A stretch of DNA of 64,000 bases, from NCBI RefSeq assembly GCF_024611995.1, contig NZ_CP102509.1:6324001-6388000 (forward strand), written 5' to 3'. The translations under genes were made by a program, and so were the position numbers. Below the pieces are notes generated by a model. That model was not told the DNA's origin, searched no databases, and saw only the letters and a list, made by a program, of their open reading frames with translations. Every line of letters begins with the position of its first letter. Within the stretch, counting starts at the first letter, position 1. Shown piece after piece: positions 1 through 64,000 of the stretch. Origin of the DNA: Streptomyces sp. NBC_00162 (lineage in GTDB: Bacteria > Actinomycetota > Actinomycetes > Streptomycetales > Streptomycetaceae).

Positions 1-630
1 GGGCTGGCGGTCGCGGGTGCGGGCGGACTCGCCTACGCCGACGCGGACGCGGCTGGGCGGACCGAGCGCTCGCCGGGGCTGCTCTCCGGGAACCTGGCGC
101 AGCTGCCGGTGCACGTTCCGGTGAACGTGTGCGGGAACACCGTGAGCGTGGTCGGTGTGCTCAACTCGGCCGCCGGGAACCGCTGTGTCAACAAGGACCA
201 TCCGGAGCCGAGGCCCTCGCACCCGTCGAAACAGGGCGCGGGCAACGGCGGCGGAGCCGTCGCCGATGGGCGCGGAAAGGATTCGCCGGGAGTGTTGTCC
301 GGCAACGGACTCCAGCTCCCGGTCGACCTGCCCCTGAACCTCAGCGGCAACGCGGTGAGCGTCGTCGGCGTCGGCAACAGCTCCACCGGCAACACCTCCG
401 TCAACGGCGAGGTGCCCAGCGGCGGCAAGCCCGTCCAGCCGCCCGCCGTCCAGCCGCCCGCCGTCCAGCCGCCCGCCGCCGAGCGGCCGGTGACCCCGCC
501 CGCGCCGCCGCGGCACACCGAGGCTCTGGCCCACACCGGCGCCGACGCCGTGGGCTACCTGCTGCCGGGCGGCGGAGCGCTCCTCCTCGGCGGGGTGCTC
601 CTCTACCGCCGCTTCGGACTCGCCCGCTAG
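1..630 (+). CDS. Long chaplin, cell-wall anchored (5' end missing)
   Basis: Hydrophobic surface protein of the chaplin family, which assembles into amyloid-like films on aerial hyphae. The frame is open from base 1. The visible part begins in the end of a signal peptide (GLAVAGAGGLAYADADA), so only a few residues are missing. Two chaplin repeats follow. The first reads VCGNTVSVVGVLNSAAGN then RCVN and has the two conserved cysteines. The second reads LSGNAVSVVGVGNSSTGN then TSVN and has serine or threonine where the cysteines should be. A Pro-rich spacer contains VQPPA three times. The C-terminus has LAHTG, a hydrophobic stretch and an RRFGLAR tail, a sortase signal of the LAXTG type used by class E sortases. 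Two repeats plus a sorting signal define the long chaplins (ChpA-C type). Which paralogue it is cannot be told. Confidence 0.9.
   Translation, partial: GLAVAGAGGLAYADADAAGRTERSPGLLSGNLAQLPVHVPVNVCGNTVSVVGVLNSAAGNRCVNKDHPEPRPSHPSKQGAGNGGGAVADGRGKDSPGVLSGNGLQLPVDLPLNLSGNAVSVVGVGNSSTGNTSVNGEVPSGGKPVQPPAVQPPAVQPPAAERPVTPPAPPRHTEALAHTGADAVGYLLPGGGALLLGGVLLYRRFGLAR
433..477 (+). repeat. 15-bp tandem repeat x3 inside the chaplin gene
   Basis: Three perfect copies of gtccagccgcccgcc encode VQPPA-VQPPA-VQPPA in the wall-spanning linker. Such perfect in-frame repeats can change copy number by slippage, altering linker length. Confidence 0.9.
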
Positions 631-1292
631 GTCAGGGCGGGCGGTACGGGGCGCCAGCCGTCCAGGATGGCGTCGATCCGTGCGGCCAGCCGGGCCCGGG
701 CCGCGAAGCGCGGGATTCCCGCCATCAGCAGGGCGTCGTACTCGGTGTCGGTGTGCCGTACGGCCGCGCGAACCGCGTACGAGACCGCGAGTTCGTCCAG
801 GGCCCGGCCGGCCGCACTGCGGCCCACCCGGCCGCTGCCGCGCACCGAGGCGTGCGTGGCGATGGCCACGGCCCGGTCGGCCGGGCAGCCGGGGAACAGC
901 CGGACTATCTCGGCGGCGAAGGCCGCCGTGAACCGGGTGTCCTCGGCGGCACGACGCAGCCGGTCGCGCTCCCGGCGCCTGGCCCGCGCCTCGGCGTCCG
1001 CCAGACAGGCACGCTCGGCGCGGGCCAGGGCGGCGTCCTCGACGAGGAGTCCCTGGCGCTCGTAGCGGCGGCGGCGCCTGTTGAAGCGGACGACCACGGC
1101 GGAGAGCGAACTCGCCTCGCGAGAGCGGCGGGTGAGCGCCGCGTCCCCGCGCGGGAGGTAGACCAGGTGCCCGAGATCGGCGCAGTCCAGGCAGCGCGGC
1201 ACGCCCGCCTCGCGCACGAGGTGCCGGAGCGGGCCCCGCCGGCACTCCGCGCAGTGGATCTGCTTCCCGGACTCGAACACCACCAGGCTCAT
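627..1292 (-). CDS. DUF2293 domain protein with N-terminal zinc-ribbon
   Basis: Function unknown. The N-terminus has two CxxC pairs (HCAECRRG and RCLDCADLGH), spaced like a small zinc ribbon. Then comes a basic Arg-rich stretch. The C-terminal part from about residue 120 matches the conserved core of DUF2293 as I know it: RLFPGCPADRA, HASVRGSGRVGRS and AVRAAVRHTDTEYDALL. I chose the ATG at 1292 because the sequence before it has a TATCAC box six bases upstream and no ribosome site. An in-frame ATG at 1322 would add ten residues. It converges on the chaplin gene, and the two stops overlap by 4 bases (627-630). Confidence 0.8.
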   Translation of the reverse strand: MSLVVFESGKQIHCAECRRGPLRHLVREAGVPRCLDCADLGHLVYLPRGDAALTRRSREASSLSAVVVRFNRRRRRYERQGLLVEDAALARAERACLADAEARARRRERDRLRRAAEDTRFTAAFAAEIVRLFPGCPADRAVAIATHASVRGSGRVGRSAAGRALDELAVSYAVRAAVRHTDTEYDALLMAGIPRFAARARLAARIDAILDGWRPVPPALT

Positions 1293-1430
1293 ACAGGGGT
1301 GATACCGCTGAAGGGGCCTCATATCACCTGATGAAGAGCGGCGGTTGATGTTCCACCAACACTTCCTCCTTGTCGTGCAGTGCTTCTACCGTGAGCGCGT
1401 GGACGGCGGCCGGTCTACCGAGGAGGGCAC

Positions 1431-1799
1431 ATGGGCGGGCAGCAGGTGACGGCACGGCCGGCAAGGGCACGCATCCCCGCGGCCCCGGCGGGCCGGGAGA
1501 TCGTCATACCTCCGGGCGGTTGCACCGGCTGGCACTACCACCGGGTGCGGCTGAACGCCGTCGTCCTCGCCGGAACCCTGACCCGGGTCCTGCACGACCG
1601 CACCGTCGAGGTGCACCGGGCAGGGACCACCTTCGTGGAGCCCGCGGGCATCGGGCACATCCACCTGGGCCACAACCTCGGCAGCGACCCGGTCGTGCTA
1701 CACGTGACCCCGGCGCTCCCCCCGGGAACCCCCTTCGCGATACCCACCCCCAGCCCGCCCGGTGTCACACCGGCCGTCTGCCGGGAGCACGCCGCGTGA
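1431..1799 (+). CDS. Small cupin-domain protein
   Basis: Single-domain cupin of 122 residues. The metal-site pattern is clear: GGCTGWHYHRVRLNAVVLAG supplies the first HxH with a downstream position, and FVEPAGIGHIHLGHN supplies the second motif. The substrate is unknown; cupins of this size are often isomerases, dioxygenases or sugar/metal-binding regulators. The start ATG follows a good GAGGAGGG ribosome site. It is monocistronic and converges on the WGR protein gene. Confidence 0.8.
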   Translation: MGGQQVTARPARARIPAAPAGREIVIPPGGCTGWHYHRVRLNAVVLAGTLTRVLHDRTVEVHRAGTTFVEPAGIGHIHLGHNLGSDPVVLHVTPALPPGTPFAIPTPSPPGVTPAVCREHAA

Positions 1800-1824
1800 A
1801 CGGGCCCCGCCGCGGGCGGCGGGC

Positions 1825-3270
1825 TCACACCAGTCGGCGTATCTCCCCGCGCACCCGGTAGAAGCCGCTCGAGGCCGCGTGCAGTCCGTCCACCACGTAC
1901 CGGGCGCCGGGCTCCCGTATCCCGCGCGGGAACTGCACGTTCCAGGAGGGCTCGAAGCCGCCCGAGACCACCTGCACCCGCATCCGGCCGCCCTGCTGGA
2001 CGCACTCCACCACCACACCGCCCGCCGGAGCCGCCGCCACCGAGACGGTGGCCACCGCCGCCGCCGACACGGCCGGGGTGTACACCGGCATGGCCGCCGC
2101 CGACTTCACGTCCACCGGCGCCGGCACCGAGCCCTGCTGTGCCGCGGCTATCGCCTGCTCGCTCGCGTCCACGCAGACCAGCGAGCCGTCCGTGGTCACC
2201 AGATACAGCCGCCCGTCCCGGTACTGCATCGACAGCGCGGCCCCGCTGCCCGTGCCCAGCTTCCACAGCCGCCGCCCGTCGGCGTCGAAGCAGTACACCG
2301 AGGAGGCGAGGTCGCCGGCGAAGACGTGCCTGCCGTCCGGGGAGGTCGCGCACGAGTACACCGCCGCGTCACACCGGTAGGAGGCCTCCACCACGCCCGT
2401 CGCCTTGGACAGCCGCTGCACGGTGTTGCGCCCGGTGCCCGCGTACACCGCGTGGTCCTCCTGCCAGCCGAACAGCACCGAGCCGTTCGTGTCGGTGTGC
2501 CACAACTCCCGTCCCCCGTCCGGCGCGTACGCGGTGACCCCCTTGCTGTGCCCGTGGTAGACCGCGTCCGCGTCCGCACGGACCATCCAGGCGTTGGAGC
2601 CGTCCGAGCGCCGCGACCACTGGAACTCGTCCTCGTGGTCGATGACCGTCAGCCCGCCGTTGCGGTCGGACACGTTCAGCACGCCCTCCCGGATGTCGAG
2701 CCAGAAGATGTCCACATCGGCGGCTATGTCGTAGGCCCCGAACGGCACCTTCGACGACAGGTCGTACACCGTGCCGTCATCACAGCCCGCGTATATCCAG
2801 AATTCGTCCGCCACCAGGCACTTCACCCCGTCCGGCAGGGAGTACCGGGCCAGCACCTCCCCGCCGTGGCTCAGGGTGTAGACGTCACCCGCCTGGTTGC
2901 CGACCCAGCAGCGGTCCTCGTCCACATGGATCCCGAAGGCCGAGGAGCCCGTGCGGAACCGCCACAGCACCGGAGCCACGGCCCGCGCCGTCGACGGCGC
3001 CGACGTGACCTGGCGGCGGGTCACCGACCGTGCGGCGCGCTGCCCGCGCACGGCCGGGGCGTACCCCTTGCGGATCTTCTCCCCGATCTTCTTCGCGGCC
3101 GCCGCCCGTGCCTTGTCCGCCGTCGGGAACGAGGAACTCTGCAGCTGGCCGTCCGCGCCGATGCGCCCGTACCGCACGGAGACGGCCGTGCCGTCCACCG
3201 TCACCTCGTAGAACTTGTGCGCAGCGCCGTCGTCCTGGGACAGCTCCAGATACGTCGTCTCCCGAGCCAT
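1825..3270 (-). CDS. WGR domain fused to a PQQ-like beta-propeller
   Basis: 481 residues. Residues about 10-70 form a WGR domain (KFYEVTVDGTAVSVRYGRIG), the nucleic-acid-binding fold known from PARPs and MolR-type proteins; the signature Trp is Tyr here (YGRIG). A short basic linker follows. Residues about 100-370 then carry repeated blades typical of PQQ-like/WD propellers (WVGNQAGDVYTLSHGGEV, VYAGTGRNTVQRL, HVFAGDLASSVYCFDADG). An Ala/Val-rich hinge leads to a C-terminal beta-rich segment with FYRVRGEIRRLV. There is no signal peptide, so it is cytoplasmic. The start at 3270 follows GGGGAGGGG. The biological role is not known; a DNA- or RNA-linked scaffold is an inference. Confidence 0.8.
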   Translation of the reverse strand: MARETTYLELSQDDGAAHKFYEVTVDGTAVSVRYGRIGADGQLQSSSFPTADKARAAAAKKIGEKIRKGYAPAVRGQRAARSVTRRQVTSAPSTARAVAPVLWRFRTGSSAFGIHVDEDRCWVGNQAGDVYTLSHGGEVLARYSLPDGVKCLVADEFWIYAGCDDGTVYDLSSKVPFGAYDIAADVDIFWLDIREGVLNVSDRNGGLTVIDHEDEFQWSRRSDGSNAWMVRADADAVYHGHSKGVTAYAPDGGRELWHTDTNGSVLFGWQEDHAVYAGTGRNTVQRLSKATGVVEASYRCDAAVYSCATSPDGRHVFAGDLASSVYCFDADGRRLWKLGTGSGAALSMQYRDGRLYLVTTDGSLVCVDASEQAIAAAQQGSVPAPVDVKSAAAMPVYTPAVSAAAVATVSVAAAPAGGVVVECVQQGGRMRVQVVSGGFEPSWNVQFPRGIREPGARYVVDGLHAASSGFYRVRGEIRRLV

Positions 3271-3363
3271 GACAGACCCCTCCCCAAAGGCCGGGCCGCC
3301 GGCTGCTTTTCCGCCGGTGATCCCTCGTGAAAAACGCTACGGGCCACCACTGACAATGGGCTC

Positions 3364-4011
3364 GTGCAGCTGGAAGCGATCACATGGCAGCGAATGGCCG
3401 AGCGGCTCGCCGGTCACCTCGACGACCCCGGCACCGCCCCCGAACAGGGCAGTTGGCAGCGGGTGGGCATCGACGGAGCACCGGCCGCCGAGACCGGCGT
3501 GCTCGCGGGGAACCTCGCCGACGCCCTGCGCCTGCGCGGACGCCCGGTCCTGGTGGTAGCGGCCGAGGGCTTCCTGCGCCCGGCCTCCCTCCGCTTCGAG
3601 TTCGGCCGCCAGGACGTGGACTCGTACCTCGGCGGCTGGTACGACACGGCCGCGCTCTGGCGGGAGGTGTTCGGCCCGACCGATCCGGGCGGCACCGGGC
3701 GGGTGCTGCCCGACCTCTGGGACCCGGTGAGCGACCGGGCGACCCGCAGCCCGTACGCCGAACTCCCGCCCGGCGGCGTGCTGATCGTGCACGGCCCGCT
3801 GCTGCTGGGCCACTGGTTCCCCTTCGACCTGAGCGTCCACATCCGGCTCTCCCCTGGAGCGCTCGCCCGCCGCACCGAGGAGTCCGCGCGCTGGACGCTG
3901 CCGGCCTTCGCGCGCTACGAGGCCGAAACGGACCCGGCGTCGGCCGCCGACGCGATGGTCCGCGCCGACGACCCCCGCCATCCCGCCTGGACGGGCATCC
4001 GCGCGCGATAG
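3364..4011 (+). CDS. Uridine kinase-like protein with degenerate P-loop
   Basis: 215 residues, resembling the uridine kinase-like proteins of actinomycetes in overall plan: an N-terminal nucleotide-binding strand (WQRVGIDGAPAAETGVLA), then RPVLVVAAEGFLRPASLRFE, GWYDTAALWREV, and a late GGVLIVHGPLLLGHW strand. Where a kinase has GxxxxGK(S/T) this protein has GAPAAETG, so the phosphate-binding Lys and Ser/Thr are missing and catalysis is doubtful. The start is GTG, with a gacaat box six bases before it, suggesting a leaderless message. It converges on psuK, a pyrimidine nucleoside kinase, so a link to pseudouridine or uridine handling is possible but inferred. Confidence 0.6.
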   Translation: MQLEAITWQRMAERLAGHLDDPGTAPEQGSWQRVGIDGAPAAETGVLAGNLADALRLRGRPVLVVAAEGFLRPASLRFEFGRQDVDSYLGGWYDTAALWREVFGPTDPGGTGRVLPDLWDPVSDRATRSPYAELPPGGVLIVHGPLLLGHWFPFDLSVHIRLSPGALARRTEESARWTLPAFARYEAETDPASAADAMVRADDPRHPAWTGIRAR

Positions 4012-4031
4012 CGGCACCGGGGTCGGCTCCT

Positions 4032-4946
4032 TCAAGGCCGGCCGCCCAGCCGGGTCACCGCCAGGGCCGCGGCACGGCAGCCCGCGCGGGCGGCCTCGGC
4101 TGGGTCCGCGCCCGCCAGCCGGGCCGCGAGGAAGCCGCCGGTGAAGGCGTCCCCCGCACCCGTGGAGTCCACCGCCTCGGCCGGCTCCGCCGTGACCTCG
4201 GCGGTGATCCGGCCCCGCTCGGCCACCAGCGCCCCGGCCGCGCCCCGGGTCACCACCACCAGCGGGATCCGGCGGCTCAGCTGCGCCGCCGCCCGGGCCA
4301 CCCCGGCCGGCTCCGGCAGCCCGGCCAGCAGCCGGGCCTCGTCCTCGTTGGGCAGCAGTACGTCGGCCCCCGCCACGGCATCGAGGAACCGCTGCGGGCC
4401 CAGCTCGGCCAGGAACCCGGCCGAGGCGGGGTCCACGCTCACCGGCACCCCCCGGACCCGGGCCGCCCGCAGCGCGACCAGGGCCAGCTCCCGGCTGCTG
4501 TCGGCGAAGAACAGGTACCCGGACAGGTGAAGATGGGCCACCCCGTCCAGCAGGGACGGCTTCCAGTCGGCGGGGCACAGCCGCAGCGCCGCCCCGCTGT
4601 CGGTCAGGAAGGTCCGCTCCGCGTCCTTGCCGACCAGCGCGACCACCGTCCCGGTCGGCTCCTCCCGGTCGATCACCAGCCGCGGCCGCACCCCCGCGTC
4701 CAGCAGCGCCCGCTCGTGCCACGGCGCCGACTCGGTACCCACCCGCGCGAGCAGCCGTACCTCCGCGGCCCCGGTACGGGCCGCCCAGCAGGCCGCGTTG
4801 GCCCCGGCGCCGCCCGGCAGGGTCCGGATCCGGGCGGCCGTGTCGGTGGCCGGAGCAAGCGGCTCCGGATGCACCGCCACCACATCGGTGACCACGTCCC
4901 CGACGACCAGCAGCGCCCCCGGACGGGCCGGTTCCGTACGGGTCAT
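4032..4946 (-). CDS. psuK: Pseudouridine kinase (PfkB family)
   Basis: 304-residue ribokinase-family sugar kinase. The N-terminal GDVVTDVV and PGGAGANAACWAAR are the PfkB signature 1 region. The C-terminal DSTGAGDAFTGGF is signature 2 and carries the catalytic Asp. The substrate is assigned from context: the gene starts with an ATGA overlap on psuG, the partner enzyme of the pseudouridine degradation pathway, where PsuK makes pseudouridine 5'-phosphate from pseudouridine. The kinase family alone would not show the substrate. Cytoplasmic. Confidence 0.85.
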   Translation of the reverse strand: MTRTEPARPGALLVVGDVVTDVVAVHPEPLAPATDTAARIRTLPGGAGANAACWAARTGAAEVRLLARVGTESAPWHERALLDAGVRPRLVIDREEPTGTVVALVGKDAERTFLTDSGAALRLCPADWKPSLLDGVAHLHLSGYLFFADSSRELALVALRAARVRGVPVSVDPASAGFLAELGPQRFLDAVAGADVLLPNEDEARLLAGLPEPAGVARAAAQLSRRIPLVVVTRGAAGALVAERGRITAEVTAEPAEAVDSTGAGDAFTGGFLAARLAGADPAEAARAGCRAAALAVTRLGGRP

Positions 4947-5860
4947 GCCCGCGCCGCCCAGGCCCCCGCGATCCCGGCCCCGAGCCGCACGTTGCCCCGT
5001 ACCGCCGCCAGGTTCGCCTCCAGAGAGGCCCCGCCCGTCGCCCGCACCAGGAACCCCAGCAGGAACGGTGTCACCGCCTGCCCCGTGATCCCCCGCTCCC
5101 GGCACTCGGTGAGCGCCTCGGCCAGCACCCGGTCGTGCAGCCGCGGATCCAGCTGCTCCGCCTCCGCCACCGGATTGGCCACCAGCAGGGCCGACCCCGG
5201 GCCGCCCAGGGCGTCCTGAGCGGCCATCACCGCCGCGACCTCCTCCGGCCCCTCCACCGTCCAGTCCACCGGCTCGCCGGAATCGGCCAGGTAGAAGCCG
5301 GGGAACCGCCGCGTCCGGTATCCGAGCACGCCCACCCCCAGCGTCTCCAGCCGCTGCAGCGTGGCCGGCACGTCCAGGATCGACTTCACCCCCGCGCACA
5401 CCACCGTGATCCGCGTCCGCGCCAGCAGCGACAGATCCGCCGACTCGTCCTGCGACTGCGCCCATTCGCGGTGTACGCCGCCCAGCCCGCCCGTGGCGAA
5501 GACCCGCAGGCCCGCCCGGGCGGCCAGGAAGGCCGTGCCGGACACCGTCGTGGCCCCCGTGGCCCCCGCCGCCAGCGCGGGCGCCAGATCCCGGTGACCG
5601 AGCTTGCGTACGCCGTCGCCGCCCGCGATCCGCTCCAGCTGAGCCTTGTCCAGGCCCGCGTACGCCACCCCGTCGATGACCGCGATCGTCGCCGGAACCG
5701 CGCCTTCCGAGCGGACCAGCTCCTCCAGTTCGAGACCCACCGCCAGATTGCGGGGCCGCGGCAGCCCGTGCGCGATGATCGTCGACTCCAGCGCCACGAC
5801 CGGCCTGTGCCGGGCGAGCGCCTCGCGTACCTCTTCCGACAGGACGGGCCCGCCGGACAT
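4943..5860 (-). CDS. psuG: Pseudouridine-5'-phosphate glycosidase
   Basis: Breaks the C-C glycosidic bond of pseudouridine 5'-phosphate to give uracil and ribose 5-phosphate. Family landmarks are present in order: VVALESTIIAHGLPRPRNLA, GDGVRKLGHRDLA, FATGGLGGVHREW, VVCAGVKSILDVPATL (with the expected active-site Lys) and ALLVANPVA. I chose the ATG at 5860, which has AGGA about nine bases upstream. The codons before it (TCA, ACA, GGA, TCT, GCA) are unlike Streptomyces coding sequence, so the ATG at 5887 (nine residues more) is less likely. It is translationally coupled to psuK and divergent from a methyltransferase. Confidence 0.92.
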   Translation of the reverse strand: MSGGPVLSEEVREALARHRPVVALESTIIAHGLPRPRNLAVGLELEELVRSEGAVPATIAVIDGVAYAGLDKAQLERIAGGDGVRKLGHRDLAPALAAGATGATTVSGTAFLAARAGLRVFATGGLGGVHREWAQSQDESADLSLLARTRITVVCAGVKSILDVPATLQRLETLGVGVLGYRTRRFPGFYLADSGEPVDWTVEGPEEVAAVMAAQDALGGPGSALLVANPVAEAEQLDPRLHDRVLAEALTECRERGITGQAVTPFLLGFLVRATGGASLEANLAAVRGNVRLGAGIAGAWAARA

Positions 5861-5957
5861 GGATGCAGATCCTGTGTGCTGTGACATGTCCCCATCCATG
5901 GCACGGGATTCGCGCCCCCAAACGCGCTCCCGCCCCACCCGTCACAACCTGTCCGAG

Positions 5958-5963
5958 TAGCGT
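5958..5963 (+). promoter_or_regulatory. Probable -10 box of a leaderless methyltransferase mRNA
   Basis: TAGCGT lies six bases before the ATG at 5970 and there is no ribosome binding site, the usual arrangement of a leaderless transcript in Streptomyces. No clear -35 is visible. Confidence 0.5.
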
Positions 5964-5969
5964 TGCCCC

Positions 5970-6737
5970 ATGGACCCGCGCGCCTTCTACGACGAGCTGG
6001 CCGGCCGCTACGACCTCCTGTACGCGGACTGGGGCGCGAGCATCGCCCGCCAGGGCCGGTCCCTCGAGACCCTGCTCACCGCCGCGCTCGGCCCGGGTCC
6101 GCACGCGGTCCTGGACAGCGCCTGCGGCATCGGCACCCAGGCACTGGGCCTGGCGGCAATGGGCCACCGGGTCACCGGGGCCGACCTGAGCCCCGTCTCC
6201 GTCGCCCGCGCAGCCCGCGAGGCCGCCCGCCGCGGGCTCACCCTGCCGGTCCTGGCCGCCGACATGCGGGCCCTGCCCTTCGCGGACGCCTCCTTCGACG
6301 CCGTGGTCTGCGCCGACAACGCCCTTCCGCACCTGCTGACGGCCCAGGACGTGCACACCGCCCTGGCCGAAACCCTGCGGGTGCTGCGCCCCGGCGGACT
6401 GCTGCTGCTCTCCACCCGCCCGTACGCGGAACTGCTCCGCACCCGGCCACGGAGTGAGGCCCCGCACGTGCGCGAGGGGGCCGAGGGGCGGACCATCACC
6501 TTCCAGCTGTGGCACTGGCACGCCGACGGAGAACGGTACGACCTCGAGCTCTTCCAGCTGCTGCCGGCCGGGGACACCTGGACCACGCGGACGTCGAGCG
6601 CCACCTACTGGGCGCTGCCGGAGGAGCGGACCGCGGAATTCGCCCGGGAGGCCGGTTTCCACGACACGGTCTGGCACGCTCCGGCGGACAGCGGATTCCA
6701 CCAGCCGGTCCTCGGCGCGCGGCGGCCCGCGCCCTGA
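5970..6737 (+). CDS. Class I SAM-dependent methyltransferase
   Basis: 255 residues with a Rossmann-type methyltransferase core: motif I VLDSACGIGTQALGLA (SAM binding), the acidic motif II end VTGADLSPVSV, motif III VLAADMRALPFADASFDAVV, and the post-motif LRVLRPGGLLLLSTR. The C-terminal third is beta-rich (TITFQLWHWHADGERYDLEL) and probably binds the acceptor, which is unknown. The start follows a TAGCGT box directly, so translation is probably leaderless. It is divergent from psuG and could share a control region with it; nothing else ties it to pseudouridine. Confidence 0.85.
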   Translation: MDPRAFYDELAGRYDLLYADWGASIARQGRSLETLLTAALGPGPHAVLDSACGIGTQALGLAAMGHRVTGADLSPVSVARAAREAARRGLTLPVLAADMRALPFADASFDAVVCADNALPHLLTAQDVHTALAETLRVLRPGGLLLLSTRPYAELLRTRPRSEAPHVREGAEGRTITFQLWHWHADGERYDLELFQLLPAGDTWTTRTSSATYWALPEERTAEFAREAGFHDTVWHAPADSGFHQPVLGARRPAP

Positions 6738-6816
6738 CCGGGCGCTGGACAGGGTGACTCGTCCGCCCCGGCAGCGCTGGACGATCTGGTCACCCCGGTG
6801 GGCGGCAACGTCGGAT

Positions 6817-6822
6817 TAGGGT
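6817..6822 (+). promoter_or_regulatory. Probable -10 box, leaderless cupin mRNA
   Basis: TAGGGT sits seven bases before the ATG at 6830, without a ribosome site between. This supports the ATG over the in-frame GTG at 6821, which lies inside the box. Confidence 0.5.
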
Positions 6823-6829
6823 GCGCGTC

Positions 6830-7216
6830 ATGAGCACCAGTGATCACAGCGCCGACGTCCCCGCCCCCGTCTCCTTCGCCGTCTCCGTCGCGGACGTGCC
6901 GGACGCCGAACTGGAGGCCGAGGACCTCGACCCCGAGCAGATCGTCTCCGGCGAGCCGGTCGTGAGCGGCAAGGTGCTCTGGGAGTCGCCGGACGGCAGG
7001 CAGGTGCGCGGGATCTGGCAGATCACCCCGGGTGTGGTCACCGACACCGAGGCCGACGAACTCTTCGTCGTGGTCAGCGGCCGGGCCACCATCGAGGTCG
7101 AGGGCGGCGGGACCCTGGAGGTGGGCCCCGGCTCCGCCTGCGTGCTCCGGGAGGGCGACAAGACGACCTGGACCGTTCACGAGACGCTCCGCAAGGCCTA
7201 CCACATCAGCTACTGA
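6830..7216 (+). CDS. Cupin-domain protein (DUF861/EutQ-like)
   Basis: 128 residues. The C-terminal half has the layout of the Cupin_3/DUF861 group: GKVLWESPDGRQVRGIWQIT, then EADELFVVVSGRATIEVEG and VGPGSACVLREGDKTTWTVH, ending in LRKAYHISY. These small proteins are predicted sugar or ethanolamine-type barrel enzymes without a settled reaction. The stop codon lies inside the convergent MFS gene, so the two genes overlap tail to tail by 11 bases (7206-7216). Confidence 0.8.
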   Translation: MSTSDHSADVPAPVSFAVSVADVPDAELEAEDLDPEQIVSGEPVVSGKVLWESPDGRQVRGIWQITPGVVTDTEADELFVVVSGRATIEVEGGGTLEVGPGSACVLREGDKTTWTVHETLRKAYHISY

Positions 7217-8504
7217 CGTCGCCCTTCGCGGACGCGGGGTGGCGGCGCGCGGTGAACAGCGCCAGCGCCGCCATCGGCAGCAGCAGGCAGGCGCCGATGG
7301 CGTTCAGCCAGCCGTAGCTCGCCTGGGCCATGACCAGGCCGGCGGCCGCGCCGCCCACGCCCGCGGCCGTGTTCATCGTCAGGTCGCTCAGCCCCTGTAC
7401 GGCGGCCCGCGCGGGCTGCGGCACCGAGTCGGTCAGCAGCGCCGAGCCGGAGACCATCCCGGCGGACCAGCCGAGGCCGAGCAGGAACAGGCCCGCCGCG
7501 CTCTGGCCGTGGTGCGGTCCCGCCGTGCCGGCGAGCAGGGCGGCGACCGACAGCAGCCCGGCCGCCAGGCCGATCACGGACAGCCGGCCGAGGCGGTCCG
7601 CGAGCCAGCCCATCAGGGGCGAGAAGGCGAACATACCGGCGATGTGACCGCTGATCACCAGGCCGACGAGCTCCAGCCCCGCGCCGTGGTGGCCCAGGTC
7701 CATCGGGGTCATCACCATGATCGAGACCATGGTGGTGTGGGACACGGCGACGGTGACCAGCGCGAGCCGGTCCCGCGGGGAGGCCTTGACGGCGGCGAAT
7801 CCGGCGCGCAGCGAGCGGCCCTCGCGGGTCTGCTCCCCGGGCGCGGCCAGCGCACGGGCCGTCAGCAGCGGGTCCGGGCGCAGGAGTATCCCGATCAGCG
7901 TGCCGGTGAGGAGGAAGACGGCGGCGGCCCACACGAAGGGGCCCGCCGTCTCGGGTATGGAGGTCCCGGCGAAGCTGCGGCTGGCGGGGGCGGACAGGTT
8001 GGGCCCGAGGACCGCGCCGATGGTGGACGCCCACACGACGAGGGCGATCGAGCGGGCCCGCCGGTCCGGGGCGGCGAGGTCGGCGGCGGCGAACCGGGCC
8101 TGGAGGTTGGCCGAGGAGGCCGCGCCGAAGGCGGCCATGCCGAGCATCAGCAGCGGGAAGCTCTTGATCGCGGCGGCGAGGACGACGAGGCCCGCGCCGG
8201 TGGCACCGATCAGGTAGGCCAGGACCAGCCCGGGGCGGCGGCCGCGCGCGGTCATCAGGGCGGCGAGCGGCAGCGAGACCAGGGCGGTGCCGATCACCGC
8301 GGCGGTGGAGGCGAGGCCGGCCATGGCCTCGGTGCCGCTGACCTCGGTGGCGAGTACGGGTGCCAGGGCGATGCTGATGGGCACGCCGAGCCCGCCGAGC
8401 ATCTGGCTCGCGATGAGCACCCCGGTCGTACGCCGCCGCAGCCGGGCCACATCCGGGAGGCCGCCCGGCGCCGTCGGCCGGTCAGTGCCGGGGGAGGCGG
8501 TCAT
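7206..8504 (-). CDS. MFS transporter, 12-helix drug/metabolite exporter type
   Basis: 432-residue integral membrane protein of the major facilitator superfamily with about twelve hydrophobic segments. Loop motifs include ALMTARGRRPGLVLAYL between helices 2 and 3 and GWLADRLGRLSVIGLA at the corresponding place in the second half. The ATG at 8504 follows GGGGG with an eight-base spacer and starts a plain cytoplasmic tail, MTASPGTDRP. An upstream frame extension to 8600 reads as junk. The substrate cannot be told. It converges on the cupin gene with overlapping ends. Confidence 0.85.
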   Translation of the reverse strand: MTASPGTDRPTAPGGLPDVARLRRRTTGVLIASQMLGGLGVPISIALAPVLATEVSGTEAMAGLASTAAVIGTALVSLPLAALMTARGRRPGLVLAYLIGATGAGLVVLAAAIKSFPLLMLGMAAFGAASSANLQARFAAADLAAPDRRARSIALVVWASTIGAVLGPNLSAPASRSFAGTSIPETAGPFVWAAAVFLLTGTLIGILLRPDPLLTARALAAPGEQTREGRSLRAGFAAVKASPRDRLALVTVAVSHTTMVSIMVMTPMDLGHHGAGLELVGLVISGHIAGMFAFSPLMGWLADRLGRLSVIGLAAGLLSVAALLAGTAGPHHGQSAAGLFLLGLGWSAGMVSGSALLTDSVPQPARAAVQGLSDLTMNTAAGVGGAAAGLVMAQASYGWLNAIGACLLLPMAALALFTARRHPASAKGDVSS

Positions 8505-8637
8505 GCCGGACACCCCCTGCGCGGGTGGCGGTGCGGGGCGCGGCAGGACGCGCTGCGGCCGGGTGCGGCGGCTGGAGTAGTCACCGCGGCAGTGTGCCAC
8601 CCCTTACCGCGCGGGCGGAACCGGGTATCCGTCCCGC

Positions 8638-9201
8638 TCAGAACAACGGCTGCGGAAGGACGCCTTCCAGTGCGAGCAGCAGCCGCTTGGTCTCGACCCC
8701 GCCGCCGAATCCGCCGATGCCCCCGTCGTTCTCCACGACCCGGTGGCAGGCCACCACCAGCGGCAGCGGGTTCGACCCCATGGCGTTGCCCACGGCCTGG
8801 GCGGCCCCCGGCTGGCCGACGCGGGCGGCCAGCTCCCCGTACCCGACGACCGCTCCGTACGGCACGGAACGGTCCAGTTCCTGGAGCACCTGCCGGTTGA
8901 AGCCGGAGCTGAGGCGCCAGTCCAGCGGCAGCTCGAAGCGGCGCAGCGAACCGGAGAAGTACGCGGCCAGCTGACGTATCGGCTCGGCCAGCAGCACTTC
9001 CTCGCCCGGCGCGGGCCGCCAGGCGTCGGCGCCGAGCCGGGAGACGAGCGGGCCGATCATCGCGTCGACCCGGTCTGGCCCGGCATGGAACTCGACCCGG
9101 ACCAGACCCTCCGGGGTCGCGGCCAGGAGCAGGGGGCCGATCTCGCTCGCGACGACGGTCCATTCGAGGTGCGGCCCGCGGGGCCGCTCGGTGCTGTCCA
9201 C
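8638..9201 (-). CDS. ogt: Methylated-DNA--protein-cysteine methyltransferase (Ogt type)
   Basis: Suicidal repair protein that takes alkyl groups from O6 of guanine onto one cysteine. The DNA-binding and active-site domain runs from about residue 100: FNRQVLQELDRSVPYGAVVG, YGELAARVG, GNAMGSNPLPLVVACHRVV with acceptor Cys152, and GIGGFGGGVETKRLLLALEG. The motif is ACHRV where most family members have PCHRV; Cys, His and Arg are retained, so activity is likely. The GTG start at 9201 is preceded by TACCGT (9208-9213 on this strand) with a six-base gap, indicating a leaderless message. Confidence 0.88.
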   Translation of the reverse strand: MDSTERPRGPHLEWTVVASEIGPLLLAATPEGLVRVEFHAGPDRVDAMIGPLVSRLGADAWRPAPGEEVLLAEPIRQLAAYFSGSLRRFELPLDWRLSSGFNRQVLQELDRSVPYGAVVGYGELAARVGQPGAAQAVGNAMGSNPLPLVVACHRVVENDGGIGGFGGGVETKRLLLALEGVLPQPLF

Positions 9202-9207
9202 GGGTCC

Positions 9208-9213
9208 ACGGTA
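9208..9213 (-). promoter_or_regulatory. Probable -10 box of ogt (leaderless)
   Basis: Reads TACCGT on the minus strand, six bases before the GTG start. It fixes the start choice for ogt. Confidence 0.45.
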
Positions 9214-9253
9214 CGGCGCCCGACTGACAGCGTTGACAGCGCCGCCGCCCGCG

Positions 9254-10165
9254 TCAGTAGCCGCCGACGGCCTCCCGGACGACGTCCGGCGCGTTGGTGA
9301 TGATCCCGTCCACGCCCATGGCCTGCACCTTCCGGGCGGTGGTGGCGTCGTCCACGATCCAGGTGTCCACCTCCATGGCCTTGCCGTGGGCTCCGAGCAG
9401 CCCGTGCACCGCCGCGACCCACTCGGCCGAGATCGTGGTGTGCCACGGGTTGATCCGGTCGGTGAACTGGGCGTACTGCGGCAGGTCCGCCACCGTCGGG
9501 GTGCCCAGGAAGGCCGTCACGAGGTCCGGGCGCAGTTGGTGCACGGTGCGCACGCAGCCGGCGCTGAAGCTCTGCACCACCAGGCGCTGCCGCACGTGGC
9601 GCTCGTCGAGCCAGCCCGCCTCGTCGAGCACCTTTAGGGTCTGCTGCTCGATCCCGGGGTAGAGCTCGGGCTTCTTGATCTCCAGCAGCAGCCGCTGCTG
9701 GTTGCGCTGCACCCGGTCGAGGTACTCGCGCAGGGTCGGCACCCGGGCGCCCGTGTACTCCTGCCCGAACCAGCTGCCCGCGTCCAGCAGCGCGATCTCC
9801 GCCGCCGTGAAGTCCTGGACCCGCCAGGGCTTGCGGTCCGGGAAGACCTGCTCGACGTCCGTGGTCCGGGACAGGGTGTCGTCGTGGACGACCACGAGCT
9901 CGCCGTCCTTGGTGCGCTGCACGTCGTTCTCCACCCATTCGAAGCCCAGCCGCATCGCCAGGTCGATCGCGTCGAGGGTGTTCTCCGGGGCGTAGGCCGA
10001 GGCCCCCCGGTGGGCGTACACGACGGGGTTCCCCAGGATCCCGGCCGGTCCGGGGCCGGGGCCGGGGCCGGGGACGGTGGCGGCGTACGAGGCCGTCCCG
10101 CCCAGCAGGGTGAGGGTGAAGCCCAGGAACGCGGCGGCTGCCGCGGCGGCGGGTCGGACGTACAT
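9254..10165 (-). CDS. Secreted glycerophosphodiester phosphodiesterase
   Basis: 303 residues. An N-terminal signal peptide (MYVRPAAAAAAAFLGFTLTL, cleavage probably after ASYAA) is followed by a GP repeat and then the GDPD TIM-barrel. Catalytic and metal-binding residues are visible: VYAHRGASAYAPENT supplies His, Arg, Glu and Asn, WVENDVQRTKDGELVVVHDD supplies the ExD pair and second His, and LLLEIKKPE supplies the ExK. It hydrolyses glycerophosphodiesters to glycerol 3-phosphate and an alcohol outside the cell, a phosphate and glycerol scavenging role. AGGAGAAC precedes the ATG. Monocistronic. Confidence 0.92.
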   Translation of the reverse strand: MYVRPAAAAAAAFLGFTLTLLGGTASYAATVPGPGPGPGPAGILGNPVVYAHRGASAYAPENTLDAIDLAMRLGFEWVENDVQRTKDGELVVVHDDTLSRTTDVEQVFPDRKPWRVQDFTAAEIALLDAGSWFGQEYTGARVPTLREYLDRVQRNQQRLLLEIKKPELYPGIEQQTLKVLDEAGWLDERHVRQRLVVQSFSAGCVRTVHQLRPDLVTAFLGTPTVADLPQYAQFTDRINPWHTTISAEWVAAVHGLLGAHGKAMEVDTWIVDDATTARKVQAMGVDGIITNAPDVVREAVGGY

Positions 10166-10388
10166 GTGCGTTCTCCTCGGGTCGTGAGCCCTGTTCCTGC
10201 GTCAGACGGGTGCGGAGCGGCAGACGTTGTGGCGATGCACTTCACGGCGGGGCCTTCACCGCGATCATGGGGTTGAAGATCACCGAGCCGCCACCGAACT
10301 ACGACAAACGGACCAGAACGTGTGAGGGCGGTCCGGCCGGGCGCGCCGCGCGGCCGCGCGCGGATGCGTGAGTGTCAGTGGGGGGTCG
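10166..10388. other. Intergenic region between GDPD gene and uvrB
   Basis: Divergent spacer of about 220 bases. Apart from the uvrB -10 box at its right end I see no gene. No actinobacterial LexA-type palindrome (GAAC-N4-GTTC) is visible here. A very GC-rich run (cgcgccgcgcggccgcgcgc) lies about 10347-10367. Confidence 0.4.
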
Positions 10389-10394
10389 TACGGT
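10389..10394 (+). promoter_or_regulatory. Probable -10 box of uvrB (leaderless)
   Basis: TACGGT sits six bases before the uvrB ATG, with no ribosome site between. Confidence 0.5.
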
Positions 10395-10400
10395 TGACCC

Positions 10401-12545
<2,145 letters not shown>

Positions 12546-12633
12546 CTCGGAGCCTGTCAGTAGGGTTGGGTCTCAGCCGCAGGTACACGCTGCGCCCCCG
12601 TTGTCGGGGCGGGCTATGGAGAGGGGACAGCGC

Positions 12634-13212
12634 GTGACGGTCAACATGACCAAGGGTCAGGCCATCAGTCTGCAGAAGGCGGACGGGGGCACGCTGACCG
12701 CGGTCCGGATGGGCCTCGGCTGGCAGGCGGCCAAGCGCCGCGGGCTGTTCGGCTCGCGGACCCGGGAGATCGACCTGGACGCGTCGGCGGTGCTCTTCGC
12801 CGACAAGCAGCCGGTGGACGTCGTCTTCTTCCGGCACCTGCAGAGCGACGACGGCTCGGTCCGGCACACCGGCGACAACCTCGTCGGCGGCGTCGGCCAG
12901 GGCGGGGACGACGAGGCCATCCTCGTCGACCTGCAGCGCGTGCCGGTGCACATCGACCAGATCGTCTTCACGGTGAACTCCTTCACCGGCCAGACGTTCC
13001 AGGAGGTGCAGAACGCGTTCTGCCGCATCGTCGACGAGACCAACGGCCAGGAGCTGGCCCGCTACACCCTCGACGGTGGCGGCCAGTACACCGCGCAGAT
13101 CATGGCGAAGGTGTCCCGCGCGGGCGCGGGCTGGCAGATGACGGCCCTCGGCAACCCGGCCAACGGCCGTACGTTCCAGGACCTGATGCCGGCGATCCTG
13201 CCGCACCTGTAA
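12634..13212 (+). CDS. TerD family stress protein
   Basis: 193 residues, a complete TerD domain. N-terminal VNMTKGQAISLQKADGGTL, the VGLGW-type strand MGLGWQAAK, the calcium-binding acidic loop HTGDNLVGGVGQGGDDEAIL, and the C-terminal LARYTLDGGGQYTAQIMAKV are all present. TerD proteins bind calcium and belong to tellurite-resistance and general stress systems. The GTG at 12634 follows GAGAGGGGACA. The next gene is a TerD fusion 27 bases downstream, then TerC, so the three form a small ter group behind uvrB. Confidence 0.92.
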   Translation: MTVNMTKGQAISLQKADGGTLTAVRMGLGWQAAKRRGLFGSRTREIDLDASAVLFADKQPVDVVFFRHLQSDDGSVRHTGDNLVGGVGQGGDDEAILVDLQRVPVHIDQIVFTVNSFTGQTFQEVQNAFCRIVDETNGQELARYTLDGGGQYTAQIMAKVSRAGAGWQMTALGNPANGRTFQDLMPAILPHL

Positions 13213-13239
13213 GCGAAGAAGAGCGGGGGAGACGGGACG

Positions 13240-15132
13240 ATGGCGGCCGAACTGGTCCGGGGGCAGAACCACGCCCTGTCCGAACACCGGGTGCGGATCA
13301 CGGTCTCGGCGGGCACCCCGGTGCTCGCCCTGGCCGCGCTCGCAGACGAGCGGGGCGCCGTGACCGGCCCGGAGGGGATCGCGCACCCCGGTGCGAGCGG
13401 CCTTCCGGGGGTCGAGGCACCCGGCCGGTCCGCGGACCGGCACCGGTTCGCCGTCGACCTCGACGCGGTGGCCGCCGAGGTGCACCGCGTCGGCGTCCTG
13501 CTCTCCCTGCCCCCGGGCGGTCCGGCCCGGTTCGGTGCCGTGGCGGCCTCGCACGTCGCCGTCACGGACATGGACGGCACCGAGCTGGCCGAGTACACCC
13601 TGACCGGGCTGGACGCCGAGACCGCCGTCGTCGCCCTGGAGCTCTACCGCCGCCAGGGGGCCTGGAAGGTCCGCGCCGTCGGCCAGGGCTACGCCGAGGG
13701 GCTCGCCGCCCTGTTCGCCGACCAGGGGCTCACCGCCCCCGCCGCCGCCGAGCTGGCGGCGCGCGTGCACGCCGGTGTGGCGGCGCCGGTGGCACCCGAT
13801 CCGGTGGTCCCAGTGTCCGGAAGCCCGTACGCGGGCACCCCCGGCCCCGCGCCCACTCCCGTCCCCACGCCGACGCCCTCGGCCTCGGCGGACACCACGA
13901 TCAGCTACGCCCACCCCCGGCGCCGCCCGGCCAGCACCGAGCCGCCCGAGCCCGCGCCGCGCACCGCCCCGGCGCAGGAGCCCGGCCAGCCCCCGAGGCC
14001 CGTCGCCGGGGACGCCAGCGGCTGGTCCATGGAGGAGCGGCTCTACAACCAGGTCTGGGGCATGTTCGAGGACCTGGCCCGCACGGTCGCCGCATACCGC
14101 AGTGCCGTCGAGTTCGCCGACTCCCGCATGGACCGCGAGCTCGACGAGGCCCTGTCCGACCCGCGCCACCGCCTCGGAGGATCCGGGAACGCCGCCCGCG
14201 ACACCGCCCGGGCCCGCCGCGAGGAGCTCGTCGCCCAGGCCCAGGCCGTCCTCGACCGGGACCTCGTCCAGCTGATCGCCGAGTCGGAGGTGGTCGAGCC
14301 CGCCCTGCCGGCCGCGTACGCCCGCTGGGACAACCCGGTCTGGCACGGCCGGTCGGCCGGGCTGCCCGAGGAGAACCCGCTGGCCCTGCGCCTGGGGGAC
14401 CTGTACCTGCCCGAGCGCCCCGACCTGCGGATCCCCATGCTGATGAGGCTCCCGCTGGAGCGCGGGCTCTGGATCGACAACGGCCGTACCGGCTCCGAGG
14501 CCGCGATGACCATGGACACCGACCGGCTGCGCCGGGCCGCCATGGACATGGCCGTCGCGCACGCGGTGCGGCTGCTCGCGGTCCACCCCGGCGACCGGTT
14601 CTCCGTCCACGTCATCGACGCGGCCGAGGCGGGGGCCGCCTCCCTGGCACCGCTCGTACGCGCCGGGGTGCTGGCCGGGCCGCCGGCCGCCGGGGCCGCC
14701 GCGGTCACCGAGACGCTGGCCCGGCTGACCAAGCGGGTGGACCTCGTACAGATGGCGGTGCGGGCAGGAGCCCCCGAGGACCTGCCGCCGGACCTGGACA
14801 CGGCCGACCAGCTGCTCCTCGTACACGACTTCCCGCACGGCTTCGACGACCGCGCCGTGACCCAGCTGCGCTACCTCGCCGACGAGGGGCCGGCGGTCGG
14901 CGTGCACCTGCTGATGGTCGCGGACCGTGACGAGGCCTCGGCCTACGGGCCGCTGCTGGATCCGCTGTGGCGCTCGCTCATGCGCCTGTCGCCGGTGCCG
15001 GACAACCATCTCGCCGACCCCTGGGTCCACCACGCCTGGACCTTCGAGCCGGACCTGCCCCCGCAGGGCAGCCGGGTCCTTGAGCAGGCGCTGGACCGGG
15101 TGGCGGAGGCCCGGCGGCGCGCCCGCCCGTGA
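13240..15132 (+). CDS. TerD domain fused to a degenerate FtsK/HerA-like ATPase domain
   Basis: 630 residues in three parts. Residues 1-165 are a divergent TerD fold (LVRGQNHALSEHRVRI, FAVDLDAVAAEVHRVGVLLS, AEYTLTGLDAETAVVALELY), lacking the acidic calcium loop. Residues 170-258 are a Pro/Ala linker, and 260-350 are helical. Residues 380-620 resemble the SpoIIIE/FtsK motor core in outline: LGDLYLPERPDLRIPMLMRL, then GRTGSE (415-420) where a motor has GxTGSGKS, a Walker-B-like QLLLVHDFPHGFDD (524-537), and GVHLLMVADRDEA (554-566) like the GxHLxxATQR motif. The Walker A Lys is gone, so ATP hydrolysis is unlikely. The ATG follows GGGGGAGACGGGACG. It probably forms an operon with the TerD gene. 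The domain reading of the C-terminus is my inference. Confidence 0.7.
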   Translation: MAAELVRGQNHALSEHRVRITVSAGTPVLALAALADERGAVTGPEGIAHPGASGLPGVEAPGRSADRHRFAVDLDAVAAEVHRVGVLLSLPPGGPARFGAVAASHVAVTDMDGTELAEYTLTGLDAETAVVALELYRRQGAWKVRAVGQGYAEGLAALFADQGLTAPAAAELAARVHAGVAAPVAPDPVVPVSGSPYAGTPGPAPTPVPTPTPSASADTTISYAHPRRRPASTEPPEPAPRTAPAQEPGQPPRPVAGDASGWSMEERLYNQVWGMFEDLARTVAAYRSAVEFADSRMDRELDEALSDPRHRLGGSGNAARDTARARREELVAQAQAVLDRDLVQLIAESEVVEPALPAAYARWDNPVWHGRSAGLPEENPLALRLGDLYLPERPDLRIPMLMRLPLERGLWIDNGRTGSEAAMTMDTDRLRRAAMDMAVAHAVRLLAVHPGDRFSVHVIDAAEAGAASLAPLVRAGVLAGPPAAGAAAVTETLARLTKRVDLVQMAVRAGAPEDLPPDLDTADQLLLVHDFPHGFDDRAVTQLRYLADEGPAVGVHLLMVADRDEASAYGPLLDPLWRSLMRLSPVPDNHLADPWVHHAWTFEPDLPPQGSRVLEQALDRVAEARRRARP

Positions 15133-15224
15133 CGGGAGGCGGCAGGCCGATGACCTGCCGCTGACCAGTTCTTGGGACTCCCTTTACCTTATCGGCCTCC
15201 GACGGGTACCCTGGTGACCGCGGA

Positions 15225-15395
15225 GGGGAGTATTCCTGCTTTCCTGCTACGGCGTGCCCGTCAATACGGACCACTGCGGCTCCATGAGCGCAGCCGGTCC
15301 CGGGGCGTCGGCCCACGGCCTCCAGGCCGCCCGGGTGGAAGAGACCTCCGGCAGCGATGACGCTGACGAAGTGCTGAGCCATCCGCCGGAGGCGT
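15225..15395 (+). ncRNA. Probable yybP-ykoY manganese riboswitch upstream of TerC
   Basis: The 260-base leader has no gene but carries the landmarks of the yybP-ykoY family. GGGGAGTA lies at 15225-15232, GTCAATACGG at 15260-15269, and GGTGGAAGAGACCTCC near 15334-15349. Stem-forming segments lie between, and the element ends just before the GGAGG of the TerC gene. This riboswitch class senses Mn2+ and commonly controls TerC-type membrane proteins, which fits exactly. The boundaries are approximate. Confidence 0.7.
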
Positions 15396-15402
15396 GTTTA
15401 CC

Positions 15403-16386
15403 GTGGAAGTTTCCTGGACCCTGTGGGCGCTGACCATTCTCGGTCTGTCCCTCCTCATCGGCGCCGATTTCTTCATCGGCCGCAAACCCCACGACGTATC
15501 GATCAAGGAAGCGGGCACCTGGACGGTCGTCTGGATCGTCCTCGCCGGACTCTTCGGCCTCGGCCTGTGGTTCTTCGGGAACGGTCAGGCCTCCCAGGAG
15601 TTCTTCGCGGGCTTCATCACCGAGAAGTCCCTGAGCGTGGACAACCTCTTCGTCTTCGTCCTGATCATGGCGAAGTTCGCGGTGCCCTCACACCTCCAGC
15701 AGCGCGTCCTGCTCGTGGGCGTGCTGATCGCCCTCGTCCTGCGCGCCATCTTCATCGCGGCCGGCGCGGCGATCATCGCCAGTTTCTCCTGGGTCTTCTA
15801 CATCTTCGGCGCGTTCCTGATCTACACCGCGTGGAAGCTGATCCAGGAGGCCCGCAAGGACGAGGAGGAGGACGAGTTCGAGGAGAACCGCCTGCTCAAG
15901 TCCGTCGAGAAGAAGTTCGGCGTCGCCGACCGGTACCACGGCACCAAGCTCTTCATCCAGAACAACGGCAAGCGCGTCCTGACCCCGCTGATGGTCGTCA
16001 TGCTCGCCATCGGCACCACCGACGTGCTGTTCGCGCTCGACTCCATCCCCGCGATCTTCGGCCTGACCCAGGACCCGTACATCGTCTTCACCGCCAACGC
16101 CTTCGCGCTGATGGGCCTGCGCCAGCTGTACTTCCTGATCGGCGGCCTGCTCAAGAAGCTGGTCCACCTCAGCTACGGCCTGTCGATCATCCTGGGCTTC
16201 ATCGGCGTCAAGCTGGTGCTGCACGCCCTCCACGAGAGCGGGCTGCACGTCCCGGTCATCTCGATCCCGGTCTCCCTGGGCGTCATCTGCGCTGTCCTGG
16301 TCATCACCACGATCACCAGCCTGATGGCCTCGAAGAAGCAGGCGGCGGCCGAGGCCGCCGCCCGCCCGGAGAGCATCGACGCCTGA
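15403..16386 (+). CDS. TerC family membrane protein (metal exporter)
   Basis: 327 residues with eight or nine membrane segments. TerC landmarks: LLIGADFFIGRKPHDVSIKE, EKSLSVDNLFVFVLI with the conserved acidic intramembrane site, and the matching second-half site TTDVLFALDSIPAIFGLTQD. A charged cytoplasmic loop KDEEEDEFEENRLL lies between the halves. TerC/Alx proteins export Mn2+ and other metals and are tied to tellurite resistance. I chose the GTG at 15403 (MEVSWTLW) because GGAGG is ten bases before it; the GTG at 15394 is only one base from that site. It is controlled by the riboswitch-like leader and follows the TerD pair. Confidence 0.92.
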   Translation: MEVSWTLWALTILGLSLLIGADFFIGRKPHDVSIKEAGTWTVVWIVLAGLFGLGLWFFGNGQASQEFFAGFITEKSLSVDNLFVFVLIMAKFAVPSHLQQRVLLVGVLIALVLRAIFIAAGAAIIASFSWVFYIFGAFLIYTAWKLIQEARKDEEEDEFEENRLLKSVEKKFGVADRYHGTKLFIQNNGKRVLTPLMVVMLAIGTTDVLFALDSIPAIFGLTQDPYIVFTANAFALMGLRQLYFLIGGLLKKLVHLSYGLSIILGFIGVKLVLHALHESGLHVPVISIPVSLGVICAVLVITTITSLMASKKQAAAEAAARPESIDA

Positions 16387-16400
16387 CCCGTCCTGCGGGG

Positions 16401-17774
16401 CTATACGGGGGCGGCCGCTTCGGCCGCCCCCGTTTCCGTGCCCGCGGCCGCGTCGGCGCCCGACCGCGGCCGAACGACGGCCGGGCCGGTCTCCGGCAGC
16501 AGCGCGAAGCAGCCCAGGCTGACCAGGGCGATCACCGTCAGGTACACGGCCACGCCCCACGGCGGACCGGATCCGTCCGCCAGCGCCGTCGCCACGATCG
16601 GGGTCAGCGCCCCGCCCAGTACGCCGCCCAGGTTGTAGCCGACGGCCGCGCCCGTGCAGCGGATCCGCGGGGCGTACAGCTCCGGCAGGTAGGCGCCCAC
16701 CACCGCGAACATCGTCACCATGCCCAGCAGCGCCCCGACGAAGCCCACCGTCATCAGCAGCGGATCGGCCGTGCCCAGCAGCGCCACCAGCGGGAACATC
16801 CACAGCACGCAGGCCGCCGACCCGGCCAGGCACAGCGGCCGCCGGCCGTACCGGTCGCCGAGCACCGCCAGTGGCGGAGTCACCAGGCCCATCAGCGCGA
16901 CGGCGCCCATGATGCAGGCCAGCACCGCCGTGCGGCCCATGCCGAGGCGCTCGGTCGCGTACGCGAGGGACCAGGTGGTGACCGCGTAGAAGACGGCGTA
17001 CCCCACGGCCAGCGCCCCGCCGGTGAGCAGGAGCAGCCGCCAGTGGCCGCGGAACACCTCTGCCAGCGGGGCATCCGCCCGGCGGCCGCTCGTGGCCAGA
17101 GCCCGGAACTGCGGGGTCTCCTCCACCGAGTGGCGCAGCCACAGCCCCGCCAGGGCCAGCAGTCCGGCCGCCCAGAACGGGACCCGCCAGCCCCAGGAGG
17201 TGAACTGGGCGTCGGTCAGGTTCGCCGACAGCGCGAGGACGATGCCGTTGGCCAGCAGGAAGCCGACCGGAGGACCGATCTGCGGGAAGCTCGACCACAG
17301 GCCGCGCCGCTTCTCCGGGGCGTGCTCGGCGGTCAGCAGTACCGCGCCGCCCCATTCGCCGCCGAGCCCGAGGCCCTGCAGGAAGCGCAGCAGGAGCAGC
17401 AGCGCCGGGGCGGCCACGCCGATCGAGTCGTACGTCGGCACGCAGCCGACGGCGACGGTGGCGAGGCCGGTGAGCAGCAGGGAGGCGAGGAGCACCGGGC
17501 GCCGGCCGTAGCGGTCGCCGATGTGGCCGAAGACCGCCGAGCCGAGCGGGCGGGCGAGGAAGCCGACGCCGAAGGTGCCGAAAGCGGCGAGGGTTCCGGC
17601 GAGCGGGGAGAAGGACGGGAAGAAGAGCGGGCCGAGCACGAGGGCGGCGGCCGTTCCGTAAACGAAAAAGTCGTAGAACTCGATGGCGGTTCCGGCGAGG
17701 GAGGCCGAGGCCAGCCGCAGCATCGAGGGGGCAGGTCGGGAGGTGGTACGGGACGGGGAGGGGTCGTGTTGCAT
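16401..17774 (-). CDS. MFS transporter of the metabolite:H+ symporter (MHS) type
   Basis: 457 residues, twelve membrane segments. It begins with the MHS-family signature LAGTAIEFYDFFVYGTAAAL, then GHIGDRYGRRPVLLASLLLT (loop 2-3), LQGLGLGGEWGGAVLL and WGWRVPFWAAGLLALAGLWL. Known relatives carry shikimate, proline/betaine, citrate or alpha-ketoglutarate with protons. The exact substrate cannot be read from the sequence, and no catabolic gene lies next to it. The very C-terminus, rich in Ala and Glu, doubles as the terminator hairpin of this gene and TerC. Confidence 0.88.
   Translation of the reverse strand: MQHDPSPSRTTSRPAPSMLRLASASLAGTAIEFYDFFVYGTAAALVLGPLFFPSFSPLAGTLAAFGTFGVGFLARPLGSAVFGHIGDRYGRRPVLLASLLLTGLATVAVGCVPTYDSIGVAAPALLLLLRFLQGLGLGGEWGGAVLLTAEHAPEKRRGLWSSFPQIGPPVGFLLANGIVLALSANLTDAQFTSWGWRVPFWAAGLLALAGLWLRHSVEETPQFRALATSGRRADAPLAEVFRGHWRLLLLTGGALAVGYAVFYAVTTWSLAYATERLGMGRTAVLACIMGAVALMGLVTPPLAVLGDRYGRRPLCLAGSAACVLWMFPLVALLGTADPLLMTVGFVGALLGMVTMFAVVGAYLPELYAPRIRCTGAAVGYNLGGVLGGALTPIVATALADGSGPPWGVAVYLTVIALVSLGCFALLPETGPAVVRPRSGADAAAGTETGAAEAAAPV
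16405..16433. terminator. Bidirectional hairpin between TerC and MFS genes
   Basis: A 13-bp perfect stem (acgggggcggccg with a 3-base loop) starts 19 bases after the TerC stop and is followed by TTTCC on the plus strand. It lies inside the last codons of the convergent MFS gene, where it encodes AAEAAAPV. Confidence 0.85.
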
Positions 17775-17871
17775 GGTGCAGCAGATACCCCTCCCCGGCC
17801 GTCAGGACGTGAGTTCGGCCATCATCGACCGGAAGGAGTGCACCGCGTACCGAAGTTGACGGATTGCGGTC

Positions 17872-18528
17872 CTACCAGCCGCGTTCGCGCCACTCGGCCA
17901 GGTGCGGGCGCTCGGCGCCCAGCGTGGTGTCGTTGCCGTGCCCCGGGTAGACCCAGGCCTCGTCCGGCAGCTGCTCGAAGAGCTTGTGCTGCACATCGTC
18001 GATCAGCGTCTCGAAGGCCTTCGGGTCGCCCCACGTGTTCCCGACGCCGCCCGGGAAGAGGCAGTCCCCGGTGAAGACGTGCGGGTGGCCGTGCGGGTCG
18101 TCGTAGACGAGGGCGATCGAGCCGGGGGTGTGCCCGACCAGGTGGCGCGCGGTGAGCTCGACCCGCCCGACGCGGACGGTGTCCCCGTCCGCCACCGGGA
18201 CGTCGGTGGCCACCGGGATGCCCTCGACGTCGTAGGTGCCCGCGTACGTGGTCGCCCCCGTCGCCTCGACCACGGCCTGGAGCGCGCCCCAGTGGTCGCC
18301 GTGGCGGTGGGTGGTGACGACGGACGCGATGCCGTCGTCCCCGATCAGGCTCAGCAGCGTGTCCGCCTCCGCGGCCGCGTCGATCAGCAGCTGCTCGCCG
18401 GTGGCCCGGCAGCGCAGCAGGTATGCGTTGTTGTTCATCGGGCCCACCGCGACCTTGGAAATCATCAGGTCCGCGAGTTCGTGCACGTCGGCCGGACCGC
18501 CGACCTTCACCGCTCCGCTGTACGTCAT
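17872..18528 (-). CDS. MBL-fold hydrolase (glyoxalase II-like)
   Basis: 218 residues of the metallo-beta-lactamase fold. Metal motifs: THRHGDHWGAL (HxHxDH), HLVGHTPGSIALV (third His), FTGDCLFPGGVG (bridging Asp) and VYPGHGNDT (last His). A two-metal hydrolase of the hydroxyacylglutathione-hydrolase class; in an actinomycete the thiol is likely mycothiol, an idea helped by the mycothiol-type enzyme gene next door, but the substrate is not shown. The start ATG has TAGGAT six bases upstream. Confidence 0.88.
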   Translation of the reverse strand: MTYSGAVKVGGPADVHELADLMISKVAVGPMNNNAYLLRCRATGEQLLIDAAAEADTLLSLIGDDGIASVVTTHRHGDHWGALQAVVEATGATTYAGTYDVEGIPVATDVPVADGDTVRVGRVELTARHLVGHTPGSIALVYDDPHGHPHVFTGDCLFPGGVGNTWGDPKAFETLIDDVQHKLFEQLPDEAWVYPGHGNDTTLGAERPHLAEWRERGW

Positions 18529-18534
18529 TCTTTG

Positions 18535-18540
18535 ATCCTA
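18535..18540 (-). promoter_or_regulatory. Probable -10 box of the MBL hydrolase gene (leaderless)
   Basis: Reads TAGGAT on the minus strand, six bases before the ATG at 18528. Confidence 0.5.
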
Positions 18541-18569
18541 GAGGCGTTCGATCCCGGAGGTGCGGGTTC

Positions 18570-19262
18570 CTAGAGCGGGGGGAGTTCGGGCAGGCCGTCG
18601 CCGGCCGTGACGGCCAGATGGGCGCCCCGGAGACCGCGTCCGGCCAGCCAGCCGAGCAGTTCGTCCTTGGGGCCCTCGAGGACCACGGGGGTGCCCTCCG
18701 TGCCGCCGGTGTGCCAGACCTCGCCGGGCACGGCCCGCAGCGTGACCGGCGGCACCTCCGGACGTCCGGACCAGCGGTCGGCGAGGAAGGTGATCTCGCG
18801 ATCGGTGAACTCCTCCGGAAGATCGGAGAGCTCGTAGCCGATGTTGAGGTCCACGTGGTGCAGGTCCACCTCGACCCATCGGCGGAAGGGCACGTTCGAG
18901 GCGAGGTCCGTCACGCCGTTGCGCAGCTCGACGGTGCGGGACCAGTCCTGGTCGCGCTCGGAGGTGGCGAGGAAGCGGGCCCAGGAATCACGGAGGTCCG
19001 TCAGGTGTTCTTCCAGGGGCCGGCCGGCGTCCCGCTCGATGTCCGCGTCGCGCGCAGTGGCGCTCTCGTACATCGGGCGCCCCTCGAAGACGTTGACGAG
19101 GGCGTCGGCGTTGCGCGCGAGGTGGGCCAGGATGTGGCCGCGGCTCCAGCCGGGGAGGTGTGACTCCTCGGCGAGGGCGGCGTTGTCCAGCTTCGCGACC
19201 GCGGTCAGCAGTCGGTCCGTCGCTTCACGTACAGATCGCAGGTCGTGCACATGATCAGTCAT
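18570..19262 (-). CDS. Maleylpyruvate isomerase family, mycothiol-dependent enzyme
   Basis: 230 residues. N-terminal DinB-like four-helix domain with the metal motif region HLPGWSRGHILAHLARNADA and later WVEVDLHHVDLNIGYELSDL, which gives the expected His-Glu-His pattern of mycothiol-dependent maleylpyruvate isomerases. The C-terminal alpha/beta domain is EVPPVTLRAVPGEVWHTGG. The reaction in this organism is unknown; relatives range from maleylpyruvate isomerase to mycothiol S-transferases used in detoxification. The ATG at 19262 has TAGGCT seven bases upstream; the longer frame to 19430 runs into the uvrA promoter region and is rejected. Confidence 0.85.
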   Translation of the reverse strand: MTDHVHDLRSVREATDRLLTAVAKLDNAALAEESHLPGWSRGHILAHLARNADALVNVFEGRPMYESATARDADIERDAGRPLEEHLTDLRDSWARFLATSERDQDWSRTVELRNGVTDLASNVPFRRWVEVDLHHVDLNIGYELSDLPEEFTDREITFLADRWSGRPEVPPVTLRAVPGEVWHTGGTEGTPVVLEGPKDELLGWLAGRGLRGAHLAVTAGDGLPELPPL

Positions 19263-19269
19263 GAAGGCG

Positions 19270-19275
19270 AGCCTA
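19270..19275 (-). promoter_or_regulatory. Probable -10 box, leaderless mycothiol-enzyme gene
   Basis: Reads TAGGCT on the minus strand, seven bases before the ATG at 19262. Confidence 0.5.
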
Positions 19276-19447
19276 GTGCTCCCCGACCCCCGGCCACACG
19301 ATCGGGTGAAGCGGTCTGCGGAGTGCCGTAAATCGAATGTGCGTGCTATACGCTCGAAGTCAGACTCCACCTCCACCGCAGTGGCGCCCCCCATACCCTG
19401 GGACGGGGGCCCGTGCCCCCCATCTCTCAAGAAAGGTGCGGACCGGC

Positions 19448-22426
19448 GTGACCGACCGTCTCATCGTTCGTGGCGCTCGCGAGCACAACCTCAAGAACGT
19501 CTCGCTCGACCTGCCCCGCGACTCACTCATCGTCTTCACCGGACTCTCCGGTTCGGGCAAGTCCTCCCTGGCCTTCGACACGATCTTCGCCGAGGGTCAG
19601 CGCCGCTACGTCGAGTCGCTCTCGTCGTACGCCCGCCAGTTCCTCGGGCAGATGGACAAGCCCGACGTCGACTTCATCGAGGGGCTCTCGCCGGCCGTCT
19701 CGATCGACCAGAAGTCGACCTCGCGCAACCCGCGCTCGACCGTGGGCACCATCACCGAGGTCTACGACTACCTCCGCCTCCTCTTCGCCCGCATCGGCAA
19801 GCCGCACTGCCCCGAATGCAGCCGCCCCATCTCGCGCCAGTCGCCGCAGGCGATCGTCGACAAGGTGCTCGCGCTCCCCGAGGGCAGCCGCTTCCAGGTG
19901 CTCTCGCCGCTGGTGCGCGAGCGCAAGGGCGAGTTCGTCGACCTCTTCTCCGACCTCCAGACCAAGGGCTACAGCCGGGCGCGGGTGGACGGGGAGACCA
20001 TCCAGCTCTCCGAGCCGCCCACCCTGAAGAAGCAGGAGAAGCACACCATCGAGGTGGTCATCGACCGCCTCACCGTCAAGGACAGCGCCAAGCGACGGCT
20101 CACCGACTCGGTGGAGACCGCGCTGGGCCTCTCCGGCGGCATGGTCATCCTGGACTTCGTCGACCTCGCCGAGGACGACCCCGAGCGTGAGCGGATGTAC
20201 TCCGAGCACCTCTACTGCCCGTACGACGACCTCTCCTTCGAGGAGCTGGAGCCGCGCTCCTTCTCCTTCAACTCGCCCTTCGGCGCCTGCCCCGAGTGCA
20301 CGGGCATCGGCACGCGCATGGAGGTGGACCCGGAGCTGATCGTTCCGGACGAGGAGAAGTCGCTGGACGAGGGCGCGGTCTCGCCGTGGTCGCTCGGTCA
20401 CACCAAGGACTACTTCCAGCGGCTGGTCGGCGCGCTCGCCGGGGAGCTGGGCTTCCGGACCGACATCCCGTGGGCCGGGCTGCCGGTGCGCGCGAAGAAG
20501 GCCCTGCTCCACGGGCACAAGACGCAGATCGAGGTCCGCTACCGCAACCGGTACGGGCGGGAGCGCGCGTACACCACGGCCTTCGAGGGCGCCGTGCCCT
20601 TCGTCAAGCGGCGGCACTCCGAGTCCGAGAGCGACGCCAGCCGCGAACGCTTCGAGGGCTACATGCGCGAGGTGCCCTGCCCGACCTGTGAGGGCACCCG
20701 CCTCAAGCCGATCGTGCTCGCGGTGACGGTGATGGAGAAGTCCATCGCCGAGGTCGCCGCCATGTCGATCAGCGAGTGCGCGGACTTCCTCGGGAGGATG
20801 CGGCTCGACGCCCGCGACAAGAAGATCGCCGAGCGGGTCCTCAAGGAGGTCAACGAGCGGCTCCGCTTCCTCGTCGACGTCGGCCTGGACTACCTCTCGC
20901 TGAACCGCGCCGCCGGCACCCTGTCGGGCGGCGAGGCCCAGCGCATCCGCCTCGCCACGCAGATCGGCTCCGGCCTGGTCGGCGTGCTGTACGTACTGGA
21001 CGAGCCCTCCATCGGCCTGCACCAGCGGGACAACCACCGGCTGATCGAGACGCTGGTGCGGCTGCGGGACATGGGCAACACGCTGATCGTGGTCGAGCAC
21101 GACGAGGACACCATCAAGGTGGCCGACTGGGTCGTGGACATCGGCCCCGGCGCGGGCGAGCACGGCGGCAAGGTGGTGCACAGCGGTTCGCTCAAGGAGC
21201 TGCTGAAGAACCCCGAGTCGATGACCGGCCAGTATCTGTCGGGCAAGCGGTCCATCGCGATCCCGGACGTACGCCGCCCCGTGAACGGGGAGCGGAAGCT
21301 GACCGTCCACGGCGCCAAGGAGAACAACCTCCAGGACATCGACGTCGCCTTCCCGCTGGGCGTGCTCACGGCCGTGACCGGTGTGTCGGGTTCCGGCAAG
21401 TCCACGCTGGTCAACGACATCCTCTACACGCACCTGGCGCGCGAGCTGAACGGCGCCCGCTCGGTGCCGGGCCGGCACACGCGGGTGGACGGGGACGACC
21501 TCGTCGACAAGGTCGTGCACGTCGACCAGTCGCCGATCGGCCGGACGCCGAGGTCGAACCCGGCCACGTACACCGGTGTCTTCGACCACGTGCGCAAGCT
21601 GTTCGCGGAGACCATGGAGGCGAAGGTGCGCGGCTACCTGCCGGGCCGCTTCTCCTTCAACGTGAAGGGCGGCCGGTGCGAGAACTGCTCCGGCGACGGC
21701 ACGATCAAGATCGAGATGAACTTCCTGCCGGACGTCTACGTCCCGTGCGAGGTCTGCCACGGCGACCGGTACAACCGGGAGACGCTGGAGGTCCACTACA
21801 AGGGCAAGTCCATCGCGGAAGTCCTCAACATGCCGATCGAGGAGGCGCTGGACTTCTTCGAGGCGGTGCCGACGATCTCGCGGCACCTGCGGACGCTGAA
21901 CGAGGTGGGGCTGGGGTACGTCCGGCTCGGCCAGTCGGCGCCGACCCTGTCGGGCGGTGAGGCGCAGCGCGTGAAGCTGGCTTCGGAGCTGCAGAAGCGG
22001 TCGACGGGGCGGACGGTGTACGTGCTGGACGAGCCGACGACGGGTCTGCACTTCGAGGACATCTCGAAGCTGATCAAGGTGCTGTCGGGGCTGGTGGACA
22101 AGGGGAACTCGGTGATCGTCATCGAGCACAACCTGGACGTCATCAAGACCGCGGACTGGGTCATCGACATGGGCCCGGAGGGCGGCTACGGCGGCGGTCT
22201 GGTGGTGGCCGAGGGCACCCCGGAGCAGGTCGCGTCGGTGGGCGCGAGCCACACGGGCAAGTTCCTGCGGGACATCCTGGGGGCGGACCGGGTCTCCGAC
22301 GCCGAGTCGCCTCCGGCGCGGGTTGCCGTGAAGAAGGCCGCCGCAAAGAAGGTCGTTGCCAAGAAGGCAGTTGCCAAGAAGGCCGCCCCGGCGAAGAAGA
22401 CGGCGGCGCGGGCCCGCAAGTCCTAG
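19448..22426 (+). CDS. uvrA: Excinuclease ABC subunit A
   Basis: 992 residues; the damage-sensing ABC-type dimer of nucleotide excision repair. Two ATPase halves are visible: Walker A GLSGSGKS at 32-39 and GVSGSGKS at 645-652, with signature [12 protein letters not shown] and [12 protein letters not shown]. Zinc modules are visible as [15 protein letters not shown] and CENCSGDG with CEVCHG. The GTG start follows GAAAGGTG. The last 35 residues form a Lys/Ala tail ([20 protein letters not shown] and more), unlike the short E. coli end. A TATACG box about 95 bases upstream (19348-19353) may be its promoter. No LexA-type palindrome is visible upstream. Confidence 0.97.
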
Positions 22427-22460
22427 TCGCCGAGCCGAGCTGAGCCGAGCTGAGCTTGAG

Positions 22461-22500
22461 CGGCGAAGGGGTCCGGCCTGGCGGCCGGGCCCCTTCGCCG
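22461..22500 (+). terminator. Terminator after uvrA
   Basis: Long stem, cggcgaaggggtccggc against gccgggccccttcgccg, one wobble pair, about six-base loop. It is preceded by two copies of the 10-mer gagccgagct at 22433-22452. Confidence 0.75.
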
Positions 22501-22546
22501 TCTGCGGCGCCGTTGCCGGGCGGCGCGGGGCCCGGGGCGGAGCCGG

Positions 22547-23428
22547 CTATCCGGTGAGCTCCGCCGCGTACGGCGGCTCCGCGCCCGCCCGGGTGCAGGT
22601 CAGGGCCGCCGCGTGCGCGGCGTAGCCCAGTACGTCCGGCCAGTCGACAGGGCCGTCCTGCGCACCCGAAAGCCGGTGCAGCAGAGCGGCGTTGACGGTG
22701 TCGCCCGCCCCGATCGTGTCCGCCACGGCGACCGCGCGGGCCGCCACCGAGTGCTCCGCGCCCTCGCGGGTCCACACTGTCAGCCCCGCCGCGCCCCGGG
22801 TCAGCACCACCGCCGACGGACCCGCCGCAAGCCAGTCGCCGACCCGGCCGCCCAGCCAGGCCGCGTCCTCCTCCGACAGCTTGAGGACGGAGGCGTACGG
22901 CAGCAGCCGCGTCAGGAACCGGGCGCGGTAGGCAGCCGGGTCGGCGATCAGCGCCGGCCGGATGTTGGGGTCCAGCAGGGTCAGCAGCCCGCGCCGCGAC
23001 TCCCGGCGCAGCAGTGCCTCGTACGCGCTCGCGCCCGGCTCCAGGACCAGCGAGCAGGTGCCGAGCGCGAGGGCCCTTACGGAATCGGGGAGGGCGGGCG
23101 GCAGGGTGAACAGGCGGTCCGCCGTGCCCTCGACGTAGAAGCCGTACGAGGCCGAGCCGTCCGGGGCCAGCGAGGGCACGGCGAGCGTGGTCGGCTCCGG
23201 CCCGCGCTGCACCAGCGACAGGTCCACCCCGGCCGCACGGAGCCCGGCCAGCAGGCTCTCGCCGAAGCCGTCCGCCGAGACCCGCGAGCAGAAGGCCACC
23301 TCGGCGCCGAGGCGCCCGAGCGCGAGCGCGGTGTTGTACGGTCCACCGCCCGGCCGGGGCAGCAGCGCGCCCGGCGGCCGCGCGACGGGCACCAGGTCGA
23401 TGAGGGCTTCTCCGCCGACGACGATCAC
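22547..23428 (-). CDS. PfkB-family sugar kinase (fructokinase-like)
   Basis: 293 residues. VIVVGGEALIDLVPV and RPGGGPYNTALALGRLGAEV match the sugar-binding start and signature 1 of PfkB kinases, and VAVADTIGAGDTVNAALLHR is signature 2 with the catalytic Asp. GGEALIDLVP is typical of fructokinases and 2-keto-3-deoxygluconate kinases, but the sugar cannot be fixed. It is distinct from psuK: different N-terminal strand and no glycosidase partner. The GTG start has TAGCTT seven bases upstream, implying a leaderless message. It is divergent from the Rieske gene, 75 bases apart. Confidence 0.82.
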   Translation of the reverse strand: MIVVGGEALIDLVPVARPPGALLPRPGGGPYNTALALGRLGAEVAFCSRVSADGFGESLLAGLRAAGVDLSLVQRGPEPTTLAVPSLAPDGSASYGFYVEGTADRLFTLPPALPDSVRALALGTCSLVLEPGASAYEALLRRESRRGLLTLLDPNIRPALIADPAAYRARFLTRLLPYASVLKLSEEDAAWLGGRVGDWLAAGPSAVVLTRGAAGLTVWTREGAEHSVAARAVAVADTIGAGDTVNAALLHRLSGAQDGPVDWPDVLGYAAHAAALTCTRAGAEPPYAAELTG

Positions 23429-23435
23429 GCGGGGG

Positions 23436-23441
23436 AAGCTA
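23436..23441 (-). promoter_or_regulatory. Probable -10 box of the sugar kinase gene
   Basis: Reads TAGCTT on the minus strand, seven bases before the GTG at 23428. Confidence 0.45.
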
Positions 23442-23503
23442 CCCCATCGGACGGCGGTATCGTCGGGTGCACCGTGCCCCGCCCGTCCCACCAGGAGAGT
23501 TCC

Positions 23504-23935
23504 ATGCCCGCGTCGCCGTCCCCCGCCCGCCGTACCGTTCTCAGGGGCGCGGCCGCGCTCGCCGGGGCAGCCGGCGCCGGAGCGGCTCTCGCGGCCTGCT
23601 CGACCGAGACCAACAGCGGCGGGAACACCCCCGCGACGCCCACCGCCCCGGTGGAGCTGGGGGCAGCGGCCGAGGTCCCGGTGGGCGGGGCGAAGCTCTA
23701 CCGCGAGCAGAAGCTGATCGTCAGCTGCCCGGCGGCGGGCGAGTACAAGGCGTTCAGCGCCCAGTGCACGCACGCCGGCTGCGTACTGGACAAGATCGTC
23801 GAGGGTGAGGGCACCTGTCCCTGCCACGGCAGCCGCTTCGACGCGGCGACCGGCAAGGTGCTGCGCGGCCCGGCCACCGACCCGCTGCCCGCCGTCCCCG
23901 TCAAGGCGGAGAACGGCAAGCTCGTCGCGGGCTGA
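23504..23935 (+). CDS. Tat-exported Rieske [2Fe-2S] lipoprotein
   Basis: 143 residues. The N-terminus has a twin-arginine signal (ARRTVLRGAAALAG, Arg9-Arg10) ending in a lipobox LAAC with Cys32, so the protein should be folded and loaded with its cluster in the cytoplasm, exported by Tat and anchored by lipid. The Rieske ligands are Cys88-x-His90 and Cys105-xx-His108 (QCTHAGC and CPCHGS), and Cys93/Cys107 are placed for the usual disulfide. AGGAGA precedes the ATG. It stands alone, without cytochrome b or c genes, so it is not the bc1 subunit. Redox partner unknown. Confidence 0.9.
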   Translation: MPASPSPARRTVLRGAAALAGAAGAGAALAACSTETNSGGNTPATPTAPVELGAAAEVPVGGAKLYREQKLIVSCPAAGEYKAFSAQCTHAGCVLDKIVEGEGTCPCHGSRFDAATGKVLRGPATDPLPAVPVKAENGKLVAG

Positions 23936-23948
23936 CCCGCGAAGGCGA

Positions 23949-24899
23949 TCAGTCCCAGTCCCAGGCGATCCCGAGGATCCCGCGCCGCACCGACTGCTCC
24001 ACCAGGTGCACCGCCCGGTGCCGGCCGCTCGGAGTGAGGTCCGCGAGGCCGGTGCGCGGGGCCTGCGGCCCGCTGCGGGCGAAGCGGCGGCAGCGCACCG
24101 GCAGGGCCGCCTCGTCGAAGCAGACCTGGAGCATGTACTGGCCGCCCGCGTAGCTGAACCCGCGCACGTACTCGCCGCTGCGCGCGCCCGTGCCGTCCTC
24201 GATGCCGTAGCCGAAGACGTACGTGTCCCCGCGGCGCAGCCGGGCGTCGAAGAGCAGCTCCGCGACCACCACCCCGGCCTCCCGGTGGCGCCGGATCCGC
24301 CCGGTGCGGCAGTTCTCGTACGCAGTCACCTCGATCCGGGACGTGTCGCAGCCCGGATCCCCGTGATGGATGGCGAGGTAGCGGTCGACGCCGTCGCGGT
24401 GGGCGCGCACTATCTGCTGCGACTCGCGGGTCCGCATCTCGCCCCCCGGCCCGATCCGGACCCGCTCGTGGTGGCCCAGCGAGTGCAGTCCGCCGTCGGG
24501 CGGGAGCTCCATCCCGTCCAGCAGCTGCTCCACCGCGGCGCCCACGCTCACCAGGGCCCGGTAGGGGCGGGCGGCCGGCCGGGCGGGTCCGCGGCCGGAT
24601 TCCGGGGTGCCCAGCAGCCGGACGAGGGCGCCGTCCGGGAGCTCCAGGATCTGCTCCAGGGCGGTGACGGCCCGCAGGGACTCCGCGTGCCGGGGCCGCC
24701 GGGCGCCCTGCTGCCAGTAACTGAGGCTGGTGACGCCGACCTTGATGCCGCGTGCCGCGAGCCGGTGCTGCACCCGGTGGAGGGGCAGTCCGCGCGCGGC
24801 GAGGGCGGCGCGCAGGGCCAGGTGGAAGGGGCCGCCGCGCAGCAGCTGTCTGAGTTCTGCCGTGCCGGCCGTGTCTGCGGTGTCGCCGGTCGGCCGCAT
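23949..24899 (-). CDS. XRE-like helix-turn-helix regulator with large C-terminal domain
   Basis: 316 residues. The N-terminal part (LHRVQHRLAARGIKVGVTSL, SYWQQGARRPRHAESLRAVT) reads as an XRE-type helix-turn-helix in which the recognition helix lies around TSLSYWQQGARRP. The remaining 200 residues are beta-rich (RIEVTAYENCRTGRIRRHRE, YVFGYGIEDGTG, GGQYMLQVCFDEAALPVRCR), a possible ligand-binding domain I do not recognise. The ATG follows GAGGAG. It diverges from a secreted cysteine peptidase gene; the shared 228-base spacer holds GTTCAC repeats that could be its operators. Regulation of the peptidase is an inference. Confidence 0.75.
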   Translation of the reverse strand: MRPTGDTADTAGTAELRQLLRGGPFHLALRAALAARGLPLHRVQHRLAARGIKVGVTSLSYWQQGARRPRHAESLRAVTALEQILELPDGALVRLLGTPESGRGPARPAARPYRALVSVGAAVEQLLDGMELPPDGGLHSLGHHERVRIGPGGEMRTRESQQIVRAHRDGVDRYLAIHHGDPGCDTSRIEVTAYENCRTGRIRRHREAGVVVAELLFDARLRRGDTYVFGYGIEDGTGARSGEYVRGFSYAGGQYMLQVCFDEAALPVRCRRFARSGPQAPRTGLADLTPSGRHRAVHLVEQSVRRGILGIAWDWD

Positions 24900-24911
24900 G
24901 GCGACTCCTCT

Positions 24912-25015
24912 GTGAACGTTCACTCGCGTCGGCGCGGGGGATGGCGCGGTGGCTCCGGGGGACCAGGTGACACGGCAGCAACCGTTCACACCGCAGCCCC
25001 ACCGTTCACACCGCA
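24912..25015. promoter_or_regulatory. GTTCAC repeat cluster (operator candidates)
   Basis: Two identical 15-mers accgttcacaccgca lie at 24981-24995 and 25001-25015, exactly 20 bases apart (two helical turns). A perfect palindrome tgaacgttca at 24913-24922, just upstream of the regulator start, contains the same GTTCAC half-site in both directions. This suggests one protein binding several sites, plausibly the neighbouring regulator. Confidence 0.6.
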
Positions 25016-25127
25016 ATATCACCGCGTATTGAAGCGTGTTGACCTGATCGCGACAACACCACGATGCTCCTGCACAGCGTCCGGACGCGCTCCTCCACCC
25101 CCACATCCCCACTTCGGGAGGAACGCG

Positions 25128-25724
25128 ATGCGCCACCGAAACCGGCGGCTTTCCCTCGCCGCCTTCGTCTCCGCCCTGCTCCTCGCCCTGCCCCTCAGTG
25201 CCGGCACCGCCACCGCCGCCGATGCCGGCACCGAGTCCGCCCTTGCGTACAAGCGCCTGAACATCACCATGCAGGCCCAGCAGAAGACCAACTGGTGCTG
25301 GGCCGCCGGCGGCAACACCATCGCCACCTGGTTCGGCCGCGACTACAGCCAGAACCAGTTCTGCAACGCCGCCTTCAACCGCCAGCAGGGCTCCGACTGC
25401 CCGAACAATCAGGCCACCCTCGGCAACGTCCAGACCGGCCTGCGCTGGGCGGGCATCAGCTCCGGCTCGTACGTGAACGGCTGGCTCCAGTACTCCACCG
25501 TCCAGACCGAGATCAACGCCAACCGCCCGATCGAGACCCGGATCCAGTGGTCCAACGGCGGCGGCCACATGCACGTCATCTACGGCTACGACACCGCCAG
25601 CAGCTGGGTCTACTGGGGCGACCCGTGGCCCTCCAGCGACCGCTACAACTGGGCCTCGCACGCCTGGTACGTGGACAACAGCACCTTCTCCTGGACCCAC
25701 TCCCTCTACCGGATCGGGGCGTGA
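25128..25724 (+). CDS. Secreted papain-like cysteine peptidase (C70/C39-like)
   Basis: 198 residues with a clear signal peptide (RRLSLAAFVSALLLALPLSA, cleavage near TATAADA). The mature part has the papain-like triad layout of the AvrRpt2/C70-type family: Cys57 in QQKTNWCWAAGGNTIATWFG, His147 or His149 in GGGHMHVIYGYD, and Asp165 in YWGDPWP. Two further cysteines (QFCN and SDCPNN) may form a disulfide outside the cell. A strong GGGAGGAAC ribosome site precedes the ATG. The stop overlaps or nearly touches the next gene, so the two are coupled. Substrate unknown. Confidence 0.82.
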   Translation: MRHRNRRLSLAAFVSALLLALPLSAGTATAADAGTESALAYKRLNITMQAQQKTNWCWAAGGNTIATWFGRDYSQNQFCNAAFNRQQGSDCPNNQATLGNVQTGLRWAGISSGSYVNGWLQYSTVQTEINANRPIETRIQWSNGGGHMHVIYGYDTASSWVYWGDPWPSSDRYNWASHAWYVDNSTFSWTHSLYRIGA

Positions 25725-25729
25725 CCGCC

Positions 25730-26512
25730 ATGACCCTGCGCGCCACCGTCGCCGCCGCGGTCCTCGCCGCCACCGCCCTCCTCGGCCTCGTCCCGCAGGC
25801 CGTCGCGGCCCCCGTGCCACAGCCCCAGGACGCCACGGCCGAGACCCGGGCCGCCGCAGCGCAGGCGGCCGCCGCCCCCGAGACCCTGGCCACGGTCTCC
25901 CGGTTCTTCGCCCGAGAGGGGAAGGTCTCGCTGACGGCCGCGCAGCCTCGAATACAGGGGGAGGCCGTCCCGGTGCACTACCTCTCCCCGGACTTCGTCG
26001 CGGGCAAGGCGGGCGCGCCGGTCGCCCGCCTGGAGTTCCTCGCCAGTGAGGCGGTCTCCTCCGACGGACAGCGGGCCGCGCTGTGGACCGCCCGGACGGA
26101 CGCCGGCTGGCAGGTCGTGAACATCGCCACCGGTGACGACGAATTCCGCTACGCGCAGCTGGGCGCCGCGAAGCTGCCCGGCGGGACGGTGTTCCGGGAG
26201 CCGCAGATCGACGCGTGGTACGTGGCCGAGGGGGGCAGGGTGCTGCCGCTGGACGAGGACGCGGAGCGGGCCGTCGGCGCCGGGGGCACCACGCTCGACG
26301 GGTACCGGGTGCGGGTGGCTGCCGCGTACGGGGACAAGCTGCCGGGCTCCTCGTACGCCCGGCGGGGTGTCGCGGGCGGCTTCGAGGACGGGCCCTCGGG
26401 GGCTTCCGGGGCGCCGGTGGCGCTCGGGGCCGGGGCCGCTGCCGGTGCCCTTGCTCTCGGGGCGCTCGGCGTCCTCGGCGTACGCCGGTTCCGCCGGGCC
26501 GCCGGGGCCTGA
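25730..26512 (+). CDS. Secreted, membrane-anchored protein of unknown function, coupled to the peptidase
   Basis: 260 residues. N-terminal signal peptide ([20 protein letters not shown]), an extracellular region with no domain I recognise ([37 protein letters not shown]), and a C-terminal membrane helix with a basic tail ([20 protein letters not shown]). There is no LPXTG or LAXTG. The start may also be the GTG at 25721, which overlaps the peptidase stop as GTGA and adds three residues. The tight coupling suggests that the protein is the partner, substrate or docking site of the peptidase; this is inference. Confidence 0.7.
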
Positions 26513-26522
26513 CCTCGCCCCC

Positions 26523-26595
26523 CCCGCAGGGCCCGGCTCCGCCAGGGCCGGGCCCTGCGGGTCCGCTGCTGGGGCTCCGCCCCCCAGCAGCGGAC
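26523..26595. terminator. Two back-to-back perfect hairpins
   Basis: Hairpin 1 pairs 26523-26537 with 26547-26561 (15 bp) and hairpin 2 pairs 26561-26574 with 26582-26595 (14 bp). They share one base. They end the peptidase operon and insulate uvrC. Confidence 0.85.
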
Positions 26596-26615
26596 CAAAC
26601 GCCGACGGGGCTGGA
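26596..26615 (+). repeat. Dispersed extragenic repeat, copy 1
   Basis: caaacgccgacggggctgga directly follows the twin terminator. An identical copy occurs at 41738-41757. Similar CGCCG-GGCTGG strings are common between genes in Streptomyces. Confidence 0.7.
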
Positions 26616-26650
26616 TCTGGCCGGGGCGGTTTGTTGTCAGACCGCGCAAG

Positions 26651-26656
26651 TAGGGT
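26651..26656 (+). promoter_or_regulatory. Probable -10 box of uvrC (leaderless)
   Basis: TAGGGT lies seven bases before the uvrC ATG. Confidence 0.5.
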
Positions 26657-26663
26657 GGTTGGC

Positions 26664-28658
26664 ATGGCCGACCCTTCCAGTTACCGACCCAAGCCGGGAC
26701 AGATCCCCGACTCCCCGGGGGTGTACAGGTTCCGCGACGAGCACCGTCGGGTGATCTACGTCGGGAAGGCCAAGAGCCTGCGCCAGCGCCTGGCGAGCTA
26801 CTTCCAGGACATCGCCGGCCTGCATCCCCGTACCGCCACCATGGTGACCACGGCCGCCTCCGTCGAGTGGACCGTGGTGTCCACCGAGGTCGAGGCGCTC
26901 CAGCTGGAGTACTCCTGGATCAAGGAGTACGACCCGCGGTTCAACGTCAAGTACCGCGACGACAAGAGCTACCCCTCCCTCGCCGTCACCCTGAACGAGG
27001 AGTACCCGCGGGTCCAGGTCATGCGCGGGCCCAAGAAGAAGGGCGTGCGCTACTTCGGTCCGTACGGGCATGCCTGGGCCATCCGCGAGACCGTCGACCT
27101 GATGCTCCGGGTGTTCCCGGTGCGCACCTGCTCCGCGGGCGTGTTCAAGCGCTCCGCGCAGATCGGCCGGCCCTGCCTGCTCGGCTACATCGGCAAGTGC
27201 TCCGCGCCCTGCGTCGGCCGGGTCACCCCCGAGGAGCACCGCGAACTGGCCGAGGACTTCTGCGACTTCATGGCCGGCCGCACCGGCACCTACCTCTCCC
27301 GGCTGGAGAAGGAGATGCACGAGGCGGCCGAGGAGATGGAGTACGAGAAGGCCGCCCGGCTGCGCGACGACATAGGGGCGCTGCGCCGGGCCATGGAGAA
27401 GAACGCCGTGGTGCTCGCCGACGCCACCGACGCGGACCTCGTCGCGGTCGCCGAGGACGAGCTCGAGGCCGCCGTGCAGATCTTCCACGTGCGCGGCGGC
27501 CGGGTCCGCGGCCAGCGTGGCTGGGTCACCGACAAGGTCGAGGCCGTCGACACCGCCGGCCTGGTCGAGCACGCCCTCCAGCAGCTCTACGGGGAGGAGA
27601 CCGGCGAGTCCGTCCCCAAGGAGGTGCTGGTCCCCGCGCTGCCCGAGGACGCTCCCGCGCTGAGCCAGTGGCTCGCCGAGCGCCGCGGTTCGGGGGTCAG
27701 CCTGCGCATCCCGCAGCGCGGCGACAAGAAGGCCCTCATGGAGACCGTCCACCGCAACGCGCAGCAGTCCCTCGCCCTGCACAAGACCAAGCGCGCCAGC
27801 GACCTCACCACCCGCTCCCGGGCCCTGGAGGAGATCGCCGAGGCCCTGGAGCTGGACAGCGCCCCGCTGCGCATCGAGTGCTTCGACATCTCCCACCTTC
27901 AGGGCGACGACGTGGTCGCGTCGATGGTGGTCTTCGAGGACGGGCTCGCCCGCAAGAGCGAGTACCGGCGCTTCCAGATCAAGTCCTTCGAGGGGCAGGA
28001 CGACGTCCGCTCCATGCACGAGGTGGTCTCCCGCCGCTTCCGCCGCTACCTCCAGGAGAAGCTGAAGACCGGCGAGTGGGAGGCGGAGGACGGCGACGCG
28101 CCCGAGGACGACGGGCGGGCCAAGCGCTTCGCCTACCCGCCCCAGCTCGTCGTGGTCGACGGTGGCCAGCCGCAGGTCGCCGCTGCCAAGCGGGCCCTGG
28201 AAGAGCTCGGCGTCGACGACGTGGCCGTGTGCGGCCTGGCCAAGCGGCTGGAGGAGGTCTGGCTGCCCGGCGAGGACGACCCGGTCGTGCTGCCCCGCAC
28301 CAGCGAGGGCCTCTACCTGCTCCAGCGGGTCCGTGACGAAGCCCACCGCTTCGCCATCCAATACCAGCGCAACAAGCGCGGAAAACGCCTGAAGGCGGGC
28401 CCGCTGGACGGGGTGCCGGGCCTCGGCGAGAGTCGCAAACAGGCCCTGGTCAAGCACTTCGGTTCGGTGAAGAAGCTCCGACAGGCGACAATCGACCAGA
28501 TCTGCGAGGTCCCGGGCATAGGCCGCAAGACGGCCGAGGCCGTGGCCGTGGCCCTCGCCCAGACGGTTCCCGCCGGTCCCGCCGTCAACACGGCCACAGG
28601 AGAGATCATTGAGGATGAGAACCCCGCCCCCGCGGGTGGGGGAACCTTCCGGCAGTAG
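26664..28658 (+). CDS. uvrC: Excinuclease ABC subunit C
   Basis: 664 residues; makes the 3' and 5' incisions in nucleotide excision repair. Order of domains: GIY-YIG nuclease at about 15-95 ([20 protein letters not shown]), a Cys-rich segment ([15 protein letters not shown]), the UVR domain that meets UvrB ([20 protein letters not shown]), the RNase H-like second nuclease ([32 protein letters not shown]), and C-terminal helix-hairpin-helix motifs ([31 protein letters not shown]). The start follows a TAGGGT box. As in other actinomycetes it leads into rapZ-yvcK-whiA. Confidence 0.98.
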
Positions 28659-28691
28659 CCGGAAGACATCGTCCGAACGGGGGACCGAGCA

Positions 28692-29639
28692 ATGACCGAG
28701 CACGAGACCACGCACGACCGAGACGGAGCACAGGTGAGTACGGGCACGACAGCGGAGCCCGGCGAGACCGCCGAGGCGGCCATCCCCGAGCTGGTGATCA
28801 TCTCCGGGATGTCCGGGGCCGGCCGCAGTACGGCGGCCAAGTGTCTGGAGGACCTCGGCTGGTTCGTCGTCGACAACCTCCCGCCGGCGCTGATCCCCAC
28901 CATGGTGGAGCTCGGCGCCCGCTCCCAGGGCAACGTGGCGCGCATCGCCGTCGTCGTCGACGTCCGCGGCCGCCAGTTCTTCGACGCCCTGCGCGAGTCC
29001 CTCGCCGACCTCGACAGCAAGGGCGTCACCCGCCGCATCGTCTTCCTCGAGTCCTCCGACGACGCGCTGGTCCGCCGCTTCGAATCGGTCCGGCGCCCGC
29101 ACCCGCTCCAGGGCGACGGGCGCATCACCGACGGCATCGCCGCCGAGCGCGACCTGCTGCGCGAGCTGCGCGGCGACGCCGACCTGGTGATCGACACCTC
29201 CAGCCTGAACGTGCACGAGCTGCGCGCGAAGATGGACGCCCAGTTCGCCGGGGACGAGGAGCCCGAGCTGCGGGCCACCGTCATGTCCTTCGGCTACAAG
29301 TACGGCCTGCCCGTCGACGCCGACCTCGTCGTCGACTGCCGCTTCATCCCGAACCCGCACTGGGTGCCGGAGCTGCGCCCCTTCACCGGGCTCAACGAGG
29401 AGGTGTCGGGGTACGTCTTCAGCCAGCCCGGTGCCAAGGAGTTCCTCGACCGCTACACCGAGCTGCTCCAGCTCATCGCCACCGGCTACCGCCGCGAGGG
29501 CAAGCGCTACGTGACCATCGCGGTCGGGTGCACGGGCGGCAAGCACCGCAGCGTGGCCATGTCCGAGAAGCTCGCCGCCCGCCTCGCCTCCGAGGGAGTC
29601 GAGACCGTCGTAGTCCACCGGGACATGGGGCGCGAGTGA
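28692..29639 (+). CDS. rapZ: RNase adapter protein RapZ
   Basis: 315 residues; GTP/ATP-binding adapter that in E. coli steers RNase E to the GlmZ small RNA and senses cell-wall precursor level. The Walker A loop GMSGAGRST is at 39-47; Walker-B-like VVDVRGRQFFD and the C-terminal nucleotide/sugar-binding GCTGGKHRSVAMSE are present. Streptomyces lack GlmZ, so the target here is not known. The start ATG follows GGGGGAC; the first 30 residues are poorly conserved and the GTG at 28734 is an alternative. Its stop overlaps the start of yvcK (GTGA). Confidence 0.92.
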   Translation: MTEHETTHDRDGAQVSTGTTAEPGETAEAAIPELVIISGMSGAGRSTAAKCLEDLGWFVVDNLPPALIPTMVELGARSQGNVARIAVVVDVRGRQFFDALRESLADLDSKGVTRRIVFLESSDDALVRRFESVRRPHPLQGDGRITDGIAAERDLLRELRGDADLVIDTSSLNVHELRAKMDAQFAGDEEPELRATVMSFGYKYGLPVDADLVVDCRFIPNPHWVPELRPFTGLNEEVSGYVFSQPGAKEFLDRYTELLQLIATGYRREGKRYVTIAVGCTGGKHRSVAMSEKLAARLASEGVETVVVHRDMGRE

Positions 29640-30700
29640 CCGCACGGACCCCGCGGCTGAGCCGCCTGCGCCGCCTCACCCCGGGACGGGGCGAGGACGG
29701 CGCGGGCCGCTCCGGCCGCTCCGGCCGCCGACGCGGCGCCACGCCCAAGGTGGTGGCGCTCGGCGGCGGCCAGGGCCTGTCGGCCTCCCTCGCCGCCCTG
29801 CGCCGCATCACCGGTGACCTGACCGCGGTGGTCACCGTCGCCGACGACGGCGGATCCAGCGGCCGGCTCCGCGAGGAGCTCGGCGTGCTGCCGCCCGGCG
29901 ACCTGCGCAAGGCGCTGGCCGCGCTGTGCGGGGACGACGACTGGGGCCAGACCTGGGCCCGCGTCATCCAGCACCGTTTCCAGTCCGAGGGCGATCTGCA
30001 CGGGCACGCGGTCGGCAACCTGCTGATCGTCGCCCTGTGGGAACAGCTCGGCGATCCCGTCCAGGCCCTCGACCTGGTCGGCAAGCTGCTCGGCGCACAA
30101 GGCCGGGTGCTGCCGATGTCGGCGGTGCCGCTGGAGCTCCAGGCCCTGGTCAAGGGGCACGATCCGGCCCGGCCCGAGGACGTGGACACCGTCCGCGGGC
30201 AGGCCACGGTGGCGCTGACCCCGGGCGAGGTGCTCTCCGTACAGGTGGTGCCGAGCGACCCGCCGGCCGTGCCGGAGGCCGTCGCGGCGGTCCTGGACGC
30301 CGACTGGGTGGTCCTGGGTCCGGGGTCCTGGTTCTCCTCCGTCATTCCGCACCTGCTGGTGCCGGAACTGCTCGACGCGCTGGTCGAGACGAAGGCCCGC
30401 CGGGTCCTCTCGTTGAACCTCGCGCCGCAGCCCGGCGAAACAGAGGGCTTCTCTCCGCAGCGTCATTTGGAGGTTTTGGCCCGACACGCCCCTAAACTCG
30501 CCCTGGACGTGGTGCTGGCCGACGAGGCCGCCGTGCCCGACCGCGAGTCCCTCGCCGATGCCGCAAAACGGTTCGGCGCCGCGGTCGAGCTGGCGCCCGT
30601 GGCCAGGGAAGACGGGTCTCCGAAGCATGATCCGGAGCTGCTCGCCGCCGCGTACGACCGTATTTTTCGGATGCATGGAAGGATCGGCCCATGGCGATGA
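29636..30700 (+). CDS. yvcK: YvcK/CofD-like protein (gluconeogenesis factor)
   Basis: 354 residues. The CofD-like fold is shown by [57 protein letters not shown], and the late [20 protein letters not shown]. YvcK (CuvA) proteins bind UDP-sugars and are needed for growth on gluconeogenic carbon and for correct cell-wall synthesis. It begins at the GTG overlapping the rapZ stop and ends 10 bases inside whiA, so the three genes are translationally coupled. The first 35 residues are Arg-rich and not conserved. Confidence 0.9.
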
Positions 30701-31686
30701 CGCCCGCGGTGAAGGATGAGATCTCCCGCCTCCCCGTCACCCGGACCTGCTGCAGGAAGGCGGAGGTCTCGGCGATTCTTCGGTTCGCGGGCGGCCTCCA
30801 CCTGGTGAGCGGCCGCATCGTCATCGAGGCGGAGCTCGACACCGGGATCGCGGCCAGACGGCTGCGCAAGGACATCCTCGAGATCTTCGGCCACTCCTCG
30901 GACCTCGTGGTCATGGCTCCCGGCGGACTGCGCCGCGGCAGCCGGTACGTGGTCCGGGTCGTGGCCGGGGGTGACCAGCTGGCACGCCAGACCGGCCTCG
31001 TGGACGGCCGCGGCCGTCCCATCCGGGGGCTTCCCCCACAGGTGGTCTCCGGGGCCACCTGTGACGCCGAGGCGGCCTGGCGCGGCGCCTTCCTGGCCCA
31101 CGGCTCGCTCACCGAGCCGGGCCGGTCCTCCTCCCTGGAGGTCACCTGCCCCGGTCCGGAGGCCGCCCTGGCCCTGGTGGGCGCCGCCCGCAGGCTCTCC
31201 ATCGCCGCCAAGGCGCGCGAGGTGCGCGGGGTCGACCGGGTCGTGGTCCGCGACGGCGACGCGATCGGCGCCCTGCTGACCCGCCTCGGCGCCCACGAGT
31301 CGGTGCTGGCCTGGGAGGAGCGGCGGATGCGGCGCGAGGTCCGCGCCACCGCCAACCGCCTGGCCAACTTCGACGACGCCAACCTGCGCCGCTCCGCGCG
31401 GGCCGCCGTGGCCGCCGGAGCCCGGGTGCAGCGCGCGCTGGAGATCCTCGGCGAGGAGGTCCCCGAGCACCTCGCGGCGGCAGGCCGGCTGCGCATGGAG
31501 CACAAGCAGGCCTCCCTCGAGGAGCTCGGCGCGCTCGCCGACCCGCCGCTGACCAAGGACGCGGTCGCGGGCCGGATCCGCCGTCTGCTGGCGATGGCCG
31601 ACAAGCGTGCCCAGGACCTCGGAATCCCGGGCACCGAGTCGAACCTCGATCTCAGCGAGGAGATGGCCGACAACATGGCCGGCTGA
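30691..31686 (+). CDS. whiA: Sporulation regulator WhiA
   Basis: 331 residues; with WhiB it switches on sporulation septation genes in Streptomyces and is widespread in Gram-positives. An N-terminal LAGLIDADG-like pair of domains ([40 protein letters not shown], without nuclease residues) is followed by a C-terminal helix-turn-helix ([20 protein letters not shown]). The ATG at 30691 overlaps yvcK; a second ATG two codons later is possible. The sequence is very close to what I know of the S. coelicolor protein. Confidence 0.97.
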
Positions 31687-31720
31687 CCCACTCGGCTGAC
31701 CAGCTCGTACCCACTCTGGA

Positions 31721-31752
31721 GGGGGCCTGCACGATCACTCGTGCGGGCCCCC
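31721..31752 (+). terminator. Terminator after whiA
   Basis: A 14-bp stem (gggggcctgcacga with tcgtgcgggccccc) around a four-base loop, 34 bases after the whiA stop. Confidence 0.85.
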
Positions 31753-31770
31753 TTCCCGTACCACGCCCCA

Positions 31771-31776
31771 TTGACA
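31771..31776 (+). promoter_or_regulatory. Possible -35 box of the carboxypeptidase gene
   Basis: TTGACA matches the main sigma -35 consensus and lies 68 bases before the start. No convincing -10 stands at the right distance (TGAGCC is the nearest). Confidence 0.3.
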
Positions 31777-31843
31777 TGGGCATGGACTGGTCGTGAGCCT
31801 TTCGTCCGGACACTTTCGTGGCAGACGACGCCCAGGGGGGCAT

Positions 31844-34804
31844 ATGAGGCACCGAGCGAGATCGATCCTCGCCGTAAGCGCACTCGTCTTCGGCACCGCA
31901 CTCGCCGCGCTACCCGTGTCGGCGCAGGCCCAGCCCGGCCCCGACGCGGCATCCGGCGCCGATGAGGTCCGGGTCTACGACGCCGACATCACCAAGGAGC
32001 AGGTCCCGCTCGTCCTCGCCGCCGGCCAGGACGCGCACGAGCTGGCCGAACGCGCGCCGCAGAGCGGCACCGCCAAGGTCGAGCTCTTCCTCACCGGTGA
32101 TCAGGCCAAGCAGCTCGCGGCCCAGGGCGTCAAGCTCGCCGAACGCGAGGTCCCCGGCGAGGGACTCGCCCGCGCCAAGGCCGCCGGGGACGGGGTGTTC
32201 CGCCCGTACAGCGGCAAGGGCGGACTCCAGGAGGAGATCCTGCGGACCGCCCAGGAGAACCCGGCGCTCACCAAGGTCGTCTCCATCGGCAAGACCGTCC
32301 AGGGCAAGGACATCCTCGCCCTCAAGGTCACCAAGAACGCCAAGAAGACCAAGGACGGCGACAAGCCGGCCGTGCTCTACATGTCCAACCAGCACGCCCG
32401 CGAGTGGATCACCCCGGAGATGACCCGGCGGCTGATGCACCACACCGTCGACAACTACGGCAAGGATCCGCGGGTCACCAAGCTGGTGGACTCCACGGAG
32501 CTGTGGTTCCTGCTCTCGGCCAACCCCGACGGGTACGACTACACGCACGCCCCCGACGGCGAGCGGCTGTGGCGCAAGAACATGCGCGACAACAACGGCG
32601 ACGGCAAGCACACGGCCGTCGACGGCGTCGACCTCAACCGCAACTTCGCCTACAAGTGGGGCTACGACAACGAGGGCTCCTCGCCCAGCCAGTCGAGCGA
32701 GACCTACCGGGGCCCCAAGGCTGCCTCCGAGCCCGAGACCGTCGCGCTCGACGCCTTCGAGAAGCGCATCGGCTTCGAGTACGCCATTAACTACCACTCC
32801 GCCGCCGAGCTGCTGCTCTACGGCGTGGGCTGGCAGGTCGCCACCCCCACCCCGGACGACGTCGCCTACAAGGCGCTCGCGGGCACCCCGGAGAACCCCG
32901 CGGTCCCGGGCTACTACCCGCAGGTGTCCTCCGAGCTCTACACCACCAACGGCGAGGCCGACGGCCACGCCGCCAACGTCAACGGCGTCATGATGTTCAC
33001 GCCGGAGATGACCACCTGCCAGACGGCCTCCGCGAGCGACCCGAACGACCGGTGGAAGCCCGAGGACTGCGCCTCCGGCTTCAACTTCCCGGACGACGAG
33101 AAGCTCATCCAGGCGGAGTTCGCCAAGAACGTCCCCTTCGCCCTGTCGGTCGGCGAGAGCGCCGCGCACCCGGACCGCCCGGAGTCCGTCGTCGGCCTGA
33201 GCGCCGCGGACTTCACCCTGGACCCCTTCACCACCTCCTACGTGGCCCGCGGCGAGGACCAGACGGTCGCCGTCACGGCCCGCAAGGCGCTGAAGGACAA
33301 GGAGCTCAACTTCCGGATCAACGGCGGCCGTACGCACGACGAGGACCTCAAGGCCTGGAAGGGCGGCGACGTCTACGGCGGCGAGGACAACAACTGGTTC
33401 GACGAGTACCGGGCCAAGGTGGACGGCGCGAAGCCCGGCGACAAGGTCGAGGTCTGGTTCACCGGCCGCGACCGCTCCGGCAAGCAGGTCTCCAGCGAGC
33501 ACTTCACGTACACGGTGGCCGAGCGGCCGCGCGCGGACGTGCTGGTGATCGCGGAGGAGGGCGCCAAGGCCCAGCACGCCCAGAGCTACGTCGACGCCCT
33601 GCGCGCCAACGGCCGCTCCGCGGCGGTCTGGGACGTCGCCACCCAGGGGGCGCCGCACCACCTCGGGGTGCTCGCCCACTTCCGTACGGCCGTCCACTAC
33701 ACCGGGGCCAAGACCCCGGGAGGTGACACCCAGCTGGCGGTCCGCGACTTCCTGAACGAGGGCGGCAAGCTGATCGAGGCCGGTGAGCTGGCGGGCGGCA
33801 ACGCCCAGGTCGGCCGCGCCGTGACCAACGACTTCAGCCAGTACTGGCTCGGCGCTTACGGCCGCACGAGCGTCAGCGGCGCCACCGGCTTCACCGGCGC
33901 CGGAGTCCTGAACGGGGCCAAGGGCGCGCTCGGCGACGCCGCGGGCAACCCGCTGAACGCCCCCGGCTCCTACACGGTCACCTCCGACACCCTGGCCCCC
34001 GCGCAGTTCCCGCAGTTCAAGAGCGCGCAGGCCGGTCAGTTCGGCGGGGTCGTCAACCCGTACGCCCCCTACGCCGGCAGCTGGATGGCCTCGGCCCTCC
34101 ACGAGGACGACGACTGGAAGCGGCTGACCCGCACGATCGACCTCACCAAGGTCTCCGCCGCGGACAAGCCGCAGCTGAAGCTCGCGATGAGCTGGAACGT
34201 CGAGGAGGGCTACGACCACGCCGCGCTGGAGGCCCGTACGGCCGGCGGGGACGACTGGACCACCCTCCCGGACGCGGGCGGCCTGAGCAGCACCACCGTT
34301 CCCGAGGAGTGCGGGGCGGGGTTCTTCGTGAACGGCCACCCCTTCCTGCGCCACTACCTCACCCTTGAGGGCGGCAGCTGCACCCCGCAGGGCACCAGCG
34401 GGAAGTGGAACAGCTTCACGGCCTCCTCCGGCGGCTGGAAGCAGGTCTCCTTCGACTTGAGCGCCTACGCGGGCAAGTCCGTCGAGGTCTCGCTCTCCTA
34501 CATCACCGACGGCGGCTCGGGCGGTCGCGGCGTCTTCGCGGACGAGGCACGCCTGAACGTCGGCGGCACGGACCAGCCCGTCGAGGGCTTCGAGACCTCG
34601 CTCGGCGACTGGACGGCCCAGGGCGCACCTGCCGGAAGCCCTGAGGTTCCCGGAGACTGGTCCCGGTCGGGAGAGCTGTTCAAGTCCTATGCAGCGGTGA
34701 CTACGCGTGACACCGTTCTTCTGGGCTTCGGCCTCGAGCACGTACCGGCGGCGGCTGATCGAGCCGTACTCGTCGGTAAGGCACTGCGGGCGCTGAATCG
34801 TTGA
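31844..34804 (+). CDS. Secreted M14 zinc carboxypeptidase, multidomain
   Basis: 986 residues. A signal peptide (RSILAVSALVFGTALAALPV) precedes a propeptide-like region to about residue 110. The M14 domain follows. The zinc site is His184 and Glu187 in SNQHAREWITPEM with His318 in INYHSAAE; NPDGYDY and LNRNFAYKWGYD are typical, and Glu388 in MMFTPEMTT is the likely catalytic acid. The C-terminal half, about 560-980, resembles the immune-inhibitor-A/MAM-like beta regions (VEGFETSLGDWTAQG). It digests peptides outside the cell. The ATG at 31844 follows GGGGGG; an upstream frame to 31793 has no ribosome site. Flanked by terminators, so it is a single unit. Confidence 0.92.
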   Translation: MRHRARSILAVSALVFGTALAALPVSAQAQPGPDAASGADEVRVYDADITKEQVPLVLAAGQDAHELAERAPQSGTAKVELFLTGDQAKQLAAQGVKLAEREVPGEGLARAKAAGDGVFRPYSGKGGLQEEILRTAQENPALTKVVSIGKTVQGKDILALKVTKNAKKTKDGDKPAVLYMSNQHAREWITPEMTRRLMHHTVDNYGKDPRVTKLVDSTELWFLLSANPDGYDYTHAPDGERLWRKNMRDNNGDGKHTAVDGVDLNRNFAYKWGYDNEGSSPSQSSETYRGPKAASEPETVALDAFEKRIGFEYAINYHSAAELLLYGVGWQVATPTPDDVAYKALAGTPENPAVPGYYPQVSSELYTTNGEADGHAANVNGVMMFTPEMTTCQTASASDPNDRWKPEDCASGFNFPDDEKLIQAEFAKNVPFALSVGESAAHPDRPESVVGLSAADFTLDPFTTSYVARGEDQTVAVTARKALKDKELNFRINGGRTHDEDLKAWKGGDVYGGEDNNWFDEYRAKVDGAKPGDKVEVWFTGRDRSGKQVSSEHFTYTVAERPRADVLVIAEEGAKAQHAQSYVDALRANGRSAAVWDVATQGAPHHLGVLAHFRTAVHYTGAKTPGGDTQLAVRDFLNEGGKLIEAGELAGGNAQVGRAVTNDFSQYWLGAYGRTSVSGATGFTGAGVLNGAKGALGDAAGNPLNAPGSYTVTSDTLAPAQFPQFKSAQAGQFGGVVNPYAPYAGSWMASALHEDDDWKRLTRTIDLTKVSAADKPQLKLAMSWNVEEGYDHAALEARTAGGDDWTTLPDAGGLSSTTVPEECGAGFFVNGHPFLRHYLTLEGGSCTPQGTSGKWNSFTASSGGWKQVSFDLSAYAGKSVEVSLSYITDGGSGGRGVFADEARLNVGGTDQPVEGFETSLGDWTAQGAPAGSPEVPGDWSRSGELFKSYAAVTTRDTVLLGFGLEHVPAAADRAVLVGKALRALNR

Positions 34805-34850
34805 TCAGCAGCCCTCCCGGGGCTCACTCTGAGTGACGGGGAGAAAGTCC

Positions 34851-34889
34851 CCGAGGTCCCGTACCGGAACAGCCGGTACGGGGCCTCGG
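34851..34889 (+). terminator. Terminator between the carboxypeptidase gene and gap
   Basis: A 17-bp stem (ccgaggtcccgtaccgg with ccggtacggggcctcgg, one wobble) and a five-base loop. Confidence 0.85.
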
Positions 34890-34958
34890 CGCGGGTCCCC
34901 CACCAAGTAGGGGGAGTGTCAGGCTCCGGCCGATGTCACTCAAAAGCTCACGGAGAGG

Positions 34959-34964
34959 TAGGGT
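34959..34964 (+). promoter_or_regulatory. Possible -10 box of the gap operon
   Basis: TAGGGT lies 71 bases before the gap start, in the spacer after the terminator. The -35 is poor, so the call is tentative. Confidence 0.3.
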
Positions 34965-34969
34965 CGTAA

Positions 34970-36040
<1,071 letters not shown>

Positions 36041-36077
36041 GGTCACCCGGTTCTAAGGTAGGCACCACGATGTGAGC

Positions 36078-36119
36078 ACAGGGTCCGGGCTGCGCGACGA
36101 AGCGCCGCACGGGCCCTGT
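36078..36119 (+). terminator. Intercistronic hairpin between gap and pgk
   Basis: acagggtccg pairs with cgggccctgt (one wobble) around a GC-rich centre that can fold further. It may end part of the gap transcripts or protect a processed gap mRNA, which would allow more gap than pgk. Confidence 0.6.
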
Positions 36120-36179
36120 TGCTTGTCTCGTTCTCCCTTCCTCGCCCTTCGCGAGAAGGGCTCAAAGGAGTAGAAACAC

Positions 36180-37391
36180 ATGAAGACGATCGACGAACTG
36201 CTCGCCGAGGGCGTCAAGGGCAAGCGGGTCTTCGTCCGCGCCGACCTCAACGTCCCGCTGGCCCAGGGCAGCATCACCGACGACGGCCGCATCCGCGCCG
36301 TCCAGCCCACGATCGCGAAGCTCGCCGCCTCCGGCGCCCGCGTCATCGTGGCCTCGCACCTGGGCCGCCCCAAGGGTGCCCCGGACCCGGCCTTCTCGCT
36401 CGCCCCGGCCGCCAAGCGCCTCGGCGAACTGCTCGGTGCGGACGTCGCGTTCGCCACCGACACCGTCGGCGACTCCGCAAAGGCGACCGTCGCGGCCCTC
36501 ACCGACGGCCAGGTGGCCGTCATCGAGAACCTGCGCTTCAACCCCGGCGAGACCGCGAAGGACGACGCCGAGCGCGGCGCCTTCGCCGACCAGCTCGCGG
36601 AGCTCGCCGATGTGTACGTCGGTGACGGCTTCGGCGCCGTCCACCGCAAGCACGCCTCGGTCTTCGACCTCCCCGCGCGCCTCCCGCACGCGGCCGGCTA
36701 CCTCATCGCCACCGAGGTCGGCGTCCTGAAGAAGCTGACCGACGAGGTCAAGCGCCCGTACGTCGTCGTCCTCGGCGGCGCCAAGGTCTCCGACAAGCTC
36801 GCCGTCATCGACCAGCTGCTCGGCAAGGCCGACCGCATCCTCATCGGCGGCGGCATGGCGTACACCTTCCTCAAGGCCCTCGGCCACGAGGTCGGCATCT
36901 CCCTCCTCCAGGAGGACCAGATCCCGAAGGTCACGGAGTACATGGAGCGCGCCAAGGCCACCGGCGTCGAGCTGGTGCTCCCGGTCGACGTGCTGGTCTC
37001 CAAGGACTTCCCGGACCTCAAGGGCAAGACCCCGGCCGTCTTCGAGACCGTCGACGCGGACGGCATCCCGTCCGACAAGGAGGGCCTGGACATCGGCCCC
37101 AAGACGCGTGAGCTCTACGCGTCGAAGATCACCGATGCCGAGACCGTGTTCTGGAACGGCCCGGTCGGCGTCTTCGAGCACCCGGACTACGCGGGCGGCA
37201 CCACCGCCATCGCGCAGGCCCTGGTCGACAGCAACGCCTTCACCGTCGTCGGCGGCGGCGACTCGGCCGCGGCCGTGCGTACGCTCGGCTTCGACGAGAA
37301 GGCCTTCGGCCACATTTCCACCGGTGGCGGCGCCTCCCTCGAATACCTCGAGGGCAAGACGCTCCCCGGCCTCGCCGCCCTGGAGGGCTGA
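36180..37391 (+). CDS. pgk: Phosphoglycerate kinase
   Basis: 403 residues. Makes ATP from 1,3-bisphosphoglycerate in glycolysis. The N-terminal substrate domain has RVFVRADLNVPLAQGSITDD and SHLGRPKG with the basic patch; NLRFNPGETAKDDAERGAFA and GDGFGAVHRKHASV follow. The C-terminal nucleotide domain has VLGGAKVSDKLAVID and VGGGDSAAAVRTLGF. ATG preceded by AAAGGAG. It lies 139 bases after gap across a hairpin and 6 bases before tpiA. Confidence 0.98.
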   Translation: MKTIDELLAEGVKGKRVFVRADLNVPLAQGSITDDGRIRAVQPTIAKLAASGARVIVASHLGRPKGAPDPAFSLAPAAKRLGELLGADVAFATDTVGDSAKATVAALTDGQVAVIENLRFNPGETAKDDAERGAFADQLAELADVYVGDGFGAVHRKHASVFDLPARLPHAAGYLIATEVGVLKKLTDEVKRPYVVVLGGAKVSDKLAVIDQLLGKADRILIGGGMAYTFLKALGHEVGISLLQEDQIPKVTEYMERAKATGVELVLPVDVLVSKDFPDLKGKTPAVFETVDADGIPSDKEGLDIGPKTRELYASKITDAETVFWNGPVGVFEHPDYAGGTTAIAQALVDSNAFTVVGGGDSAAAVRTLGFDEKAFGHISTGGGASLEYLEGKTLPGLAALEG

Positions 37392-37397
37392 CACCAC

Positions 37398-38174
37398 ATG
37401 ACCACCCGCACCCCGCTGATGGCGGGCAACTGGAAGATGAACCTCAACCACCTCGAGGCCATCGCCCACGCCCAGAAGCTCGCCTTCGCGCTCGCCGACA
37501 AGGACTACGACGCCGTCGAGGTCGCGGTCCTGCCGCCCTTCGTCGACCTCCGCTCGGTCCAGACCCTGGTCGAGGGCGACAAGCTGAAGATCAAGTACGG
37601 CGCCCAGGACATCTCCGCGCACGACTCCGGCGCCTACACCGGCGAGATCTCCGGCTCGATGCTGTCGAAGCTGAAGTGCACGTACGTGGCCGTCGGCCAC
37701 AGTGAGCGCCGGCAGTACCACGGCGAGAGCGACGAGCTCTGCAACGCCAAGGTCAAGGCCGCCTACAAGCACGGGCTCACCCCGATCCTGTGCGTCGGCG
37801 AGGGCCTGGACGTCCGCAAGGCCGGCCAGCAGGTCCCGTACACGCTGAACCAGGTCGACGGCGGCCTCAAGGACATCCCGGCCGAGCAGGTCGAGTCCAT
37901 CGTGATCGCGTACGAGCCCGTCTGGGCCATCGGAACCGGCGAGGTCGCCACCCCCGAGGACGCCCAGGAGGTCTGCGGGGCGATCCGCGGCCGTCTCGCG
38001 GAGCTGTACTCGCAGGAGCTGGCCGACAAGGTCCGCATCCAGTACGGCGGCTCGGTGAAGTCCGGGAACATCGCGGCGATCATGGCCCAGCCCGACGTCG
38101 ACGGCGCCCTGATCGGCGGCGCGGCGCTGGACGTGGACGAGTTCGTCAAGATCGTCCGCTTCCGCGACCAGTAG
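37398..38174 (+). CDS. tpiA: Triosephosphate isomerase
   Basis: 258 residues, a TIM barrel. The catalytic residues are visible: Lys13 in GNWKMN, His101 in [12 protein letters not shown] and Glu173 in [11 protein letters not shown]; the phosphate-binding end is [10 protein letters not shown]. It interconverts dihydroxyacetone phosphate and glyceraldehyde 3-phosphate. It follows pgk after six bases, so the two are co-translated. A hairpin separates it from secG. Confidence 0.98.
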
Positions 38175-38217
38175 GCACGGCGATGAGTATGCGGTAGGAC
38201 GGATCCGTCGTACCCTT

Positions 38218-38257
38218 GCGGGGGCCAGGAGGCGCAACAGCAGCCACTGGCCCCCGC
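38218..38257 (+). terminator. Hairpin in the tpiA-secG spacer
   Basis: A perfect 11-bp inverted repeat gcgggggccag / ctggcccccgc around an 18-base loop, in a 135-base spacer. It has no T run, so it could be a terminator or a folded 5' leader of secG. TACCCT just upstream could be a -10 box. Confidence 0.55.
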
Positions 38258-38309
38258 GCACATCCAGCACAGCCGGAATGCCAGAAAAGCCAGAAAGTAG
38301 GAATCAGCC

Positions 38310-38546
38310 GTGATTATGGGGTTCTCGATCGCCCTGATCGTCTTCAGCGGCCTGCTGATGCTGCTCGTGCTGATGCACAAGGGCAAGGGCGGCGGCCTTT
38401 CCGACATGTTCGGCGGCGGCATGCAGTCGTCGGTCGGCGGCTCCTCCGTCGCGGAGCGGAACCTGGACCGCATCACCGTCGTGGTCGGTCTGCTGTGGTT
38501 CGCCTGCATCCTCGCGCTCGGGCTCATGATGAAGTCGAGCAGCTGA
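38310..38546 (+). CDS. secG: Preprotein translocase subunit SecG
   Basis: 78 residues, the usual size, with two membrane helices (FSIALIVFSGLLMLLVLM and ITVVVGLLWFACILALGLMM) joined by the conserved loop GKGGGLSDMFGGGMQSS. It assists SecYE in protein export. The GTG start gives MIMGFSIA; an ATG two codons on is the alternative. Its position between tpiA and rbpA is the usual one in Streptomyces. Confidence 0.95.
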   Translation: MIMGFSIALIVFSGLLMLLVLMHKGKGGGLSDMFGGGMQSSVGGSSVAERNLDRITVVVGLLWFACILALGLMMKSSS

Positions 38547-38636
38547 CCGTTCTGGCCATCCGGCAGTCCGGTCGGCTCCGCCCGGCCTATCATTGGGGTC
38601 CGGCGTCCATGGCGTGGAAGCAGTAACTCCGCTCAC

Positions 38637-38665
38637 TGGACGTGCGTTGGGCCTTACGTAGACTT
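38637..38665 (+). promoter_or_regulatory. Possible rbpA promoter
   Basis: TGGACG and TAGACT with a 17-base spacer, 64 bases before the rbpA start, resemble a main-sigma promoter. I looked for a SigR-type GGAAT-N18-GTT and did not find one at the correct spacing. Confidence 0.4.
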
Positions 38666-38728
38666 GGGCGCCCGCGGCGGAAAATTCCACTCACGCTCCG
38701 CGGCACCATCACGCAGGGAGTTACGACC

Positions 38729-39064
38729 GTGGCAAGTGGCAACGCGATCCGTGGTAGCCGGGTCGGAGCGGGGCCGATGGGTGAGGCCGAGCGCGGCGAG
38801 TCCGCGCCCCGCCTGCGCATCTCCTTCTGGTGCTCGAACGGGCACGAGACGCAGCCGAGCTTCGCCAGCGATGCGCAGGTGCCGGACACCTGGGACTGCC
38901 CGCGCTGCGGGTTCCCGGCCGGCCAGGACCGGGACAACCCGCCCGCGCCGCCGCGCACCGAGCCGTACAAGACGCACCTGGCGTACGTACGGGAGCGGCG
39001 CACGGACGCCGACGGCGAGGCGATCCTCGCCGAGGCCCTCGCCAAGCTCCGCGGCGAGATCTGA
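38729..39064 (+). CDS. rbpA: RNA polymerase-binding protein RbpA
   Basis: 111 residues; actinobacterial RNA polymerase accessory factor that stabilises HrdB-type holoenzyme and open complexes. Zinc ligands are in FWCSNGHETQ and WDCPRCGFPAG. The basic linker and sigma-interacting C-terminal helices (HLAYVRERRTDADGEAILAE, ALAKLRGEI) are intact. The GTG follows GGGAG. The essential transcription factor sits between the export gene secG and the glycolytic gene pgi, with its own promoter and strong terminator. Confidence 0.97.
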   Translation: MASGNAIRGSRVGAGPMGEAERGESAPRLRISFWCSNGHETQPSFASDAQVPDTWDCPRCGFPAGQDRDNPPAPPRTEPYKTHLAYVRERRTDADGEAILAEALAKLRGEI

Positions 39065-39088
39065 ACACCACCTGAAGTCATGTGACGT

Positions 39089-39132
39089 GAGGCCCGGTCC
39101 CGTTGGAGACATCTCCAGCGGGACCGGGCCTC
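39089..39132 (+). terminator. Strong intrinsic terminator after rbpA
   Basis: A 20-base arm (gaggcccggtcccgttggag) pairs with ctccagcgggaccgggcctc across a four-base loop with one mismatch, followed by TTTG. Among the clearest terminators in the window. Confidence 0.9.
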
Positions 39133-39208
39133 TTTGTGTGCGTTGGTCCCCTTCGGATCCCTTAGGTTGGAGATCGGCGGGGCACGACAGGACGGAAGAA
39201 GTGGGTTG

Positions 39209-40873
39209 ATGTCCGAGATGAACGCAGACAGCCGTACGAAGCTCAACCGGATGCCGGAGTGGCTGGCACTCGGCAAGCACCGGGAGGAGTTCGGGCAGAC
39301 GCATCTGCGGGAGCTGTTCGAGGAGAATCCGGGCCGCGGCGCCGGCTACACCCTGCGGGTCGGCGACCTGCACATCGACTACTCGAAGCACCTCGTGACC
39401 GACGAGACGCTGACCCTGCTGCGCGAACTCGCGGCGGCGGCGGGCGTGGCCGAGCTGCGCGAGGCGATGTTCCGCGGCGAGAAGATCAACACGACCGAGG
39501 ACCGGGCGGTCCTGCACACCGCCCTGCGCGCGCCCGAAGACGCTGTCGTCGAGGTCGACGGAGAGAACGTCGTCCCCGCGGTGCACGCCGTCCTCGACAA
39601 GATGGCGGACTTCGCCGGCCGGGTCAGGTCGGGGGAGTGGACCGGCTTCACCGGACAGCGCATCAGGAACGTCGTCAACATCGGCATCGGCGGCTCCGAC
39701 CTGGGTCCCGCGATGGCCTACGACGCCCTGCGGGCCTTCACCGACCGCGGTCTGACGGTGCGCTTCGTGTCCAACGTGGACGGCGCGGACCTGCACGAGG
39801 CCGTGCGCGACCTGGACCCGGCCGAGACGCTGTTCATCATCGCCTCCAAGACCTTCACCACCATCGAGACCATCACCAACGCCACTTCGGCGCGCGAGTG
39901 GCTGCTCGCGGGCCTGGGCGGTGACCAGGCGGCCGTCGCACGGCACTTCGTGGCGCTGTCGACCAACGCCGAGAAGGTCACGGACTTCGGCATCGATCCG
40001 GCCAACATGTTCGAGTTCTGGGACTGGGTCGGCGGCCGCTACTCCTTCGACTCCGCCATCGGGCTCTCGCTGATGACCGCGATCGGCCCGGACGCCTTCC
40101 GGGAGATGCTCGGCGGCTTCCACGCCATGGACCGGCACTTCCGCACCGCGCCGCCGGAGGAGAACGCCCCACTGCTGCTCGGGCTGTTGGGCATCTGGTA
40201 CGGCGCCTTCTTCGACGCGCAGTCGCACGCGGTGCTCCCGTACAGCCACTACCTCTCCCGCTTCACCGCCTACTTGCAGCAGCTGGACATGGAGTCCAAC
40301 GGCAAGTCGGTGGACCGCGACGGCAATCCGGTGGAGTGGCAGACGGGTCCGGTGGTGTGGGGCACGCCCGGCACCAACGGGCAGCACGCGTACTACCAGC
40401 TGATCCACCAGGGGACGAAGGTGATCCCCGCGGACTTCATCGGCTTCGCGCGCCCGGTGGCGGAGCTGGAGCCCTCGCTCGCGGCCCAGCACGACCTGCT
40501 GATGGCGAACTTCTTCGCGCAGACCCAGGCGCTGGCCTTCGGCAAGACGGCGCAGGAGGTACGGGCGGAGGGCGCCGCCGAATCGCTGGTCCCGCACAAG
40601 ACCTTCCAGGGGAACCACCCGACGACCACCATCCTGGCCACCGAGCTCACCCCGGCGGTGCTGGGACAGCTGATCGCCCTGTACGAGCACAAGGTGTTCG
40701 TACAGGGCGCGGTGTGGAACATCGACTCCTTCGACCAGTGGGGCGTGGAGCTCGGCAAGGTCCTCGCGAAGCGGATCGAGCCCGCGCTGACGCAGGGCGC
40801 GGACGTACCGGGCCTGGACGCCTCGACCAAGGCCCTGGTGGCCGCCTACCGCGAGCTGCGCGGGCGCGGCTGA
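39209..40873 (+). CDS. pgi: Glucose-6-phosphate isomerase
   Basis: 554 residues, the long bacterial form. Sugar-phosphate-binding motifs [31 protein letters not shown], and the signature region [17 protein letters not shown] are present; [19 protein letters not shown] carries the active-site His. It interconverts glucose 6-phosphate and fructose 6-phosphate and so joins the glycolytic genes upstream with the pentose phosphate genes that converge on it. The ATG at 39209 follows GGAAGAAGTGGG. It ends 22 bases from the end of pgl. Confidence 0.97.
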
Positions 40874-40883
40874 GCCACGTGAC

Positions 40884-40914
40884 GTACCCGTCGGCTCACG
40901 AGGCCGGCGGGTAC
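40884..40914. terminator. Hairpin at the pgi/pgl convergence
   Basis: gtacccg and cgggtac flank a second paired stretch (cggc/gccg) with a seven-base loop. It overlaps the last codons of pgl and can serve both directions. Confidence 0.6.
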
Positions 40915-41681
40915 ATCCCGGACGGGAGGTGCGCGGCCGCCGCGCGGTCCAGGAGCCACAGGGTGCGGGAACGGCCGTAGGCCGCCGCCGCCGGGGCCTG
41001 GACCCCGCCGGCGCCGCCGAGGGCGATGGACACCGCGCGGGCCTTGTCCTCGCCCGCCGCCAGCAGCCAGACCTCGCGGGCCGCCCGGATCGCCGGGAGG
41101 GTGAGCGAGATGCGGGTGGGCGGGGGCTTCGGGGCTCCGTGGACGCCGACCACCGTGCGCTCGGTCTCGCGGGTCGCCGGGTGCTCCGGGAACAGCGAGG
41201 CCACGTGGGTGTCCGGGCCCACGCCCAGCATCAGCACGTCGAAGGTGGGGACCGGGCCGTGGTCCTCGGGACCGGCCGCCTCCGCCAGCTCGGCCGCGTA
41301 CGAGGCCGCCGCCGCGTCCACGTCGGGCCCGTACGGGCCGTCCGAGGCCGGCATGACGTGCACGCGGGCGGGATCCACCGGGACGGAGTCCAGCAGCGCC
41401 TCGCGGGCCTGGGTGTGGTTTCGCTCGGGGTCGTCGGCGGGGACATAGCGCTCGTCGCCCCACCACAGGTCCAGCCGGGACCAGTCGACCGCGTCCCGGG
41501 CCGGGGCGGTGGCCAGCGCCGCGAGCAGGCCGTTGCCGTTGCGGCCGCCGGTGAGGACCACGGACGCCGTGCCGCGGGCCGTCTGCGCGTCCACGATCTT
41601 CGTGATGAGCCGGGCCGCCGTGGCCTGGGCCATCAGCTCCTTGTCCCGGTGGACGACGACCTGGGGAGTCGTCATACCCAT
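40896..41681 (-). CDS. pgl: 6-phosphogluconolactonase
   Basis: 261 residues. Hydrolyses 6-phosphogluconolactone in the oxidative pentose phosphate pathway. Family motifs: SVVLTGGRNGNGLLAALATA, DLWWGDERYVPADDPERNH (active site), FDVLMLGVGPDTHVASLFPE and RISLTLPAIRAAREVWLLAA. The ATG at 41681 has GAAGG upstream; the ATG two codons later is possible. It is the last gene of the tkt-tal-zwf-opcA-pgl run but is set off from opcA by a hairpin and a dispersed repeat. Confidence 0.95.
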   Translation of the reverse strand: MGMTTPQVVVHRDKELMAQATAARLITKIVDAQTARGTASVVLTGGRNGNGLLAALATAPARDAVDWSRLDLWWGDERYVPADDPERNHTQAREALLDSVPVDPARVHVMPASDGPYGPDVDAAAASYAAELAEAAGPEDHGPVPTFDVLMLGVGPDTHVASLFPEHPATRETERTVVGVHGAPKPPPTRISLTLPAIRAAREVWLLAAGEDKARAVSIALGGAGGVQAPAAAAYGRSRTLWLLDRAAAAHLPSGMYPPAS

Positions 41682-41737
41682 GTGCTGCCGCCTTCTTGGT
41701 AGGTGGGGGTGGGTGCGGGTGCCGCTGCCCGGACCCT

Positions 41738-41757
41738 CAAACGCCGACGGGGCTGGA
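41738..41757 (+). repeat. Dispersed extragenic repeat, copy 2
   Basis: Same 20-mer caaacgccgacggggctgga as at 26596-26615; here its right half forms the left arm of a hairpin. Confidence 0.7.
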
Positions 41758-41781
41758 TTGCGCTGCGCACAATCCAGCCCC
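41749..41781. terminator. Hairpin between opcA and pgl
   Basis: ggggctggattg pairs perfectly with caatccagcccc (12 bp, nine-base loop) 13 bases after the opcA stop. It would lower expression of pgl relative to zwf-opcA or mark an mRNA end. Confidence 0.75.
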
Positions 41782-41793
41782 GCGCGGTACGGG

Positions 41794-42834
41794 CTACTTC
41801 GCCGCGGCCTTCTTGGACGGCTTGGCCGCCGGCTTCGGGGCCGGGGCCGGGGCCTCCTCGGCCGGGGCCGGGGCCTCCTCGGCCGGGGCCGGGGCCGGGG
41901 CCGCGGACTCGGGGGCCAGTTTGGCCACGCCGAACTTCAGCGAGGCCTCGTAGGTGTTGTCCGGGTCCAGGCGGCGGAGTTCCTCCGCCAGGAGCTCGGC
42001 CGTGTCCCGGCGCTTGAGCGCCACCGCACGGTCGGGCTGCCCCGGCATGCACAGCGTGGCCAGCGCCCCGTCCGCCCGGTCCAGGACGATCGTGCCGTCC
42101 TTGGTCTCCAGGCGTACGGCCGTCAGGCCCGGACCCGCCGACGGCGTGCGCCGGACGGGAACCTTGAGCCGGTCCGCCAGCCACATGGCCAGCAGCTCGC
42201 AGCTCGGGTTCTCCGACTCGCCCTCGACGGTCGCCGAGGCGACCGACAGGGTCTGCTGGTCCAGCGCGGCCGCCAGCATCGAGCGCCACGGGGTGATCCG
42301 GGTCCACGAAAGGTCCGTGTCCCCGGGCGCGTAAGCGGCGGCCCGGCTGCCGAGCGCCTCGGTCGGGTCCTCGCAGGAGTACGTGTCCGTGATCCGGCGC
42401 TGCCCCAGCGCACCGAGCGGGTCGCCCGCCAGGTCCGTCGGAGCATTCTCGGGCCACCAGACGACCACCGGGGCGTCCGGCAGGAGCAACGGGAGAACCA
42501 CCGACTGGGCGTGGTCGACCAGTTCGCCGTGAAGGCGGAGCACGACCGTCTCGCCGGTGCCGGAGTCCGCCCCGACGCGGACTTCCGCGTCGAGACGGGC
42601 ATCGCGGCGGCTGCGCGGCGAGCGGCTGACCCGCTTGATGACGACGACGATCCGCGAGGGGTGTTCGTGGGACGCGTCGTTCGCCGACTTGAGCGCGTCG
42701 TACGCGTTCTCCTCGTCGGTCACGATCACCAGCGTGAGGACCATGCCGATGGCCGGCGTGCCGATGTCCCGGCGCGCCTTGACCAGTGCGGCGTTGATCT
42801 TGCTGGAGTTGGTCTCCGTGAGGTCGATCTTCAT
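41794..42834 (-). CDS. opcA: Glucose-6-phosphate dehydrogenase assembly protein OpcA
   Basis: 346 residues. Needed for active G6PDH in cyanobacteria and actinomycetes and acts as its redox-linked cofactor. Family landmarks: IDLTETNSSKINAALVKARR, SHEHPSRIVVVIKRVSRSPR, LVDHAQSVVLPLLLPDAPVV, VWWPENAP and the Cys-bearing TDTYSCEDP. The C-terminal 40 residues are an Ala/Pro/Glu repeat with a Lys-rich end, not part of the conserved core. The start overlaps the zwf stop as ATGA, so the two are coupled. Confidence 0.95.
   Translation of the reverse strand: MKIDLTETNSSKINAALVKARRDIGTPAIGMVLTLVIVTDEENAYDALKSANDASHEHPSRIVVVIKRVSRSPRSRRDARLDAEVRVGADSGTGETVVLRLHGELVDHAQSVVLPLLLPDAPVVVWWPENAPTDLAGDPLGALGQRRITDTYSCEDPTEALGSRAAAYAPGDTDLSWTRITPWRSMLAAALDQQTLSVASATVEGESENPSCELLAMWLADRLKVPVRRTPSAGPGLTAVRLETKDGTIVLDRADGALATLCMPGQPDRAVALKRRDTAELLAEELRRLDPDNTYEASLKFGVAKLAPESAAPAPAPAEEAPAPAEEAPAPAPKPAAKPSKKAAAK
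41840..41881 (-). repeat. 21-bp tandem repeat in the 3' end of opcA
   Basis: Two perfect 21-bp units (beginning gccggggccggggcc) followed by a partial third encode repeats of APAPAEE on the minus strand. This is expansion-prone sequence. Confidence 0.85.
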
Positions 42835-44357
42835 GGCCGGCGCCAGCTCCGTCCGTCTCGTGCGAGCATCTCGTCCGCCTCGACCGGACCCCAGGTGCCC
42901 GCCGGGTACTGCGCGGGCTTGCCGTGCTTGTCCCAGTACTCCTCGATCGGGTCGAGGATGTTCCAGGACAGTTCGACCTCCTGGTGACGCGGGAAGAGGT
43001 TCGCGTCGCCGAGGAGCACGTCGAGGATCAGCCGCTCGTACGCCTCGGGGCTCGACTCCGTGAAGGACTCGCCGTAGGCGAAGTCCATCGTGACGTCCCG
43101 GACCTCCATGGAGGTGCCCGGAACCTTGGAGCCGAAGCGGACCGTGACGCCCTCGTCCGGCTGGACCCGGATGACCAGGGCGTTCTGCCCCAGCTCCTCG
43201 GTCGCGCCCGATTCGAACGGCAGGTACGGGGCCCGCTTGAAGACCACCGCGATCTCGGTCACCCGGCGGCCCAGGCGCTTGCCGGTCCGCAGGTAGAACG
43301 GGACGCCCGCCCAGCGGCGGTTGTTGATCTCCAGCCGGATGGCCGCGTAGGTGTCGGTCTTCGACTTGGGGTCGATGCCGTCCTCTTCGAGGTACCCGAC
43401 GACCTTCTCGCCGCCCTGCCACGCCGCCGAGTACTGGCCGCGCACGGTGTGCTTGCCCAGGTCCTCGGGCAGCTCCACGGCGGTCAGCACCTTGAGCTTC
43501 TCGGCCACCAGCGCCTTGGGGTGGAAGGTGCCGGGCTCCTCCATCGCGGTCAGCGCGAGCAGCTGGAGCAGGTGGTTCTGGATGACGTCACGGGCCGCGC
43601 CGATGCCGTCGTAGTAACCGGCCCGGCCGCCGATGCCGATGTCCTCGGCCATGGTGATCTGGACGTGGTCGACGTACGACCGGTTCCAGATCGGCTCGAA
43701 CATGGTGTTGGCGAAGCGGAGCGCCAGGATGTTCTGGACGGTCTCCTTGCCGAGGTAGTGGTCGATCCGGAAGACCTCGTCACGGGGGAAGACCTCGTGA
43801 ACGACCTTGTTGAGCTCCTCGGCGCTCTTCAGGTCGTGACCGAAGGGCTTCTCGATGACGGCGCGCCGCCAGGAGCCTTCCTTCTGCGCCAGACCGTGGT
43901 CCTTGAGCTGCTGGACCACCTTGGGGAAGAACTTCGGCGGGACCGACAGGTAGAAGGCGAAGTTGCCGCCCGTACCCTGCGCCTTGTCGAGCTCGTCGAT
44001 CGTCGCCTTCAGGGTCTCGAAGGCCGCGTCGTCGTCGAAGTCGCCCTGCACGAACCGGCAGCCCTGCACCAGCTGCTGCCAGACCTCCTCCCGGAACGGC
44101 GTGCGCGAGTGCTCCTTGACGGCCTCGTACACCTCCTGGGCGAAGTCCTCGTGCTCCCACTCCCGGCGGGCGAAGCCGATCAGTGAGAAGCCCGGCGGGA
44201 GCAGGCCGCGGTTGGCCAGGTCGTAGACGGCAGGCATCAGCTTCTTGCGCGACAGGTCACCCGTAACGCCGAAAATGACCAGGCCGGACGGCCCCGCGAT
44301 ACGCGGGAGCCGCCGGTCCTGTGCGTCACGAAGCGGGTTCGCTCCGTTTACAGACAA
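42831..44357 (-). CDS. zwf: Glucose-6-phosphate 1-dehydrogenase
   Basis: 508 residues. Oxidises glucose 6-phosphate with NADP. FGVTGDLSRKKLMPAVYDLA is the nucleotide-binding loop; RIDHYLGKETVQN is the active-site signature with Asp-His and Lys; TDTYAAIRLEINNRRWAGVP and YLRTGKRL follow. The start appears to be TTG at 44357: there is a GGAGG ten bases upstream inside the end of tal, the next residues SVNGANPLRD lead straight into the conserved DRRLPRIAGP, and no ATG or GTG lies nearby. Five bases separate it from the tal stop. Confidence 0.97.
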   Translation of the reverse strand: MSVNGANPLRDAQDRRLPRIAGPSGLVIFGVTGDLSRKKLMPAVYDLANRGLLPPGFSLIGFARREWEHEDFAQEVYEAVKEHSRTPFREEVWQQLVQGCRFVQGDFDDDAAFETLKATIDELDKAQGTGGNFAFYLSVPPKFFPKVVQQLKDHGLAQKEGSWRRAVIEKPFGHDLKSAEELNKVVHEVFPRDEVFRIDHYLGKETVQNILALRFANTMFEPIWNRSYVDHVQITMAEDIGIGGRAGYYDGIGAARDVIQNHLLQLLALTAMEEPGTFHPKALVAEKLKVLTAVELPEDLGKHTVRGQYSAAWQGGEKVVGYLEEDGIDPKSKTDTYAAIRLEINNRRWAGVPFYLRTGKRLGRRVTEIAVVFKRAPYLPFESGATEELGQNALVIRVQPDEGVTVRFGSKVPGTSMEVRDVTMDFAYGESFTESSPEAYERLILDVLLGDANLFPRHQEVELSWNILDPIEEYWDKHGKPAQYPAGTWGPVEADEMLARDGRSWRRP

Positions 44358-44362
44358 GGTGT

Positions 44363-45481
44363 TCAGGCCTCCGTGGGGGCGAGGCGATCAAGCTCCGCCT
44401 CGGTCGACTTCAGCAGGTCGTTCCAGGACACCGCGAACTTCTCGACGCCCTCGTCTTCCAGCAGCTGCACCACATCGTCGTACGAGATGCCCAGCTTCGC
44501 GACCGCGTCGAGCTCGGCGCGCGCCTGCTCGTAGGTGCCGCGCACGGTGTCACCCGTGATCTGCCCGTGGTCGGCCGCGGCCTCCAGGGTGGCCTCCGGC
44601 ATGGTGTTCACCGTGTTCGGGGCGACCAGGTCGTCCACGTACAGGGTGTCCTTGTACGCCGGGTCCTTGACGCCCGTCGAGGCCCACAGCGGACGCTGCT
44701 TGTTGGCGCCGACGCGCTCCAGGGCGGCCCAGCGGTCCGAGGAGAAGACATCCTCGTACGCCTCGTAGGCCAGACGGGCGTTGGCGAGCGCCGCCTTGCC
44801 CTTGAGGGCCTTGGCCTCGTCGGTGCCGACGGCGTCCAGGCGCTTGTCGATCTCGCTGTCCACGCGGGACACGAAGAAGGAGGCGACCGAGTGGATCAGG
44901 GACAGGTCCAGGCCGGCGGCCTTGGCCTTCTCCAGACCCGCCAGGTACGCGTCCATGACCTCGCGGTAGCGCTCCAGCGAGAAGATCAGCGTGACGTTGA
45001 CGCTGATGCCCTTGCCGATGACCTCGGTGATCGCCGGCAGGCCGGCCTTGGTCGCCGGGATCTTGATCAGCGTGTTCGGGCGGTCCACCAGCCAGGCGAG
45101 CTGCTTGGCCTCGGCGATGGTCGCCGGGGTGTTGTGCGCCAGGCGCGGGTCGACCTCGATCGACACGCGGCCGTCCTGGCCGTCGGTGCGGTCGTAGACC
45201 GGGCGCAGGATGTCGGCGGCGTCACGGACGTCCGCCGTCGTGATCATGCGCAGCGCCTCCTCCACGGTCACCTTGCGGGTCGCGAGGTCGGTGAGCTGCT
45301 GCTCGTAGCCCTCGCCGCCGCTGATGGCCTTCTGGAAGATCGCCGGGTTGGTGGTGACGCCGACCACGTGCGACTCGTCGATGAGCTCGGCCAGGTTGCC
45401 GGACGTGATGCGCTTGCGGGACAGGTCGTCCAGCCAGATCGCCACGCCCTCGTCGGAGAGGCGCTTGAGTGCGTCTGTCAT
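44363..45481 (-). CDS. tal: Transaldolase (actinobacterial type)
   Basis: 372 residues. Transfers a dihydroxyacetone unit in the non-oxidative pentose phosphate branch. The N-terminal [33 protein letters not shown] and the Schiff-base segment [14 protein letters not shown], then [20 protein letters not shown] and [15 protein letters not shown] are typical of the longer actinobacterial and cyanobacterial transaldolases. It lies between tkt (34-base gap) and zwf (5-base gap). Confidence 0.97.
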
Positions 45482-45515
45482 GGGAATTGCATCTCCTACT
45501 GGTCTTGTACGGGCG

Positions 45516-47618
45516 TCAGCGCGCGGCTGCGGCGAGGGAGGCCTGGGCTGCGGCGGTCACGGCCTCGGGGGTGAAACCGAACTCGCGGAACAGCACCTTC
45601 GCGTCGGCCGAGGCACCGAAGTGCTCCAGCGACACGATCCGGCCCGCGTCGCCGACGTAGCGGTGCCAGGTCAGGCCGATGCCCGCCTCGACCGCGACGC
45701 GCGCCTTGACGGAGGGCGGCAGGACGCTGTCCTTGTACGCCTGGTCCTGCTCCTCGAACCACTCGACGGACGGCATCGAGACGACTCGGGTGGGGATGCC
45801 CTGGGCCTGGAGCTGCTCGCGGGCTTCCACGGCCACGTGCACCTCGGAGCCGGTGCCGATGAGGAGGACCTGCGCGGCTGCGCTCTGCCCGTCGGCGCCC
45901 GTGGCCTCGAAGAGCACGTAACCGCCCTTGGCGGCGTCCTCGTTGCGCTCGTAGGTCGGCACGCCCTGACGGGTCAGCGCCAGGCCGTGCGGGGCGCCCT
46001 TGCCGAACACCTTGGTGTGGCGCCGCAGGATCTCGCGCCAGGCGATGGCGGTCTCGTTGGCGTCGGCCGGGCGGACGACGTTCAGGCCCGGGATGGCGCG
46101 CAGCGAGGCGAGGTGCTCGACCGGCTGGTGGGTCGGGCCGTCCTCGCCGAGACCGATGGAGTCGTGCGTCCACACGTAGGTGACCGGCACGTGCATCAGC
46201 GCGGACAGCCGGACGGCGTTGCGCATGTAGTCGGAGAACACCAGGAAGGTGCCGCCGTAGATGCGGGTGTGGCCGTGCAGGGCGATGCCGTTCATGGCCG
46301 CGGCCATGGCGTGCTCGCGGATGCCGAAGTGGATGGTGCGGCCGTACGGGTCGGCCTCCGGCAGCGGGTTGCCCACCGGCAGGAACGAGGAGTTCTTGTC
46401 GATGGTGGTGTTGTTGGAGCCGGCCAGGTCGGCCGAGCCGCCCCACAGCTCCGGGATGACCGCACCGAGGGCCTGGAGCACCTTGCCGGAGGCGGCGCGG
46501 GTGGCGACACCCTTGCCGGTCTCGAAGGAGGGGAGCTTGTCCTCCCAGCCCGCGGGCAGCTCGTTCGCGTTGATGCGGTCGAACTCGGCGGCGCGCTCCG
46601 GATTGGCGGTGCGCCAGGCGGAGAAGTCCTTCTCCCACGCGGCCTTGGCCTCGCGGCCGCGGTCCAGCGCCTTGCGGGTGTGCGCGATGACCTCGTCGGA
46701 GACCTCGAAGGTCTGCTCCGGGTCGAAGCCGAGGACGCGCTTGGTGGCGGCGACCTCGTCGTCACCGAGGGCCGAGCCGTGCGAGGCCTCGGTGCCCTGG
46801 GCGTGCGGGGCCGGCCAGGCGATGATCGAGCGGGCCGCGATGAAGGACGGGCGCCCGGTCTCGGCCTTGGCGGCGATCAGCGCCTGGTGCAGCGCCTTCG
46901 GGTCGAGGTCGCCGTTCTCCTGCTGCGCGACGCGCTGGACGTGCCAGCCGTACGCCTCGTAGCGCTTGAGGGTGTCCTCGGAGACGGCCGTCTCCGTGTC
47001 GCCCTCGATGGAGATGTGGTTGTCGTCCCACAGCAGCACCAGGTTGCCGAGCTTCTGGTGGCCGGCCAGCGCGGACGCCTCGTGGGAGATGCCCTCCTGG
47101 AGGCAGCCGTCGCCCGCGATCGCGTAGATCATGTGGTCGAACGGGGAGGTGCCCTGGGCGGCCTCCGGGTCGAACAGGCCGCGCTCGTAGCGGGAGGCCA
47201 TGGCCATGCCCACCGCGTTGGCGATGCCCTGGCCCAGCGGGCCGGTGGTGGTCTCCACGCCGGCCGTGTGGCCGTACTCCGGGTGCCCGGGGGTCTTGGA
47301 GCCCCAGGTGCGGAACGCCTTGAGGTCGTCCAGCTCCAGGCCGAAGCCGCCGAGGTACAGCTGGGTGTACAGGGTGAGGGACGAGTGCCCCGCGGAGAGC
47401 ACGAAGCGGTCGCGGCCCACCCACTCGGGGTCCGCCGGGTCGTGCCGCATCACCTTCTGGAAGAGGGTGTACGCGGCGGGGGCCAGGCTCATCGCCGTAC
47501 CGGGGTGGCCGTTTCCGACCTTCTGGACCGCGTCAGCGGCCAGAACGCGGGCGGTGTCGACGGCCCGCTGGTCCAGTTCGGTCCACTCGAGCTCTGTGGT
47601 GGTCGGCTTGGTGCTCAC
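45516..47618 (-). CDS. tkt: Transketolase
   Basis: 700 residues. Thiamine-diphosphate enzyme moving two-carbon units. [19 protein letters not shown], the ThDP-binding [13 protein letters not shown] through [14 protein letters not shown], the pyrimidine-domain [19 protein letters not shown] and [18 protein letters not shown] are all present. GTG start with GGAGAGGAG upstream. First gene of the pentose phosphate operon; divergent from ctaB across a 256-base spacer. Confidence 0.97.
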
Positions 47619-47874
47619 CGTGGGTCAGGGCTCCTCTCCACATGTCTGTTCCCGGTGACGAACGGTGCACCGGCGCGATTCCGAGCCTACCCCCGCAACG
47701 GCGTGCAGCTATTCGAGTGTCCGCACTCCGTCACCGTGCCGTCACCGGGTCGTCAGCTCCGTTCGGACCAACACGACGCGACCCCCGCGCAGGGCGACGT
47801 ATGACCAACGTCTACAGTGGCGTGGTACGTGCAAGCCCTTGTGGTGCTTGCTGGTTTCTCTCTCAGGGGTGTGC
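47619..47874. promoter_or_regulatory. Divergent promoter region tkt / ctaB
   Basis: 256 bases with no gene. TACAGT at 47813-47818 could be a -10 for ctaB with a leader of about 50 bases. I cannot fix the tkt promoter or any operator. Confidence 0.35.
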
Positions 47875-48816
47875 GTGACGGCCGTCGAATCCCGTCCAGC
47901 GGGGGTGCTCGCGACGAGCGCCGGTCACCGGCCGTTCGGGGCCCGGGCCATGGCTTTCGTGGCATTGACCAAGCCGCGGATCATCGAACTTCTGCTGATC
48001 ACCACAGTGCCGGTCATGTTCCTCGCCGAGCAGGGCGTGCCCTCGCTGTGGCTGGTCCTCGCGACCTGCTTCGGCGGCTACCTGTCCGCGGGCGGCGCCA
48101 ACGCGCTGAACATGTACATCGACCGCGACATCGACGCGCTGATGGACCGGACCTCGCAGCGCCCGCTGGTGACCGGCATGGTCAGCCCCCGCGAGTGCCT
48201 GGTCTTCGGCATCACCCTGGGAGTGGTCTCCACCCTCTTCTTCGGCCTGCTGGTCAACTGGCTGTCGGCCGCCCTCGCACTCGGCGCGCTCCTCTTCTAC
48301 GTCGTGGTCTACACGATGCTGCTGAAGCGGCGTACCGCCCAGAACATCGTCTGGGGCGGCATCGCGGGCTGCATGCCGGTGCTCATCGGCTGGTCCGCCG
48401 TCAAGAACGAGGTCTCCTGGGCCGCGGTCATCCTCTTCCTCGTCATCTTCTTCTGGACGCCGCCGCACTACTGGCCGCTGTCGATGAAGGTGAAGGACGA
48501 CTACGCGCGGGTCGGCGTGCCGATGCTCCCCGTCGTGGCGGGCAACAAGGTCGTGGCCCGTCAGATCGTCCTCTACAGCTGGGTGATGGTGGCGGTCTCG
48601 CTGCTGCTGACCCCGCTGGGGTACACCGGCTGGTTCTACACCGCGGTCGCGCTGGTCGCGGGCGGCTGGTGGCTGTGGGAGGCGCACGCGCTGCACGCGC
48701 GGGCCAAGTCCGGGGTGACCGGGCCGAAGCTCAAGGAGATGCGCCTGTTCCACTGGTCGATCACCTACGTGTCGCTGCTGTTCGTGGCGGTGGCCGTGGA
48801 TCCCTTCCTCCGCTGA
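47875..48816 (+). CDS. ctaB: Heme O synthase (protoheme IX farnesyltransferase)
   Basis: 313 residues, UbiA-family prenyltransferase with eight or nine helices. [20 protein letters not shown] starts the core; the first Asp-rich site is [18 protein letters not shown] and the second is [15 protein letters not shown]. It attaches farnesyl to heme B for the aa3 cytochrome oxidase. I chose the GTG at 47875, five bases after AGGGG; the GTG at 47869 gives MCVTAVES and is also plausible. ctaA, the next step, is 1.6 kb downstream on the other strand. Confidence 0.95.
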
Positions 48817-48827
48817 TTACTCACGGG

Positions 48828-48833
48828 TAGCAT
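48828..48833 (+). promoter_or_regulatory. Probable -10 box of the small actinobacterial gene
   Basis: TAGCAT lies seven bases before the ATG at 48841 and supports that start over the ATG at 48832. Confidence 0.5.
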
Positions 48834-48840
48834 GCCGTCC

Positions 48841-49194
48841 ATGGCAGACACCGCAGACACCACCGCAGCGACCGCGGACAAGAAGCAGGACCGTACGGCG
48901 GCGAAGCTCGCCAAGCAGATCGGTGCGTTCGCCAAGCAGCACGGCGGCGCCGAGGGTCACCTCGCCCACATCGGCCAGGCCGGCACCCGGATCGTGCTGG
49001 TGGGCAAGGACGGCGAGTGGGGCGACCTGGTGGCCCCGGCTTTCGCGGTGGCGCAGCTCGCCGCCGAGAAGGCAGAGCTGACCCTCCACGAGGAGTTCGA
49101 CGGGGAGTTCGCGGCGCGCGTGCGCACCGGCCCGTACGAGTGGACGCGGATGGCCGGCATCCAGCTCGGCGGACCCGCGAATCCGGCGGCCTGA
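48841..49194 (+). CDS. Conserved small actinobacterial protein, function unknown
   Basis: 117 residues, soluble, no signal peptide. A charged N-terminus rich in Ala, Asp and Lys leads to AKQIGAFAKQHGGAEGHLAH, TRIVLVGKDGEWGDLVAPAF, and EFAARVRTGPYEWTRMAGIQ. I remember a close homologue in the same place in other Streptomyces but no function. A TAGCAT box directly before the ATG suggests its own leaderless transcript, although it is only 24 bases after ctaB and may also be read through from it. Confidence 0.75.
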   Translation: MADTADTTAATADKKQDRTAAKLAKQIGAFAKQHGGAEGHLAHIGQAGTRIVLVGKDGEWGDLVAPAFAVAQLAAEKAELTLHEEFDGEFAARVRTGPYEWTRMAGIQLGGPANPAA

Positions 49195-49323
49195 CCCGCC
49201 CCCGGACAGCTTCCGGGGACCCCAGGTGGCTGCTCGGTCAACAGCGCGAGCAACACCTCACACCCCGCTCACCCGTTAGGACGTGTGGAAGCCCCTTCCT
49301 CACGTCCGCAACGGGATGCCCGG

Positions 49324-50418
49324 ATGATCGAAACGCCGCCCCTGGTGGATCAGTACTGCCACGGAGTACTCCGTACGGAACTGGGCCTGGGCACCTTCGA
49401 GGCCCAGCTGATCCGCTCGGCAGGACCGCCCGCCGCGGGCACCACCTTCTTCGACACGCAGACCGGTTTCGCCGTGCGCCGCTGGTGCCCGCCGCTGCTC
49501 GGGCTGGAGCCGTACGCCGCCCCCGCCCGTTATCTGGCCCGGCGGCGCGAGCTGGGCGCGATCGAGTCCGCGCGGCTGCTGCTGCGGGGCTCCGGGATCG
49601 CCGCCTACGTGGTCGACACCGGAGTGGCCGGGGACCTCACCGGCCCCAAGGAACTGGCCCTCGCCGGGGATGCCGAGGCCTTCGAGACGGTCCGGCTGGA
49701 ACCGCTGGCCCAGCAGGTCGCCGACACCTCCGGGACCGTGGCCGCCTTCCTCGCCAATCTCGCCGAGGCCGTGCACCAGGCCGCCACCGGGGCCGTGGCC
49801 TTCACCTGCGGCGCCGCCGCCGACCATCCGTCCGTCCTGGCCGACGCGCCCGAGCCGCCCGATCCCGGCGAGGTGCGCGGGGCGGCCGGGCGGTGGCTGG
49901 ACGGACGGACCAGGGGCGATGCCGTGCGCGACCCCGTACTCCTGCGGCACCTGGTGTGGAGCGCGGTCGCGTCCGGGCTGCCCCTCCAGCTGCACACCGG
50001 GGCGGGGGACCCGGCGCCGCTGACCGGATTCGTACGGGCCACCGCGGGTCTGGGTACCCGACTGGTCCTGCTCGGCGGATACCCGTACCACCGGCAGACG
50101 GCGCAGCTGGCCGAGGCCTTCCCGCACGTCTACGCCGACGCCGGCGCGGCCCTCGGGCAGACCGGGGCGCGGGCCGCGGCGGTCCTGGCCGAGCTGCTGG
50201 AGCTCGCGCCGTTCGGGAAGCTGCTGTTCTCCAGCGGCGGCCGGCGGCTGCCCGAGCTGCACGCGGTGGGCGCCCTGGTGTTCCGGGAGGCGCTGGGCCG
50301 GGTGCTGGGCGGCTGGGTCGCCGACGGGGCCTGGTCCTGGACGGACGCGGGGCGGGTGGCCGCCATGGTCGCGGCGGGCAATGCCCGCCGCGTCTACCGG
50401 CTGGACGAGCGGGAGTGA
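49324..50418 (+). CDS. Amidohydrolase-type protein
   Basis: 364 residues. It reads as an amidohydrolase (TIM-barrel) relative of the COG2159/FluG N-terminal kind: LVDQYCHGVLRTELGLGTFE where others have a metal-binding DxHxH, then SGLPLQLHTGAGDPAPLTGF with the second-strand His, LVLLGGYPYHRQTAQLAEAF with a third His, and YADAGAAL and FGKLLFSSGGRRLPELHAVG near the end. Position two of the first motif is Tyr-Cys-His, so metal binding may be reduced. The start could also be the GTG at 49285. Substrate unknown. It converges on ctaA. Confidence 0.7.
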   Translation: MIETPPLVDQYCHGVLRTELGLGTFEAQLIRSAGPPAAGTTFFDTQTGFAVRRWCPPLLGLEPYAAPARYLARRRELGAIESARLLLRGSGIAAYVVDTGVAGDLTGPKELALAGDAEAFETVRLEPLAQQVADTSGTVAAFLANLAEAVHQAATGAVAFTCGAAADHPSVLADAPEPPDPGEVRGAAGRWLDGRTRGDAVRDPVLLRHLVWSAVASGLPLQLHTGAGDPAPLTGFVRATAGLGTRLVLLGGYPYHRQTAQLAEAFPHVYADAGAALGQTGARAAAVLAELLELAPFGKLLFSSGGRRLPELHAVGALVFREALGRVLGGWVADGAWSWTDAGRVAAMVAAGNARRVYRLDERE

Positions 50419-50446
50419 GTCTCCCGGGCCAGGCGGGCCGGACGGG

Positions 50447-51406
50447 TCAGACGGAGGAGAGCTGGGGGTCGCCCTGGGCCGGGATCTCCGCCTGCGTCAC
50501 CGGCCGCTCGCGCAGGCTCAGCGCGACCCGGAGCACCGCGATCCACACCAGGCAGGAGCCGAGCATGTGGGCGGCGACGAGCAGCTCGGGCAGCTCGGTG
50601 AAGAACTGCACGTAGCCGATGCCGCCCTGCGCGAGGAGCACGATCAGCAGGTCACGGGCGCGCGCCCGGGTGTCGACGGGGGCGTCGACCACGCGCAGCA
50701 CCAGCCACATCGCGACGGCCAGCGCGCACACCAGCCAGGCGGAGACCGCGTGCACGTGGGCGATGGCCGTCCAGTCGAACGGCATCCGCTTGATCTCGCT
50801 GCGGTCGCCGGCGTGCGGTCCGGAACCGGTGACGATCGTGCCCGCCGCGATCAGCACGAAGGTCGTCACGATCAGTGCCCACGACAGCTTGCGCACCGGG
50901 CCGGGCACGCGCGGGCGGGGGGCGGTGTCGCCCTCGCCGATGCGCTGCCAGGTGACGGTCGTCACCGCGATCAGCGCGGTGGCGAGCAGGAAGTGCCCTG
51001 CCACGCTGTACGGGTTGAGGCCCGTCCTGACGGTGATGCCGCCGAGTACGGCGTTGGCCATCACGATGACGAACTGGACCCAGCCGAGCTTCGTCAGCGA
51101 GCGCCGCCAGGGCTTGGCCGAGCGCGCCGCGAGGATGACCCAGCCGACGGCCGCGGAGAGCACGTAGGTCAGCATCCGGTTGCCGAACTCGATGGCGCCG
51201 TGGAAGCCCTGGGCCGGCGTCGCGATCAGGCTGTCGTCGGTGCACTTGGGCCAGGTGTCGCAGCCGAGACCGGATCCGGTCAGCCGCACCGCGCCGCCGG
51301 TGATGACGATGGCCACGCTCATGAGGAGCGCGGCGGACGCGGCCCGCTGGACGATCCGGGGTGACGGAGTCCAGCGACTGGCGATGAAGGCGAATGGGTT
51401 CAACAC
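50447..51406 (-). CDS. ctaA: Heme A synthase
   Basis: 319 residues, eight membrane helices in two four-helix halves. VIVITGGAVRLTGSGLGCDT with WPKCT (conserved Cys pair), GFHGAIEFGNRMLTYVLSAA, YSVAGHFLLATALIAVTTV and IAHVHAVSAWLVCALAVAM give the heme-ligand histidines. It oxidises the C8 methyl of heme O to make heme A for cytochrome aa3. The GTG start at 51406 has TACGAT seven bases upstream; a TTG at 51403 is better spaced from AGGAG if the message has a leader. Confidence 0.93.
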   Translation of the reverse strand: MLNPFAFIASRWTPSPRIVQRAASAALLMSVAIVITGGAVRLTGSGLGCDTWPKCTDDSLIATPAQGFHGAIEFGNRMLTYVLSAAVGWVILAARSAKPWRRSLTKLGWVQFVIVMANAVLGGITVRTGLNPYSVAGHFLLATALIAVTTVTWQRIGEGDTAPRPRVPGPVRKLSWALIVTTFVLIAAGTIVTGSGPHAGDRSEIKRMPFDWTAIAHVHAVSAWLVCALAVAMWLVLRVVDAPVDTRARARDLLIVLLAQGGIGYVQFFTELPELLVAAHMLGSCLVWIAVLRVALSLRERPVTQAEIPAQGDPQLSSV

Positions 51407-51413
51407 GGCTCCT

Positions 51414-51419
51414 ATCGTA
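51414..51419 (-). promoter_or_regulatory. Probable -10 box of ctaA
   Basis: Reads TACGAT on the minus strand, seven bases before the GTG. Confidence 0.45.
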
Positions 51420-51440
51420 GGCGGAGCCTTGTGCAAAGTT

Positions 51441-52574
51441 TCACGAGGGGGTGGCCGGTGGTGCGTCGGGGCCGACGGCCAGCCGGAACCGGGCCCCGGC
51501 CGGGTCGCCCTCCTCGTGCCACCACACGTGGATGCGCCAAGGGACGCCGTCGCCGGGGTGGTCGGCCGAGCTCACGAAACCTCGTACCAGTTCGGCCCCT
51601 ATGTCCTCGGCTGTCCTGTTTCTCACTTCCGTGGCGCTGTGCCATGGATGGTCGAGTACGTTCCACAGTCCGTCAGGACCGCGCACCTCGACGCGCCACA
51701 CCGCGAGCCAGGGCGTGACCTCCAGCATCGTCCGCACCTGTTCGGCGCCCAGACCCAGCCGGGCCGCGATCTCGGACTCCGCCACCCCCTGGACGCGGGC
51801 GGCCACCACGGCCCGGGGCAGCAGCCGTTCGGGCAGCAGCCCCTTCAGACGGAGACCGACCAGGGAACCGAAGGCCAGGAAGCGCAGGCGCAGTTCCAGC
51901 TGCCGGCCGATGTGGTCGAGGGCCTCCGCGGCCTCCGCCGACTCCTCCGAGCCGTGGTCGGCGAGCAGCAGCTGCCGGAAGTCCGACTCCGCGTCCACGG
52001 CCCAGGCCACCGCGTCCTCGGCGAAACCGAGCTCCGCGAGGCGGTCCCCGAGGAACACCTTCGCCTGGGCCAGGCCCCGCCGGTTGACCGGGTCCTTCTG
52101 GTCCAGGCCCGCCCACACCCCGACCGCGGCCCGGGTCAGATCACGGGCACGCTCCCCGGCCGCCCGCTCCATGGCGGTCGGCCCCTCCGTGGCGGCCGGG
52201 CCCAGCGGATGTCTCGGCAGCCGGTCCTCGTCGCTCAGCGGCCAGGCCAGCCACACCCCGTGGTTGATCAGCCCCCGGGCGTACCAGCGGGTGAACTCGG
52301 GGGAGTACGCGGCTGCGCGCTCGGAACTGCGCAGCCCCTCCTCGATCATGGCGAGGGCGGAGGCGCGGTCCCCCGCGGCGAAGCGCAGTGCGGCCCGGTC
52401 GGCGAGGCGCAGCCCCAGCAGCGCGGTGCACTCGGGGTCCTCCGGACAGGTCCGCAGGGCCCCGATCAGCTCGTCGAGCAGCCGCTCGCGCTCCTGCGGT
52501 TCCGCGTGCGCCGCCCCCGACCGCACCCGTGCCCACTGCTCGTCCAGCCGTAGAACGGCCTCCCGCTGCACCAT
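51441..52574 (-). CDS. Unknown TPR-like helical protein with possible HTH
   Basis: 377 residues, cytoplasmic. I do not recognise the family. Residues about 20-230 are helical with a TPR-like feel (ASALAMIEEGLRSSERAAAY, FLGDRLAELGFAEDAVAWAV, EALDHIGRQLELRLRFLAFG). About residue 270 there is a segment that could be a helix-turn-helix (ESEIAARLGLGAEQVRTMLE). The C-terminal 90 residues are rich in Trp and beta-strand-like (WLAVWRVEVRGPDGLWNVLD, WRIHVWWHEEGDPAGARFRL). The ATG follows GGGGGGCGGAC. It lies upstream of ctaA on the same strand but is separated by the ctaA promoter. Confidence 0.65.
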   Translation of the reverse strand: MVQREAVLRLDEQWARVRSGAAHAEPQERERLLDELIGALRTCPEDPECTALLGLRLADRAALRFAAGDRASALAMIEEGLRSSERAAAYSPEFTRWYARGLINHGVWLAWPLSDEDRLPRHPLGPAATEGPTAMERAAGERARDLTRAAVGVWAGLDQKDPVNRRGLAQAKVFLGDRLAELGFAEDAVAWAVDAESDFRQLLLADHGSEESAEAAEALDHIGRQLELRLRFLAFGSLVGLRLKGLLPERLLPRAVVAARVQGVAESEIAARLGLGAEQVRTMLEVTPWLAVWRVEVRGPDGLWNVLDHPWHSATEVRNRTAEDIGAELVRGFVSSADHPGDGVPWRIHVWWHEEGDPAGARFRLAVGPDAPPATPS

Positions 52575-52642
52575 GTCCGCCCCCCGGCTTCATGTGTGGA
52601 GGCGCCCATCCTCGCGGCTGTGTCAACGGGAGGGGAAGGGAT

Positions 52643-53410
52643 TCACTCCCAGCGGAAACACCGCGCGGCGGCCCCCAGACCCACGGCGGCCCAGGCTGCC
52701 AGCACGGCCGCGTCGCCCCACGGCAGCGCGGCCCCATGCTGGAGCACCTCGCGCAGACCGTCGGACAGGGCCGAGATGGGCAGCAGGCCCAGTACGGACC
52801 GAACGGCGTCCGGGAACTTGTCCAGCGGCACGATCACCCCGCCGCCGACCAGCAGCAGCAGGAACACCAGGTTGGCCGCGGCCAGGGTCATCTCGGCCTT
52901 GAGGGTGCCCGCCATCAGCAGGCCCAGCCCGGAGAACGCGGCGGTGCCGAGCAGCACCAGCGCGGCCACCGACAGCGGGTTCCCGTGCGGGGACCAGCCC
53001 AGCGCGAAGGCGATCGCCGTCAGCAGGGCGATCTGGAGCACCTCGGTGACCAGCACGGACAGGGTCTTGGCGGCCATCAGGGCCCAGCGCGGCAGCGGGG
53101 AGGCCCCGAGCCGCTTGAGGACCCCGTAGCGGCGGTCGAAGCCGGTGGCGATGGCCTGGCCGGTGAAGGCGGTGGACATGACGGCGAGCGCCAGGATGCC
53201 GGGGGCCAGGAAGTCCACGGACTTCTCGGAGCCCGTCTCGACGATGTCCACGGCGGAGAAGAGGGTCAGCAGCAGCGCCGGGATGATCACGGTCAGCAGC
53301 AGCTGCTCCCCGTTGCGCAGCAGCATCCGGGTCTCCAGTGCCGTCTGCGCGAGGATCATGCGGGAGACGGGAGCCGCCCCCGGGTTGGGGGTGAACGTGC
53401 CGGCGCTCAT
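52643..53410 (-). CDS. ABC-2 type exporter, permease
   Basis: 255 residues with six membrane helices in the ABC-2 pattern: TLETRMLLRNGEQLL before helix 1, LLLTVIIPALLLTLFSAVDI, LAPGILALAVMSTAFTGQAI, RYGVLKRLGASPLPRWALMA (the conserved amphipathic loop), and LVFLLLLVGGGVIVPLDKFP. It pairs with the ATPase gene by an ATGA overlap. Drug, lipid or peptide export is likely; the substrate is unknown. Confidence 0.9.
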   Translation of the reverse strand: MSAGTFTPNPGAAPVSRMILAQTALETRMLLRNGEQLLLTVIIPALLLTLFSAVDIVETGSEKSVDFLAPGILALAVMSTAFTGQAIATGFDRRYGVLKRLGASPLPRWALMAAKTLSVLVTEVLQIALLTAIAFALGWSPHGNPLSVAALVLLGTAAFSGLGLLMAGTLKAEMTLAAANLVFLLLLVGGGVIVPLDKFPDAVRSVLGLLPISALSDGLREVLQHGAALPWGDAAVLAAWAAVGLGAAARCFRWE

Positions 53411-54333
53411 CCGCGCAGCTCCTTACCGGTCAGCTCCAGGAAGACGTCCTCCAGGGTGTGCCGCTCCACCGAGAGGCTGTCCGGCATGACGCCGTGCTGT
53501 GCGCACCAGGAGGCGACGGTGGCGAGCAGCTGGGGGTGGACGTCGCCGGTTACCCGGTAGACGCCGGGGGTGAGCTCGGCGGCCTGGGTGCCGTCGGGCA
53601 GCGCCTTCAGCAGGGAGGCGAGGTCGAGCGAGGGACGGCCGGTGAAGCGCAGGGTGTTCTCGGCGCCGCCCCGGCACAGCTGCTCGGGACTGCCGTGGAC
53701 GATGACCCGGCCCGCGTCCACGATGGCGACCTCGTCGGCGAGCTGCTCGGCCTCGTCCATGTGGTGGGTGGTGAGGACGACGGTGACCCCGTCGGTGCGC
53801 AGCTCCCGTACGAGGTCCCAGGTCGCGCGGCGGGCCTGCGGGTCCAGGCCGGCGGTGGGCTCGTCGAGGAAGACCAGCTCGGGGCGGCCGACCACGGCCA
53901 TGGCGAGGGCCAGGCGCTGCTGCTGGCCGCCGGAGAGCCTGCGGTAGGCGGTGCGGCCGCAGCCGCCGAGGCCGAGGCGTTCCACCAGGGGGTCGACGTC
54001 CAGCGGGTCGGCGTACAGCTTGGCCATGTGGCGGAGCATCTCGACGGCCCGGGCTCCGGAGTAGACGCCTCCGGACTGGAGCATCACGCCGATCCGCGGG
54101 CGCAGCGCCTCCGCCTGGGCGACCGGGTCGAGGCCGAGGACGCGGACGGTCCCGGCGTCGGGGCGGCGGTAGCCCTCGCAGGTTTCCACCGTGGTGGTCT
54201 TGCCCGCGCCGTTGGGGCCGAGGACCGCGGTGACGGAGGCCCTCGGGACGGTGAGGTCCAGGCCGTCCACCGCTCTCTTGGGGCCGTACCGCTTCACCAG
54301 TCCGCGGATCTCCACGGCGGGGTCGTTGCTCAT
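53407..54333 (-). CDS. ABC transporter ATPase
   Basis: 308 residues, DrrA-like. Walker A GPNGAGKTTT at about 40-49, Q-loop VMLQSGGVYSGARAVE, signature LSGGQQQRLALAMAVVGRPE, Walker B LVFLDEPTAGLDPQARRATW, and the switch His in TTHHMDEAEQLAD. The C-terminal extension of about 90 residues is typical for DrrA/NatA-type exporters. Coupled to the permease. A TAGACT box eight bases before the start points to a leaderless message divergent from sufR. Confidence 0.93.
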   Translation of the reverse strand: MSNDPAVEIRGLVKRYGPKRAVDGLDLTVPRASVTAVLGPNGAGKTTTVETCEGYRRPDAGTVRVLGLDPVAQAEALRPRIGVMLQSGGVYSGARAVEMLRHMAKLYADPLDVDPLVERLGLGGCGRTAYRRLSGGQQQRLALAMAVVGRPELVFLDEPTAGLDPQARRATWDLVRELRTDGVTVVLTTHHMDEAEQLADEVAIVDAGRVIVHGSPEQLCRGGAENTLRFTGRPSLDLASLLKALPDGTQAAELTPGVYRVTGDVHPQLLATVASWCAQHGVMPDSLSVERHTLEDVFLELTGKELRG

Positions 54334-54679
54334 GGGGGATGAGTCTACGGAGCGGGGCGAGCGCTGTTTTCGCCGCCTTCGGATTCGAACATTGTGTCGC
54401 GATCGCGGTTCTTTTCGGCCTGTCGTTCCTGGATGGCCCAGCGCCGTTCAGTGATCTTTTCCGGAATTCGATGTTCATGGTCCCCGCCTGCATCCTCGGT
54501 GGAGGATTGCTGGTGGGGGCCGTGTACCGGTGCACCGGAGGGGCTCGGCGGGAGTGCGGAGCGTTCCCCTCCGAATGACTCTCCGTCGACAAATTAGGTA
54601 ACCCTTAGTGATGGAGGCCACCAGGGGTGGCGTCCATCACGGCTTGTCGGCGCTCGGTTAATTACGCAACAATGGCGTT
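54334..54679. other. Low-GC divergent spacer ABC exporter / sufR
   Basis: 346 bases, visibly richer in A and T than the surroundings. It holds the ABC -10 box (TAGACT, 54342-54347 on the minus strand), an inverted repeat gatggaggccaccaggggtg/gcgtccatc near 54612-54643, and the SufR site at the right end. A 79-codon open frame at 54339-54578 (plus strand) encodes two hydrophobic stretches (AIAVLFGLSFLDG and MVPACILGGGLLVGAV), but its codon bias is weak and its start lies next to the ABC promoter box. I rate it as a gene at no more than 0.25. Confidence 0.5.
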
Positions 54680-54680
54680 G
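54667..54680 (+). promoter_or_regulatory. SufR operator
   Basis: CAAC-aatggc-GTTG, an exact match to the CAAC-N6-GTTG palindrome that I recall for Streptomyces SufR. It ends on the first base of the sufR GTG and covers the region where the -10 of a leaderless message would be (aacaat, six bases before the GTG). Confidence 0.8.
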
Positions 54681-55441
54681 TGAAATACGGCGAACGGCAG
54701 ATCGAGACCCCCCAGGGGGAGCTCGCGACCGGGGAGCGGTCAACCCGCAACCGGGTCGCGCGGTCCATCCTGGACCACGGTCCGTCCACCGTCGCCGACC
54801 TCGCCCAGCGTCTCGGCCTCACCCAGGCCGCCGTCCGCCGCCACCTCGACACGCTCGTCGCCGACGACGTGGTCGCACCCCGTGAGCAGCGTGTGTACGG
54901 TGCGCGCACCCGGGGCCGGCCCGCCAAGGTCTTCGCGCTCACCGACTGCGGCCGCGACGCCTTCGACCAGTCCTACGACACGCTCGCCGCGGACGCCCTG
55001 CGCTGGATCGCGCAGTCCGTCGGCGGCGGAGAGCAGGGGGAGGCGGCCGTCGCCGCCTTCGCCAGGTCCAGGATGGAAGAGCAGGCGCAGCCCTACCGGG
55101 AAGCCGTCGAGGCGGCCGCCCCGGAGGAGCGTGCGGAGGCCCTTGCCAGGGCGTTGACCGTCGACGGGTACGCTGCTACGGCGAAGAGCGCTCCCGGTCC
55201 GCACAGCGGTGAACAGCTCTGCCAGCACCACTGCCCGGTCGCACACGTCGCCGAGCAGTTCCCGCAGCTATGCGAGGCGGAGACCGAGGTCTTCTCCCGC
55301 CTGCTCGGGACCCATGTGCAGCGCCTCGCCACGATCGCCCACGGCGACGGAGTGTGCACGACGTTCATTCCGCGTAGCGCGAGCACCACACAGACCGACA
55401 CCTCAGTATCTGCAAGTACGGCCGGGAGGAACCCCGCATGA
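54680..55441 (+). CDS. sufR: Fe-S sensing repressor of the suf operon
   Basis: 253 residues. N-terminal winged helix-turn-helix ([40 protein letters not shown]) and a C-terminal cysteine cluster, [20 protein letters not shown] then GDGVCTTF, that should hold an Fe-S cluster. SufR with a [4Fe-4S] cluster represses its own operon; cluster loss under iron shortage or oxidative stress releases it. The GTG directly follows the operator. The stop overlaps sufB (ATGA), so repressor and machine are made from one message. Confidence 0.93.
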
Positions 55442-56853
55442 CCACGGAGACTGCTCACCCTGAGCTCGATGGCCTGGGCACCTACGAATACGGCTGGGCC
55501 GACTCCGACGCGGCCGGCGCCGCTGCCAAGCGGGGTCTGTCCGAGGATGTCGTGCGCGACATCTCGGCGAAGAAGTCCGAGCCGGAGTGGATGCTGAAGC
55601 TCCGCCTCAAGGGTCTCAAGCTGTTCGACAAGAAGCCCATGCCGAACTGGGGCTCCGACCTCTCCGGCATCGACTTCAACAACATCAAGTACTTCGTGCG
55701 CTCCACCGAGAAGCAGGCCGCTTCGTGGGAGGACCTGCCGGAGGACATCAAGAACACGTACGACAAGCTCGGCATCCCGGAGGCGGAGAAGCAGCGCCTC
55801 GTCGCCGGTGTCGCGGCCCAGTACGAGTCCGAGGTCGTCTACCACCAGATCCGTGAGGACCTGGAGGAGCAGGGCGTCATCTTCCTCGACACGGACACCG
55901 CGCTCAAGGAGCACCCGGAGCTCTTCCAGGAGTACTTCGGCACGGTCATCCCGGTCGGCGACAACAAGTTCGCGTCGCTGAACACCGCCGTGTGGTCGGG
56001 CGGCTCGTTCATCTACGTGCCCAAGGGCGTCAAGGTCGACATCCCGCTCCAGGCCTACTTCCGTATCAACACGGAGAACATGGGCCAGTTCGAGCGGACG
56101 CTGATCATCGTCGACGAGGACGCCTACGTCCACTACGTCGAGGGCTGCACCGCCCCGATCTACTCCTCGGACTCGCTGCACAGCGCCGTGGTCGAGATCA
56201 TCGTGAAGAAGGGCGGCCGCTGCCGCTACACGACGATCCAGAACTGGTCGAACAACGTCTACAACCTGGTCACCAAGCGCGCCGTGGCGTACGAGGGCGC
56301 GACCATGGAGTGGATCGACGGCAACATCGGTTCCAAGGTCACCATGAAGTACCCGGCCGTCTACCTGATGGGCGAGCACGCCAAGGGCGAGACCCTGTCC
56401 ATCGCCTTCGCGGGCGAGGGCCAGCACCAGGACGCCGGCTCCAAGATGGTCCACATGGCGCCGAACACCTCCTCGAACATCGTCTCGAAGTCGGTGGCCC
56501 GAGGCGGCGGCCGCACCTCGTACCGAGGCCTGGTCGAGATCGGCGAGGGCGCCCACGGCTCGAAGTCCAACGTGCTGTGCGACGCGCTCCTGGTCGACAC
56601 GATCTCCCGCTCCGACACGTACCCCTACGTGGACGTCCGCGAGGACGACGTGTCCATGGGCCACGAGGCGACCGTCTCCAAGGTCTCCGACGACCAGCTC
56701 TTCTACCTGATGAGCCGCGGTCTGACGGAGTTCGAGGCCATGGCGATGATCGTGCGCGGCTTCGTCGAGCCGATCGCGCGGGAGCTGCCGATGGAGTACG
56801 CGCTGGAGCTGAACCGGCTGATCGAGCTGCAGATGGAGGGTTCGGTCGGTTAG
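55438..56853 (+). CDS. sufB: Fe-S cluster assembly scaffold SufB
   Basis: 471 residues, the standard length. SufB is the scaffold in the SufBCD complex on which the cluster is built. Landmarks: [60 protein letters not shown] (conserved Cys), [20 protein letters not shown], and [20 protein letters not shown] near the end. It is translationally coupled to sufR and 62 bases upstream of sufD. Confidence 0.98.
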
Positions 56854-56915
56854 TCCCGACCGCCCGAGTCCCGCAGACATTCTTTTTGACGTAGGAAGAG
56901 AGCACGAAGACAGCC

Positions 56916-58094
56916 ATGGCTGAGGCTCAGAACATTCCGGCGGGGTCGACCACCGCCGGCGCGATCGCGGTGGCCGCCGAGTCGACCGTCGCCACCCGGA
57001 TGAGTGCGCCCCCGTCCTTCGACGTGGCGGACTTCCCCGTGCCCCACGGCCGCGAGGAGGAGTGGCGGTTCACCCCGCTCGCCCGCCTGCGCGGTCTGCA
57101 CGACGGCACGGCGGTCGCCAACGGCACCATGAAGGCCCAGATCGACGCGCCCGAGGGCGTCACCGTCGAGTCGGTGGAGCGCGGCGACGCGCGCATCGGC
57201 AAGGCCGGCACCCCGGTGGACCGGGTCGCCGCCCAGGCGTTCTCGTCCTTCGCCAAGGCCACGGTCGTGACCGTGCCCAAGGAGGCCGTCCTGACCGAGC
57301 CGGTGCGCGTCACGCTGCACGGCGAGGGCGGTACGACCTTCGGCCACACCGTCTTCGACGTGCAGGCCTTCGCCGAGGCCGTCATCGTCATCGACCACAC
57401 CGGTGACGGCGTGCGCGCCGCCAACGTCGACTTCCTGGTCGGCGACGGCGCCAAGCTCACCGTCGTGTCCGTGCAGGACTGGGACGACACCGCCGTCCAC
57501 GTCTCCCAGCACAACGCGCTGATCGGCCGCGACGCGACCTTCAAGTCGATCGTGGTCACCTTCGGCGGCGACGTCGTACGCCTGCACCCGCGGGTCAGCT
57601 ACGCGGGCCCCGGCGGCGAGGCCGAGCTCTTCGGCCTGTACTTCACGGACGCCGGCCAGCACCAGGAGCACCGCCTCCTGGTCACGCACGACGCCCCGCA
57701 CTGCAAGTCGAACGTGGTCTACAAGGGCGCGCTCCAGGGCCAGGACGCCCACGCCGTCTGGATCGGTGACGTGCTCATCGAGAAGAGCGCCGAGGGCACC
57801 GACACCTACGAGATGAACCGCAACCTCGTCCTCACGGACGGCGCGCGGGTCGACTCGGTGCCGAACCTGGAGATCGAGACCGGCGAGATCGTCGGCGCCG
57901 GCCACGCCTCCGCGACCGGCCGTTTCGACGACGAGCAGCTCTTCTACCTGCAGGCCCGCGGCATCACGGCCGACGACGCCCGCCGCCTGGTCGTGCGCGG
58001 CTTCTTCGCCGAGCTCGTCCAGCAGATCGGTGTCGACGACATCGAGGAGCGCCTGCTCGCCAAGATCGAGACCGAGCTCCAGGGCTCCGTCTGA
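56916..58094 (+). CDS. sufD: Fe-S cluster assembly protein SufD
   Basis: 392 residues. Paralogue of SufB and second scaffold component. PHGREEEWRFTPLARLRGLH is the N-terminal helical part; the beta-helix core includes LTVVSVQDWDDTAVHVSQHN and GLYFTDAGQHQEHRLLVTHD with the conserved His; HCKSNVVYKGALQGQDAHAV; and the C-terminal LFYLQARGITADDARRLVVR. Its stop shares one base with the start of the ferredoxin-like gene (TGATG). Confidence 0.97.
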   Translation: MAEAQNIPAGSTTAGAIAVAAESTVATRMSAPPSFDVADFPVPHGREEEWRFTPLARLRGLHDGTAVANGTMKAQIDAPEGVTVESVERGDARIGKAGTPVDRVAAQAFSSFAKATVVTVPKEAVLTEPVRVTLHGEGGTTFGHTVFDVQAFAEAVIVIDHTGDGVRAANVDFLVGDGAKLTVVSVQDWDDTAVHVSQHNALIGRDATFKSIVVTFGGDVVRLHPRVSYAGPGGEAELFGLYFTDAGQHQEHRLLVTHDAPHCKSNVVYKGALQGQDAHAVWIGDVLIEKSAEGTDTYEMNRNLVLTDGARVDSVPNLEIETGEIVGAGHASATGRFDDEQLFYLQARGITADDARRLVVRGFFAELVQQIGVDDIEERLLAKIETELQGSV

Positions 58095-58411
58095 TGAATT
58101 ACGTCAAGGCCTGTGCGCTGAGCGAGCTGGAGGAGAACACCCCCAAGCGGGTGGAACTCGACGGCACGCCGGTGTCCATCGTCTCCACCGAGGGCGAGGT
58201 GTTCGCGATCAACGACATCTGCTCGCACGCGAACGTCTCGCTCTCGGAGGGCGAGGTCGAGGACTGCATGATCGAGTGCTGGCTGCACGGGTCGGCCTTC
58301 GACCTGCGCACCGGCAAGCCCTCCGGTCTGCCGGCGACCCGCCCCGTACCCGTATACCCCGTAAAGATCGAAGGGGACGACGTGCTCGTCTCCCTCACCC
58401 AGGAGTCCTGA
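58094..58411 (+). CDS. Rieske-type [2Fe-2S] ferredoxin in the suf operon
   Basis: 105 residues, cytoplasmic. It belongs to the non-heme-oxygenase ferredoxin group: ligands Cys43-x-His45 in DICSHANVSLS and Cys62-xx-His65 in ECWLHGSAFD. It sits between sufD and sufC and is coupled to sufD, as in other actinomycetes. An electron-transfer role in cluster building or reduction fits its place but is not proven. It could also be a client whose cluster state reports on the pathway. Confidence 0.92.
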   Translation: MNYVKACALSELEENTPKRVELDGTPVSIVSTEGEVFAINDICSHANVSLSEGEVEDCMIECWLHGSAFDLRTGKPSGLPATRPVPVYPVKIEGDDVLVSLTQES

Positions 58412-58418
58412 GGTATCC

Positions 58419-59186
58419 ATGGCAACGCTTGAAATCCACGACCTGCACGTCTCCGTCGAGGCCGAGAACGGCGCCCGCGAGATCCTCAAGGGCGTCGACC
58501 TCACCGTCAAGCAGGGTGAGACGCACGCCATCATGGGTCCGAACGGCTCCGGCAAGTCCACCCTGGCGTACTCCCTCGCCGGTCACCCGAAGTACACCAT
58601 CACCGGTGGCACCGTGACCCTCGACGGCGAGGACGTCCTGGAGATGTCCGTCGACGAGCGCGCCCGCGCCGGCGTCTTCCTCGCCATGCAGTACCCGGTC
58701 GAGGTCCCCGGCGTCTCGGTCTCCAACTTCCTGCGCACCTCGGCCACCGCCATCCGCGGCGAGGCCCCGAAGCTGCGTACCTGGGTGAAGGAGGTCAAGT
58801 CCGCGATGGAGCAGCTCCAGATGGACCCGGCCTTCGCCGAGCGCAACGTCAACGAGGGCTTCTCCGGTGGTGAGAAGAAGCGCCACGAGATCCTCCAGCT
58901 GGAGCTCCTGAAGCCGAAGATCGCGATCCTCGACGAGACCGACTCCGGCCTCGACGTCGACGCCCTGCGCCAGGTCTCCGAAGGCGTCAACCGCGTCCGC
59001 GCGACCGGCGAGGTCGGCACCCTGCTGATCACGCACTACACGCGGATCCTCCGTTACATCAAGCCCGACTTCGTCCACGTCTTCTCGGAAGGCCGCATCG
59101 TCGAGTCCGGCGGCGCCGAGCTCGCCGACAAGCTGGAGGCGGAAGGCTACGAGGCGTACAGCACGAAGGGTGGCGCGAGCGCGTGA
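58419..59186 (+). CDS. sufC: Fe-S assembly ATPase SufC
   Basis: 255 residues, ABC-type ATPase that powers shape changes of SufBD. Walker A GPNGSGKST at 40-48, Q-loop region FLAMQYPVEVPGVSVSNFLR, signature GFSGGEKKRHEILQLELLKP, Walker B IAILDETDSGLDVDALRQVS, and switch LLITHYTRILRYI. Seven bases after the ferredoxin gene; its end overlaps sufS (GTGA). Confidence 0.97.
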   Translation: MATLEIHDLHVSVEAENGAREILKGVDLTVKQGETHAIMGPNGSGKSTLAYSLAGHPKYTITGGTVTLDGEDVLEMSVDERARAGVFLAMQYPVEVPGVSVSNFLRTSATAIRGEAPKLRTWVKEVKSAMEQLQMDPAFAERNVNEGFSGGEKKRHEILQLELLKPKIAILDETDSGLDVDALRQVSEGVNRVRATGEVGTLLITHYTRILRYIKPDFVHVFSEGRIVESGGAELADKLEAEGYEAYSTKGGASA

Positions 59187-60439
59187 CACAGCTGCCTGGC
59201 CTCCTCGACATCGAGGCGATCCGCAAGGACTTCCCCCTGCTGGATCGTGTGGTCCACGACGGGAAGAAGATCGTTTACCTGGACAACGCGGCGACTTCGC
59301 AGAAGCCGCGCCAGGTGCTCGACGCGCTGAACGAGTACTACGAGCAGCACAACGCCAACGTCCACCGTGGCGTGCACGTGCTCGCCGAGGAGGCCACGGC
59401 GCTGTACGAGGGTGCCCGCGACAAGGTCGCCACCTTCATCAACGCACCGAGCCGCGACGAGGTGATCTTCACCAAGAACGCCTCGGAGTCCCTCAACCTG
59501 GTCGCGAACATGCTCGGCTGGGCGGACGAGCCCTACCGGGTCGACCGCGAGACCGAGATCGCCATCACGGAGATGGAGCACCACTCCAACATCGTCCCGT
59601 GGCAGCTGCTCTCGCAGCGCACTGGCGCGAAGCTGAAGTGGTTCGGCCTCACCGACGACGGCCGGCTCGACCTGTCCAACATCGAAGAGGTCATCACGGA
59701 GAAGACGAAGATCGTCTCCTTCACGCTGGTCTCCAACATCATGGGCACGGTCAACCCGGTCGAGGCGATCGTCCGGCGTGCCCAGGACGTCGGCGCGCTG
59801 GTGCTGATCGACGCCTCCCAGGCCGCTCCGCACATGCCGCTGGACGTGCAGGCGCTCGGCGCCGACTTCGTGGCCTTCACCGGCCACAAGATGTGCGGCC
59901 CGACCGGCATCGGCGTCCTCTGGGGCCGCCAGGAGCTCCTGGAAGACCTGCCTCCGTTCCTCGGCGGCGGCGAGATGATCGAGACCGTGTCGATGCACGC
60001 CTCGACCTACGCCCCCGCGCCCCACAAGTTCGAGGCCGGTACGCCCCCGATCGCCCAGGCCGTCGGCCTCGGCGCGGCCGTGGACTACCTGACCGCGATC
60101 GGCATGGACAAGATCGCCGCGCACGAGCACGCGATCACCGAGTACGCGATCAAGCGCCTCGCCGAGGTGCCCGACCTGCGGATCATCGGCCCCACCACGG
60201 CCGAGGACCGCGGAGCGGCGATCTCCTTCGTGCTCGGCGACATCCACCCGCACGACGTCGGCCAGGTGCTGGACGAGCAGGGCATCGCGGTTCGCGTGGG
60301 ACACCACTGCGCGCGCCCGGTCTGCCTGCGGTACGGAATTCCGGCGACGACCCGAGCGTCTTTCTACCTGTACTCCTCTCCCGCGGAGGTCGATGCGCTG
60401 ATCGACGGGCTGGAGCACGTACGGAACTTCTTCGGCTGA
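59183..60439 (+). CDS. sufS: Cysteine desulfurase SufS
   Basis: 418 residues. PLP enzyme that takes sulfur from cysteine. VYLDNAATSQKPRQVLDALN at the start, EMEHHSNIVPWQLL, the PLP-lysine site FVAFTGHKMCGPTGIGVLWG, and the persulfide Cys in RVGHHCARPVCLRYG, typical of type II desulfurases. It passes sulfur to SufU, encoded 19 bases downstream. GTG start overlapping the sufC stop. Confidence 0.97.
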   Translation: MTQLPGLLDIEAIRKDFPLLDRVVHDGKKIVYLDNAATSQKPRQVLDALNEYYEQHNANVHRGVHVLAEEATALYEGARDKVATFINAPSRDEVIFTKNASESLNLVANMLGWADEPYRVDRETEIAITEMEHHSNIVPWQLLSQRTGAKLKWFGLTDDGRLDLSNIEEVITEKTKIVSFTLVSNIMGTVNPVEAIVRRAQDVGALVLIDASQAAPHMPLDVQALGADFVAFTGHKMCGPTGIGVLWGRQELLEDLPPFLGGGEMIETVSMHASTYAPAPHKFEAGTPPIAQAVGLGAAVDYLTAIGMDKIAAHEHAITEYAIKRLAEVPDLRIIGPTTAEDRGAAISFVLGDIHPHDVGQVLDEQGIAVRVGHHCARPVCLRYGIPATTRASFYLYSSPAEVDALIDGLEHVRNFFG

Positions 60440-60458
60440 CGAGGACGACGAGGACGCT

Positions 60459-60920
60459 GTGAAGCTGGATTCGATGTACCAGGAACTCATCCTGGACCAC
60501 TACAAGCACCCGCACGGGCGTGGCCTGCGCGACGGCGACGCCGAGGTGCACCACGTCAACCCGACGTGCGGGGACGAGATCACGCTGCGCGTGAAGTACG
60601 ACGGCGAGACGCTGACGGATGTCTCGTACGAGGGCCAGGGCTGCTCGATCAGCCAGGCCAGCGCGTCCGTACTGAACGAGCTGCTCGTCGGCAAGGAGCT
60701 GGCCGAGGCGCAGAAGATCCAGGGCGTGTTCCTGGAGCTGATGCAGTCCAAGGGCAAGCTGGAGCCGACCGAGGAGATGGAAGAGGTCCTGGAGGACGCG
60801 GTGGCGTTCGTCGGCGTCTCCAAGTATCCGGCGCGTGTGAAGTGTGCTCTGCTGAGTTGGATGGCCTGGAAGGACGCGACCGCCCAGGCTCTGGGCGACG
60901 CGGAGAGGAAGACGGCATGA
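60459..60920 (+). CDS. sufU: Sulfur-relay protein SufU
   Basis: 153 residues. Zinc-dependent sulfur acceptor for SufS in Gram-positives, IscU-like fold. The three cysteines are in VNPTCGDEITL, YEGQGCSISQAS and RVKCALLSWM; the Asp that completes the zinc site is in TCGDE. The long insert between the second and third Cys (KIQGVFLELMQSKGKLEPTE) separates SufU from IscU. GTG start. The stop overlaps the next gene as ATGA. Confidence 0.96.
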   Translation: MKLDSMYQELILDHYKHPHGRGLRDGDAEVHHVNPTCGDEITLRVKYDGETLTDVSYEGQGCSISQASASVLNELLVGKELAEAQKIQGVFLELMQSKGKLEPTEEMEEVLEDAVAFVGVSKYPARVKCALLSWMAWKDATAQALGDAERKTA

Positions 60921-61261
60921 CCGAGAACGCGACGCCCGAGGCGTCGATCAAGCCGGCCACCGAGGAAGAGGTCCGCGAGGCCCTCTACGACGTGGTCGAC
61001 CCCGAGCTGGGCATCGACGTCGTCAACCTGGGCCTGATCTACGGCATCCACGTCGACGACGCGAACATCGCCACCCTCGACATGACGCTGACCTCGGCGG
61101 CCTGTCCGCTGACGGATGTCATCGAGGACCAGGCGAAGTCGGCGACGGACGGCATCGTCAACGAGCTTCGCATCAACTGGGTCTGGATGCCCCCGTGGGG
61201 CCCGGACAAGATCACGGACGACGGCCGTGAGCAGCTGCGCGCGCTCGGCTTCAACGTCTGA
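60917..61261 (+). CDS. sufT: SufT-like DUF59 metal-sulfur assembly factor
   Basis: 114 residues, MIP18/DUF59 family. Core motifs are ALYDVVDPELGIDVVNLGLI and MTLTSAACPLTDVIEDQAKS, with the conserved cysteine, then VWMPPWGPDKITDDGREQLR. SufT-type proteins help Fe-S cluster maturation or delivery. Last gene of the suf operon, coupled to sufU and followed by a strong terminator. Confidence 0.92.
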   Translation: MTENATPEASIKPATEEEVREALYDVVDPELGIDVVNLGLIYGIHVDDANIATLDMTLTSAACPLTDVIEDQAKSATDGIVNELRINWVWMPPWGPDKITDDGREQLRALGFNV

Positions 61262-61274
61262 GTCACCCGCGTGT

Positions 61275-61308
61275 GAGGGCCCCCGGCACGGTCGTGCCGG
61301 GGGCCCTC
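61275..61308 (+). terminator. Terminator of the suf operon
   Basis: A 14-bp perfect stem (gagggcccccggca with tgccgggggccctc) that can extend by two more pairs, 13 bases after the sufT stop. Confidence 0.88.
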
Positions 61309-61412
61309 CCTGTTCTTCGGGCGGACGGGTGACGTGCACCCGGAGTTGGCAGGAGTGGCCGAACCTTCTCGACGGCCGTCACGCCGTGACGCCGCACGCG
61401 AGAGGACCCTCT

Positions 61413-62783
61413 GTGACCGTTCGTTTCGCCGCCGGGATCGCCGGCGCCGCCGCCCTGCTGGTCGCCGGGCTGACCGTTCCCGCCCAGGCCGTGACCTACG
61501 GGACGCCGACCATCGCGCTCTCCGCCTCCTACCTGTCCGGTGCCGTCGGCGCGGTCGGGGACCCCGTGGTGAACGTGACCGTCGCACAGAGCGGGGCCGC
61601 CGCGTCCGCGCTGACGGTCGGGGCCTCGGCGTCGAGCAAGGCCTCGGTCGCCGCGACCGGGGACGTCACCGTCACGGGCACCGGGGCGGTACGTCAGCTC
61701 GCGGTCACCGCGCGGGGCCGCGGCTACACCAGCCTCACCGTCAAGGTGACCGGGCTGGGCGGCAAGACGGCCACCAAGACCCTGTACTACGCGGCGTCTG
61801 CCGCCGTGCAGAACCCGGCCGACGCCCGGTACTTCACCGGTTCCGCGGACGCCTCGGCCGCCGTGGACGTGGGCGGCGGTTACGCGATCGTCGCCGACGA
61901 CGAGTCCAACGTGCTGCGCCTGTACGACCGTTCCCGCTCGGGCGCCCCGGTGCGGACCTGGGACTTCAGCTCCCAGCTCGGGGTCACCAAGGAGGTGGAC
62001 ATCGAGGGGGCGACCCGGATCGGCGACACCATCTACTGGACGGGTTCGCTCGGCAACAACAAGGACGGCGAGTACAAGGCGCCCCGGAACACGGTGTTCA
62101 CCACCACGGTGAGCGGATCCGGTACGGGCACGCAGCTCGCGTACGGGCGCTCGTACAAGAAGCTCCGCGAGGACCTGGTGGCCTGGGACGTCGCGAACGG
62201 GAACCGCTACGGCTTCGCGGCCGGTACGGCGGCGGGCGAGGCGCCGAAGCAGATCGACGGGTTCAACGTGGAGGGGCTGGAGTTCGCGCCCGGCTCCACG
62301 ACCACCGCCTACGTCGGCTTCCGGGCCCCGCTGGCGCCCGTGGTGCCCGGCGGCAAGGCGCTGATCGTGCCGGTCGTCAACTTCGACCAGGTGCTGGCGA
62401 GCGGGGCCAAGGCGGTCTTCGGGGCGGGCATCGAACTCGACCTCGGCGGGCTGTCCGTGCGCGACCTGCGCAAGAACGCGGCCGGGCAGTACCTGATCCT
62501 GGCCGGGTCCTGGGCCGCGGACGACAACTCCGACCCGTACGCGCTCTACCAGTGGGACGGCGTCCCGGGCCACGCCCCGGTCAAGCGGGCCGACCTGCCG
62601 ACCACCGACCCCGGCGGCTGGGAGGCGGTCGTGGACGTGCCGGACCTGACGGCGCCGGGCGCGCGGGTGCAGCTGGTGACCGACAGCGGATCGGCGGACC
62701 TGTACGGGGACGGCGTCGAGGCCAAGGACCTGACGCACCCGGAGTGGAAGAAGGCGCGGGCGGCCTGGTTCACCCTCGGCTGA
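61413..62783 (+). CDS. Secreted DUF3616-type beta-rich protein
   Basis: 456 residues. Signal peptide (RFAAGIAGAAALLVAGLTVP, cleavage near AQAVTYG), an Ig-like Ser/Thr/Ala/Val domain to about 125, then a propeller-like domain: VGGGYAIVADDESNVLRLYD, EVDIEGATRIGDTIYWTGSL, FNVEGLEFAPGSTTTAYVGF, GWEAVVDVPD. VADDESNVLRLYD and the following pattern match DUF3616 as I know it. No enzymatic site is evident. The GTG at 61413 follows AGAGGA at six bases; a GTG at 61386 is less well placed. It converges on a membrane protein gene. Confidence 0.8.
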   Translation: MTVRFAAGIAGAAALLVAGLTVPAQAVTYGTPTIALSASYLSGAVGAVGDPVVNVTVAQSGAAASALTVGASASSKASVAATGDVTVTGTGAVRQLAVTARGRGYTSLTVKVTGLGGKTATKTLYYAASAAVQNPADARYFTGSADASAAVDVGGGYAIVADDESNVLRLYDRSRSGAPVRTWDFSSQLGVTKEVDIEGATRIGDTIYWTGSLGNNKDGEYKAPRNTVFTTTVSGSGTGTQLAYGRSYKKLREDLVAWDVANGNRYGFAAGTAAGEAPKQIDGFNVEGLEFAPGSTTTAYVGFRAPLAPVVPGGKALIVPVVNFDQVLASGAKAVFGAGIELDLGGLSVRDLRKNAAGQYLILAGSWAADDNSDPYALYQWDGVPGHAPVKRADLPTTDPGGWEAVVDVPDLTAPGARVQLVTDSGSADLYGDGVEAKDLTHPEWKKARAAWFTLG

Positions 62784-62802
62784 CCGCGGGCAGCGACGGG
62801 GT

Positions 62803-63594
62803 CTAGGGGCGCAGCCGCCGGTCCACGTAGAGCAGGCCGGCGGCCAGCCGGGGCAAGGGCAGCATCAGGGCGGGCGCGAGCAGCGCGCCCGGCAGGCCGA
62901 GGCCCGCGTACAGGACGTACGCCGCCAGCGGTGCGAGGGCCCCGGCCAGCACAGTGACCCCGAACGTCCGCCACCAGGCGCCGCGCACCAGGGCGGCCGA
63001 GCGGCGCAGCGCCGCGAGCGGGCCGAGCCCCTCGTACCCGGCGGCCGTGGGAGCCAGGGCGAACAGGACCCCCAGCCAGAGGGCGACCGGGGCGAGGGGG
63101 AGCAGCGAGAGCGGCGGCAGGCCCGCGGCGAGTGCGGCCGCGCCCGGCCCGGCGGCGGCGGCCAGGGCCAGCAGCCGGGCGCCGAGCACCGCCGGAATCC
63201 GGGGCACGGCGGCGCGCAGCAGCCCGGGCACGGTCACGGGCCGGCCGAGCACGGCCGGCCGCAGCAGCGCCACGGCCAGGGCGGTCGCCAGTGCGCTGCC
63301 GAACAGCAGGAACAGGGCCGCGGAGGGGAGCAGGGTGTAGACGAACACCCGGTTCCCGGCGGTACGGGTGAGGGAGGCCAGGGTGGCCGCCCCGGCCACG
63401 GCGGCGATCGGCAGCAGCCCGCCCAGCTGGCCGAGGAGCAGGGCGCCGAGCAGTCGGCCCCCGTACCGGCCCAGGGTGGTGAGGACCCCGCCGAGGATGT
63501 CCCGCGGCCCCAGCGGGCGCAGGGGTATCACCCCGGGCCGTGGCGAGCGAGGGGGCAGCCAGCCGCCGCCCCGGTGGGTCCAGTGCTGCGCCAT
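62803..63594 (-). CDS. Multi-pass membrane protein, unknown function
   Basis: 263 residues with about six hydrophobic helices, very rich in Ala and Leu (LLGALLLGQLGGLLPIAAVA, LFGSALATALAVALLRPAVL, WLGVLFALAPTAAGYEGLGP). The pattern, paired helices broken by short Arg-Pro loops and a GPRDILGGVLTTL amphipathic start, resembles the membrane domains found beside glycerophosphodiesterases and in DUF-type actinobacterial proteins. The ATG follows GGGGGG. The longer frame to 63714 crosses the SMR promoter and is rejected. Confidence 0.7.
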   Translation of the reverse strand: MAQHWTHRGGGWLPPRSPRPGVIPLRPLGPRDILGGVLTTLGRYGGRLLGALLLGQLGGLLPIAAVAGAATLASLTRTAGNRVFVYTLLPSAALFLLFGSALATALAVALLRPAVLGRPVTVPGLLRAAVPRIPAVLGARLLALAAAAGPGAAALAAGLPPLSLLPLAPVALWLGVLFALAPTAAGYEGLGPLAALRRSAALVRGAWWRTFGVTVLAGALAPLAAYVLYAGLGLPGALLAPALMLPLPRLAAGLLYVDRRLRP

Positions 63595-63698
63595 GCGCGA
63601 GCCCCCCTGTCGCCGGAAGCGGACAGGGTAGCGCCGTGGGCCGCAGGAGTCCCGGGTGCCGCGTGCGCACGTGTATGTGTACGCCCGTACGCATCGTT

Positions 63699-63714
63699 GT
63701 GTACTCTTGTACAC
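63699..63714. promoter_or_regulatory. Palindromic operator on the SMR-gene -10 box
   Basis: Perfect inverted repeat gtgtac-tctt-gtacac ending at the base before the ATG. A TACTCT -10 box (63702-63707), seven bases before the ATG, lies inside it. Another gtgtac is at 63677-63682. The layout predicts repression of a leaderless efflux gene by a TetR-like protein. Confidence 0.65.
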
Positions 63715-64000
63715 ATGCCCTACGTACTGCTTGCCGCGGCCATCGCCGCCGAGGTCGCCGGAACCACCGCCATGAAGTTCAGCGACGGCTTCACGAAGCT
63801 GTGGCCCTCGCTCGGCACGGTGCTGGGCTACCTCATCGCCTTCACCCTGCTCGCGCAGACGCTGAAGACGATGTCGGTGGGCACGGCGTACGCGATATGG
63901 GCCGGGGTGGGGACCGCCGCGATCGCCGCCATCGGGATGCTGTTCATGGGAGAAGCCGCCAGCGCCGCGAAGATCGCCGGGATCGCCCTGGTGATCGGCG
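63715..64000 (+). CDS. SMR-family multidrug efflux protein (3' end missing)
   Basis: 95 residues visible of an expected 105-110. Four-helix EmrE/QacC type: MPYVLLAAAIAAEVAGTTAM carries the essential membrane Glu13, followed by KFSDGFTKLWPSLG, the second helix, QTLKTMSVGTAYAIWAGVGT (the conserved loop and Trp of helix 3), and FMGEAASAAKIAGIALVIG. A proton-driven dimer that exports quaternary ammonium compounds and other cations. It has no leader: the -10 box ends seven bases before the ATG. The rest lies beyond the window. Confidence 0.93.
   Translation, partial: MPYVLLAAAIAAEVAGTTAMKFSDGFTKLWPSLGTVLGYLIAFTLLAQTLKTMSVGTAYAIWAGVGTAAIAAIGMLFMGEAASAAKIAGIALVIG

What the first reader, a model, noticed from the sequence alone, without database searches (positions are those of the whole stretch)
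13240..15132. TerD domain joined to a pseudo-FtsK/HerA ATPase
Seen: an N-terminal TerD-like fold without its acidic calcium loop, a Pro/Ala linker, helices, and a C-terminal third laid out like an FtsK/SpoIIIE motor but with GRTGSE instead of GxTGSGKS (415-420), a Walker-B-like LLLVHDF at 525-531 and GVHLLMVADR at 554-563. Known: TerD and TerC belong to tellurite/stress systems often proposed to touch DNA processing. Inferred: an ATPase-dead adaptor, perhaps binding an active FtsK/HerA protein or a DNA end, delivered by the TerD domain. It is adjacent to uvrB, a canonical TerD gene and a riboswitch-controlled TerC gene.
Basis: partly seen in the sequence, partly recalled or inferred. Interest (0 to 1): 0.75.

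Follow-up and report, generated by a model that had tools for sequence, protein, structure and literature searches.

The report
Stress protein carrying a dead motor
A soil-bacterium stress protein joins a TerD stress domain to a copy of a DNA- or protein-pumping motor that has lost its ATP-binding loop; the pair looks like an old, retained part of the bacterial Ter stress system whose job has yet to be tested.

Summary
Window 13240-15132 (+) encodes 630 aa: a TerD-type N-domain lacking the acidic loops, a disordered Pro/Ala linker, a helical hairpin and a C-terminal RecA-like domain. The model (mean pLDDT 84.9) matches EccC/EssC and FtsK, less well HerA. GRTGSE sits at the P-loop position; 0 of 326 pooled homologue rows have a Walker A. 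The domain is homologous to the first, already degenerate module (D1) of ~800-1300 aa FtsK/SpoIIIE-like proteins, which keep a Walker A after it in 26 of 28 examined. All 31 fusions in a 56-row tree lie on one side of a supported branch (98/99), so one origin is likely. A TerD gene lies directly upstream in 22 of 23 fusions outside Streptomyces; in the Nocardia family 5 of 13 loci hold Ter biosynthetic genes nearby. Most likely it is a non-catalytic scaffold of the actinobacterial Ter stress system. Partnership with a related active motor is weakened: none was found in the host genome, and one in only 1 of 47 fusion-bearing genomes, in capped searches. A new variant of a known kind; function is inferred, not shown.

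The parts
13240..15132 (+). TerD-pseudoFtsK/EccC fusion gene, 630 aa
13240..13728 (+). TerD-like N-domain, residues 1-163, acidic segment missing
13786..13950 (+). disordered Pro/Ala-rich linker, residues 183-237
   Evidence: pLDDT under 50
14029..14304 (+). helical hairpin, residues 264-355
   Evidence: model helices H264-306 and H315-355; mean top-residue frequency 0.90 for 259-357 in Streptomyces rows
14320..15126 (+). RecA-like pseudo-motor domain, residues 361-629
14482..14499 (+). degenerate P-loop equivalent GRTGSE, residues 415-420
   Evidence: between strand E410-413 and helices H420-423/H427-448; maps through D1 to the Walker A of D2; 0 of 326 rows with Walker A
14812..14832 (+). Walker-B-like strand LLLVHDF, residues 525-531
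   Evidence: strand E523-531; D530 invariant in the 52-row alignment A4
12616..13212 (+). canonical TerD gene directly upstream, acidic segment kept; likely partner (start codon uncertain, 12601 or 12616)
   Evidence: Pfam TerD E 6.4e-43; a TerD gene is the neighbour in 22 of 23 non-Streptomyces fusions
15394..16386 (+). TerC integral membrane protein, next gene downstream
   Evidence: Pfam TerC E 4.9e-53; next gene in 80 of 80 Streptomyces loci; not seen beside non-Streptomyces fusions
15213..15392 (+). conserved structured leader RNA before terC
   Evidence: no Rfam match

Best explanation
A non-catalytic scaffold or adaptor subunit of the actinobacterial Ter stress system. Shown by sequence and model: a TerD-type domain without the acidic segment is tethered by a flexible linker to a helical hairpin and a RecA-like domain that is homologous to the non-catalytic first module (D1) of soluble FtsK/EccC-like proteins; it lacks a P-loop, and its gene stays next to a TerD gene. 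Inferred: the N-domain docks on the TerD product encoded next door (and, in Streptomyces, near the TerC membrane protein); the hairpin plus pseudo-motor domain then acts as an oligomerising or docking platform for a client, doing the structural work that D1 presumably does in the long relatives, without ATP hydrolysis. The client is unknown.
For: Fold: 361-629 to EccC/EssC/FtsK. Homology: module profile A2 to EccC5 in PDB sequences, whole-sequence E 5.5e-5 (best single stretch only 0.019); 11 fusion rows against D1 modules 99.7% probability, pairwise E 2.8e-26; D1 against D2 94.3%, E 1e-7; direct weak hits to D2 of L147 and L157, conditional E 2.8e-6. No Walker A in 326 of 326 module rows nor in 23 of 23 non-Streptomyces fusions, whereas 26 of 28 longer relatives have one after the module (not L022 and L152). 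Single branch for all 31 fusions, 98/99. TerD directly upstream in 22 of 23 fusions in three families and TerC next downstream in 80 of 80 Streptomyces loci. In L198 it ends a tight array of seven genes with C-C_Bond_Lyase, PRTase_2-TRSP, StiP-PELOTA, two unassigned genes and a tandem TerD; 5 of 13 examined loci in that family hold the PRTase/StiP gene family, 7 of 13 if one of the unassigned families counts.
Against: No interaction was tested; gene adjacency is indirect. TerC was not found beside the non-Streptomyces fusions compared with the window's genes. In Streptomyces the gene is not beside the Ter biosynthetic genes: in the host a StiP-PRTase gene is near 5.866 Mb, about 0.47 Mb away, and uvrB there is not a Ter gene. 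Biosynthetic genes were not recognised in the loci of the two other families. One fusion (L183/L200) has no TerD neighbour. 80 Streptomyces loci are close kin and count as few independent events. Scaffold is the default reading of a dead enzyme.
Confidence: 0.6

Rival explanations
1. Ligand sensor: the pseudo-motor pocket binds a nucleotide-like Ter signal (or a common nucleotide) without hydrolysis and passes the state to TerD.
For: The Ter system is described as making nucleoside/nucleotide derivatives that TerB/TerD might sense (PMC7824862, one passage). PRTase/StiP genes sit near the fusion in 5 of 13 loci of one family. D530 on the Walker-B strand is kept in A4.
Against: The P-loop-equivalent loop is the least conserved part of the domain when all rows are pooled (0.606 mean top-residue frequency, against 0.744 for the hairpin and 0.772 for the Walker-B strand), unlike a selected pocket; within Streptomyces alone it is not unusual (0.867 against 0.82-0.97 for the other parts) (which pooled three TerD neighbours with 326 module rows).
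Confidence: 0.17
2. One reading: an adaptor that caps or recruits an active FtsK/EccC-type motor, as D1 may pack on D2 in the long relatives.
For: The module is physically joined to a Walker-A-bearing module in 26 of 28 longer relatives. Four of those lie beside WXG100-like genes, as EccC does.
Against: No second copy in the host. Of 47 fusion-bearing genomes only G689 had a long relative with Walker A; G486 had a 743-aa relative without Walker A; searches were capped. It could still bind the ordinary FtsK or EccC.
Confidence: 0.13
3. DNA-repair accessory protein tied to UvrB/UvrA.
For: UvrB is in 80 of 80 and UvrA in 50 of 80 Streptomyces loci, with 8 kb or less on either side.
Against: No UvrB match in the five non-Streptomyces fusion loci compared with the window genes, and no neighbour shared with the window other than TerD and the fusion in 19 such loci.
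Confidence: 0.05
4. Cryptic ATPase with an unusual nucleotide-binding loop.
For: RecA-like fold with a Walker-B-like Asp.
Against: No Walker A in 326 of 326 rows; the loop differs between genera.
Confidence: 0.05

Closest known systems
TerD family (PF02342; structures 3ibz, 2kxt)
   Same: N-domain sequence and fold
   Different: acidic segment missing; the C-terminal part is another fold
EccC/EssC type VII secretion ATPases (4nh0, 4n1a, 4lya, 5fv0; EccC5 7np7)
   Different: one module only, no Walker A, no membrane segment by a simple hydropathy scan
FtsK/SpoIIIE motor (PF01580; 6t8o, 2ius)
   Different: no PF01580 match, no P-loop
HerA (9x1m; SIR2/HerA 8wld)
   Different: lower match than FtsK and EccC
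Soluble ~800-1300 aa FtsK-like proteins with degenerate D1 and a Walker-A module after it (L140, L142, L147)
   Same: D1 plus preceding helices homologous over most of the module
   Different: the fusion keeps D1 only and has TerD; separate branch
FtsK domains predicted inactive in vWA-MoxR conflict systems (PMC7159879, passages seen)
   Same: FtsK domain predicted inactive in a stress/conflict setting
   Different: another system; no vWA or MoxR gene was recognised among the neighbours scanned here

Membership tests
TerD family | PF02342 match over the curated cut-off | tested here: met
   70.4 bits against 25.3, residues 64-160 only
TerD family | TerD fold | tested here: met
Calcium-binding TerD | acidic segment (DLDAS, GDN..GDDE) of canonical members (as Ca ligands: recalled) | tested here: not met
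   absent in P0001 and, in its GDN..GDDE part, in three other fusions; kept in the upstream TerD; binding itself not measured
FtsK/SpoIIIE superfamily motor (active) | Walker A GxxxxGK[ST] | tested here: not met
   0 of 326 module rows
FtsK/HerA/EccC fold family | RecA-like core | tested here: met
   model and fold search
FtsK/HerA/EccC fold family | sequence homology, directly or through intermediates | tested here: met
   strong only through D1
PF01580 FtsK_SpoIIIE | Pfam match | tested here: not met
   no match at E up to 1
EccC (type VII secretion) | membrane segments and several ATPase modules | tested here: not met
   no segment by a simple hydropathy scan; one module
EccC (type VII secretion) | WXG100 partner gene | tested here: inconclusive
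   WXG100-like genes beside four long relatives, below Pfam's cut-off; neighbours of the fusions were not all scanned
Ter system | linkage to TerD, TerC and Ter biosynthetic genes | tested here: met
   TerD in four families; TerC only in Streptomyces; PRTase/StiP genes in 5 of 13 loci of one family
Ter system | stress or tellurite phenotype | not testable with these tools
   needs a mutant

The most novel reading that the evidence does not exclude
The protein is the mechanical arm of the Ter response: on a Ter signal, TerD-anchored pseudo-motor domains assemble with, and jam, ring translocases of the FtsK/EccC/TcpA class (own or incoming), stopping DNA or protein transfer by dominant-negative insertion rather than by enzymatic action.
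Probability: 0.08. Interest if true: 0.88.

Novelty: new variant of a known kind. Interest (0 to 1): 0.55.

Why it matters
Source databases call this widespread Streptomyces and Nocardia protein 'TerD family protein' or 'export associated protein', and Pfam and NCBIfam leave its C-terminal part without a domain. Recognising a motor-derived, motor-dead module that has been kept beside TerD across four actinobacterial families gives the Ter system, whose mechanism is unsettled, a concrete and testable structural component, and is a clear case of the D1 module of a multi-module motor living on its own.

Tried and rejected
Direct PDB search with the single C-terminal sequence found nothing; only the profile A2 did, and weakly per stretch. 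A2 holds two D1 rows of long relatives (L022, L023) beside 11 fusion rows. NCBIfam gave no family. Direct profile comparison of the fusion module with D2 was weak (21%, E 0.001), so the P-loop mapping rests on the step through D1 and on the order of strand, loop and helix in the model. Rfam did not recognise the terC leader. Literature: the paper that would be most to the point (PubMed 23044854, recalled as Anantharaman, Iyer and Aravind 2012) and a Streptomyces terD paper (PMC4325092) are not held, so an earlier description of this fusion is not excluded; the listings (titles and starts of abstracts) name no such fusion. Considered and rejected: vWA-TerY or nuclease neighbours (none recognised among the neighbours scanned, which were a selection); a UvrB link (Streptomyces only); pseudogene (open frame and conservation across genera).

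Rows dropped or faulty: the row L019 was read on the wrong strand and is ignored. L102 was dropped from the full-length alignment because the stretch given held stop codons (repeated without it). Of 20 loci fetched, L143, L145 and L156 gave no module hit; with HMMER's filters off L143 and L145 do, each with a Walker A after it, and so does L187, missed; L156 is too weak to count (E 0.006). The pool held three TerD neighbours that are not fusions. In one search a simple motif labelled 8 true fusions as 'other' and L022 as 'fusion'; the counts of 31 and 25 rows given here are read from the tree itself, with L180 counted as a fusion by its place and TerD neighbour although its own N-domain gave no profile hit. 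In one search a TerD match inside the fusion itself was found in 18 of 20 (not L135, L180; L139, the same gene as L135, has a weak one below the cut-off). Of the longer relatives L022 and L152 have no GxxxxGK[ST]; L022's second module still matches PF01580.

Full report
Observation. Pfam recognises only the second half of a TerD domain (64-160, E 1.8e-19); NCBIfam recognises nothing. The database search with residues 250-630 found 3951 homologues at E up to 0.001 among 7997 scored candidates; the 120 listed are 89-99% identical, and those with a source name are called mostly 'TerD family protein', some 'export associated protein', from Streptomyces. A second search from a Nocardia-family relative found 189, of which the 120 listed are of the same kind, named ones from Nocardia.

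Where the module comes from. A phylum-wide search of 296 genomes found 16 with a match at E up to 0.01, among them frames of 1125 and 970 aa (L022, L023) in which the module is followed by another that matches PF01580. A 13-row profile (A2) searched in 296 genomes of the class matched in 81. Twenty loci were fetched. 17 of 20 had the module locally, 19 with HMMER's filters off. Longer relatives with a Walker A after the module: 11, 11, L143, L145 and L187, and L023; without it: L022 and the 743-aa L152; so 26 of 28. The same profile weakly finds D2 of L147 and L157 and D3 of L140. Profile comparison: 11 fusion rows to D1 99.7%, E 2.8e-26; D1 to D2 94.3%, E 1e-7, which places the D1 counterpart of GRTGSE on the Walker A of D2; fusion module directly to D2 only 21%, E 0.001. 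So the P-loop is missing in D1 already, and the fusion most likely recruited a non-catalytic module; it is not an enzyme that died recently.

Loss of catalysis. Of 326 pooled module rows (database proteins and locus copies together) none has GxxxxGK[ST]. The loop is IDNGRTGSEAAM in 136 of 201 Streptomyces rows, varies in the rest, and is of another type (such as VDTESSAAVAPV) in the other genera. The Walker-B-like strand keeps its Asp in Streptomyces and Nocardia rows, although DFPHG itself is not kept in all families.

One origin. In a tree of 56 modules the 31 fusions stand on one side of a branch with 98/99 support, and the 23 proteins with Walker A, L152 and L022 on the other. The tree is unrooted, so this shows one side of a branch and makes one origin likely. 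Fusion-type frames (by module match and length) occur in 24 of 28 genomes of the window's genus in the class sample, in 17 of 81 genomes of the Nocardia family, 2 of 61 of a third family and 4 of 61 of a fourth.

Neighbourhood. In 80 Streptomyces loci (the best 80 of 577 confirmed) TerC is the next gene downstream in 80 and UvrB is present in 80; a TerD call is directly upstream in 70, and in 9 of the other 10 the simple gene finder had put an unmatched opposite-strand frame there. Outside Streptomyces a TerD gene is directly upstream on the same strand in 22 of 23 fusions: 19 of 20 and L141, L153, L154. The exception, L183, has none in the wider stretch either (L200). In several genera that neighbour is itself a short TerD plus a canonical TerD. 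In L198 the fusion follows six tightly packed genes: one unassigned, C-C_Bond_Lyase, PRTase_2-TRSP, StiP-PELOTA, one unassigned, tandem TerD. The PRTase/StiP family is present in 5 of 13 loci compared in that family, and 7 of 13 hold it or the second unassigned family; 13 of the 17 fusion loci of that family were compared. This fits the description of the Ter system as nucleoside-derivative biosynthesis, TerB/TerD sensing, TerC membrane parts and sub-membrane structures (PMC7824862, one passage read). Against it: TerC was not seen beside the non-Streptomyces fusions, and in the host the StiP-PRTase gene is about 0.47 Mb away, near other TerD genes and a DUF475/TerC gene.

Does it serve a related motor? 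The host genome has no second copy of the module at E up to 10 with 87 of 87 candidates scored. Among 47 fusion-bearing genomes (24+17+2+4) one (G689, L187) has a long relative with Walker A and one (G486, L152) a 743-aa relative without. Only 7 candidates per genome were scored (E up to 0.001), and up to 25-34 (E up to 1e-8), so these are lower bounds. It does not exclude binding to ordinary FtsK or EccC.

Expression. An S. coelicolor protein SCO1965, named 'export associated protein' in one paper and counted among tellurium resistance proteins in another, was seen in proteomes (PMC3293853 and PMC7244524, passages seen). That it is the orthologue rests on the shared name and on recall, not on a call.

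Verdict. The anatomy is firm; that the protein is a non-catalytic Ter scaffold is the best inference (0.6). It is a new variant of a known kind: known domains in a combination that Pfam and NCBIfam do not describe, with a consistent gene linkage across four families. An earlier mention in a paper that I could not read is possible.

Noticed in passing
window 15213-15392: Leader of terC is a conserved structured RNA (GGGGAGTA in 75 of 80 Streptomyces loci, with GAGACC after it in 65; 4 of 33 predicted pairs with a compensatory change among 19 rows). Recalled resemblance to the yybP-ykoY manganese riboswitch, but no Rfam model reaches its threshold there.
   Followed up: partly
L010:97-1785 (+), host genome C1 near 7.676 Mb: A protein kinase domain followed by a stretch weakly like the pseudo-motor domain (E 0.3; kinase by Pfam); database protein P0244 joins a kinase to an FtsK_SpoIIIE domain.
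   Followed up: no
L142:9582-9845, L143:9474-9737, L148:5341-5601, L140:4729-4998: WXG100-like small genes beside long FtsK-like proteins; no membrane segment by hydropathy in the three of these scanned (L140, L142, L148), suggesting an EccC-like system without a membrane anchor (WXG100 matches below Pfam's cut-off).
   Followed up: partly
L151:8661-11587, L157:7822-9060, P0243: Other long FtsK-like relatives sit beside Hsp70, TPR or DnaJ-TPR genes, or are fused to TPR repeats.
   Followed up: no
L152:6031-8205: A 725-aa relative of the module without Walker A and without any Pfam match, in a genome of the window's genus that also has the fusion.
   Followed up: no
L154:7818-9898, L191:3809-6075: AIM24-type genes recur near the TerD/fusion pair in five loci of the Nocardia family (Pfam on L154 and L153 members).
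   Followed up: partly
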